A stretch of 36,911 nt of DNA. Origin: a virus. The notes under the pieces are model-generated. The model ran no database searches. It was not told the DNA's origin and saw only the letters and a list, made by a program, of their open reading frames with translations. A program made the translations under genes and the position numbers. Below are positions 1 through 36,911 of the stretch, in pieces. The DNA lies in the IMG/VR virus record IMGVR_UViG_3300042558_002149, positions 1 to 36,911 of that record, one strand, 5' to 3'. Position 1 is the first letter of the stretch; the number at the start of each line of letters is the position of its first letter.

Positions 1-1
1 C

Positions 2-1885
2 TTCTACGCCACACTGGTTTCGCAGGCAGGGACAACTGAGATCGTCAGGGTCACGGCACGGGCGGGCAACTCCATGACTGTTGTACGTGCACAGGACGGC
101 TCCACAGCGGCCGGTTTCCAAGTGGGTGCGCGCGTTGAAATGCGAGTCAATGCGGCTACTGTGAGCCGGGATTTCATCTCGGTCGAGGAGTTCGGCGCTG
201 TCGGCGACGGTGTTACCGATGACTCCGCAGCCATTCAAGCCGCATTGGATGCTGCTATTGCCTCTCTGGCGAGCCAGAGGAGCGTTACGCTTTATATCCC
301 TGACGGCAGCTATGTTCTAGCCAGTGCTGTGACCGGGAACATTTTGGTTCAGGAGAAGACCCTTAATATTGTTGGGGGCGGTGTGGATTCTTGTTGCCTG
401 ATAGTGACAAACACCACGGGCGGGATTTTGATCGACGCAGATAACAATAAGACAGCAGTACACCTGAGAAATGTCTGGTTTGCATGTGAAATTCCGGCGG
501 CAGGAACAGGCTTCCGCTACAGGCAGACGCGGCAGACTGGGCCTTCTGGTCGACGCATGTTCACAGCAGAACATGTTACGTTTCGTCCTACGGTGCGGCT
601 GTCGGCAAACTACTTTGACATTTGCTTGCATGTGGAAGGCTTTTACAGGCCTCTGCTTAATTCTGTAGTGTGCTGGCTCGGGCAGACCATGACAGCGTAT
701 GCAACAGCTATTTGCAAGATGGACAGCTGCTATGCTATGAACATCGAGAATAGTTACTTTGTTGGAAACGCGATAACCGGAATTTCGAGCGTCGGTGGCG
801 CAGAGGAAGGCGGGTGGATTTTCAAGTCTATTGTCAACGGATCGCGTATCGGGATCAACCTGACCCGCACTGCAAGAGAGCCGAACTTTAGCTTGACTAG
901 CAACCACATCAATACCCGCGAAGCGGGGGTTTACGTGAACGGCATCAAATTCCTTGAGGCGATCGACAACCTGATCTACTGCAAAACATACGACGAGTCC
1001 GTTGGACCTGATGCGCAACCGGTCACATTCAAGGACTTCCACTTGGTCGACTGTGATGCGTCCATTTTTATTGGCAACGGCTTTCGGACGGGCAACAACG
1101 ACAAGCGGTATCACTATTTTTGCTCACCGGGCGGTGTAGACGAATTAGGTAACGTAAAAACGAACTCGGTTGTTCGAAATATTCAGACATCTAACTCGGG
1201 CTACTACGCAGCTTTGGGCGCTGGGTACTGCCCTATAAAGGTAGATGCTACCATAAGCAATCCCAGCAACCTCTACTTTGACTTGCCGGAGTTTATATCA
1301 AACACTGACTTTACGAGTTACCCAACTCCGTACTGGAGCGTTTCTGCACTGGCAACAAATGTTCGCATTGCTTTCGGGCAAAACATTGTATCATTTGGCG
1401 AAAGCGCAGCAAGCGTTCCGGTTTACCATTATCAAGTCTCAAGCACCCCCGCTGTCGGGGATGCCATTGTCAGCGTCCAATCAAGAGGAAATAACTCCTC
1501 ACTAACAGAGGTGACTTATAGCTCATCCAGAACACTTTTGTCAGACATAACTCCCGGAACGGAGGATGCAGCGTTCCAGCAGTTTGTTATGGTCGGCGGA
1601 GACCTAAGGCGCGTATTTGCAGTCGGCAATGGCGTGAGCGTGGGTATCCCGTCGGGCGACCTTCTGGGAAATGGAAGTTTGAATATTGCGGGTTTTGACA
1701 CGACTGCCGGTAACCTATACGTTTCTCTCAACAATAGCGCCGGCGTTTACAGTGGGGCAGGGACGCCAGAGGGTGCCGTGGTGGCGAAAGTTGGCTCGCT
1801 ATTTCTTCGGGTCAATGGCGGTGCGGGCACGACCTTTTACGTCAAGGAGTCCGGAACCGGGAACACTGGCTGGGTGGCTAAATGA
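2..1885 (+). CDS. Tailspike / tail fibre with pectate-lyase-like beta-helix (5' partial)
   Basis: The reading frame is open to the left edge; the first ATG (position 74) is internal to a conserved-looking fibre N-terminal segment, so the gene is 5' truncated and at least 627 residues are visible. After this segment comes VEEFGAVGDGVTDDSAAIQA, the signature start of the pectate lyase superfamily domain (PF12708 type) that opens right-handed beta-helix tailspikes. The remainder is Gly/Asn/Ser/Thr-rich and lacks further motifs, as expected for a beta-helix and receptor-binding tip. Such proteins bind or depolymerise host surface polysaccharide at the tail end. The gene is visibly less GC-rich than the genes that follow, which fits horizontal exchange of host-range genes. 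The specific glycan and any enzymatic activity cannot be inferred. Confidence 0.85.
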   Translation, partial: FYATLVSQAGTTEIVRVTARAGNSMTVVRAQDGSTAAGFQVGARVEMRVNAATVSRDFISVEEFGAVGDGVTDDSAAIQAALDAAIASLASQRSVTLYIPDGSYVLASAVTGNILVQEKTLNIVGGGVDSCCLIVTNTTGGILIDADNNKTAVHLRNVWFACEIPAAGTGFRYRQTRQTGPSGRRMFTAEHVTFRPTVRLSANYFDICLHVEGFYRPLLNSVVCWLGQTMTAYATAICKMDSCYAMNIENSYFVGNAITGISSVGGAEEGGWIFKSIVNGSRIGINLTRTAREPNFSLTSNHINTREAGVYVNGIKFLEAIDNLIYCKTYDESVGPDAQPVTFKDFHLVDCDASIFIGNGFRTGNNDKRYHYFCSPGGVDELGNVKTNSVVRNIQTSNSGYYAALGAGYCPIKVDATISNPSNLYFDLPEFISNTDFTSYPTPYWSVSALATNVRIAFGQNIVSFGESAASVPVYHYQVSSTPAVGDAIVSVQSRGNNSSLTEVTYSSSRTLLSDITPGTEDAAFQQFVMVGGDLRRVFAVGNGVSVGIPSGDLLGNGSLNIAGFDTTAGNLYVSLNNSAGVYSGAGTPEGAVVAKVGSLFLRVNGGAGTTFYVKESGTGNTGWVAK

Positions 1886-1947
1886 TAAGTCGCCGCACCG
1901 CCAAGCCAGCAGACTCAGAAGAACAATAGCCTACCTGAGGACCAGCC

Positions 1948-2241
1948 ATGACTGATGATGTACGATTCGACCGTATCGAAAAGAGCCTAGACAAGTTCAG
2001 CGACAAGCTGGACGAGTTGACCAAGGTCGTGACCGATCTTGCTAGGGTCGAGGAGCGCATGGTCACGCTGTTCAAGCGCATGGACCAATACGACCGGAGG
2101 CATGACTTGTTAGACGGTCGTCTAACAACCGTGGAGGATAACACCACCCAGCGCGGGGTGGTGGATCGTATTCTGGACAAGGCGCTTTGGTTGGTGTTCG
2201 GTGCCGGTTTGGCCTTTGCAGTCAAGGTATTCGGGGGATGA
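1948..2241 (+). CDS. Coiled-coil plus C-terminal TM protein (XhlA/holin-accessory-like)
   Basis: This encodes 97 aa. Residues 1-70 are charged and heptad-like (RIEKSLDKFSDKLDELTKVV), followed by a single hydrophobic segment at about 74-95 (ALWLVFGAGLAFAVKVFGG). This architecture resembles hemolysin XhlA-type proteins, which act with holins in some phages. It is the first gene of the lysis cassette: its TGA overlaps the endolysin ATG (ATGA at 2238-2241), so translation is probably coupled. The start ATG at 1948 follows a GAGGA ribosome binding site. The architecture and position are seen; the role in lysis is inferred. It could instead be an unrelated membrane-anchored virion or superinfection protein. 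Confidence 0.7.
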   Translation: MTDDVRFDRIEKSLDKFSDKLDELTKVVTDLARVEERMVTLFKRMDQYDRRHDLLDGRLTTVEDNTTQRGVVDRILDKALWLVFGAGLAFAVKVFGG

Positions 2242-2648
2242 GACAGTGGACAGATCGCAGCCTGACCAACCTGCACGGGGTACACTCTGACCTCCGCCGG
2301 GTCATGGACCGGGCGCTGCAGGAGGCACCGTTTGCCTTTGTCGTGACCGAAGGTCTGCGCACGCTCGCCCGGCAGAGAGAGCTTGTCAGGATCGGTGCGT
2401 CCAAGACGCTGGAGTCCCGGCACCTCACCGGCCACGCTGTCGATCTGGTGCCCTATGTGGACATCGACAAGGATGGCAGGGTCGAGGTCGAGGAGATGTA
2501 CGCGTGGCCGCTGTACCACAAGCTCGCGCCGGCCATCAAGGCTGCTGCAGCCAACGAGAAGGTCGCCCTCGTATGGGGCGGAGACTGGCGCAGCTTCAAG
2601 GACGGCCCGCATTGGGAACTGGATCGCCGGGTCTATCCGGCAAAATGA
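2238..2648 (+). CDS. Endolysin, M15 peptidase with EF-hand-like loop
   Basis: This encodes 136 aa. The ATG overlapping the upstream stop is preferred over an upstream start in the same frame. Residues 60-69 (SRHLTGHAVD) match the SxHxxGxAxD zinc motif of M15 peptidases, with H62 and D69 as ligands. WGGDW (113-117) and the final ligand H125 in PHWEL complete the site. The family cleaves the peptide part of peptidoglycan, either L-Ala-D-Glu or D-Ala-D-Ala; the exact bond cannot be decided here. Between the first ligands and WGGDW sits DIDKDGRVEVEE (75-86), a textbook EF-hand loop with acidic residues at positions 1, 3 and 5, Gly at 6 and Glu at 12. The endolysin of phage T5 is a calcium-dependent M15 enzyme with an analogous loop. 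There is no signal peptide, so export would depend on the adjacent holin. Confidence 0.93.
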   Translation: MRQWTDRSLTNLHGVHSDLRRVMDRALQEAPFAFVVTEGLRTLARQRELVRIGASKTLESRHLTGHAVDLVPYVDIDKDGRVEVEEMYAWPLYHKLAPAIKAAAANEKVALVWGGDWRSFKDGPHWELDRRVYPAK

Positions 2649-2658
2649 GGAGAAGATC

Positions 2659-2829
2659 ATGACTGGTGAACAAATCGCAGGCGTCGTTCGCGCTATCGTT
2701 GCTGCTCTTGGTGGGTACTTTGTCGGCCAAGGTGTGACTGATGCCGAGACGGTCGCTACCGTCGGCGGCGCCGCCGCCACGCTGGCCGCTGCTCTCTGGT
2801 CGATCTACGCCAAGCGCAAGGCCGAGTGA
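2659..2829 (+). CDS. Holin, small two-TM protein
   Basis: This encodes 56 aa. The start ATG at 2659 follows a GAGGAGAAG ribosome binding site; the frame is open further upstream but overlaps the endolysin. Two hydrophobic segments are visible, at residues 6-25 (IAGVVRAIVAALGGYFVGQG) and 33-50 (ATVGGAAATLAAALWSIY), joined by a short polar turn and ending in a basic tail (AKRKAE). Size, topology and position right after the endolysin fit a class II-like holin that permeabilises the inner membrane. Its TGA overlaps the start of the i-spanin gene (TGATG at 2827-2831). Confidence 0.88.
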   Translation: MTGEQIAGVVRAIVAALGGYFVGQGVTDAETVATVGGAAATLAAALWSIYAKRKAE

Positions 2830-3053
2830 TGGTCTGGCGGGTACTCCTCTCGCTGCTCTTGGCTCCGCTTGCCCTAGCGGCGAGCTGGTTTGGTGGCAGG
2901 AAGTTGGCCCAGACTGACGCCAAGCTGGAGGTAGCCCTGCATAATCTGAAGGTCGTACGCGCAGCAGAGGAGATCGAGGATGAAGTGGAAGTTCTTAGCC
3001 CTGATGCCCTTAGGACTAGGGCTCGTGTCTGGGTGCGCAAGCCCGACAGATGA
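2829..3053 (+). CDS. i-spanin (Rz-like), inner-membrane subunit
   Basis: This encodes 74 aa. The N-terminus is an uncleaved-type hydrophobic anchor (MVWRVLLSLLLAPLALAASW) followed by a charged, helical periplasmic part that ends in a basic stretch (RARVWVRKPDR). This is the Rz layout: an inner-membrane anchored coiled coil that pairs with a lipoprotein to fuse the inner and outer membranes at lysis. The ATG at 2829 overlaps the holin stop; a GTG one codon earlier is also possible. The 3' end overlaps the o-spanin gene by 74 nt in another frame, the classical embedded Rz/Rz1 arrangement. It is short for an Rz, so the periplasmic reach must come largely from the partner. Confidence 0.82.
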   Translation: MVWRVLLSLLLAPLALAASWFGGRKLAQTDAKLEVALHNLKVVRAAEEIEDEVEVLSPDALRTRARVWVRKPDR

Positions 3054-3180
3054 GTGCCTGTGGACAGAAACGCTATACTACGGCAGCGACAACGTGGTAG
3101 ACTGGTTGGCAGCGAACGATCCGTCGCTGTTGACGGGAGTGACGTCGCACAACGAGAAGCGAGAGGAGTTCTGCAAATGA
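2980..3180 (+). CDS. o-spanin (Rz1-like) outer-membrane lipoprotein
   Basis: This encodes 66 aa in the +1 frame relative to the i-spanin gene. It starts inside that gene and runs 127 nt past its stop. It has a lipoprotein signal: MKWK, a hydrophobic core, then the lipobox LVSGC with C19 as the lipidation site. The mature part carries Cys25 in ECLWTE and a C-terminal HNEKREEFC, a pattern shared with Rz1-like lipoproteins in which a Trp after a Cys and a final HN...C are recurrent. A GAGGAG-type binding site precedes ATG 2980. The stop overlaps the next ATG (ATGA 3177-3180). It should anchor in the outer membrane and bind the i-spanin. Confidence 0.85.
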   Translation: MKWKFLALMPLGLGLVSGCASPTDECLWTETLYYGSDNVVDWLAANDPSLLTGVTSHNEKREEFCK

Positions 3181-3278
3181 AGAAACCTGCCCCCAAGTTC
3201 ACCCCCTGCCCGGGTTGCCCGGCGCCGAAGAAGTGCAGCGCCATGGGCTCGTGCATGAAGAAGGCCGGCAAGAAGTGA
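3177..3278 (+). CDS. 33-aa four-cysteine protein
   Basis: The product is short and Lys/Pro-rich with four cysteines: C11, C14 (CPGC), C20 (KKC) and C26 (GSC). The spacing C-x2-C-x5-C-x5-C is suited to binding one zinc ion. Both ends are coupled: the ATG overlaps the o-spanin stop and its TGA overlaps the GTG of the next gene (3275-3278). This double overlap is the main evidence that it is translated. The function is unknown; placed between lysis and virion genes it could be a small structural or regulatory protein. I do not recognise a named family. Confidence 0.7.
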   Translation: MKKPAPKFTPCPGCPAPKKCSAMGSCMKKAGKK

Positions 3279-5713
3279 CCACGACCAAGATCACCGAGTT
3301 CAAGGGGGCGCTCCCACGAATCTCCCCCGAGCTGCTACCCGGCACTGCAGCCCAAACGGCTGTGGGCGTCAAGCTGTACTCCGGTGATCTTACCCCCACT
3401 CCCGTACCAGTGGTTGCCGCAGCGGCTGGCCGCACCGGTGCAATCCGCACACTCTATGCGTTACGGGAGCCAGTGACCGACGCCCTAGAGTGGCTCACAT
3501 GGGCGAACGACGTCAACATTGCGACGCCGGCTGCTGATGAGCTGGACGAGCAGAGGTTCTACTATACCGGCGACGGCAAGCCGAAGGTCAGCACCTACGC
3601 CCTAGCGACTGCGGGGGCAATACCGTTCCCCGTAGCCGGCGGCTACTACGACCTCGGTCTGCCGCTCCCGACCGCTACACCTGCGGCGGTCCCCACGACA
3701 TTCACCCTCGCGACCTCGGCAAGCGTGGCCCGCGATGGCGGCGGCAACGTCACATTGGTGACGGGTACTGCACACAACTTGAAGGACGGGGCGCTTGCTA
3801 CGGTCTCCGGGTTCTCCTATCGAACTGGCACCTACTCACGCACACTGGCCGTCATCACCGTGACTATTACTGGTCACGGACTGGTGACGGGCACGCGAAT
3901 CTTTATCGAGTTCACATCCGGTACTGCCACGACCAACTCGTATGTGGTGACTGTCACTGGGGCAAACACGTTCACCGTGAACGACACTGTGTCTGGCACT
4001 ACCTCCGGTAACTGTCGCTGGGACATCCGTGATTTCAACATCACGACGACGATGACCGTCATCAACTCGACGACGCTGACCTACTTCTCATCCGGGGCGC
4101 AGGTTGCGGCCACGGCAATCACAGACGGCAAGCTCGACCTTGGCGGGCTGGTGCAGTCGCGGTCGTATCTGTACACGTGGTACACCCCTTGGGAGGAGGA
4201 GTCGATTGGGTCAGAGCCGTCGACGGCAATCTTCATCAAGGAAGGCCAGATCGTCACCATCTCCGGGCTGCCTACGGCGCCGCCCGCCGGCTCCAACTTC
4301 ATCCGCGGCATCCGACTCTACCGCACGCTGGCGGCAACAGCAGACACTGCTGAGGCGGACTACTTCCGGTTGGCCACCCTCTGGTTCCCGCAGGCGATTT
4401 CTTCTGTTGCCCGCGCCGGCGACACTGTGACGCTCACGTTCTCCGAACCGCACAAGTTCCTCGACGGCGACCGGTTCAAGCTGTCCGGTTGCAGTGACGC
4501 AAGCTTCAACATCACCGGTGGCGTGGTGGTGGCGGTCCCTACAAGCCGAACCCTCACGTACGCGCAGACTGCCGCCGACGTGACCACCACGTCCGCTACG
4601 GGTACGGTGTACTACGACGTCTCTGAGAACCCGCCGGTCGACCCTGCACGGTACTGGGGGGATGCGTCCTACGACTTCGTCGACGACTTCAACTACCGCA
4701 GCCTGCTGACCATTCTGGAGTCCAGCGAGTTCGATGCTCCGCCCGAGGACCTGACCGGACTGACCGTCATCCAGAACAACATCATGGTGGGGTTTGCCGG
4801 CAACGACATCTACTTCAGTGAGCCTAACAAGTTTCACGCATGGCCGAACAAGTACAAGATTTCGCTTGAGTACAACGTCGTTGGCATGGTCGCTCTGGGT
4901 AGTGACCTGTTGGTGATGACAGAGGGCTACCCGTATGCAATCTCCGGGTCCGACCCATCAGTGCTTTCGGTCAGCCGCTACTCCACGAACTACCCATGCC
5001 TGAGCGCCCGCAGCATTGTTCAGACCGACGTCGGGGTCATGTATGCGACCCATGAGGGGCTTGCTCTGGCGTCGTTTACCGGCGGGGTGCAGATCGTGAC
5101 TGCCCCGGCCCACAGCCCAGACACATGGAATCTTGCACTAAACCCGACCACTATCGTCGGCGCGTTCTACGACAGCATGTACTTTGCCTCGCACAGCACC
5201 GGCTCGTTCTTTTACCGCCGCAGCCAAGATGGCCAGTCCCCCGGGGACTTCGTCAGCTACGCGCCGGTCTTCACCGCCACATGGTTCGATCCAGTGGGCG
5301 GGTTCCTCTACTACACGACGGGCGTCGACGGCGACATCGTGCGGTGGGACGACCCGGCGCAGCCCAATGCCGACTACACGTGGAAGTCCAAGGTGTTCAT
5401 CTCGCAGGAGCCCTTCAACATGGGCGCGGCGAGAGTGGTCGCGGATTATGCAGGTGTGGTCATCCCGCCCGTCTGGGATACGTACGATGTCACTTGGGAA
5501 GGTGCAGATGTGACGTGGGACGTTACCGAGCAGCTGTCCTTCAAGTTGTTCGCTGACAAGGCACTGGTTGCAACTATTGGCCTGTCGAGTAGTGATGTCT
5601 TCCGGCTGCCAACAGGGTACAAGACAGACACCTATGAGGTAGAACTCACAGGCACGGTTCGGGTACGCTCTGTTCATATGGGTGAGACACCCACATCGCT
5701 AAAGAGGTCCTGA
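3275..5713 (+). CDS. Large virion/tail-associated protein, beta-rich
   Basis: This encodes 812 aa from GTG 3275, which overlaps the preceding stop; the ATG at 3215 lies inside the preceding small gene and is less likely. It opens with TKITEFKGALPRISPELLPG, a pattern I associate with uncharacterised podoviral structural proteins. The first half is rich in Thr/Val/Gly and contains repeated beta-sandwich-like units with the theme ITGHGLVTGTRIFIEF...TVTGANTFTVND (about residues 190-250), and a similar SEPHKFLDGDRFKLSGCSD later. This resembles FCCH-like repeats of tail proteins. The second half (FNYRSLLTILESSEFDAPPE onward) has a propeller-like pattern. It is probably a tail or neck component. There is no enzymatic motif. 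Confidence 0.7.
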   Translation: MTTTKITEFKGALPRISPELLPGTAAQTAVGVKLYSGDLTPTPVPVVAAAAGRTGAIRTLYALREPVTDALEWLTWANDVNIATPAADELDEQRFYYTGDGKPKVSTYALATAGAIPFPVAGGYYDLGLPLPTATPAAVPTTFTLATSASVARDGGGNVTLVTGTAHNLKDGALATVSGFSYRTGTYSRTLAVITVTITGHGLVTGTRIFIEFTSGTATTNSYVVTVTGANTFTVNDTVSGTTSGNCRWDIRDFNITTTMTVINSTTLTYFSSGAQVAATAITDGKLDLGGLVQSRSYLYTWYTPWEEESIGSEPSTAIFIKEGQIVTISGLPTAPPAGSNFIRGIRLYRTLAATADTAEADYFRLATLWFPQAISSVARAGDTVTLTFSEPHKFLDGDRFKLSGCSDASFNITGGVVVAVPTSRTLTYAQTAADVTTTSATGTVYYDVSENPPVDPARYWGDASYDFVDDFNYRSLLTILESSEFDAPPEDLTGLTVIQNNIMVGFAGNDIYFSEPNKFHAWPNKYKISLEYNVVGMVALGSDLLVMTEGYPYAISGSDPSVLSVSRYSTNYPCLSARSIVQTDVGVMYATHEGLALASFTGGVQIVTAPAHSPDTWNLALNPTTIVGAFYDSMYFASHSTGSFFYRRSQDGQSPGDFVSYAPVFTATWFDPVGGFLYYTTGVDGDIVRWDDPAQPNADYTWKSKVFISQEPFNMGAARVVADYAGVVIPPVWDTYDVTWEGADVTWDVTEQLSFKLFADKALVATIGLSSSDVFRLPTGYKTDTYEVELTGTVRVRSVHMGETPTSLKRS

Positions 5714-6060
5714 TGTCGCGTTTTGCAGGAATACCCAGTCTGCCGCAGGTCGGTGTCGAGGAGTGGCAGTCGCGCATCTTGGGGGCCATGAAGCAGAACA
5801 TCGAGCTGTTGATCGGCACCCGTGGTGAGCAGGATGCCTCTAGCCGTGCAGTACTGAAGTCTGGTATAGCAATCACACGCGCGCCCGAACCGACGTTACG
5901 CGCAGTATCTGCGGTGGGCTCAGGGTTTTCGATAAGCGGTGCGCAGGTGCCGTCGCTATCTGACTATCAGGCACTTGTCAAAGATGTACAGTCCCTGACC
6001 AATGACGTCGCCCAGCTTCGGGCTACGGTGAACACGCTGATCTCACAGTTGAGGAGCTAA
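5713..6060 (+). CDS. Small virion-associated protein of unknown function
   Basis: This encodes 115 aa. The ATG overlaps the upstream TGA (TGATG 5711-5715), indicating co-translation with the large tail protein. The N-terminal part (VGVEEWQSRILGAMKQNIEL) is helical and amphipathic; the C-terminal third (YQALVKDVQSLTNDVAQLRA) has regular heptads and should form a coiled coil, as seen in proteins that oligomerise in the virion. No family is recognised. Its position among structural genes suggests a tail accessory or adaptor protein, which is inference. Confidence 0.65.
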   Translation: MSRFAGIPSLPQVGVEEWQSRILGAMKQNIELLIGTRGEQDASSRAVLKSGIAITRAPEPTLRAVSAVGSGFSISGAQVPSLSDYQALVKDVQSLTNDVAQLRATVNTLISQLRS

Positions 6061-6062
6061 CC

Positions 6063-7451
6063 ATGGCCCGCAGTCCTTCCAGTGGTGGCTACACCAGCGT
6101 TCGAGACATGTTTGACGGCGGCGGTGCGGGCCAAAAAGGCGACACGTTCGTGGGTGGCGCACTCTCAGGGACCGCAAATGCGCTAGGGGTGACCCCCCTC
6201 GGCAGCCGCCAGACGGCGGGGCTTCGCACACCGACCTCGTCGGACCGCCCGAAGAAACGGCCGGACGTGGTCATGACAGGTGACCGCGAGAATCGCCAGT
6301 ACCTTGACACGACCACTGGGCAGCAGTTCGCCGAGCCTGACTACTCCGCGTTCTCCATCCAAGGGTTGACGTCGTCTGACCCTGCGAACGTCGCGCGCAA
6401 CCGCTACGGCGCGCAACAGCAGTACCTGCCCTCGGTCAGCACCGGGTCACGGAGAGAGGCCCCCGCAGCGGTTGAGGCACCCGCAGCTCCTCTGGACTCC
6501 ATGGACGCAGGTAACCTCGCTGGCGAGGAGGCGAGCCGCAGGAACGCAGAGCGGTCGCAGGTCCCGACCTACGAGGCTGGCGGGATGGTTGGCCCCGGTG
6601 GTGTGCCGCAGCGCCCTTCGACGACGTCCTTGGACCTGCCGCCTGCGCTCGCGCGCATGTTGGCCATGCCTGTCCAGTCGTTCGCCATGGGCGGGATGGT
6701 TGGCCCCGGTGGGATGCCGCGGCGCCCGATGCAGTCCTACGCAGAAGGTGGAATGGTTGGCCCCGGCGGTGCGCCGCAGCGCCCGATGGCGTCTTCACCA
6801 ATGGCGATGAATGTCGCCCAGCAAGGCGGGGCCCCCGTTGTGGGTTTGGCCCCCCAAGGCGGGCAGGGCCGTCCGCTTAACTTCGCCGCGATCGACCAGC
6901 AGGCGCAGCAGTTCATGCAGCAGAACCCGCAGCAGGTGGAGCAGATCAAGGCAGAGGTGCAGCAGTCCATGGCTTCGGGCGAGGTCGACGCCCAGAGCCT
7001 GAACATGTTCGTGCAGGTGGCCACCACGGCCCTGCAGAACCCGGAGATGTGGCCGCAGCTGCGGCAGGTCCTGATCCAGCAGGGCATGCTGGACGCCGAG
7101 GATGTCAGCGAGGAGTACGACCAAGGGTTCTTGATCATCCTCTACATCATCGGGAAGACGATGGGTGGTGGGCAGATGACGACCCCCGGCCCGCAGCAAG
7201 CGATGCCGATGTCCGCCGGCCAGAGCCCGCAGATGTCCATGGTCAAGGGCGGTGCGCTGCCTGCCAAGAGTGGGAATCCCGACGGGTCGATCCCGATCAA
7301 CGCCCACGAGGGTGAGTACGTCATCCCGGCCGATGTCACACGCAGGCTCGGCACGGATCATTTTGACAAGCTTATTGCCAAAGCTCGTGGTACGAACGGC
7401 AAAGCCGCCAGCGACAACGGCGACGACGACAGCTACGAAGGAGACATGTGA
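6063..7451 (+). CDS. Low-complexity virion protein with GGMVGPGG repeats
   Basis: This encodes 462 aa. The N-terminus is polar and disordered-looking. Residues about 173-245 contain three copies of a GGMVGPGG(x)P(Q/R)RP motif. These are followed by a Gln-rich helical region (AIDQQAQQFMQQNPQQVEQI) and a Met/Gln-rich stretch. The C-terminus has an ordered motif, NAHEGEYVIPADVTRRLG, ahead of FDKLIAKARG; I associate this motif with C-termini of phage structural proteins upstream of ejection proteins. It is adjacent to, and overlaps by one base, the hydrophobic protein that follows. A minor capsid or internal virion role is likely but not shown. Confidence 0.65.
   Translation: MARSPSSGGYTSVRDMFDGGGAGQKGDTFVGGALSGTANALGVTPLGSRQTAGLRTPTSSDRPKKRPDVVMTGDRENRQYLDTTTGQQFAEPDYSAFSIQGLTSSDPANVARNRYGAQQQYLPSVSTGSRREAPAAVEAPAAPLDSMDAGNLAGEEASRRNAERSQVPTYEAGGMVGPGGVPQRPSTTSLDLPPALARMLAMPVQSFAMGGMVGPGGMPRRPMQSYAEGGMVGPGGAPQRPMASSPMAMNVAQQGGAPVVGLAPQGGQGRPLNFAAIDQQAQQFMQQNPQQVEQIKAEVQQSMASGEVDAQSLNMFVQVATTALQNPEMWPQLRQVLIQQGMLDAEDVSEEYDQGFLIILYIIGKTMGGGQMTTPGPQQAMPMSAGQSPQMSMVKGGALPAKSGNPDGSIPINAHEGEYVIPADVTRRLGTDHFDKLIAKARGTNGKAASDNGDDDSYEGDM
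6579..6769 (+). repeat. Three direct repeats encoding GGMVGPGG
   Basis: Three near-identical 23-bp units begin at 6579, 6690 and 6747. Each encodes GGMVGPGG and is followed by a P(Q/R)RP-coding tail. The third differs from the first by a few silent changes. Spacing is irregular (111 and 57 bp), so this is a protein-level motif repeated within one gene rather than a tandem array. Confidence 0.85.
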
Positions 7452-8371
7452 TGGGCTTTCTCTCCAAAATCTGGAAGGGCATCAAGAAGGTCGCAGGTGC
7501 AGTGGCCATGATCGCGGCCCCCTTCATCGCAGGTCCCATTGCAGGCATGATCGGTGCATCAGGCGCACTCGGCACGGCGCTTGTCGGTGCGGGTCTTGGC
7601 GGTCTTGGCGCCGGTGCAGCGGGCATTAACCCGCTGGTTGGCGCAGCCCTTGGTGGTCTTGGCGGTTTTGCCGCCGGCGGCGGGGCCGCTGCGGGTGGCG
7701 GAGGCGGTGGCCTATTTGGCGGGTTGTTCAGTGGTGCTGCCCCGGGCTCCACGGCATCCATACTCGGCACGACGGGCGCCACAGTTGCCCCGGCCGTGAC
7801 TGCTACCGCAGCGCCGGCTGCTGCGGGTGGGTTCTTCTCTGGCCTCAATATCGGCAATCTCGCACCACTGGCATTTGCCATGTATGGCAAGGGGCCGCAG
7901 AACCTGACTGCGGTCGAGCAGCAGAACGTGATCGACAACGCGCGGAACGCCGCCGTCGAGCGAGGCGTCTTTGATGAGCAGCTGGCCGGCTCCCGGGCGC
8001 TGCTGCAGCAGGGCGAGGCCAGACCCGAGCAGGCTTACGCCACGGCCAAGATGGCCACGGAGCGCGGGCTGCGCGACGCTGAGCGGAGCGCTGGTCTGGC
8101 TGGCCGCCCCGGCCTTCGTGATGCCGAGCGTCGTCGTGCGTCGATCGAGGGCACCCGGATTGGCACAGCCGCAGTCACCGGCGAGCAGGCGCGCGCAGCG
8201 CAAGCCACGGCTGCGGGCCTCTCTGCCCTGCCCACCAGTGTGCCGACGTCTGCTTCCGAGCTCAACAAGACCATCTACGCGGACGTGTACAAGCGCAAGT
8301 CCGACTACATGAAAGACTTGGCCGGCGGCTTCGGCCAGATGTACGGCAGCGACGATAGAGACATCGCCTGA
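7451..8371 (+). CDS. Gly/Ala-rich membrane-active virion protein (ejection protein candidate)
   Basis: This encodes 306 aa from ATG 7451, which shares its A with the preceding TGA. It starts with a basic amphipathic segment (MGFLSKIWKGIKKVAG), then about 130 residues of Gly/Ala/hydrophobic sequence able to form membrane helices (AMIAAPFIAGPIAGMIGASG). The second half is an Arg/Glu/Ala-rich helix. A short, membrane-active virion protein directly before two much larger structural proteins parallels the layout of the podoviral ejection proteins (T7 gp14-gp15-gp16; P22 gp7-gp20-gp16). The assignment rests on layout and composition, not on a recognised domain. Confidence 0.6.
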   Translation: MGFLSKIWKGIKKVAGAVAMIAAPFIAGPIAGMIGASGALGTALVGAGLGGLGAGAAGINPLVGAALGGLGGFAAGGGAAAGGGGGGLFGGLFSGAAPGSTASILGTTGATVAPAVTATAAPAAAGGFFSGLNIGNLAPLAFAMYGKGPQNLTAVEQQNVIDNARNAAVERGVFDEQLAGSRALLQQGEARPEQAYATAKMATERGLRDAERSAGLAGRPGLRDAERRRASIEGTRIGTAAVTGEQARAAQATAAGLSALPTSVPTSASELNKTIYADVYKRKSDYMKDLAGGFGQMYGSDDRDIA

Positions 8372-8383
8372 TAGGAGGCTTCC

Positions 8384-10426
8384 ATGGTACAAGTATTCGG
8401 CAACCGCATCCTTGGTGGTATCGGTGCTCCGGGTGGCGGGATGTCCGAAGCCTTCGGCGCCGGTGTGAACACCGCGCTTAACCAGCGTGTGTCACGTCAG
8501 GCCATGGTCGGCGAGGGGCAGCGGCAGAGCATCCTTGCGCAGGAACAGGCGTTCAGGATCGAGGACCGCGCAGACGCCAAGAAGCGTCAGGCTGCTGCGG
8601 CAGCTGCGGCAGCAGCAAACCGCGCAAGAGCAATGGCAACAAGTGCTGCAGTTGCCGCCGCTGGCGGTGGGACTGGCGCAGGGTTGTACTTTGATCCGAA
8701 CGCGTCGCGCACCCCGGGAGTGGTGGCGCGTCCATCCAGCACGATCCCTCTTGCTCTCGGCGTGCGTGCGGGTGCGGCCAGCGGTACAGTTAGTGGGGGT
8801 GGCGGGACGGCCGCTCTCGGCGGCGGTGCTGGGAGCGACACTCTTGGCGTAGCAGGGCCTTCGTTTGAGACGCGCGGCCGGGGGCAAACAGGGGTTGCGG
8901 CTAGTCCCGCGACTCTTGGGCAAATGTCATCTGCGCGCCCGGGCGACTACCAGTCGAGGGCGGGGATCATCGACCGCGTAGGCATCAGGTCCGCCGATGA
9001 TCCCCGCCCTACGTTTGAGAGGGTTGTCCTGCCCGGTGGTAGCGGCCCTGCCGGAGAGTTCCTGTACAACCGCGCTACCGGCGAAGTTCGCATGCCTGAC
9101 GGCTCGGTCATAACTAATCCGGGGTACGCGGAGACGGTGTCCAACAAAGCCAAGGCCACAGTGCAAGCCGGCGCTGGGCAGGACCTTGCCGAGGCTGAGC
9201 GGCTTACCGCGCAGGCGAAGATGGCAATGGAGCAGGGGTACACGACGCTTGCTACTGACCTTGCCGATCGGGCCCGGCAGTACCGCGCCCGGGCCGAGGC
9301 CACGGCACAGCAGGAGGCGCAAGGGGGTCTGCGCGCGCGGATGATGGATAGGGGCGTCCTTGCGGAAGAAGGTGCAGGCTCGTCCGCTGCGGCGATCCGT
9401 GCTGGTGAGGCTGCGGCGCGTGCCGCTGCAGTTCAAGGTCCGAACCGCCCACCGCCACTGCCGCTGGAGGGGCCCGGGTTTGAGGCTGTAGGCCGGGGGG
9501 TTCCCCCGACTGCGGCCCCTCCCATGCAGACTCCCGTACCGCCCTCCCCCGAGCTTGGCTTTGGCGGCGTCGCGCCACTGGAGGCGCCACTGGCCGGCGG
9601 TACAAGTTTCGGCCCGAAGTTAGGCGCCGTGGCCACACCTACGGAGATGTTCTACGCTGACATGGGCTACACGCCTGCCGGCCAGCTGGACCTCCAAGCG
9701 ATCATGGACAAGCAAGAGCTGATACAGGACCCTGCATTCTCGCAAATCGCGGAACAGCAGCGCGTAAGCTACATCTATGCTGCAGAGGATGCGCTTGCTC
9801 GCGGCGACACGGCTGGGTACATCGAGGCGCAGAAGCAGATCAAGACGCAGGAGATGCTCATCCTTGCACAACAGGTGGTGGCCGGCGGCAACGAGGCGAC
9901 TAACTTCGACAGCACGAAGCGCCTGAGCTTGGCCGCATCCATGATTGAGGGTGTGGACATTGTTCTTGTGCCTAAGGGTGACGGCAACGCAGACGTCTAT
10001 GTAAATGGGCAGCTCGACGACGCGAACATCCCGATCCAGTCCATTGTTGACCAGTTGCGCGCACGTGTAGACAGTGCCTACATCGAGCAGATGAGTGCGG
10101 CCGCTCAAGAACAACAAGCGTCTAACTTGAGGGTCGACGAGGCACTCCGCATAGCCGAGGGCACGTCCTATCTGGATATGACCGAGGCGCAGTTTGGCGC
10201 CGAGCTGGCACGGGAGACCGCTGAGCTGGGTGAAATCAGCAAGGTGACTGCAGATGTGCTAAGGGAGAGGCTGGTACGCAAGGGCGTGCTACCGATGGAT
10301 GAGACCATAACGATCACCAAGACCGACGCGGGCGGGCTCATCGTGACCGACTCTATGGGCAATCCAATCGTACAGTACGTCCCCAATCCGAACGGGGACG
10401 GCAGCCTAGTGGCACGTAGGGAGTAA
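8384..10426 (+). CDS. Ala-rich virion protein, probable ejection-complex component
   Basis: This encodes 680 aa with a strong TAGGAGG ribosome binding site ahead of ATG 8384. The N-terminal third is Ala/Gly-rich (an eight-Ala run near residue 73). A middle segment of charged helix (residues about 250-330, DLAEAERLTAQAKMAMEQGY) and a more ordered C-terminal region (about 420-680) follow. No enzymatic motif is visible. Position, size and helical content correspond to the middle protein of a three-gene podoviral internal-virion set, between the membrane-active protein and the giant protein. This is inference from gene order. Confidence 0.6.
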   Translation: MVQVFGNRILGGIGAPGGGMSEAFGAGVNTALNQRVSRQAMVGEGQRQSILAQEQAFRIEDRADAKKRQAAAAAAAAANRARAMATSAAVAAAGGGTGAGLYFDPNASRTPGVVARPSSTIPLALGVRAGAASGTVSGGGGTAALGGGAGSDTLGVAGPSFETRGRGQTGVAASPATLGQMSSARPGDYQSRAGIIDRVGIRSADDPRPTFERVVLPGGSGPAGEFLYNRATGEVRMPDGSVITNPGYAETVSNKAKATVQAGAGQDLAEAERLTAQAKMAMEQGYTTLATDLADRARQYRARAEATAQQEAQGGLRARMMDRGVLAEEGAGSSAAAIRAGEAAARAAAVQGPNRPPPLPLEGPGFEAVGRGVPPTAAPPMQTPVPPSPELGFGGVAPLEAPLAGGTSFGPKLGAVATPTEMFYADMGYTPAGQLDLQAIMDKQELIQDPAFSQIAEQQRVSYIYAAEDALARGDTAGYIEAQKQIKTQEMLILAQQVVAGGNEATNFDSTKRLSLAASMIEGVDIVLVPKGDGNADVYVNGQLDDANIPIQSIVDQLRARVDSAYIEQMSAAAQEQQASNLRVDEALRIAEGTSYLDMTEAQFGAELARETAELGEISKVTADVLRERLVRKGVLPMDETITITKTDAGGLIVTDSMGNPIVQYVPNPNGDGSLVARRE

Positions 10427-10432
10427 CGGAAC

Positions 10433-13400
10433 ATGGGTATCTTCGGTGGTCCTACGAACGAAGCCATGGGTCTCGGACTCCGTGTGCCATCAACGGCCAC
10501 ACGGCCCGACCCGGCTACGCGCATGGGTCTGGGTGCAATGCAGGACACACGGGCTGACACTGCTGTCTCTGGCCGCCCAGTTCCAAGCGGCACCCCCGGG
10601 CGCTTGGAGGCTCTCCTCGCTGCACCTCCGTTGCCTGCCCCGTCCGCAACTGCCCGCCCTCCCGCAACGGTCTACTTCAACCAAGCGACGAACGAGATGT
10701 TCGCCGGTGACCGTGCGTTCAAGGCAGACGACGCCACGTCCGCGTTCCAAGCCGCCCAGCAGCCGGGCAACACCACGCGTCCGCAGGGGCAGGGGTGGGC
10801 CGCGCTCCCTGAGGGGTCGTTCAACGACTACATCGCGTCGTTCTCTGAGCGGCGGGGCGCCGGCGAGTTGCTGGGGCGCGGGGTTAAGAACGTAGCCTAC
10901 GGGCTCGGCACGCTGCCGGGTACGGTTGCCTCACTGGCTGGTTTCGAGGAGACCGGCGCCGCCCTGCGCGCGCCGGTCGAGTCCCTCCTTGGCGAATCCG
11001 AGAACGAACAGTTTCGCTCTGCACTCATTGCCGAGAACAGCACGCTGTGGGAGCAGGCGCTCGACGCGAGTATCGAGTCCATCCCGATGCTGATTGGCTC
11101 CCTTGCTGGTGGCGTGGGCGCGGCCTCGTGGGCCTCGCGGGCAGGTATGGCCGCGCAGAGCGTCAATCGCGCAGCGATGGTGGGCGCGGCTGGTGCCAAC
11201 TTCCCAACGCACTTGGCCGGTATGTATGACTCTGCCGTGCGGAACGGAGCGGACCTTACCAGCCTGCAGACCAAGACTGAGATTTTTGCTGGTGCGCTGG
11301 CCAGCTCCGCGCTCGAAACATTCGGTATCGAGAGTCGTCTGCTTACCCCCGTCGCAAAGGGCGTATTCGAGCGAGCCGCCAAGAATGTCGTCACGCGCCG
11401 TCTCACTTCTGGTCTGGCTGTGGGTCTTACGGAGGCCACCACTGAGGTGCTGCAAACCGCCATCGAGTCGATGACCTTCGACCCTGTGGTGCGCGACAGT
11501 CTCAGTGTGCTCGACCTCAAGACGCTCGCCCGGCACACCGGTGAGAACTACCTAGAACCCTTCGCGGTCGCCGGCTTAGCCGGGGGTATCCTTGGCGGTG
11601 CTATTGGTGTGGCAGTCCCCGGGCAGGTGTTCAATCGCCCGCGCGAGGAGAAGCAACCGGTTCCCACTAACAAACCCGTCGACCTCACCGACGCCGGTGC
11701 AAAGCAGGCGGCAGAGAAGGCAGCGCCTGCGCTCGCCTACACCGAGCCGTCCGCAAACATGTTTGGTACAGACCTGACAGGACTGCCGCAGACTGCGCAG
11801 GAGTTTGTCTCGCAGCCGCAACTCGAATACACCCCAAACATTCCGACAGGTATGGGGTCGCTTTTGCGCGGGATACCCACGATCCCGGCCACCCGGACTG
11901 AACAGATGCCAATCGCTGGCCAGCGTCGTCTTGACCTGCCGGCTGGGATGCCTGATCTTGCCGCGCGTCGGGCGCGTCCGTTGCCTACGCAAGGCTCGGA
12001 ACCTGCTGCGGCCGCTTCGCAGCCTCCGCTGGTGCTGCGCCCTAGCGAGCGCGTGGGTGGTGGTCCACTTGTACTGGCTCCTAGCCAGCGCGTGCAGCCT
12101 GCCCCGGCTGCCGGCACCCCTATGGGTCAAGCCCTACTGACCCAGCGTCAGCGGATGAATGTCGCACCCACAGTATCCATGATGGCTCCTGTGGTGGAGG
12201 CAAGGCCGGGCGCTTTGTTGCTACGTGGCAACCAGCGTGCTGTCCCCGCGGCACCGACTGAGGCAGTAGAGCCAGCAGTTTCGGGACTACAAATTTCCGG
12301 AGTCGATCAAGCCATCGAGTCGGGCGTGGCTACCATCGAAGTGGTTGAGGACGGGAAACGCGTACCATTCAAGAATTTTGCGCTGTCAGTCGACGGGACC
12401 ACTGCGGAGGTCGGATTCGTGGAGCGCGACAAAGGCGCCCGGCGTGGGGTGGGCTACGACGCCTATGTCGCCCTTGGCGACGACCTCGCTGCACGTGGCA
12501 TAACCCTGCAGTCGACTCCCACACTGCAGGCTGACGGGCGCAAGTTGTGGGAGCGGCTCGTTTTGGAGCGCAAGGCGCACTTTGACGCGCAGGCGCGTCG
12601 GTTCAAGTTTGGTCCTGCGCCTGCTACTGCGCCCGCCGAAAGCATTAAGGCCAAAGGTGCGGAAACAGCGCGTGAGCGTGCAAGGACAGTTGCGCTCGAA
12701 GAAGCACGGACGACAAAAAAGGCAGTCGCTGTGGCGGGCAAGCCGTACAAGGACTTCGACGATCCGGCTGGTCCTCCGATGCACGAAGTGGCGCTGCCTG
12801 ACGGGTCCCTCGTCCGCATCGCCAAGACAACAAATATGGGCCTGACAGACTGGGTAAACATCGACACAGGCGCAAACCTGTATGCAGACACCAAGGCCGA
12901 CGCTGTTAGAAAACTCGGTGAACCGTTCCAGACGCCGCCCGACACCACTCCGCCTGACACTACTTCGCCAGCCGACACGGGACCAACAACAAGTCCCGGT
13001 CCCGGCCGCAGAAGTGGGACGCTCACATCGGGCGTGAAAGGCGGGGGGCGCAAGGCGCAGGCTGAGCCCGTGGTCACACTCGCACCCGTTGTTACTGAAC
13101 CCACACCCGTGGTGGAGGCGGCACCAGTGGTCGCACCCACACCCGAAGTAACAGCCGAAGCCACGCCCGAACCCGAACCCGCACCCGTGGCTGAACCTGA
13201 GCCGGCACCGGAAGCGGCACCCGAACCCGCACCCGAAGTACAGACCACCGCAGAGACGCCCAAACCGAGCGGACGCAAGCCGAGGCCGCTGACCGCGGCC
13301 GCACGCGAGTCGCTTTCGACGTACGCCAGCATAAAGGAGGGCATCGCGGACCTCGAACAGAAATTGATGCCGCCAGCAGCGCCTATGCAGGGAGACAAAC

Positions 13401-16400
13401 TCTATGCAGCAGTGGACTTGCTCTTCGTCACGGATCACCCCGACACCCCAACTGAACTCAAGAAGTTGGCGCGGGGTGTACTCGAAGCAAACAGCATGAC
13501 CAGAGGTGTGGCCGCGCTGTCCATCGCTGAGGGAGTCTATGCCGCGAGGAAGTTGGCCGACCTCACGGGGGGAAACGACGCTGTTCTAGACTTGACCAGC
13601 CTAATTACGGCGGTCAATTCGGGCACACCACCCGAAGGAGACTGGCAAGGCTACTTCCGCGCACTGGCTGTCTTGGTCCGCAGAGAAGCCCCGGACGCCA
13701 CATTTGGTGAAGGCGGGCCGCTTCTGCTCTCGTATGCCAAAGCCAACAACCTCCCCAACACGGCCCGAACCCCGCAGGGGACTCAGTTCATCAAGTCTGG
13801 CGGGTTCTCGCTCGCCGACTGGAACACCATCGACGGGGTCGTGGACCTAGACGGCAAGCCTATCACCCCGATTGCACCCGGCCGGGTGCAGCTTCTGGTG
13901 CGCAACTTTGTAACAAAGCTGGCGCGCAAACCGACGGTCACCGTAGTTCGGAACCAAGCTGACCTCAAAGCCAAGAACCCGAAGCTCTACGCCCGCGCCG
14001 TGGCAGCCCGCCCGCAGGGTGACTTCGATACCGCAGCCGCCATGGGGTATTCCTTTGGTGACGGGCAGGTGATCATCTTCTCCGATCGCATTGGCACTGA
14101 GCAGCAGCTCCGGTTCGTCCTCGCGCACGAGGCACTGGGCCACTACGGCCTGCGGTCGGTCATGCCTGCTGGCAAGTTTGATGCCCTGATGGAGGCTGCG
14201 TACAATCTTGACGAGCGCGTAGCACGGGCAGCCGACGCAGCCATGGCTACGCGTCCCGGTCTTTCCAGAGCCGAGGCTGTGGAAGAATACCTCTCTGACT
14301 ACGCCGCTGTGCTGGACACCAGCCTCGTGGCCCGAGTGTGGAACGCCCTCAAGGGCATCTTGAGTAAGCTCGGTGTGCGGTATGGCGACGAGATGACCCG
14401 TTACCTACTCGACCAGTCTCGGCGCTACGTGCGCTATGGCACGGGGGTCACCTTCGATGCACAGTCCGTGGGTCAGCGCCTGCACAACGTGGAGACCTCA
14501 GGCGATACCGGTCGGTTCTCAACCGGCAAGTCCCTGCGTGACGTGAACATCGAAGTGGCACTGACACGCGACACTCTGGGTGTGACCCCGCAGTCTTTCG
14601 GCGAAGCGTGGAACTTCATCAAGGCCCGCAGCATCAACACGATCGATGCGCTAGATCGGTTCAAAGCTCAGGTGCTCAGCCTTACCAACTACCGTGCGCG
14701 AATTAACCCCGGGTCCGCTGCATTTGACGACTCGTTGAAGCAGGCCCGCGACATCTCCATGTCGCTCAAGACAAAGTACAACGAGATGATGCGGGTGGCC
14801 CTCAGCCGCGCAGTGTACGGCGAGCTTGGCGGTATCTCCAACGCCAAGCGGAGTACGGTGAGCAACATGCTCATGGCGGGCCTGCGTCGCGGCGTCTCTG
14901 ATTACGCTGCCGCCAATGGCGACCTCGGCCGGGTGCCGCTGTTCCGGATCGAGAACAACAAGCTGGTCCCCAACACCGCCGAGATCGAGCGCCTCAAGGA
15001 GAGCGGCACCCGCACTCTGGCGGAGATGCGCGACGGATTCGATTACAATGTCGAGTTCGAGGAAGGCGGCAAGACCGTCAAGAAGAAGGAGCGGTTCGAG
15101 GGGGTCGAGGGCCTAACCGAAACCAGCACTGAATGGCGTAGCTACGAGTCTATTCGCAAGGCCATGGATGGAATTGAACTTGAACTTCTGGAAGCGCACT
15201 ACCGCAGCCTCATCGACAACCGGGACCTCATGTTCCGCAAGTTGGCGCAATCGGTTACAGATGGCGAACTGACCGCAGATGAGCGGGCGGCGATTGTGAC
15301 AGTGGCCGAGACGTACAGCAACCTGTACACCGCAGACGTCACTGTGAGCGAATCCGGCGGCGCCAAACTCGACTCTGACTACCAGACCTACGCCAACGAT
15401 GTGCTGCGGATGACGAACATGGCACTCATCGGGGAGGAGACGGACCGCTTCGGTGATCTCCGTAAGCTGCTCGTGGAGCCACGGAAGTTTATGCTGCAGG
15501 AGGACGGAAAAGATACCAAGAGACTGCGCCGGGAGCTTCCGGCTACCATGGACGCCCCGACCGCAGACGACCTTATCGCCAAGCTCGAAGGCTTCCGGAA
15601 GCGCCTGTCCCTCAAGGGTGACAAGTTCGCAGTGCAAGACAAGGTGAAGCAGATCATCACTGCCGAGATCGCCAACCAAGACGCAGACGCTTACACCAAG
15701 CGCACGCTGTTCACCGGGTACGTTCCTATCCTGCGGGAGGGGCGGTTCCAGATGCGCGTCGTGGCCCTTGTCGGCGGCAAGCCAGTACAGGTCAAGGACT
15801 CCTACCGGGAGCAACTGGTCTACTCCCAGTTTGACTCGTTGTCGGAGGCTGTGGAGATGTCAGGCAAGGCCAACGAGGCCTTTGGTAACACCCCGTTCGA
15901 GGTCATGTACTACAGCGACGCAGCGCAAGGCTACGTGCTCGGGAATGTGACGCTGCAGGCTGTACCCGAGACTGCGTTGGAGACAGTGGCCGCGCCTCCG
16001 GACCTAAACCTCAACGAGTTCCTTCGCGGTATCCGCCAGTTCGACATCAATCTGACCCCCCAGAAGTTGGAACAGTTGGTCGTGGCGCTCACCCGCCAGA
16101 ACAGTGCAGCGCGTAACCGCCTGATGCGGGCCTTTACACCCGGGGCAGACCCGGACGTAATCATGGCCGCGTCCCGCCACATCGAGAGCCGTGCATCTAC
16201 CGTGGCCAAGATCGCCACTCGTGTGCGCAGGTCCGAGCTTATGGACCGCAGTATGCGGTCGACCAATGAGTTGTGGAACGCGGAGCTCAAGGACCCGCGC
16301 ACCGGGCGTGACTGGGCAGAGGTCCTGAAGGAACGCGCCGATGCTATGGACGCAGACCCTGCAGCCTCCCGCGAGGCCAAGGTGGATGCACGCCGTATCT

Positions 16401-18130
16401 ACGAGGCCTACGCGCACATGGTAAAGCAGACCCGTGGGGGTCCGGCCAATCGTGCCAACCAGTTCTACGGCGAAGCCGCCAAGACCATGGAGTTTGTCGA
16501 GGGTAACAAAAGCATCGACGAGTCCGACTTCGGGGCAAAGCCTTGGGTATCTAGTCTAAGGGCGATAACCTCCATGGTGCAGCTTGGCGGCTCTGTTGCA
16601 ACGGGGGCCATGAACTTCGTCGCACTGGAGACCAACGTCGTACCTTACCTCGCCTCGTACAACAGCAAGACGGCATTTGGTGGTGGCTTCGGCCTCGGTA
16701 ACGTCCACAGGGAGATGGTCCGTGCTGCCGTACAAGTGGGCGGGCGCAGCATTGTCGATGGTCGGTTCGATACTGCCGAGTTCTTCGCCGAGGTGGAGAC
16801 CAGCGACAAACTCCAGAAGCAATTTGGGCTGTCCGCCAGAGAGGCACAGTTCCTTAAGGACGGCATCCTCGGCGGTAAGTTGACACCTGCTCAGACCAAC
16901 TCGCTGGTCGGTACGGCCCGGGGACGGGTCACCCGGGGGGCCACCCAGAAGGCTGTCGACGCGTGGATGTGGACGTTTAACTCGTTTGAGCGCGCGTCGC
17001 GACAGACTGCAGGTCTCGCGGCATACCGACTTGAATACGCGCGCAAATTGGCAGCCGGTAAGCCGGAGGCTGAGGCGCACGACCAAGCGACACAGTTTTC
17101 GTTGCAGGCACTGGACCTTACACTGGGTGACTACGCTGTCCTTAACCGTCCGCCTGCGTGGCGCTCGGGCATCCAGTCCTTCGCCTACATGTACAAGGTA
17201 TTCGTCACCACTTCTGTGCAACTTCTGTCCAACATGGACCGGAAGGGGCAGTTGTTCATGCTGGGGTCACTTTGGATTCTGACTGGTCTGCAAGGCCTGC
17301 CCTTCGCAGAAGACCTCGAAGATGTCATCGACACCATCGCGCAGACCCTGAAGATTCCGGGGTGGCAGGGTGCCCGCTACGAGTCAGCACAGATGCTGGA
17401 CAGTGTGTTCCCCGGGATGTCGCCCGTCCTTATGCAGGGACTTGTCAACCAGTTCGTGCCCGGCGACGTGGCCGCTAAGACCTCGCTCGGCGACTTGCTG
17501 CCGGGTTCAGGTGCTCTTATTGCCGGGGCCGATCCATGGCGGTCCGCTATGGAAATTTTTGGTCCCGCTGCAGGAATGATTGGTGCTACGGGAACCTTCG
17601 CCAAAGCCGCAATCTCGGCTCCATTCACCGCCACTGTGGATGCACAAGACGTACTCCGCGAGTCTCCGGTCACCATGATGCGGGCGGCAGGTGACGTCTA
17701 CACCTACATACAGAACGGCGCGGTCGTCGACCGTCGGGGCTACGTCGTCTCGCCAGACATGAACGCCGGCATCGTACTGGCCCGAGTACTAGGGTTCTAC
17801 CCAGTCGCTCCCTCCCGTGAGTACGAGATGATCGGCATGGCCAAGCGCATAACCGACTTCCAGCGAGAGCAGACCACAGCCTATAGGGTTGGATGGATCA
17901 GGGCCATGATGGAGGGCGACAGGGCGCGAGCGCGTGAGATAGAACAGGAAGTCGCCACGTGGAACGCAGGGTCCAAGGGCACTGGTCTGGAGATCAGGGA
18001 CTTCGTCAAGAACTCCCAACGTGCCCTCAAGGAGGCGCGGCGCCCAGTCATGGAGCGGACGCTACGGTCCGCCCCCGATGCCGCCGAGCGTGATCTGCGG
18101 AACATGATGGAACTCATGTCGGTCAATTAA
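10433..18130 (+). CDS. Giant polyvalent virion protein (2565 aa) with HExxxH metallopeptidase-like region
   Basis: This encodes 2565 aa, one fifth of the window. ATG 10433 follows an AGGGAG site six bases after the previous stop. Visible regions: N-terminal hydrophobic segments (about 130-400); a GNAT-like stretch at about 615-730 (GVGYDAYVALGDDLAARGIT); Pro/Glu/Ala-rich linkers (about 835-970); a protease-like region at about 1150-1330 with H1232-E-A-L-G-H1237 and a downstream EAVEEYLSDYA that may supply a third ligand; long helical regions (about 1370-2000); and a C-terminal segment with hydrophobic helices (about 2030-2350) resembling the LPD38-type domain of phage large polyvalent proteins. 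HExxxH is a genuine zinc motif in M49 peptidases (HELLGH). Such proteins are thought to be injected with the DNA. The domain names other than HExxxH are tentative. Confidence 0.75.
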   Translation: MGIFGGPTNEAMGLGLRVPSTATRPDPATRMGLGAMQDTRADTAVSGRPVPSGTPGRLEALLAAPPLPAPSATARPPATVYFNQATNEMFAGDRAFKADDATSAFQAAQQPGNTTRPQGQGWAALPEGSFNDYIASFSERRGAGELLGRGVKNVAYGLGTLPGTVASLAGFEETGAALRAPVESLLGESENEQFRSALIAENSTLWEQALDASIESIPMLIGSLAGGVGAASWASRAGMAAQSVNRAAMVGAAGANFPTHLAGMYDSAVRNGADLTSLQTKTEIFAGALASSALETFGIESRLLTPVAKGVFERAAKNVVTRRLTSGLAVGLTEATTEVLQTAIESMTFDPVVRDSLSVLDLKTLARHTGENYLEPFAVAGLAGGILGGAIGVAVPGQVFNRPREEKQPVPTNKPVDLTDAGAKQAAEKAAPALAYTEPSANMFGTDLTGLPQTAQEFVSQPQLEYTPNIPTGMGSLLRGIPTIPATRTEQMPIAGQRRLDLPAGMPDLAARRARPLPTQGSEPAAAASQPPLVLRPSERVGGGPLVLAPSQRVQPAPAAGTPMGQALLTQRQRMNVAPTVSMMAPVVEARPGALLLRGNQRAVPAAPTEAVEPAVSGLQISGVDQAIESGVATIEVVEDGKRVPFKNFALSVDGTTAEVGFVERDKGARRGVGYDAYVALGDDLAARGITLQSTPTLQADGRKLWERLVLERKAHFDAQARRFKFGPAPATAPAESIKAKGAETARERARTVALEEARTTKKAVAVAGKPYKDFDDPAGPPMHEVALPDGSLVRIAKTTNMGLTDWVNIDTGANLYADTKADAVRKLGEPFQTPPDTTPPDTTSPADTGPTTSPGPGRRSGTLTSGVKGGGRKAQAEPVVTLAPVVTEPTPVVEAAPVVAPTPEVTAEATPEPEPAPVAEPEPAPEAAPEPAPEVQTTAETPKPSGRKPRPLTAAARESLSTYASIKEGIADLEQKLMPPAAPMQGDKLYAAVDLLFVTDHPDTPTELKKLARGVLEANSMTRGVAALSIAEGVYAARKLADLTGGNDAVLDLTSLITAVNSGTPPEGDWQGYFRALAVLVRREAPDATFGEGGPLLLSYAKANNLPNTARTPQGTQFIKSGGFSLADWNTIDGVVDLDGKPITPIAPGRVQLLVRNFVTKLARKPTVTVVRNQADLKAKNPKLYARAVAARPQGDFDTAAAMGYSFGDGQVIIFSDRIGTEQQLRFVLAHEALGHYGLRSVMPAGKFDALMEAAYNLDERVARAADAAMATRPGLSRAEAVEEYLSDYAAVLDTSLVARVWNALKGILSKLGVRYGDEMTRYLLDQSRRYVRYGTGVTFDAQSVGQRLHNVETSGDTGRFSTGKSLRDVNIEVALTRDTLGVTPQSFGEAWNFIKARSINTIDALDRFKAQVLSLTNYRARINPGSAAFDDSLKQARDISMSLKTKYNEMMRVALSRAVYGELGGISNAKRSTVSNMLMAGLRRGVSDYAAANGDLGRVPLFRIENNKLVPNTAEIERLKESGTRTLAEMRDGFDYNVEFEEGGKTVKKKERFEGVEGLTETSTEWRSYESIRKAMDGIELELLEAHYRSLIDNRDLMFRKLAQSVTDGELTADERAAIVTVAETYSNLYTADVTVSESGGAKLDSDYQTYANDVLRMTNMALIGEETDRFGDLRKLLVEPRKFMLQEDGKDTKRLRRELPATMDAPTADDLIAKLEGFRKRLSLKGDKFAVQDKVKQIITAEIANQDADAYTKRTLFTGYVPILREGRFQMRVVALVGGKPVQVKDSYREQLVYSQFDSLSEAVEMSGKANEAFGNTPFEVMYYSDAAQGYVLGNVTLQAVPETALETVAAPPDLNLNEFLRGIRQFDINLTPQKLEQLVVALTRQNSAARNRLMRAFTPGADPDVIMAASRHIESRASTVAKIATRVRRSELMDRSMRSTNELWNAELKDPRTGRDWAEVLKERADAMDADPAASREAKVDARRIYEAYAHMVKQTRGGPANRANQFYGEAAKTMEFVEGNKSIDESDFGAKPWVSSLRAITSMVQLGGSVATGAMNFVALETNVVPYLASYNSKTAFGGGFGLGNVHREMVRAAVQVGGRSIVDGRFDTAEFFAEVETSDKLQKQFGLSAREAQFLKDGILGGKLTPAQTNSLVGTARGRVTRGATQKAVDAWMWTFNSFERASRQTAGLAAYRLEYARKLAAGKPEAEAHDQATQFSLQALDLTLGDYAVLNRPPAWRSGIQSFAYMYKVFVTTSVQLLSNMDRKGQLFMLGSLWILTGLQGLPFAEDLEDVIDTIAQTLKIPGWQGARYESAQMLDSVFPGMSPVLMQGLVNQFVPGDVAAKTSLGDLLPGSGALIAGADPWRSAMEIFGPAAGMIGATGTFAKAAISAPFTATVDAQDVLRESPVTMMRAAGDVYTYIQNGAVVDRRGYVVSPDMNAGIVLARVLGFYPVAPSREYEMIGMAKRITDFQREQTTAYRVGWIRAMMEGDRARAREIEQEVATWNAGSKGTGLEIRDFVKNSQRALKEARRPVMERTLRSAPDAAERDLRNMMELMSVN

Positions 18131-20990
18131 CTGAGCGCAACTGGCCCAGCGTCATCGCCTCCGGCCGAGCATCCTCGTTCTCCAAGAGGGTGCGGAGTCG
18201 GTCGTGGGCGATGTTAATCCCCAGCACATAGGTCTGTGGTAACCTGAGCTCTGGGATGCCACGGCCGAGGATGGCCTTCTTGGATGCCGGTGTTGCGTCG
18301 ATGTTGTCCGTCACAAGGGTGTCGCCGAACTTCTTCCAGTCGCCGCCCCGGCTTGCCATCCACTTGCGCAGGTGCGCCCTGTCGAGCAGCAGGATGCCAC
18401 GGTCGTTCTTGGCGTTGAGGGTCTTGCGGTACAGGTCGAAGCGCACGCGCACCTCCGCCCGTGGCAGCCTGAGTGCGTCATAGATGGGCAGGTCACTGCC
18501 ATCCACGTGTGACACGATGACGGTCGCTGCCCGCATCTCGTTGAGGTACTCACCGAGGAGATCGAACTCGTCGATCTTGGATGCGCTGATGCTGCGGCGG
18601 GTCATGCCAGCCTGCTCCAGCGCGTAGTTTGTGGCGGGGACGTAGTCGTAGGTGACCCACCCACGCTCCTTGGCGACCTTGTTCATCAGATCAGCCAGCA
18701 CAACCATGACCTCCCAGTACCGCTCCTCCCCGCTGAACCTGACCTTGTACTTCTTCTCGAAGGCAACCATGTGGTCGGCGATCAGCTTCTCGGTCGCGGC
18801 CGCGCCCAGCTCCACCAGCCACTGCAGGATCAGCAGGCCGACGTGGCCATAGTTGCGGGTCACCGTATCGTAGAACTTGCGCCCAACATCGGTGCTCTTG
18901 GTGAAGATGTCCGCGCTCTCCAGCGACAGCTCCAACATCCGCGCCATCTGGGCGTCAGTCTCGAAGGTCGCCGACAGCAGTTTGCCGCTCATGGGGCGGT
19001 TGGTGGAGAGGGTCACAGGTGCTGCCCATGTGCGCGGATCACGCTCCTCGACGCGGGCGTTGAGGCGACTCTTGTCCCGGCCCTGCGTCACGCCGTAGAT
19101 GAAGTCGCCGACCTCCTTGTCGGGCATCATGGTCGTCTCGTCGATGGTCATGGGGAGGTTGTTGTAGAACGACAGTCGGGTGAACAGGGCGTTCTGTGTG
19201 TACTTGGACTGGAAGTGCAACTCGACTGGGTTGCCCCACACTGACTGCATGGCCAGCTGGGCCAGTGACTTGCCGCTGCCCGTCGGGCCGTAGAGCGAGA
19301 GCACGCCACCCTTCAGGCCGGTGAAGTTGTAGAGCGGGGCCGACATGGACACACCCATGGCGAAGATGTGGGCGTTGAGTCCGGCCAACTCCATCAGCTT
19401 GGTGACCTTGAGCCACTTCTCGTGGGTGCCCTTGGTGCCATACATCCCTGTGCTGACCCGCTGGACTGCCGAGGAGAGGACCACATCCTCCACCACGACT
19501 TGTCCGGCTTCGTCCTTCCTGACCTGCTTGTCGCCTATGACGAACAGCGTGTCCTCCTCCTTCCACCCGAGCGAGGTGTAGAGGTTGGTGGTAGTCCGGA
19601 GTTTGCGGAGCTCATCCATGTATGCACGCAGCATGTACTGAAACCTTTCGGTCAGACCTTTGAACGGGAGTACGATCCCTTGGTCAGCGATGGCAGTAGG
19701 GAACTCCCGGTTCCCGTCGGCGAGGTAGGCTTGGCGAAACTTGATCTCCTGCCACCCCTTGTGCGGCCGCTTCCAGTGGAACCGCACCACCTCGTAGCCC
19801 AGAGCCTCGTCCTTGCCGTAGCTCACAGGGTACAGATCGAAGGGCACGACCTCGATGTCGGTCTCGTCGATGGTCTGGGCAAGGCCACCGGCCTTGGTGC
19901 GCTTGAACCCTTGCGGCAGCGGGACTTCATTGGCGACGACGTCGATGACGTCTGCAGCGGGGCCCTCGGCCTCGGCCATCTTGCGGCCGATCTGGCAGGG
20001 CGTGGTGATCTTGCCGGCATAGGGGCACTTCTTGCAGCCGCTCTCGCGCAGGTCCTTGAACTTGGCACAGGTGGTTGGGCCTGTCGCCCGGCCACGCCAC
20101 TGCTCGATCTTCAGGATGGTCTTGGGGTAGTCGTAGCCCGGGTGCTGGTCTGACCACGCAACGGCAGTCCCCTCCGGGTCGTCACAGAAGGCGGCGATCC
20201 CGAGCAGCGCGTACCAGAAGGGCTCCTCCACATCGGTCTGGTTGTTCGCTGCCCATCGGACCTGAGCGCATCCTCCAACTATGTTCCCTGCAACAGCAGG
20301 CTCGTACTCCATGCCGGACCCAAGCGATGCCGTGATGCTGGACACAGGCTTGGCCTGCGCAGCGAAGCCCCGCTTGACGGGGACCTTGTGCATGAACTGG
20401 GCCAGAGCCGACCGCATGCTGCCGGGGTCGTTGTCCGGTGCGTCCTTGATGAGCGCCACCTCGGCCCCGTTCTTCGGGTTGTGAGTGCCCACGGGGCGCA
20501 GCACACGGGCGCTGTCAGCTGTGACAGCTGCGTCGATCTCAAAGCCGTGGTGCTTGGCACACTCCTTGAGCGCGTCGGCCAGAGGCTGCCAGTCTGCAGG
20601 CGCAAGCGCCACGGTCAGTGGCCAGTACACGTGCAGACCGCGGCCTGAGTTGACGATCATGGGGGGAGGCAGGGCGCTGGCCTTGAGGAAAACCTTGAGG
20701 GCCTTGGCACCCTCGCGCTGGTCGGCGAAGGGCTTACCCTCGCCGCAGTCGATGTCGATGAACAGGGACTTGGTCAGTTCGACGTTGCTCTGTTTGCGGT
20801 TGCCCGCTTCGACGAACGAGGACATTGCGTAGTAGACGTTCCCACCTGCGATGTCGATCCGGATGACGGCATTGGCCAGCGCGTCTATGGTTTCATACGA
20901 TTTCTGTGCGCGTCTGTCTGGATTTATGACCGTGGCGACATAGTAACCGGTGTCCGGAAGGACCCGGCCGAAGAACTCTATTGTGTCCAT
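18123..20990 (-). CDS. Primase-helicase (AEP/PrimPol domain plus DUF927-like ATPase)
   Basis: This encodes 955 aa. The N-terminal archaeo-eukaryotic-type primase shows the DxD motif (SLFIDIDCG, D79/D81), the SxH motif (NSGRGLHVYW, H120) and a third acidic residue in VTADSARVLRP (D159). A Cys cluster (C308, C319, C322, C332) may bind zinc. The C-terminal ATPase has Walker A GPTGSGKS (568-575), Walker B MTIDE (D617, E618) and a conserved GRDKSRLNARV stretch, resembling DUF927-type replicative helicases. One protein could thus prime and unwind at the phage fork. It ends tail to tail with the giant protein gene; the two coding regions overlap by 8 bp. A hairpin lies just before its start. Confidence 0.9.
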   Translation of the reverse strand: MDTIEFFGRVLPDTGYYVATVINPDRRAQKSYETIDALANAVIRIDIAGGNVYYAMSSFVEAGNRKQSNVELTKSLFIDIDCGEGKPFADQREGAKALKVFLKASALPPPMIVNSGRGLHVYWPLTVALAPADWQPLADALKECAKHHGFEIDAAVTADSARVLRPVGTHNPKNGAEVALIKDAPDNDPGSMRSALAQFMHKVPVKRGFAAQAKPVSSITASLGSGMEYEPAVAGNIVGGCAQVRWAANNQTDVEEPFWYALLGIAAFCDDPEGTAVAWSDQHPGYDYPKTILKIEQWRGRATGPTTCAKFKDLRESGCKKCPYAGKITTPCQIGRKMAEAEGPAADVIDVVANEVPLPQGFKRTKAGGLAQTIDETDIEVVPFDLYPVSYGKDEALGYEVVRFHWKRPHKGWQEIKFRQAYLADGNREFPTAIADQGIVLPFKGLTERFQYMLRAYMDELRKLRTTTNLYTSLGWKEEDTLFVIGDKQVRKDEAGQVVVEDVVLSSAVQRVSTGMYGTKGTHEKWLKVTKLMELAGLNAHIFAMGVSMSAPLYNFTGLKGGVLSLYGPTGSGKSLAQLAMQSVWGNPVELHFQSKYTQNALFTRLSFYNNLPMTIDETTMMPDKEVGDFIYGVTQGRDKSRLNARVEERDPRTWAAPVTLSTNRPMSGKLLSATFETDAQMARMLELSLESADIFTKSTDVGRKFYDTVTRNYGHVGLLILQWLVELGAAATEKLIADHMVAFEKKYKVRFSGEERYWEVMVVLADLMNKVAKERGWVTYDYVPATNYALEQAGMTRRSISASKIDEFDLLGEYLNEMRAATVIVSHVDGSDLPIYDALRLPRAEVRVRFDLYRKTLNAKNDRGILLLDRAHLRKWMASRGGDWKKFGDTLVTDNIDATPASKKAILGRGIPELRLPQTYVLGINIAHDRLRTLLENEDARPEAMTLGQLRSVN

Positions 20991-21011
20991 TTCCCTACCC
21001 TGCTCGGTTGA

Positions 21012-21031
21012 ATGGGGGCCCGAGCCCCCAT
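21012..21031. other. Perfect 8-bp stem-loop between HTH and primase-helicase genes
   Basis: ATGGGGGC and GCCCCCAT flank a CCGA tetraloop, giving an uninterrupted 8-bp GC-rich stem. It lies in the 43-bp gap between the HTH stop and the primase-helicase start. No T-run follows on either strand, so it is not a canonical intrinsic terminator. It could be a transcript stabiliser, processing site, operator or attenuator. Confidence 0.6.
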
Positions 21032-21033
21032 CC

Positions 21034-21324
21034 CTACACTACCCGGATCAGTTTTTGTAGCTCAATGAGCCGGTCGTCCTGATCCATTGCCACGACGGCG
21101 GGCGTCGGCCACGCGTGTTCCACCATAACACGCAGAAGGTCTTTCAAAATAGCCCGCGTCTTGGTGACGGTCCGCTCGGCTGGGCGCCCCACACTTTTCC
21201 AGTTGTAGTAGGTTACCCGGGATATACCGAGTAACCTTGCCATCTGAGTATGCGTGAGGAGCATGTGCCTACGGAGCGCGTCGATCTTCTCGAACGTGAC
21301 CCCCTTAGGCTCAGTCGTCTGCAT
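21034..21324 (-). CDS. Helix-turn-helix DNA-binding protein
   Basis: This encodes 96 aa. Residues 17-45 (LRRHMLLTHTQMARLLGISR and VTYYNWKSVGRP) form a clear Xre-like helix-turn-helix: a Q-x3-A-x3-G-(I/V)-S core followed by a recognition helix. The rest is helical without motif. The ATG at 21324 lies inside the 3' end of the ssDNA-binding-like gene (14-bp overlap) behind a GGAGG site. It is the only obvious Xre-type regulator in the window and sits next to a hairpin ahead of the primase-helicase gene, so autoregulation or control of that gene is possible. The target is unknown. Confidence 0.8.
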   Translation of the reverse strand: MQTTEPKGVTFEKIDALRRHMLLTHTQMARLLGISRVTYYNWKSVGRPAERTVTKTRAILKDLLRVMVEHAWPTPAVVAMDQDDRLIELQKLIRVV

Positions 21325-22318
21325 CCATATCCTCCATCAGGGACGCGATCTCGTCCGCCAGAGATGTTGCCCCCTTCTCCACCTTGGGTGCTGCTGCAGC
21401 GGGCTTGGCGGCGGGCTTGGCGGCTGCCTTCGGCTTGGGTGCCGGGGCTTCTGCCTTCTCCACTGCAGCCGGTGCTGCCTTGGCACCGAACCCACGCTTG
21501 GGTGCAGGCGCTTCTTCCCGCTCCGGCTCCGGCTCTGGTGGGGGCGCGACCTTGGCGGCGGCCTTCGGAGCTGCCTTCGGCTTGGGTGCCGGGGCTTCCT
21601 CCTCGGGGGCGGCAGCGACCTTCTCGCCCGTGATCTCCATCACCTTGTCCGACCCGAACAGTTCTTCCACTGCTGCGTACTCGTCCGCCTCAAGGAAGCC
21701 ACCGAACTTGAACGCAAGCTTGGGGAAGCTGGCATCAGTGTCGAAGGTCACGACAGTCTTGACCGCCTCAACCGGGATGCCACGGACCGACAGCTCCTTC
21801 TGGTAGGATGCCAGACCCTTGAGCGCAGCAGGGGTGATCTGCAGCAGGTACACCGGCCCGGTCGGGTCGTTCGAGGCGACGACAGCCAGACGCTTCTGGT
21901 CAGCGCAGGCTTTGATCTGCTGACCCATCGGCGTGATCTTGGAACCCCAAGCGTTCATGGGGCAGCCGGCGCAGGTGTCGTTCTGGGGGCCGGTGCTGTC
22001 AGCGGCAGGCCGCACGCCATCCAAGGAGTAGCAGTCGGGCGAAGCGGGCTCAGCATCGGGGGTCCACTGCTTTGCGTAGTACGTCTTCGACAGACGGGGG
22101 TTGGCACCCACGACGACGACCGACAGCTTGGTGTCTTCGAGTACGGTCTCGGTCCCGCCTTCGACGATGCGGAAGCGCGAGCCCTTGATGGAGATGCGCG
22201 GGTACTCCGCGCCGCCTCCCAGCCCGCCGGCCAGAGCAGCCGACAGAGCAGAGGGTTGGCCTACCAGACGTGCGAGGTGGGCCGGAATTTGGATATTGGT
22301 TGGTACGATGTTGCTCAT
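21311..22318 (-). CDS. Probable ssDNA-binding protein with acidic C-terminal tip
   Basis: This encodes 335 aa. Residues 1-215 form a beta-rich, ordered domain (RISIKGSRFRIVEGG; SVVVVGANPRLSKTYY) with four cysteines (C96, C116, C119, C138) that could bind zinc. Then comes an Ala/Pro/Lys-rich linker (about 235-310) with repeated APAPKPKAA units, and a strongly acidic end (SLMEDMDADD). A folded core, flexible linker and acidic tip are typical of SSB proteins, which recruit partners by that tip (as in T7 gp2.5). Location next to primase and helicase genes supports this. I recognise the core as a common uncharacterised phage replication-region protein; SSB function is inferred. Confidence 0.65.
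   Translation of the reverse strand: MSNIVPTNIQIPAHLARLVGQPSALSAALAGGLGGGAEYPRISIKGSRFRIVEGGTETVLEDTKLSVVVVGANPRLSKTYYAKQWTPDAEPASPDCYSLDGVRPAADSTGPQNDTCAGCPMNAWGSKITPMGQQIKACADQKRLAVVASNDPTGPVYLLQITPAALKGLASYQKELSVRGIPVEAVKTVVTFDTDASFPKLAFKFGGFLEADEYAAVEELFGSDKVMEITGEKVAAAPEEEAPAPKPKAAPKAAAKVAPPPEPEPEREEAPAPKRGFGAKAAPAAVEKAEAPAPKPKAAAKPAAKPAAAAPKVEKGATSLADEIASLMEDMDADD
21424..21598 (-). repeat. 28-bp direct repeat in the Ala/Pro/Lys linker
   Basis: Positions 21424-21451 and 21571-21598 are identical over 28 bp and encode the EAPAPKPKAA-type linker units of the ssDNA-binding-like protein. The repeat could allow linker length to vary by recombination. Confidence 0.85.
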
Positions 22319-22344
22319 GGTTTCCTCTCTGAGCTTTGGGTTAG

Positions 22345-22743
22345 TCAGTCTTCGGACGACGCCTTGCGGACGTTGATCCCGATCTTGCTGCCATAGGTGA
22401 TGCCCGGCGGGACGTCACCAGTCTCATCCATGTGTGCCCGGACCGCGGTCTTGGACACACGCTTCTCCAGCATGTCGAACGCATCGTTCTCCTTGATGAA
22501 CGTGAGCACAGCATCCCAGTCAGCGACATTGGCGAAGTCCGTGGTGGTCACGAACGCAGTGCCAGCGGTGGTCTTGAAGGATGTCACGCCATCCTCGCCA
22601 GCCTTCTGCATCAGCCACGACTCCAGCATGGTCATCTTGGCCTTGATGTCCGCGACCCTGTCCTTGGTCTCGTTCTCTACCGCCTCCTTCTTCCTCCGAA
22701 GCTTGAGGTAAGTCTCCACCACCTGCTCGACCGTGAAGCTCAT
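22345..22743 (-). CDS. Conserved-type small replication-region protein
   Basis: This encodes 132 aa from ATG 22743, which overlaps the upstream gene's stop (ATGA) and follows a GGAGG site; a start four codons earlier is possible but lies inside the upstream gene. The first 50 residues form a charged coiled coil (LRRKKEAVENETKDRVADIK). The rest has a compact pattern including FKTTAGTAFVTTTDFANVAD and VSKTAVRAHMDETGDVPPGI. I have no function for it. Its location between the ssDNA-binding candidate and the helicase suggests a DNA-metabolism accessory. Confidence 0.75.
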   Translation of the reverse strand: MSFTVEQVVETYLKLRRKKEAVENETKDRVADIKAKMTMLESWLMQKAGEDGVTSFKTTAGTAFVTTTDFANVADWDAVLTFIKENDAFDMLEKRVSKTAVRAHMDETGDVPPGITYGSKIGINVRKASSED

Positions 22744-22967
22744 TCCAGCCTCCACACCCGGACGCCAGTCTGGTCGCCCTTCTCCGCCTTGGACGTCACG
22801 AACCGGCCGCCGTAGCGCGTGTTCGCCCGCTTGCAGAGTGCGGACATCTGTGTGGTGTCCTTGTTGGCGACGAAGAAGCTGTCGCCCTTCTCCAACTGGT
22901 CAAACGGGTACTTCCACCGCACGTTCTTCTGCGGCAGCGGTACATCCTTCTCGATCTCAAACGACAT
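22740..22967 (-). CDS. Small phage protein of unknown function, beta-rich (75 aa)
   Basis: This encodes 75 aa. The pattern KYPFDQLEKGDSFFVANKD, then basic residues (ALCKRANTRYGGRF) and a C-terminal GVRVWRLE, is one I associate with small DUF7303-like phage proteins. ATG 22967 follows AAAGGAG, which lies inside the last codons of the helicase gene, and its stop overlaps the next start, so it is co-translated with its neighbours. The function is unknown. Confidence 0.75.
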   Translation of the reverse strand: MSFEIEKDVPLPQKNVRWKYPFDQLEKGDSFFVANKDTTQMSALCKRANTRYGGRFVTSKAEKGDQTGVRVWRLE

Positions 22968-22968
22968 G

Positions 22969-25515
22969 TCACTCCTTTCCCATCTGGGCTATCAGGTCCA
23001 GCAGCACACCCTGTAGCTTCTGCTTATTCTGCAGTCGCTCATAGATGCGGTGCTCTACCTCGGTTGCTTCTATATGAACTACGTTCGACACATGTCTCTT
23101 ACCGATGCGTTCGACGCGGCCATTCGCTTGAACATACTGTTCGTTACTGGTTATAGGTCCGTACCATACAACGGTTGACGCTGCTGTCAAGGTCAATCCA
23201 TGCGCCATTGTTGCAGGATGTGCGATAAGTATGCGCGGGTCACGCGCGTTCTGAAAGTTGTGGAAGATGTCGTTGCGCTTGGATGACGACACCTCACCGT
23301 TGACGACGGCCACGGTCCAGTGCTTGGACAGCTCACGCTCCAGCATGCGCAGCGTGCCGGTCAGCGGGACGAACAGGATGACCTTCTCCCCTGCCTCCTC
23401 GATGACCTCCTTGACCGCGTTGATGCGTGGCGCGCAGTCCAGCTCCAGTCTCTCGCCGTGCTCGCCGTAGGCCACGCCCAGTGCGATCTGAATGAGCTTC
23501 TGCGCCTTGACCGCCTCGTTGACCGCCGTGATCGTGCCGCCCGCAACCTCGGTGACCAGCTGCTTGACCATCTGCTTGTAGTGCTTGGTCTGCTCTGCGG
23601 TCATCTCCACCTTGCGGGTCTGGATGACGGTGTCCGGCAGGTCCAGACAGTCCTCCCGGGTGAAGCGGATGGATGGCTGGAGCACGTGCTTCACAATATC
23701 CACGCTGTCCGGGCGGGGCACAAACTTCCACTGGCCGATCTTGGTCATGACCTGCTCTCGGAAACCTGTGTAGCTCTTGGACATGTGCGGGCTGTTGACC
23801 AGCTTGGCCAGTGCCCATGCGTCCGTCGGCTCGTTGGGGGTGGGGGTGCCGGTCATCAGCCACAGGTTCAGGTCGGGCTGCACCTGCAGCCAGCGGTAGA
23901 ACTGTTTGAACCGCCGGGTCGACGGGTTCCTGTAGACCGCTGCCTCGTCGATGATGACGAGGTCGAACTTGTCCAGCGCCTCCTTGGCGATGATCGGGAA
24001 GCCATCGTGGTTGATGATGTAGAAGTCCGCCTCGGTGTTCAGCATCTTGATGCGCCGCTTGGCATCGCCATAGAGGGTGACCGACTTACGGTGGTAGAAC
24101 TCCTTGAACACGGCGTCGCCCCACACACGTTCCAGCGTGGACAGCGGCGACAGGATCAGCACCTTCTTGATGACGCCAGCATTCATGAGGAAGTCGGCCG
24201 CCCACAAGGCGCTGACCGTCTTGCCTGTGTTGCCCGTGGCGAAGATGCACCCGTTGCGCCGCAAGATCAGGTACGTGCTCGGCACCATGAAGCAGTACTT
24301 GAAGCCGTCCGTGGATGGGACGCACTCCATAGAACGCAGGCGTCGGCCACCCGTGGCCCCTAGAATGCCTACGCTGCCGCGCTTGGTGGTACTCACGCCC
24401 ACCACGTACTCGATCGCGCTGCGTTCCTTCCTCTCGTAGGTCTGCAGCCGCGCGGTGTAGCCGCACGCAGCGAAGGCGTACTGGACGAAGTCCGCGCTCT
24501 CCTTGGTAGAGGTGAAGAACTCCACCCGCGGCTTGTTCTCCCGCACAGTCCCGTCCCAGTGCGGCACTTCATCGGCGATGACCCGCAGCTGGTGTAGCGT
24601 AGCCTGCCAGAATTGTGGCCCGAACACCTTGGTTCTGAGCGGCGGCATGAAGGACAACTTGTGAAACCCTTCGGGGGCACACTCCCTGTAGCTGTACGGG
24701 ATGTGGGCAGCATCCAGCAAGTCGCGCAGCCTGTCCTTCTTGCGCTGCTTTTTGACGCGGACATAGCAAAGGTTGCCGCCTTCCGGGATATACCCATCAG
24801 CGATCGCTGCCACCATCACACGCAACTGTGCGTCGGTCAGCGACAGCCCGACCCCGCCCGGCACGGCGAATGTCGTAGGGATGGCAGCGTCCGAGAACCC
24901 GACCCGGTCTGCGGACTTCTGCACCCGGTCGCCGCCAACCCAAGCATCATGGCGGTGCAGGAGCTCCACGGCCGTCGTAGTTTCGACCTTGGCCGCATTC
25001 GTCTTGGACTGCAGCAGCACCCTGTGCTCTGGCGACAGCATCTGATCGATACCATAGCGGGTCTTCAGCCTGACCATGGTGTCGCATGGCAGCTTTACGA
25101 ATTGCGGCTCGGCAACAAAGTCAATCCGCTTGGTGTCTGGCCAGTACTGCGCCACCGCCCCACCTTCGTAGTCGGCAATACGCTGCCACCCTGTCGGAGA
25201 CAGGTACTCCGTATCCGCGTCCACGCAGCCAATCGAGTTCAGCACAAGGCAGCGCTTGTGCAGAGTAAGGAAGTCGGCCGTGGATTTCTGGTGGTCGTAG
25301 GGTGTGAACTGCCCGGGCCAGTCGTACTGGTAGCCGATGGGCGACGGCGGGTTGAACCCCAGCTCCTTGAGGCGCTGCATCTCCGGCACACGGTGCGGGA
25401 TCACGACGATATTAGGGTCAGACGGCAGTTGCCGCGACTTGGGTATGCACTCTAGGACCCTGTTGGGGTCATTCAGTTTGAGGGCTACGGCCCTCGCGGA
25501 CTCGACGACAAGCAT
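22969..25515 (-). CDS. SNF2/DEAD-type helicase interrupted by an intein
   Basis: The ORF is 848 aa, predicted to become 515 aa after splicing. The extein is a superfamily 2 helicase of SNF2 type: FTPYDHQKSTADFL (Q-like motif), Walker A NSIG plus TGKT rejoined after splicing, VIIDEAA (motif II), LMTGTP (motif III) and ANGRVERIGKR (motif VI). The intein sits at residues 97-429, exactly between G96 and T430 of the Walker A loop, so the unspliced protein cannot bind ATP normally. Phage SNF2-like helicases of this size are associated with replication or recombination. ATG 25515 overlaps the 3' end of the VRR-NUC gene by 47 bp and has an AAGGGA site. Confidence 0.9.
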   Translation of the reverse strand: MLVVESARAVALKLNDPNRVLECIPKSRQLPSDPNIVVIPHRVPEMQRLKELGFNPPSPIGYQYDWPGQFTPYDHQKSTADFLTLHKRCLVLNSIGCVDADTEYLSPTGWQRIADYEGGAVAQYWPDTKRIDFVAEPQFVKLPCDTMVRLKTRYGIDQMLSPEHRVLLQSKTNAAKVETTTAVELLHRHDAWVGGDRVQKSADRVGFSDAAIPTTFAVPGGVGLSLTDAQLRVMVAAIADGYIPEGGNLCYVRVKKQRKKDRLRDLLDAAHIPYSYRECAPEGFHKLSFMPPLRTKVFGPQFWQATLHQLRVIADEVPHWDGTVRENKPRVEFFTSTKESADFVQYAFAACGYTARLQTYERKERSAIEYVVGVSTTKRGSVGILGATGGRRLRSMECVPSTDGFKYCFMVPSTYLILRRNGCIFATGNTGKTVSALWAADFLMNAGVIKKVLILSPLSTLERVWGDAVFKEFYHRKSVTLYGDAKRRIKMLNTEADFYIINHDGFPIIAKEALDKFDLVIIDEAAVYRNPSTRRFKQFYRWLQVQPDLNLWLMTGTPTPNEPTDAWALAKLVNSPHMSKSYTGFREQVMTKIGQWKFVPRPDSVDIVKHVLQPSIRFTREDCLDLPDTVIQTRKVEMTAEQTKHYKQMVKQLVTEVAGGTITAVNEAVKAQKLIQIALGVAYGEHGERLELDCAPRINAVKEVIEEAGEKVILFVPLTGTLRMLERELSKHWTVAVVNGEVSSSKRNDIFHNFQNARDPRILIAHPATMAHGLTLTAASTVVWYGPITSNEQYVQANGRVERIGKRHVSNVVHIEATEVEHRIYERLQNKQKLQGVLLDLIAQMGKE
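24229..25227 (-). mobile_element. Intein 1 (333 aa) in helicase Walker A, with LAGLIDADG-like endonuclease
   Basis: It begins at C1 (CVDADTEYLSPTGWQRI, block A), has block B-like LSPEHRVLL and ends with GCIFATGN followed by extein Thr. Between the splicing blocks lie VMVAAIADGYI and VIADEVPHWDGT, two degenerate LAGLIDADG motifs typical of a DOD homing endonuclease. The penultimate residue is Gly rather than the usual His, so asparagine cyclisation must be supported differently. The insertion point is the ATP-binding loop, a favoured conserved homing site. Confidence 0.9.
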
Positions 25516-25798
25516 GTATCCATTCCCTTACCTGCTCAATCGTGGCCTTGTCGTAGACCACGAAACACTTCCCACCCGCTGCCTCGATGTCTGCCATACA
25601 CTTGATCTGCAGTGCTGTCGGCTTCTTGGTCGCGTCAGCTTTACACTCGATACCCACGAACAAGCCCTCCACAACCGCAACTCGGTCTGGAATACCTGCA
25701 CTACCAAATGGTCCGGCTTGCGGGGGGTAAAACCACACCCGCTCAGCCTTCATCATCTTGTCGAGCGCTGCCTTGATGCGCCCCTCTGGAGTAGCCAT
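25469..25798 (-). CDS. VRR-NUC domain nuclease
   Basis: This encodes 109 aa. It matches the VRR-NUC fold (PF08774 type) of the PD-(D/E)XK superfamily: an N-terminal PEGRIKAAL helix, GIPDRV (D38), GLFVGIECKAD (E51, K53 of the ExK motif) and TALQIKCMADI with Q64. Stand-alone phage VRR-NUC proteins are structure-specific nucleases thought to process branched DNA, and they typically lie beside SNF2-like helicases, as here. The 3' end overlaps the helicase start by 47 bp. Confidence 0.9.
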   Translation of the reverse strand: MATPEGRIKAALDKMMKAERVWFYPPQAGPFGSAGIPDRVAVVEGLFVGIECKADATKKPTALQIKCMADIEAAGGKCFVVYDKATIEQVREWIHACRRVREGRSPQTE

Positions 25799-25821
25799 GG
25801 TGTCACCCCTCTACTTTACAG

Positions 25822-26493
25822 TCAAGATGCGAACTCGCAGAAACCTTTACACGGGCAGTACTTGCACAGCCCGCTCGGCTTGGCCGGCCAGTTGCCTGAC
25901 TCCAGCGACTTCTCCACACGGTTGATCCGGGTAAGCAGCTTGGTCCACATCCCGTCGGCATGCTCCCGCTTGTACGTCTCCCGGTCGGTCGCGTTCTCCT
26001 TCGTCCATACAAACATGGACGTGACAGCGGTGACCTCCGGGTTGAAGGCGAAGGTTGCAAGAGCAAACATCTCCAGCTGGTCGAAGTCGGGGCGGCGCTT
26101 GCCGGTCTTCCAGTCCACCACGATGGCCTTGGCATCCGGCCGGATGATGAGCACGTCCAGCTTGAACCGCAGCCATGCGTCCTCGTCGAACCAGCCGGTG
26201 GGCTGGAGGTCGCTGGTCAGGGTGTACTCCTGCTCGATCGTGAGGGTAGCCCCACCCTTGGCAACGTGCGACGCGAGCACATCACACAGCGGCTGCAGTG
26301 CGACTGTCTCTGCAGGCAATGGGGCGGTGCCCTTGAGGGCATCCTCCAGCTGCTTGTGCACCCGCTCACCGTAGACCGTGGCTTCGCCGACGCTGTCCTT
26401 GACCTCCTTGGTGATGCGCTGGTGGTAGTACCGCTTGGGGCAGTTCTCGTACATCTTGAGGGCGGTGTAGGAGTGGGCAAGTTTGGTGGTCAT
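25822..26493 (-). CDS. Cas4/RecB-like PD-(D/E)XK nuclease with Cys cluster
   Basis: This encodes 223 aa from ATG 26493 (MTTKLAHSYT), chosen because SYTALKMYENCPKRYYH is the usual start of this family and GGAGACACGTG precedes it; the frame is open further upstream but reads through the duplicated polymerase tail. Catalytic residues are H46 (GERVHKQLE), D113 (KLDVLI), D127 and K129 (VVDWKTGK), and QLEMFAL. Four cysteines at C18, C210, C213 and C219 match the iron-sulfur cluster of Cas4/AddB-type nucleases; C215 is extra. It is likely an exonuclease for replication or recombination ends, or host DNA degradation. Confidence 0.88.
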   Translation of the reverse strand: MTTKLAHSYTALKMYENCPKRYYHQRITKEVKDSVGEATVYGERVHKQLEDALKGTAPLPAETVALQPLCDVLASHVAKGGATLTIEQEYTLTSDLQPTGWFDEDAWLRFKLDVLIIRPDAKAIVVDWKTGKRRPDFDQLEMFALATFAFNPEVTAVTSMFVWTKENATDRETYKREHADGMWTKLLTRINRVEKSLESGNWPAKPSGLCKYCPCKGFCEFAS

Positions 26494-26719
26494 CACGTGT
26501 CTCCATAGGTGTAAGCCGTGCCTGCCTCGCAGGCCACGGGCAGGTCGGGTGCCCAAGTCATGGCTTGCCCTTTGCCGGTCTGCAGTTAATCGGATACGGA
26601 CACCTTCCAGCCGCCGCATTCCAGCCGCAGACGCAGATTTTCTTTGTGGTCATCACGTGTCTCCATAGGTGTAAGCCGTGCCTGCCTCGCAGGCCACGGG
26701 CAGGTCGGGCGCCCAAGTC
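26486..26719 (-). repeat. 74-bp direct repeat: duplicated 3' end of the polymerase gene
   Basis: Copies at 26486-26559 and 26646-26719 are identical except for one base (26550/26710). The upstream copy is the real polymerase C-terminus (APDLPVACEAGTAYTYGDT and stop) plus the first bases of the next ATG. The second copy, 160 bp downstream, is the same tail without a gene in front and now provides the GGAG site and start codon of the nuclease gene. The single difference is silent in the polymerase frame (GCG versus GCA, Ala). Confidence 0.95.
26558..26653 (-). CDS. 31-aa Cys-rich protein between polymerase and nuclease
   Basis: This short ORF begins at ATG 26653, whose A is shared with the polymerase TGA (TGATG), and stops at 26560-26558. 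The sequence includes KKICVCGWNAAAGRCPYPIN: cysteines at 7, 9, 18 and 24 in a spacing suited to metal binding, followed by a basic tail. It starts with MTTK, as does the downstream nuclease. It lies exactly between the two copies of the 74-bp repeat. Stop-start overlap with the polymerase supports translation; the short length leaves doubt. Confidence 0.55.
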   Translation of the reverse strand: MTTKKICVCGWNAAAGRCPYPINCRPAKGKP

Positions 26720-29364
26720 GGGGCGGTGGACATGATGGCCACGATGTCCTTCTCCGCCTGCTCGGCCTGATCCTCTGGCACGATGCAGACGTTCTCGTCG
26801 TGGACTTGGAAGGCGACGTGATACCCGGCGTCCCTGATCGCCAGCATCTGCTCGGCCACGACAATGCGGGCCAGCGCCTGAGTGCAGTTGTGCACTACGA
26901 AAGGTCCCGAAGAACCTCGGACCACGAAGCGAGAGTTGGGTCCGGCGTTGCGGAGGTCATAGACAGGTTCCGCTGCCACCGATAGAACAACGTCGACTTC
27001 GGCACGCCCGTCAGTCTGTGTGCTCTGGTAAGGTCCACGGGTAGAGCCCCGCGCCTGTTCCCAGCCTGCACGGTGTAGGATGTCCAGCGACAGTTCCCGG
27101 GTGTGTAGTCCCCGTTGTTGTCCTTCCGGTCCAGTGTCAGACCCGACTGGTAGGTGGGGCCCATGTCCCCCCAGAACGCCGCGAAGGAGGCATCCCACTC
27201 CGGGCATACTCTGATCCCGCGTGCTCCATAGTTGCGCCACGCTTGGTGTGAGGGTAGCCGGCACCGGTCCCGCATCGAGCGCCATACCCAGTAGGCCGGG
27301 TGATTGGCCATGCCGTGAGTCTTGTTCGCCGCCGCCATCATGCAGCCACACGAGGAACTCCCGCCACGCTGTGCCCACTTTTCCACACCACTGGCTACGC
27401 GCGTCACCTCCGTCCCGCATATGCACCGGAATACCCACAGCGAACGGCGACCGTTCGTGCCCTGATACCGTACTCCCGTCAGGTAACCAAAAGTCTGACC
27501 TGTATAGTCCTTCGCACGATGATGCACGGCGCCACCCTTTCTCGGTTAGGACCTCATGGTCCGGGGTCATGCGGACCCCATCGAGTTTGGTAGTAGACTG
27601 TTCGCCTTGACTAATCAACCCGTCATGCTGCACCCATTGCACGCCGTCCCAAAGCCGGTCATCAGTCAGCACGTCCACAATCGGGACCCATCCCCGCTGG
27701 GTAAGTACTTGCGTGTCGCCAGCCAAACAGTTCTCCGCCACCATCGCGCCATAGATGCGGCTCTGGCCGGGGATCGTGCCGCTGTCCGCGTCCTTCGGGT
27801 CGCCGGCCAGCCGAGCCTTCATGGCTCTGTCAAACATGCGCCTGTCTTGGATGTAGGTGAACTGCCGGGTGGCGGCCGTGAGCCCGTGGTACTGCAGCCG
27901 CATGCCGTTGGGCAGGAGGATGCCATCGGCGTCATAGGTCAGGATGTTACCGATCCGCCCCCTGCGCCCAGCCGCCATGCTGGACAGGGCGTAGCCACAC
28001 TCACCCCACAGCTTCACGATCTGGTGGTAGCCTGTACGGTACGTGCGCACCAGACGGTCGACGTCCTCCTCGGGGATGTCCACAGGTGGCTTGCCGCGCT
28101 TCAGGGTCAGCTGAAACTTCTCTGCCGACATGCCGTAGCCCAGCCCAAGGATGGCGGACTTGCCGACGTGGCGCTCCAGCTTGTCGGCCTTGGTCACCTT
28201 ACGGCCATAGAAGACCGTGGCGAACTCGGAGTACACGTCCCGCCCCTCGCGGAACCATTGCACAAGGTCGCTCTGCCCGGCGAGGTAGGCCACCATGCGC
28301 GCCTCGATCTGGCTGCTGTCACAGCTGATGATCTTGTGCCCCTCGGGGGCCCGAAGGGCTTGGCGCAGCGCACCACCACGGGGCAGGTTCTGGAGGTTCA
28401 TCTTGTCGCCACCAGAGAAGCGGCCAGTGTGCGCGCCATAGTAGTTGAGCATGATGGGCAGCCGGCCACGGCCAGCCACTCCGATCAGGGAGGAGGTGCG
28501 CGTCTCCTCCAGCGTGGACTTGAGCCCAAGCCGTGCGGCCACCAGTGTCTGGACCACGGGGTTGTGGTGATCCTGCAGCGCGAGGAAGTCGAGGTCTGTC
28601 TTGGCGAAGGCGAAGGCTTCCTTGCCAGTGGTGCCGCTGATCTTGGTTGGTGGCTCTACCCCGCAGCGGCGCAGCAGCTTGGCGAACTTGTCGTTGGACA
28701 TGAGGATGTCCTTGCCCTTGCCTCCAAGGGTGTCGAGCAGGGCCTGCTTCTCTGCCTGCACCACTACAAGGTGTGCCTCCAGCTTGTCCACGTCCAGCTC
28801 CACCGTCGGCTCGGTGTACATCCGGAGCGTGCTGTCGATGATCCGGAGCTCAGATACCGGGAACCCTTTGCGCAGCTTCTTGAACAGGGCGTAGGTCAGG
28901 TCCACGTCGTTGGCGCAGTACCTCATGTAGGCCGCAAGTTCTGCAGAGCCGAAGTCCCTGCGCCGTTTGCCGATCGCGAGGATGACCTCCTCGCCCTTCT
29001 GGCCCAACTCATAGTGCTGGGCCAATGCCTTGAGGCTACCACCCACAGTGGACTGGTGCTTGGGTCGTGCCATGGATAGCGTGTCGAGCCAGAGCTTGGG
29101 CTTGATACCGAAGTGCCACGACAGGATGGCGCCGTCGAACAGGGTGTTGTGGCAGAGGATCGCCTTGTCGCTGTAGTCGAGCGACTTGAGGAACTTGCCC
29201 GGGTTGTCCCCGGTGTAGGTATCTACTGGCCCGTCGTTGACCTTGACGCCCACGCCGATGACCTCGAACAGAGGTGACCGGACATACGATTCTGTTGTGA
29301 TCTTAGACAGGGAGTAATCCCTGTCGTAGTATGTCTCAAAGTCGATAGTAACTATGTCCATCAT
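26653..29364 (-). CDS. Family A DNA polymerase with 3'-5' exonuclease, interrupted by an intein
   Basis: The ORF is 903 aa, predicted 622 aa after splicing. Exonuclease motifs: DFETYYD (D8, E10), CHNTLFDGA (D77) and YCANDVD (Y149, D153). Polymerase motifs: A, CDSSQIEARM (D349, E354); B, RHVGKSAILGLGYG (R398, K402, Y410); C, QVHDE (H855-E857). The intein occupies residues 546-826, between AEN and CTQALAR, in the conserved helix ahead of motif C. Motif A has Ser at the position after Asp where many family A enzymes have Tyr. It is the phage replicative polymerase. Its start overlaps the upstream gene's stop (ATGA), and its stop overlaps the mini-ORF start. Confidence 0.95.
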   Translation of the reverse strand: MMDIVTIDFETYYDRDYSLSKITTESYVRSPLFEVIGVGVKVNDGPVDTYTGDNPGKFLKSLDYSDKAILCHNTLFDGAILSWHFGIKPKLWLDTLSMARPKHQSTVGGSLKALAQHYELGQKGEEVILAIGKRRRDFGSAELAAYMRYCANDVDLTYALFKKLRKGFPVSELRIIDSTLRMYTEPTVELDVDKLEAHLVVVQAEKQALLDTLGGKGKDILMSNDKFAKLLRRCGVEPPTKISGTTGKEAFAFAKTDLDFLALQDHHNPVVQTLVAARLGLKSTLEETRTSSLIGVAGRGRLPIMLNYYGAHTGRFSGGDKMNLQNLPRGGALRQALRAPEGHKIISCDSSQIEARMVAYLAGQSDLVQWFREGRDVYSEFATVFYGRKVTKADKLERHVGKSAILGLGYGMSAEKFQLTLKRGKPPVDIPEEDVDRLVRTYRTGYHQIVKLWGECGYALSSMAAGRRGRIGNILTYDADGILLPNGMRLQYHGLTAATRQFTYIQDRRMFDRAMKARLAGDPKDADSGTIPGQSRIYGAMVAENCLAGDTQVLTQRGWVPIVDVLTDDRLWDGVQWVQHDGLISQGEQSTTKLDGVRMTPDHEVLTEKGWRRASSCEGLYRSDFWLPDGSTVSGHERSPFAVGIPVHMRDGGDARSQWCGKVGTAWREFLVWLHDGGGEQDSRHGQSPGLLGMALDAGPVPATLTPSVAQLWSTRDQSMPGVGCLLRGVLGGHGPHLPVGSDTGPEGQQRGLHTRELSLDILHRAGWEQARGSTRGPYQSTQTDGRAEVDVVLSVAAEPVYDLRNAGPNSRFVVRGSSGPFVVHNCTQALARIVVAEQMLAIRDAGYHVAFQVHDENVCIVPEDQAEQAEKDIVAIMSTAPTWAPDLPVACEAGTAYTYGDT
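26887..27729 (-). mobile_element. Intein 2 (281 aa) in DNA polymerase
   Basis: C1 starts block A (CLAGDTQVLTQRGWVPI); block B is MTPDHEVLTEKGW with the conserved TxxH; block F is EPVYDLRNAGPNSRFVV; block G is PFVVHN followed by Cys. All splicing residues (C1, block B His, penultimate His, final Asn, +1 Cys) are present, so it should splice. No endonuclease motif is visible in this frame between about residues 75 and 240; that segment is Gly-rich and odd in composition. An intact HNH endonuclease is encoded over the same DNA in the +1 frame. Confidence 0.92.
26895..27527 (-). CDS. HNH homing endonuclease nested in intein 2 in the +1 frame
   Basis: This encodes 210 aa from GTG 27527 with an AGGGTGG ribosome-binding-like site five bases upstream. 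Domain order: N-terminal zinc-ribbon-like part (DYTGQTFGYLTGVRY, with C35, C37, C60, C62); HNH core at about 75-160 (YWVWRSMRDRCR; GARGIRVCPEW; LDRKDNNGDYTPGNCRW; AGNRR); C-terminal helix-turn-helix at about 165-188 (AHRLTGVPKSTLFYRWQ). The core and final HTH match the free-standing HNH protein at 35433-35972. The whole ORF lies inside the polymerase intein and overlaps its C-terminal splicing blocks; the stop is five codons before the intein end. It would cut intein-less polymerase alleles to drive homing. Whether it is translated independently is inferred. Confidence 0.85.
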   Translation of the reverse strand: MHHRAKDYTGQTFGYLTGVRYQGTNGRRSLWVFRCICGTEVTRVASGVEKWAQRGGSSSCGCMMAAANKTHGMANHPAYWVWRSMRDRCRLPSHQAWRNYGARGIRVCPEWDASFAAFWGDMGPTYQSGLTLDRKDNNGDYTPGNCRWTSYTVQAGNRRGALPVDLTRAHRLTGVPKSTLFYRWQRNLSMTSATPDPTLASWSEVLRDLS

Positions 29365-29702
29365 TCGCCCCCTAGTTTATGCCTATCGTCTGCGCCTATG
29401 CCACGGCGCCGGTACACTGACAAGAACACAACACAACACAAAGCGTGAGACAGGTGCGAGTACCCTGTCTCCGGGTCGTTGTCCTGACCACCCCACCATG
29501 CCCACATGTGGCGCATAAGTGCACCAAAGGGACGGCTCCATGCCATGCCCTTCGCCCAATTATACTCACCATACTTAACAGCACCGTAAGTTAATACAAG
29601 TGCTACTTCTTCCAGCATCTCGGGCGGGAGCAGATCGTAGCGCAGCTTGCCTTGGTCGAACTTGACTCCCCCGAGGTCGGCCTGCGTCCCCTCAGACTTC
29701 AT
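29361..29702 (-). CDS. dATP/dGTP diphosphohydrolase-like protein (DUF5664 type)
   Basis: This encodes 113 aa from ATG 29702 (MKSEGTQADLGG); a longer frame exists but lies inside the dCMP deaminase gene. The pattern KFDQGKLRYDLLPPEMLEEV, LTYGAVKYGEYNWAKG, ALMRHMWAWWGG and DNDPETGYSHLSHALCCVVF is that of the phage dATP/dGTP diphosphohydrolase N-terminal family, related to MazG-type pyrophosphatases. The conserved Asp/Glu/His residues for metal and nucleotide binding are present. It may adjust purine deoxynucleotide pools. In some phages a relative (MazZ) helps make 2-aminoadenine DNA, but no PurZ gene is visible here. The stop overlaps the polymerase ATG. Confidence 0.8.
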   Translation of the reverse strand: MKSEGTQADLGGVKFDQGKLRYDLLPPEMLEEVALVLTYGAVKYGEYNWAKGMAWSRPFGALMRHMWAWWGGQDNDPETGYSHLSHALCCVVFLSVYRRRGIGADDRHKLGGE

Positions 29703-30141
29703 GGATTTCCACTCCTGCTTCGTTGAACATCTCCAGCACAAGGCGGAGGTCTGCGGCCCACCGCTTGAGGAAGTCGGCTGTCGGGATCGGCCACACAACA
29801 TGGGTGATGCCTGCTTGGATGGCGGCCCCAGCACACTGGGCACAACAGGGGTGGGTCACCACCAGTGTCGCCCCGTCAAGCGGCGCGGTGGCGAACGCGA
29901 TGGCATTGGCTTCTGCGTGGCGGATCATCTTGTACTTGGTGTCACGGTCATCGAGCCGCTCCGGCTTGTCCTGCACCCCACGGGGCAGGCCGTTGTACCC
30001 AGCGCTGACGAAGCGCCGCTTGTGGTCGAACAGGATGGCGCCGACCTTGGTCGACGGGTCCTTGGACAGCTTGGCTACATGCTTGGCCATGTCGATGGCC
30101 CATGTCTCCAGTCGTTCAGAGTTCAGCGGGTACTCGCTCAT
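29692..30141 (-). CDS. Deoxycytidylate (dCMP) deaminase
   Basis: This encodes 149 aa. It has the zinc-dependent deaminase signature: HAEANAI (H75 ligand, E77 proton shuttle) and PCCAQC (C100 and C103 as ligands; C99 is an extra Cys). AGYNGLPRGVQD (47-58) is characteristic of dCMP deaminases, which convert dCMP to dUMP for thymidylate synthesis. ATG 30141 overlaps the stop of the winged-helix gene and follows GGAGAAG. Neighbours are a nucleotide diphosphohydrolase and the DNA polymerase, in line with deoxynucleotide supply. No thymidylate synthase is visible in the window. Confidence 0.93.
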   Translation of the reverse strand: MSEYPLNSERLETWAIDMAKHVAKLSKDPSTKVGAILFDHKRRFVSAGYNGLPRGVQDKPERLDDRDTKYKMIRHAEANAIAFATAPLDGATLVVTHPCCAQCAGAAIQAGITHVVWPIPTADFLKRWAADLRLVLEMFNEAGVEIHEV

Positions 30142-30500
30142 GTGACTTCTCCTTGTGTGTCACTTGTTTCTACCTTGGCGATGGTCCAGACGGGGCGAGT
30201 CCGCCCCTCCTTTTTGTATTCGATCAGGCCGTCGTTCAGCAGGGATGACAGCGTGTTGTGGGCAACCTGCGGTGTCACTCCGAGTATCTTGTAGATTTCG
30301 GACCCCCTCATGGGCCGCTTGCGCAGGGCAGCCATGATCTGCTTGCCACGGGTGTTGGTCTCGAGGGTCTGCTTGCCGCGCTTCTCGTCAGGCGACATCG
30401 GCACACGTCCCGGGACCTCGGTGATCCCGAGCCGCGCCGACCGCAAGCGGCACTCCTTGGCTGGTGTGAGACCGCGGTATGCTTCTGGGCACTTGTTCAT
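30138..30500 (-). CDS. Winged helix-turn-helix protein
   Basis: This encodes 120 aa from ATG 30500, reached by TGATATG from the upstream membrane protein; a TTG six codons earlier has no binding site. Residues about 55-115 form a winged HTH: helices in RGKQIMAALRKRPMRGSEIY, recognition helix TPQVAHNTLSSLLNDGLI, then the wing EYKKEGRTRPVWTI. The first 50 residues are basic with two Cys. It is a likely transcription regulator or DNA-binding accessory; the target is unknown. Its stop overlaps the dCMP deaminase start. Confidence 0.78.
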   Translation of the reverse strand: MNKCPEAYRGLTPAKECRLRSARLGITEVPGRVPMSPDEKRGKQTLETNTRGKQIMAALRKRPMRGSEIYKILGVTPQVAHNTLSSLLNDGLIEYKKEGRTRPVWTIAKVETSDTQGEVT

Positions 30501-30501
30501 A

Positions 30502-30630
30502 TCAATTACACGCTCCAATGATGTATTCGATCCAGCCGTAGCCCAGAGCCTCGTAGAGGACTACTCCGAGGATAGCGACAGACCACAGTGCGACGGGCAG
30601 CCAGAGCCAGAACCAAGGGGTATCCTTCAT
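30502..30630 (-). CDS. 42-aa single-TM protein
   Basis: The ORF from ATG 30630 to TGA 30504-30502 encodes a Trp-rich hydrophobic helix (WFWLWLPVALWSVAILGVVL) after MKDTP and a polar end. The ATG overlaps the upstream gene's stop (ATGA) and its stop is one base from the next ATG, so it is well embedded in the operon. It is probably an inner-membrane peptide of unknown role. Confidence 0.6.
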   Translation of the reverse strand: MKDTPWFWLWLPVALWSVAILGVVLYEALGYGWIEYIIGACN

Positions 30631-30875
30631 GGCTTGGCCCCCGTGAACGGGGTGGGGATGGCGCGGATGGCGTCAATCTCGGCTTGTGCTGGGTGTTCCA
30701 ATCCAAATTCGGCCATATCTTCCACCACATCTGACCAGACGGCCGTTATGGCATCAATAGCCGCCTCCCGCATCGCATCCACCGCAGCCGCCAACCCATC
30801 CCCCGCCTTCACCACCGCCTCAAGGGCGGCAATGCGGGCCGCTGTACCTACGGGGTGAGTTTCAAAGTCGCTCAT
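30627..30875 (-). CDS. Small helical protein of unknown function (82 aa)
   Basis: ATG 30875 (MSDFETHPVGTAARIAALEA) is chosen over a longer frame because a GGGAGGAATGAT leader precedes it and the longer frame runs through the upstream gene. The protein is Ala-rich and amphipathic with an acidic middle (WSDVVEDMAEFGLEHP). No family is recognised. Coupling on both sides (TGATATG in front, ATGA behind) places it firmly in the operon. Confidence 0.65.
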   Translation of the reverse strand: MSDFETHPVGTAARIAALEAVVKAGDGLAAAVDAMREAAIDAITAVWSDVVEDMAEFGLEHPAQAEIDAIRAIPTPFTGAKP

Positions 30876-30876
30876 A

Positions 30877-31080
30877 TCATTCCTCCCTCTTCTGCCACTC
30901 AATCCACCCGGGTTGCCCATAGACAGCATACCACTCAGCCGAAGGGGCTGTGCTGTCCACCTCGTGGTAGTCGTCTGCGTCACCCTCCTCGACGAGGGCA
31001 ACAGCCTCCTCAATGGTATCCGCCTCGACCTCATAGATGTAGGTCACGGTCTCTTCTGCTTTGATCTGGAACTTAGGCAT
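30877..31080 (-). CDS. Small acidic protein (67 aa), MPK family member
   Basis: It starts at ATG 31080 (MPKFQIKAEETVTYIYEVEA) after a GGGAGGAATGAT leader; a longer frame lies inside the upstream gene. A beta-strand-rich start, then a helix (TIEEAVALVEEG) and an acidic segment. Its N-terminal pattern resembles the 58-aa protein at 34413-34589 (MPKYEIQLTFYRTVEAADID), suggesting two related small proteins. Function unknown. Confidence 0.68.
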   Translation of the reverse strand: MPKFQIKAEETVTYIYEVEADTIEEAVALVEEGDADDYHEVDSTAPSAEWYAVYGQPGWIEWQKREE

Positions 31081-31081
31081 A

Positions 31082-31669
31082 TCATTCCTCCCATTCATCA
31101 ACGTCAGCCTTCTCGGGGTAGCAGGTGAACCACTCGCGGCTCGGCTTGGTCTGGTCAGGCGACCGCCACAGCTGAAACTTGGCACACTCACCCCTCGCAT
31201 ACATCGCCCGGATCGCGCCGGAGATGGCGTTGTAGTCAGTCAGCCCGTCGCCCCGGGTCTTGCCGGGGAACAGGCGTTCGAACAGGGTGCCGACAGTCCA
31301 CACACCGCCGCCAGTCAGGGTGGCACGCACCCGGTCCGCCGTTGTCGGTTCTGCAACCTGCAAGGCATCCGTCAGGTCGAACTGCTCGAAGGGCATGGCG
31401 TATTGGACAGCTCTGGAGAGGGGCGCCGGAGCCGCACTGGTGGGGCGTGCCGCATGGACGGCCAGCCATGGCGTCCGGTCTGCCTTGTCAGGGAAGCGGT
31501 TGGGCACCAGACGGGCAGTGAGCTCGGCCCCCAGCGCCACGACGCCGGCCTTGGATACGCTGACCGGTATGTAGCAGTTGTCCCCGTTGTCCAGACGGAC
31601 AGCGAAGGCTGCCCCGGAGGGCAGCACGTTGGCCACGATGATCGTGGTCTCGATAGGTACGAGTTGCAT
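31082..31669 (-). CDS. Unknown protein with possible OB-fold N-terminus (195 aa)
   Basis: Residues about 5-70 (VPIETTIIVANVLPSGAAFA; CYIPVSVSKAGVVALGAELT) have the beta pattern and Pro-Trp ending of a cold-shock/OB-like nucleic-acid-binding fold. Residues about 100-195 are helical with a GGGVWTVGTLFERLFPGKTR segment that could form a winged helix. Hence a nucleic-acid-binding role is possible but weakly supported. AGAGGAATATCAATC precedes ATG 31669. Confidence 0.65.
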   Translation of the reverse strand: MQLVPIETTIIVANVLPSGAAFAVRLDNGDNCYIPVSVSKAGVVALGAELTARLVPNRFPDKADRTPWLAVHAARPTSAAPAPLSRAVQYAMPFEQFDLTDALQVAEPTTADRVRATLTGGGVWTVGTLFERLFPGKTRGDGLTDYNAISGAIRAMYARGECAKFQLWRSPDQTKPSREWFTCYPEKADVDEWEE

Positions 31670-31683
31670 GATTGATATTCCTC

Positions 31684-32439
31684 TCAGACTTCTGTGATTA
31701 CGCCAAGCGCGGTGCGCAGGGCATGGCTGTGCTTACTGATGATCGTGTCGATGAGCTTCATCTGCTCTGTGGTATCGGGCGTCTTGTAGAATGTCCGGAA
31801 CATGTCCTCTGCCACGCGCTGCACAACACGCTCCATGTCGTCGCCGTTGAGGGCAGCGTGAATAATGGCCACATCTTCGGGCACACGGTAAGACATAATG
31901 GGAAAGTCCCACCGTGTCGCGCCGCTGTCCCGCAGAACCTCGATCCTAGCCGTGAACCCGCCCAGCTTGACTATGGTCTTGAGGTAGGTCTTGAGCGCCT
32001 TGGACTTGGCCAGCCAGTCTTGGCGGGCGACGGGGTCGGTCACGATCTGGGGCTCCCTGTAGTTGGGCGCCAGCCCCGCCGTCAGGTCGATGGTCAGGCC
32101 ATCGTACAGGCGGTAGTCGTAGGAGATGAACTCCGTACTATTACCGGACACGACCGGACGGACCCTGTAGTGGGCGCTGGACCGCCGCACATACCGCACG
32201 GGCAGGACATTGTGGATGGTGTGCGGCACGAGTTGACTGACGCCGGTCGCGGGGGCCAGCAATCGCAGGGTGTTGTCCGGCAGGAAGCGGGCCACCTGCG
32301 TCGTGAAATGGTACGCAATGTACTCATCGCCGTCCTTGAACAGCCGCCACCCCTTGGTGGATAGGGGCTTGCCTGCACTGGGCTTGCGGGCCTTGGCGAA
32401 CAGGTCCTTGGCTGCTTCGTAGGATACTAGGTGTGTCAT
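31684..32439 (-). CDS. Hypothetical phage protein (251 aa)
   Basis: This is a well-formed ORF whose ATG overlaps the upstream stop (ATGA 32436-32439). It has mixed alpha/beta composition with YHFTTQVARFLPDNTLRLLA near the N-terminus, a SYDYRLYDGLTIDL middle and a basic helical C-terminal half. No Cys cluster, Walker motif or TM segment. I do not recognise the family. Confidence 0.72.
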   Translation of the reverse strand: MTHLVSYEAAKDLFAKARKPSAGKPLSTKGWRLFKDGDEYIAYHFTTQVARFLPDNTLRLLAPATGVSQLVPHTIHNVLPVRYVRRSSAHYRVRPVVSGNSTEFISYDYRLYDGLTIDLTAGLAPNYREPQIVTDPVARQDWLAKSKALKTYLKTIVKLGGFTARIEVLRDSGATRWDFPIMSYRVPEDVAIIHAALNGDDMERVVQRVAEDMFRTFYKTPDTTEQMKLIDTIISKHSHALRTALGVITEV

Positions 32440-33035
32440 GCTGCCTCCTCATCCAAATCTTCTGCGTCTGTGTCCAGCTCGTTGGCCGTGATGGTTTCCC
32501 AGACAGCCTCGTCGCTTGTGTGGTACTCGTGCTCAGCTTCGAGCTTGCGGTAAAGCTCTCGCATGTAGGTCCGCCACTGTTCAGTCACGGCCGTCTCGAA
32601 GTCCTCCATCTCCTTGGCAAGAAGCTCCTGCCATTGTTCGACGATAGCCTCGTGGAACTCGGTCGGCTGGGGCAACATGCCTGTCAGCGTGTCGCAATCT
32701 GCCCAGAACCGGGTGCAGTTCTCGTGATAGTAGCGCCCTGTGTGGTCGCAGTTGACATAGACCTCGCCGCCATTCTCCAGCAGCTTGCGGATCATGGGGT
32801 ACTGGTCCTTGTGGTGGTGGTCGAGGTAGACCAGTGCGTTGTCCAGCTTGCCCTCGAAGCAGGCGCCGTCACCCTGCGAACTGAACCCGGAGAAGTATAT
32901 CCGCTCCACATGTATGCCCACCGCTTTCATATCCTCCTTGAAGTCCGACTCATTACACTCCCACCAGCGGTCGAACTCGGTGTTAATGTATCTGTATTTT
33001 TCCAAAAGAGCGGTGCGTTGCGATGAGCGTGCCAT
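32436..33035 (-). CDS. Conserved phage-type protein with SGFSSQGDGACFEG motif (199 aa)
   Basis: The N-terminal half has EKYRYINTEFDRWWECNESD and IYFSGFSSQGDGACFEGKLD, a combination I recognise from uncharacterised proteins in large phages and some bacteria. The middle contains DHHHKDQYPMI and HTGRYYHENC with several His/Cys. The C-terminal part is a long acidic helix. The function is not known to me. GGAGG lies nine bases before ATG 33035. Confidence 0.75.
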   Translation of the reverse strand: MARSSQRTALLEKYRYINTEFDRWWECNESDFKEDMKAVGIHVERIYFSGFSSQGDGACFEGKLDNALVYLDHHHKDQYPMIRKLLENGGEVYVNCDHTGRYYHENCTRFWADCDTLTGMLPQPTEFHEAIVEQWQELLAKEMEDFETAVTEQWRTYMRELYRKLEAEHEYHTSDEAVWETITANELDTDAEDLDEEAA

Positions 33036-33243
33036 CCTCTGTTACCTCCAGTGTTGTGTGATTATGTGCTACATCCATCAGCACCCGCTGATAGACTTCG
33101 ACCGCCTTGTCCGCCGCTTCGAGTGCCTCCTCGGCCTCATCCATGGCTTCGTTGCAGTCACCCAGTTCTGCCTGTAGTCTTACTATGTAGAAGGTGGCAG
33201 CAACCAACGCCGCTGCCAGAACAAGGAACTCACCTGCTATCAT
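32983..33243 (-). CDS. Membrane-anchored coiled-coil protein (86 aa)
   Basis: It starts with a hydrophobic segment (residues 1-21, MIAGEFLVLAAALVAATFYI) followed by an acidic heptad-rich helix (LGDCNEAMDEAEEALEAADK) and a short polar end. AGGAG precedes ATG 33243. It overlaps the following gene by 53 bp in another frame, unusually long for this operon. It is spanin-like in layout but far from the lysis cassette; the role is unknown. Confidence 0.68.
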   Translation of the reverse strand: MIAGEFLVLAAALVAATFYIVRLQAELGDCNEAMDEAEEALEAADKAVEVYQRVLMDVAHNHTTLEVTEDGTLIATHRSFGKIQIH

Positions 33244-33276
33244 GTCTTGTCTCCTGTTGTACTTGTATCGGGGGTA

Positions 33277-34407
33277 CTACACAGTCACCCGGCAATGCTC
33301 ACCGAAGGGAGCGTCCATGTCGGTCGTCATCGCCCAGATCAGAGGGTAGTGGCAGCTGTCGGGGTAGGGGGTGTAGCCGTCGGTCAGCACCACGGTGCAG
33401 ACGATGCCGTCAGCATGGCCCTCGGCTTCGAGGTAGTCGAAGGCAGCACGCACATCAGTGCCACCACCACCATGGAAGCGGATGTCGAGGCTGTCATCCG
33501 GACCGTAGCACTCATAGTGGCTGACCTCGGAGTCGAAGTATATGACGTGCATCTTCTCAGGACGCAGGTCCTCATGGACAGTGCGCATCTCGGCCGCCAT
33601 CTGGGCCAGCTGCTTGTCATCCACGGAGCCAGAGCAGTCCACGAAGAAGGCCATCGGACCCATCACCTCGCCGCTACGGCTGGGCATGTAGAGACCCTGC
33701 GACAAGAACCTGCGGTTGGGCCGGGAGAAGCTGCGCTCGTCAGTCTTGTGCTTGGTGACGAAGCGCTGGAGCACATCGCGCCAGTCCACCGTCGGGTTGA
33801 GGATGCTGTCGACCAGCCTAGCCATGCCCACTGACAGCTTGCCCATCATCTTGGCAGCTTGCGCAGCCTGCGCCACCTTGACCCGCCACTCAGAGGACTG
33901 CTGGGCTTGGTCCTGTGCCGTGCCCTCACCATCCTCAAGGTCTTGCCCGGTGCCACCCATGTCACCGCCGCCCTCGCCGTCACCGTCACCCTCAGGGATC
34001 AGGGTGTAGATGTGCTCGGACACACCGTTGCCAGCATCGTAGAGCGCCTTGTTGAGGCAGCCACCCTCGATGAACTTGCCAATGCCCTCGTCGACCAGCA
34101 GCTGGTTGATGACGTAGTCAGCCGCCCTGTTCCACCGCTTGGGCTCACGGGACTGACGGCGGAAGTTGTGCTCCAGCATGGGGTGCATGCACTCATGAGC
34201 CACGAGGAACTTGAGCTCATCGTCGGTCAGATCAGACACGAACTTGGGGTCGTAGAGGACACGCTTGCCATTGGTGCAGGCCGTGCCGATGCCCTCCTGA
34301 TAGGTGTGTGGCATACCCAGAGCGATGGAGCCCACAAAGGGGTGCTCCAGTATGAGAGAGGTCTTGGCCTTGGCCAAGCGGGTCTTGAGTGTGTCGAGAG
34401 ATTGCAT
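33277..34407 (-). CDS. DUF2201-like protein: metallopeptidase domain plus VWA domain
   Basis: This encodes 376 aa. The N-terminal domain has VAHECMHPMLEH, an HExxH zinc motif (H71, E72, H75), followed by RWNRAADYVINQLL, as in the putative metallopeptidase domain found with VWA-like domains (PF13203/PF09967). A Gly/Asp-rich linker (about 138-170) leads to the VWA part with the MIDAS motif DCSGS (D257, S259, S261), GGGGTD and LTDGYTP. Proteins of this type partner with MoxR-type ATPases, and one is encoded upstream in the same operon. The substrate is unknown; metal-dependent remodelling or processing of a phage or host complex is the likely theme. Confidence 0.88.
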   Translation of the reverse strand: MQSLDTLKTRLAKAKTSLILEHPFVGSIALGMPHTYQEGIGTACTNGKRVLYDPKFVSDLTDDELKFLVAHECMHPMLEHNFRRQSREPKRWNRAADYVINQLLVDEGIGKFIEGGCLNKALYDAGNGVSEHIYTLIPEGDGDGEGGGDMGGTGQDLEDGEGTAQDQAQQSSEWRVKVAQAAQAAKMMGKLSVGMARLVDSILNPTVDWRDVLQRFVTKHKTDERSFSRPNRRFLSQGLYMPSRSGEVMGPMAFFVDCSGSVDDKQLAQMAAEMRTVHEDLRPEKMHVIYFDSEVSHYECYGPDDSLDIRFHGGGGTDVRAAFDYLEAEGHADGIVCTVVLTDGYTPYPDSCHYPLIWAMTTDMDAPFGEHCRVTV

Positions 34408-34412
34408 GTGTC

Positions 34413-34589
34413 TTACTCCTTGGTTTTCTTACGCTTGACCGCAGTGGTGGCTTCTTCCCAGCCGAGGTCCCCGGCCAGCCCATTATCTACCAGTCGGGAC
34501 TTCTCGTAGTCAGCCATGTCGGCTGCCGTATCGATGTCTGCTGCCTCCACTGTGCGGTAGAAGGTCAGCTGGATTTCATACTTAGGCAT
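34413..34589 (-). CDS. Small protein (58 aa), MPK family member
   Basis: The ORF from ATG 34589 to TAA 34415-34413 encodes MPKYEIQLTFYRTVEAADID, a helical middle and a basic tail (KRKKTKE). GGGAGGAG precedes the ATG. It overlaps the 3' end of the DUF3150-like gene by 8 bp and sits five bases before the metallopeptidase-VWA start, so it fills an otherwise empty gap. It resembles the 67-aa protein at 30877-31080 at the N-terminus. Function unknown. Confidence 0.68.
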   Translation of the reverse strand: MPKYEIQLTFYRTVEAADIDTAADMADYEKSRLVDNGLAGDLGWEEATTAVKRKKTKE

Positions 34590-35442
34590 GTGTTACTCCT
34601 CCCATGAATGCTGCCATCTTGGCGGCGATAGCGTTGGCTTCGTCAGCCACTTGTTTGCGCAGGGCAGGGCTGCCCTTGATTGCCTCCTTGCTGTGTCCCA
34701 CCAGCTTGACCTCCACCTCCTGCCGCATCGCCTCAAGGTCCGGATCGTCGGTGAAGTTGAGCCGTGGCAGGATGCTGCACAGCTCGATGGCGTTGTCAAA
34801 CAGGCTGTCGTAGAGCCGACCCTCGGTGTTACCCAAGCGTTCGGACATCAGCTTAACATGACTGTAAAGCCTCTGCCAAGCCTCTTTCATGGCCGACGAA
34901 CTGCTTTCTTCGACCCGGCGCTGGATGTCAGCATGGATGCTGGACAGCTCGTCGTCAGCCAGCTGCACCCTGAAGTCGTTGGTCGGGACAGGCATGACCA
35001 CGAGGTCCATCTTGAACTTGTGCAGCAGGTCGTGGACATCGGGGTAGTCGGCCGAGTCATAGAGGTTGCCCAAGAACCGCTGCGCCGTGACTTGCAAGGT
35101 CGGGTAGTCTGTCAGAAACTTGCGTACCACAAGCTCCCACTCCGACTTGCGCTTCCGGAACGTGGTCATGAAGGACAGGTAGTTGGAGGTCGGCAGCATG
35201 TGGGTGTTCTCCAGCCCCCACGGCAGGGTGTTGGTGTAGAACTCCCGACGGATGTCACCCGTCATGGTGTGGATGTTGGCCAAGCTGTCGCTCATGGGCA
35301 GCAGCTTCTTGTTGTAATTGCCAGCATCCTTGGATGCGTAGTTGCTGTCGGCCACCTGCTTGGTGGCCTTCTTGTCCAGCTTGCGTGCCGTCCACTGGGA
35401 GACGTTGAGCTGGACGAGGAGAGCGCGGTCGCTTAACTGCAT
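34582..35442 (-). CDS. DUF3150-like protein
   Basis: This encodes 286 aa, mostly helical. The N-terminus (ALLVQLNVSQWTARKLDKKA) with following DAGNYNKKLLP, then residues in the 70-110 region (REFYTNTLPWGLENTHMLPT), matches my memory of the DUF3150 family, which in phages sits between MoxR-type ATPase and VWA genes. The gene order MoxR, this protein, VWA supports that reading. Its ribosome binding site (AAAGGAA) lies inside the last codons of the HNH gene, and the ATG overlaps that gene by 10 bp. Biochemical role unknown. Confidence 0.75.
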   Translation of the reverse strand: MQLSDRALLVQLNVSQWTARKLDKKATKQVADSNYASKDAGNYNKKLLPMSDSLANIHTMTGDIRREFYTNTLPWGLENTHMLPTSNYLSFMTTFRKRKSEWELVVRKFLTDYPTLQVTAQRFLGNLYDSADYPDVHDLLHKFKMDLVVMPVPTNDFRVQLADDELSSIHADIQRRVEESSSSAMKEAWQRLYSHVKLMSERLGNTEGRLYDSLFDNAIELCSILPRLNFTDDPDLEAMRQEVEVKLVGHSKEAIKGSPALRKQVADEANAIAAKMAAFMGGVTHA

Positions 35443-35972
35443 GTCGTGTTTCCTTTTCTGTATCTATAATAGAGGGTTGATCGTTTGATGCCGGTGCGCC
35501 GCACGGCTTCCTTGATAGACAGTTGCTCTCCGTCCACTTCGATGGAAAACTCGGGTCGCTTTGTTGGCCTGCGACCTGCGTCAAACAACTCTGGTGGTGT
35601 GACCCCGTGGTCAGCCCTATGCCGGAGCATTGTGTAAGACAGGCCCAGTTCTTTTGCCCACTTCGCAAGCGGTTGCGTCTTGCCATTGTGTGTAAAGCAC
35701 CGGTTAGGCCTACGGTTGTGGGCTTGTTCCTCAGGGGTTGCCCAACGGACATTGTCAGAGGAGTACCCTTTCGCATTGTCTATGCGGTCCAGTGTGTGGG
35801 TAGGGGACGGCGGATACCCCACGTCCTTGGCGAACGCATCGAAAGAACCTACCCAAGTCGGACACATAGAGATGCCGCGGCCGCCGTATAGGTGGTAGCC
35901 TGTGTTCCTAGGGTTAAAGCACCGCTGCTTGATGTTGCACCAGCGTTGGTAGAGCGGGTCGGTCTTTCGCAT
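35433..35972 (-). CDS. Free-standing HNH homing endonuclease
   Basis: This encodes 179 aa with a strong AGGAGG site eight bases before ATG 35972. The HNH core occupies residues 7-90: LYQRWCNIKQRCFNP, GGRGISMCPTW, LDRIDNAKGYSSDNVRWAT and EEQAHNRR. Two HTH-like segments follow (about 97-120 and 150-173), the second (AVRRTGIKRSTLYYRYRKG) closely resembling the end of the nested HNH in the polymerase intein. It separates the MoxR and DUF3150-like genes, as expected for an intergenic homing insertion, and its local base composition is less GC-rich than its neighbours. Confidence 0.92.
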   Translation of the reverse strand: MRKTDPLYQRWCNIKQRCFNPRNTGYHLYGGRGISMCPTWVGSFDAFAKDVGYPPSPTHTLDRIDNAKGYSSDNVRWATPEEQAHNRRPNRCFTHNGKTQPLAKWAKELGLSYTMLRHRADHGVTPPELFDAGRRPTKRPEFSIEVDGEQLSIKEAVRRTGIKRSTLYYRYRKGNTTCS

Positions 35973-36031
35973 TGAGGTATCCTCCTGTTACATATAACAT
36001 ACTTAACAGCTAGTTTAGAGCAGTGCAACAC
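35973..36031 (-). other. AT-rich intergenic leader of the HNH gene
   Basis: This 59-bp gap between MoxR and HNH genes is unusually AT-rich (TATGTTATATG) and carries the AGGAGG site. It also includes GTTACATATAAC, an imperfect inverted repeat. It could hold a promoter, but no convincing -35/-10 pair stands out. Confidence 0.35.
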
Positions 36032-36911
36032 TCAGAACAGCACGTTCTGGTTCTTGATGGCCCAGTCGATGAACCCCTTGGTCGAGGTGACAGAGGGGTC
36101 ACGGCGGACAGCCATGGACATGGCCAGCACAGAGAACTCCGCCGGGCAGCGGCCGAGGTAGGTCGTGGCCCGGCTGATGTTGGCACTGGAGATGCGGCTG
36201 GAGATGGCGCCGGACAGAGCGTAGAGGGTGGCCGGGTCAGTCGGCACGTCAGCACTGTCAGGGTTGAGCAGGATGGCATCGGGGTTGGGCAGCTTGCGGT
36301 AAATCTTCATGAAGCCCACGAACTCTGCCGCTGCCCCCTCACCAACGGCACCCTTGAAGCAGTCGTACTCAGCCTCCGGAGCGACGACACCAAGCACAGA
36401 GCTGACACCCTCCACCCACGAACGAGGTGTGGGGTTCTGGTCCTTGTTGGAGTCGAAGTCGTGGAGCAGACCGGGACGGAAGCGGATGAAGGCCACCACC
36501 TCGGGCTTGACACCATGTGTCAGGGCCCAACTGGACCAGTCGTCGAGGTTGGTCTCGAACTCCAGCACAGTCTCACGATTGCGGAGGTGGGACAGCACCC
36601 TGTTGGCCCCGGCCCGGTCAGACTGGCGGTTACCAGTGGAGATGACTGTCCAGCCACTGGCAAGCTCGACACCATGGAGGTTACGGGCCTGTTGGATGTT
36701 GGCCAGCACCTTCTGGATGTCAGCCGGGGCTTGGTTCCGATCGTCGAAGCACAGCACACCACCACGACCGTCGTCGTAGCGTGACCCCTTGGCAGGGAAC
36801 CAGTCCGGAATCTGGTAGGTCAGGGTGTTGGCACCGAGGACAGGGATGCCGAAGTCCTCGACCAGCATGGTCGGCATGTGTTTCTCGATGTAGTGCAGAC
36901 CCATAGAGTGG
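36032..36911 (-). CDS. MoxR-type AAA+ ATPase (5' partial)
   Basis: The frame is open to the right edge, so the start and Walker A lie outside; about 292 residues are visible. Walker B and sensor regions are seen: GGVLCFDDRNQAPADIQKVL, then ELASGWTVISTGNRQSDRAG, typical of MoxR-type ATPases. The C-terminal part has helical lid features (VVAFIRFRPGLLHDF; NPTPRSWVEGVSSVLG). MoxR ATPases act as chaperones with VWA proteins; the operon supplies a VWA-metallopeptidase and a DUF3150-like protein downstream. Confidence 0.85.
   Translation of the reverse strand, partial: HSMGLHYIEKHMPTMLVEDFGIPVLGANTLTYQIPDWFPAKGSRYDDGRGGVLCFDDRNQAPADIQKVLANIQQARNLHGVELASGWTVISTGNRQSDRAGANRVLSHLRNRETVLEFETNLDDWSSWALTHGVKPEVVAFIRFRPGLLHDFDSNKDQNPTPRSWVEGVSSVLGVVAPEAEYDCFKGAVGEGAAAEFVGFMKIYRKLPNPDAILLNPDSADVPTDPATLYALSGAISSRISSANISRATTYLGRCPAEFSVLAMSMAVRRDPSVTSTKGFIDWAIKNQNVLF

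Follow-up and report, generated by a model that had tools for sequence, protein, structure and literature searches.

Canonical inteins combine a Hint domain and an in-frame endonuclease within one intein, and in some split inteins the endonuclease gene appears instead to lie between the two halves and to be made as a separate protein (Dassa et al. 2009). An out-of-frame arrangement has been reported for the ShiLan domain and the Pacc40 insertion, in which an HNH gene with a GTG start lies in a shifted frame of an insertion in a phage methylase gene, the host frame has no stops, and the distribution is disjunct (PMC11855218). Those insertions have no splicing domains, and the authors expect them to stay in the protein. 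In a literature survey in which most papers were judged by title and abstract (PMC7765530, PMC8966425, PMC3229294, and PMC12613952 were among those consulted), we recognized none describing an out-of-frame endonuclease inside an intein, although a preprint on Actinobacteriophage inteins with non-canonical architecture (10.1101/2025.01.02.630785) and Gorbalenya 1998, both cited in PMC11855218 for overlapping frames, may do so. Here we describe a phage polA intein, with many relatives, in which the HNH endonuclease that probably spreads the intein is encoded in a shifted frame of the intein's own DNA.

An HNH gene lies in the +1 frame of a polA intein

We analyzed the whole of a 36,911-nt stretch of viral DNA (IMG/VR record IMGVR_UViG_3300042558_002149, positions 1 to 36,911), referred to below as the window. 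The original prediction was that an HNH gene with its own GTG start and Shine-Dalgarno-like site is nested out of frame in a continuous polymerase intein. We confirmed both the coordinates and the frame relation. The HNH gene lies wholly inside the intein, and its stop codon ends 8 nt before the intein does.

Table 1. Features of the polA intein locus (window coordinates)
Position (strand)	Feature	Size	Basis
26653-29364 (-)	Family-A DNA polymerase precursor (exo and pol domains) interrupted by the intein	903 aa	Pfam DNA_pol_A E=3.7e-29 and DNA_pol_A_exo1 E=1.1e-6; PHROG DNA polymerase E=3.7e-89
26887-27729 (-)	Intein, polymerase residues 546-826, between ...VAEN and CTQA...; Cys1 ... His-Asn, then Cys+1	281 aa	Profile of 56 inteins hits the PI-MtuI mini-intein, E=1.2e-5; model matches mini-inteins; intein-free alleles lack exactly this stretch
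27451-27729 (-)	Hint N-terminal part, intein residues 1-93, with TPDH block B		pLDDT 84-98 over residues 1-90 in blocks of ten; C1, T55, and H58 invariant in 56 inteins
26989-27450 (-)	Intein-frame linker, residues 94-247, predicted disordered; shifted-frame reading of the HNH gene		pLDDT below 50 over nearly all of it; little conservation beyond the HNH constraint
26887-26988 (-)	Hint C-terminal part, residues 248-281, ending VHN before Cys+1		pLDDT 91-96 over residues 251-281; D258, G263, F268, H280, and N281 invariant in 56 inteins
26895-27527 (-)	HNH endonuclease gene, +1 frame, GTG start; cysteine-bearing N-part, HNH core, C-terminal HTH-like part	210 aa	PHROG phrog_374 "HNH endonuclease" E=3.7e-51; pLDDT 90.4, pTM 0.59; nested in 76 distinct relatives
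27477-27527 (-)	Dual-coded stretch; also encodes the Hint segment after GW (AS..RLPDG in relatives)	17 HNH codons	Polymerase-frame conservation far above the synonymous-shuffle null, z=27.6 (third frame z=12.0); aligns with PI-MtuI residues after block B
27532-27540 (-)	Shine-Dalgarno-like AAAGGGTGG 5' of GTG 27527		-6.3 kcal/mol with the anti-SD
27546-27548 (-)	HNH-frame stop codon (TAA) just upstream of the HNH start

A long open reading frame alone means little here, since there were 212 ORFs of 60 aa or more. We shuffled the synonymous codons of the window HNH gene, which gave 4.2 polymerase-frame stops on average and none in 0.4% of shuffles. We then extended the test to 76 distinct nested HNH sequences (from 66 viral contigs, 5 named phages, and 5 bacterial contigs) and found 0 polymerase-frame stops against 467 expected, while the third frame had 887 against 854. 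In 25 non-nested relatives the same frame had 227 stops against 247 expected. A sequencing indel or a chance ORF was rejected on this basis. The 76 sequences were found through HNH similarity, but a search with the Hint part alone, which is not conditioned on an HNH, gave 79 of 80 loci with the HNH out of frame and 1 without an HNH. There were two exceptions among close relatives: locus L120, in which the polymerase frame is closed and the layout is split, and locus L129 (Arsenophonus), in which the HNH is truncated and its C-terminal part is shifted into the polymerase frame. L129 is among the 76 but was left out of the codon-phase and conservation analyses. A further locus first flagged as nested, L030, showed no intein in its open frame and was dropped by the score cut. 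A megablast search of the intein DNA against phage records gave no match.

The codon phase of substitutions switches within the intein

To determine which frame is under selection, we compared substitutions by codon position in 121 pairs (48 sequences) at 65-85% HNH identity. Frequencies at polymerase positions 1/2/3 were 0.37/0.29/0.62 in the extein and 0.26/0.18/0.55 in the Hint N-terminal part, whereas in the overlap they were 0.23/0.19/0.50 at HNH positions 1/2/3. The overlap thus follows the HNH codon phase about as strictly as the exteins follow theirs. This, together with retention of the HNH start, Shine-Dalgarno signal, and stop and a linker reading barely conserved in its own right, makes it very unlikely that the HNH is a dead or passenger frame in a mini-intein with a long random linker, even though HNH-free mini-inteins exist in the family (loci L134, L136, and L204).

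The original prediction regarded the intein-frame translation of this segment as seemingly a by-product of the HNH code. This holds for most of it, but not for the dual-coded stretch at the start of the HNH gene. A conserved, folded intein-frame linker was not supported beyond the first ~17 and the last codons. The third frame also exceeded the null at both ends of the overlap (z 12.0 and 8.2), and the middle showed a small polymerase-frame excess (z=9.9), which shared descent could explain; because the sequences are related, p-values overstate independence.

The HNH start carries an initiation signal

We next asked whether the HNH gene has conserved signals for its own translation. An ATG, GTG, or TTG codon lay between -24 and +15 nt of the conserved start in 75 of 76 relatives, and an HNH-frame stop lay within 45 nt upstream in 73 of 76. 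Mean pairing with the anti-SD was -6.95 kcal/mol at 75 starts (best candidate of each) against -1.99 at 2,268 control codons, and -7.07 for the 54 with a start at the conserved position. Much of this strength is forced by conserved Gly-Trp codons of the intein, the synonymous expectation being already -5.6, but the signal was stronger than that expectation in 48 of 62 sequences and in 39 of 48 with a single candidate start. A consensus scan of positions 26600-27900 found no promoter for the HNH gene.

Programmed ribosomal frameshifting from the polymerase frame, giving a polymerase-Hint-HNH fusion, would also express a +1-frame protein from one mRNA. However, the upstream stops mean that a shift would have to fall in a short span, and nearly all relatives have their own start codon with strong SD pairing, so we consider this rival improbable.

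Predicted structures of the intein and the HNH protein

AlphaFold gave an ordered HNH protein and, for the intein, a Hint fold with a disordered loop. The intein model matched mini-inteins (6frg, E=1.7e-4; 7cfv, E=2.2e-4; 5i0a, E=8.7e-4), while NCBIfam intein_Nterm was hit only below its cut-off. A group I intron with an HNH ORF was also considered, since phage introns can probably carry HNH genes as well. The polymerase frame is open throughout, both Hint ends carry the splicing residues, and no Rfam family reached its gathering score in the window; this alternative is all but excluded.

The window HNH protein had no Pfam (E<=1) or NCBIfam (E<=0.1) hit. A zinc-ribbon-like part and an HTH, both included in the original prediction, are supported only by conserved cysteines and by weak Pfam matches in some of 63 relatives, none of them in the window protein. 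The profile match to I-HmuI (1u3e) was weak (E=0.013), and the residue aligned with the His of its D-H motif is Arg in this family, so the chemistry is uncertain; this substitution is also compatible with a passenger frame. Foldseek found no solved relative of the HNH model at E<=0.001. The top VIA row was PacI (3ldy; Z 6.5, rmsd 2.2, 75 residues), a middling match, and below the top two rows VIA listed mainly Tudor/SH3-like and kinase matches to residues 1-72.

Intein-free alleles and distribution of the nested arrangement

We looked across 80 polymerase relatives for alleles without the intein. Of these, 69 had a gap of 0 at the insertion site, 2 (L225 and L295) were called empty with an unreliable negative gap, 5 were incomplete, and 4 had intein and HNH. 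The nearest empty allele, L219, is 96.5% identical over the N-extein and has Val instead of Cys at +1. The flank after the insertion site is only mildly divergent (85%, while a stretch 420 nt upstream has 82%), so co-conversion rests on the Cys+1 alone.

The arrangement is not peculiar to this phage. Of 138 related inteins, 109 carry the HNH in +1, 26 in +2, and 3 carry none; at domain E<=1e-5, 0 have it in frame. Among 24 of the +2 inteins (the first +2 intein of L109, a two-intein locus, and L120 were not included), 0 stops were seen against 82 expected. Host proteins include polymerase, helicase, and terminase.

Together, these results support the original interpretation, which passed tests it could have failed on stops, codon phase, SD strength, structure models, and start and stop codons. 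We consider it likely, although translation, splicing, cleavage, and homing are inferred, that this is a mobile intein whose homing endonuclease is made separately by internal initiation. Ribosomes reading polA would make the precursor, and the two Hint ends (about 93 + 34 residues) would fold across a disordered loop, excise the intein, and join the exteins, the loop mainly having to stay free of stops. Other ribosomes would start at the internal GTG and make the HNH protein, which would cut intein-free polA at or near the same site, so that repair from the intein-bearing copy moves intein, Cys+1, and nested HNH together.

It remains possible, but in our view doubtful, that the HNH is a homing gene of its own that settled in the intein loop as a safe harbor. 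Non-nested relatives are common, the same HNH family sits out of frame in the non-intein Pacc40 insertion, and an HNH-deleted derivative (L134) leaves a mini-intein with its splicing ends. On the other hand, an HNH is found in 135 of 138 inteins of the family and in three host proteins, which suggests that the two travel together. A Mantel test did not decide: HNH distances follow the extein about as well as the Hint part (partial r 0.43 and 0.45, 57 sequences), so joint spread is not separated from shared descent.

More broadly, and somewhat more likely than not, out-of-frame nesting may be a third general architecture for mobile inteins, beside in-frame fusion and split halves, as if fusion to the splicing protein is selected against and separate low-level synthesis is favored. 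It would connect mini-inteins such as L134 with split inteins such as L120. If so, these inteins also give a clean natural case of overlapping genes in which the frame under selection switches at a known codon, and a test of how internal initiation is tuned.

Comparison with described systems

Inteins tend to be sorted into those with and without an endonuclease by reading one frame, and a published phage genome paper ruled out inteins because the endonucleases were not in the frame of the flanking genes (PMC3185647); that rule would miss this family. In Hamiltonella phage APSE-1 (NC_000935), which has the same intein and HNH family, the record already annotates a shortened HNH CDS, P46, inside the polymerase CDS P45, but that stretch carries no intein feature, and the APSE-2 (EU794049) and APSE-7 (LR794147) records list no HNH gene there. 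Jerseyvirus polymerases, e.g., that of Salmonella phage vB_SenS-Ent2 (HG934469), have a related intein with an HNH in +2, differing in frame offset, HNH branch, and polymerase site. The record annotates this intein as "encoding splicing domains" only, and that HNH is at >=80% identity in 163 of 771 phage records matched; if our reading is true, such inteins are mobile elements.

Unlike in canonical inteins, the endonuclease here is not part of the intein polypeptide. Unlike in split inteins, the polymerase gene is unbroken in the window, although L120 has the HNH, of the same family, between split-intein halves. The nearest printed precedent that we saw is the ShiLan-type insertion. The Pacc40 HNH stretch matches the HNH profile of this family (127 bits), but whereas no RBS was detectable in those insertions (PMC11855218), here there is a Shine-Dalgarno signal, and both Hint ends and the splicing residues are present.

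A 210-codon HNH frame lies within the intein of the phage DNA polymerase gene

The minus strand of the window encodes a single family-A DNA polymerase of 903 residues, of which residues 546 to 826 are an intein. Inside the intein, in the +1 frame, lies a 210-codon ORF with a GTG start that matches PHROG HNH endonuclease families (best E=3.7e-51), and its stop codon ends 8 nt before the intein does. A second, separate HNH relative (E=3.1e-17) is present in the same genome.

Coordinates of the features described in this section
Sequence	Position	Strand	Feature
Window	26653-29364	−	Family-A DNA polymerase, 903 residues
Window	26887-27729	−	Intein, polymerase residues 546-826
Window	26895-27527	−	HNH ORF, 210 codons, GTG start, +1 frame
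Window	22969-25515	−	SNF2-like helicase ORF with a second, apparent intein
Window	35706-36011	−	Second, separate HNH relative
Locus L120	3235-4432		Split-intein layout with HNH gene
Locus L134 (Streptococcus phage)	2501-3007		Mini-intein
Locus L174	1665-6335		ORF with two +1-nested inteins

Because long spurious ORFs are common in this DNA (212 ORFs of 60 aa or more), we did not rely on length to decide whether the HNH frame was more than a chance ORF. We searched with the HNH protein and with an alignment of nine nested relatives, which brought in viral contigs, named phages (APSE-1, -2, and -7, Shewanella SFCi1, and Caulobacter RW were retrieved), and bacterial contigs (two Alicyclobacillus, Paenibacillus, a Novosphingobium MAG, and Arsenophonus). 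After removal of identical HNH proteins, 77 scored as close relatives (score cut 220). Of these, 76 are nested in an open host frame with the same offset, and one, from the locus that we call L120, is not. The 76 comprise 66 from viral contigs (the window's own sequence among them), 5 from named phages, and 5 from bacterial contigs. Shuffling of synonymous HNH codons predicted 467 stops in the host frame of the 76, but none was seen. In contrast, the third frame behaved as predicted (887 stops against 854 expected), as did the same frame in 25 non-nested relatives (227 against 247). For the window alone, 4.2 stops are expected and P(0)=0.004.

The phase of purifying selection switches at the HNH start

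To determine which frame is under selection, we counted differences per codon position in pairs with 65 to 85% HNH identity (121 pairs, 48 sequences). Read in the polymerase frame, the values for positions 1/2/3 were 0.37/0.29/0.62 in the extein and 0.26/0.18/0.55 in Hint-N, whereas the overlap, read in the HNH frame, gave 0.23/0.19/0.50. HNH position 3 is polymerase position 1, and so the phase of purifying selection switches at the HNH start.

We then compared polymerase-frame residues in 66 nonredundant sequences with a synonymous-shuffle null that keeps the HNH protein. They were strongly conserved over the first 17 codons (z=27.6; third frame, 12.0), slightly over the middle 169 columns (z=9.9, a small effect; third frame, 1.8), and over the last 25 (z=9.6; third frame, 8.2). 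The null removes shared descent, and so the small excesses are not proof of constraint. The first stretch is the Hint segment after GW, which aligns with PI-MtuI, and both proteins use those codons.

Predicted structures of the two proteins

AlphaFold2, supplied with 63 nested sequences, modeled the HNH-frame protein with a mean pLDDT of 90.4 and a pTM of 0.59. With 56 sequences, the intein-frame protein (mean 62.9, pTM 0.47) had two well-predicted ends and a linker, residues 94 to 247, that lay almost wholly below 50. The intein model matches mini-inteins (6frg, E=1.7e-4). The HNH model had no Foldseek match at E<=0.001, and its top row in VIA was PacI (Z 6.5, 75 residues, rmsd 2.2), a middling score. 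The HNH profile found I-HmuI at E=0.013, with Arg aligned to the His of its D-H motif, a residue that is probably catalytic. The HNH label is therefore good at the family level, but the chemistry is uncertain. The zinc-ribbon part rests on conserved cysteines and weak matches in 4 of 63 relatives, while HTH matches occur in up to 18 of 63 per model.

Initiation signals at the HNH start

Of the 76 nested sequences, 75 have ATG, GTG, or TTG at the conserved start or within −24 to +15 nt of it, and 73 have an HNH-frame stop within 45 nt upstream, which argues for separate initiation. Shine-Dalgarno pairing averaged −6.95 kcal/mol at the 75 HNH starts (taking the best candidate of each; −7.07 for the 54 with a start at the conserved position) against −1.99 at 2,268 same-frame start-like codons in the exteins. 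The conserved Gly-Trp codons supply much of this signal, since resampling of synonymous polymerase codons gave −5.6. However, the observed value was stronger in 48 of 62 sequences and in 39 of 48 with a single candidate start. No consensus promoter was found in the interval from 26600 to 27900.

Closely related polymerase genes lack the intein

A search with 544 residues of the N-extein returned 80 loci, of which 4 have the intein with HNH, 71 were called empty, and 5 were incomplete; four loci that we added comprised three with the intein and one incomplete, giving 84. Of the 71 empty calls, 69 have an exact gap of 0, and two (L225 and L295) are unreliable. One of the empty loci, L219, is 96.5% identical to the window polymerase over the N-extein but has no intein, with GTG (Val) where the window has TGC (Cys+1). 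In the six closest empty alleles (L219 to L224), the +1 residue is Val or Ile, while more distant ones vary (Thr in L288). The 60 nt after the site are 85% identical, which is low but not the lowest stretch (82% at 420 nt upstream), and so a co-converted flank is only suggested. Presence in the window and absence in so near a relative is consistent with a gained or lost insertion. Related inteins in loci L001, L005, L038, L039, and L040 sit at slightly different codons of the same polymerase motif (before VEN, before EN, or after EN), each before Cys.

Out-of-frame HNH frames are found in related inteins with two offsets

We next searched with the Hint N-part alone, keeping the best 80 of 491 viral candidates, so that the sample leans to close relatives. 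Pooling of all retrieved loci gave 138 distinct inteins from 127 loci. The HNH is in +1 in 109, in +2 in 26, absent in 3 (152, 168, and 140 residues without Cys+1: L204, L134, and L136), and in frame in 0. In the 80 loci from the Hint search alone, which were not chosen for an HNH, the corresponding counts are 64 in +1, 15 in +2, 1 none, and 0 in frame. Since these sequences are related, 0 of 138 does not represent 138 independent events, but the two offsets, at different polymerase sites and with different HNH branches, look independent.

Leaving aside L120, whose host frame is closed, and the two-intein locus L109, the other 24 of the 26 inteins with the HNH in +2 have 0 host-frame stops against 82 expected (20 of 24 individually below P=0.05) and a third frame as predicted (291 against 304). 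Their overlap also follows the HNH phase, and 22 of 24 have a start codon at intein nt 92. They sit at the GK(V)..LGYG site of the polymerase (19 assigned by script and 5 by eye) and include Salmonella, E. coli, Pseudomonas, and Vibrio phages. A Jerseyvirus HNH query found 163 phage records at >=80% identity. Some of these carry only a polymerase, intein, or (in one case) "endonuclease" annotation at the place, and in the two records that we inspected, it is one long CDS. In Salmonella phage Ent2, that intein is annotated as splicing domains only, while its helicase intein is annotated as having LAGLIDADG. The window phage also has an apparent second intein in an SNF2-like helicase ORF, where a weak in-frame LAGLIDADG_3 match (E=0.0034, below Pfam's cutoff) suggests a conventional intein.

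Host ORFs outside polA include SNF2-like helicases (loci L156 and L199) and a terminase large subunit (L166, by PHROG only). Locus L174 has an ORF with two +1-nested inteins in a protein with only weak terminase-like matches. Several polymerases (L098, L099, L122, L171, and L190) carry two such inteins with opposite offsets, one HNH in +1 and one in +2.

Two loci give hints about the life cycle of the element. The mini-intein of L134 has a shifted frame that still reads like the start of the HNH ORF of another locus, L132, and so, by eye, it looks like an HNH-deleted derivative of the nested form. L120 has the polymerase N-half with Hint-N, followed by an HNH ORF overlapping its end and then an ATG, overlapping the HNH stop, that starts Hint-C and the C-extein, a split-intein layout.

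Comparison with known systems

The nested arrangement is confirmed, and the original prediction, that an HNH gene lies out of frame in a continuous intein and is translated separately from the splicing protein, is supported and extended, although internal translation, splicing, cleavage, and homing are inferred. A phage genome study took an out-of-frame position as ruling out an intein (PMC3185647). The nested ORF can be seen in a database record, that of APSE-1, in which P46 lies within P45. In the literature examined, we found one close precedent, the ShiLan and Pacc40 insertions (PMC11855218), in which the HNH is out of frame but there are no splicing domains, whereas the HNH described here lies within an intein. 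The Pacc40 HNH stretch matches the profile of this family with 127 bits.
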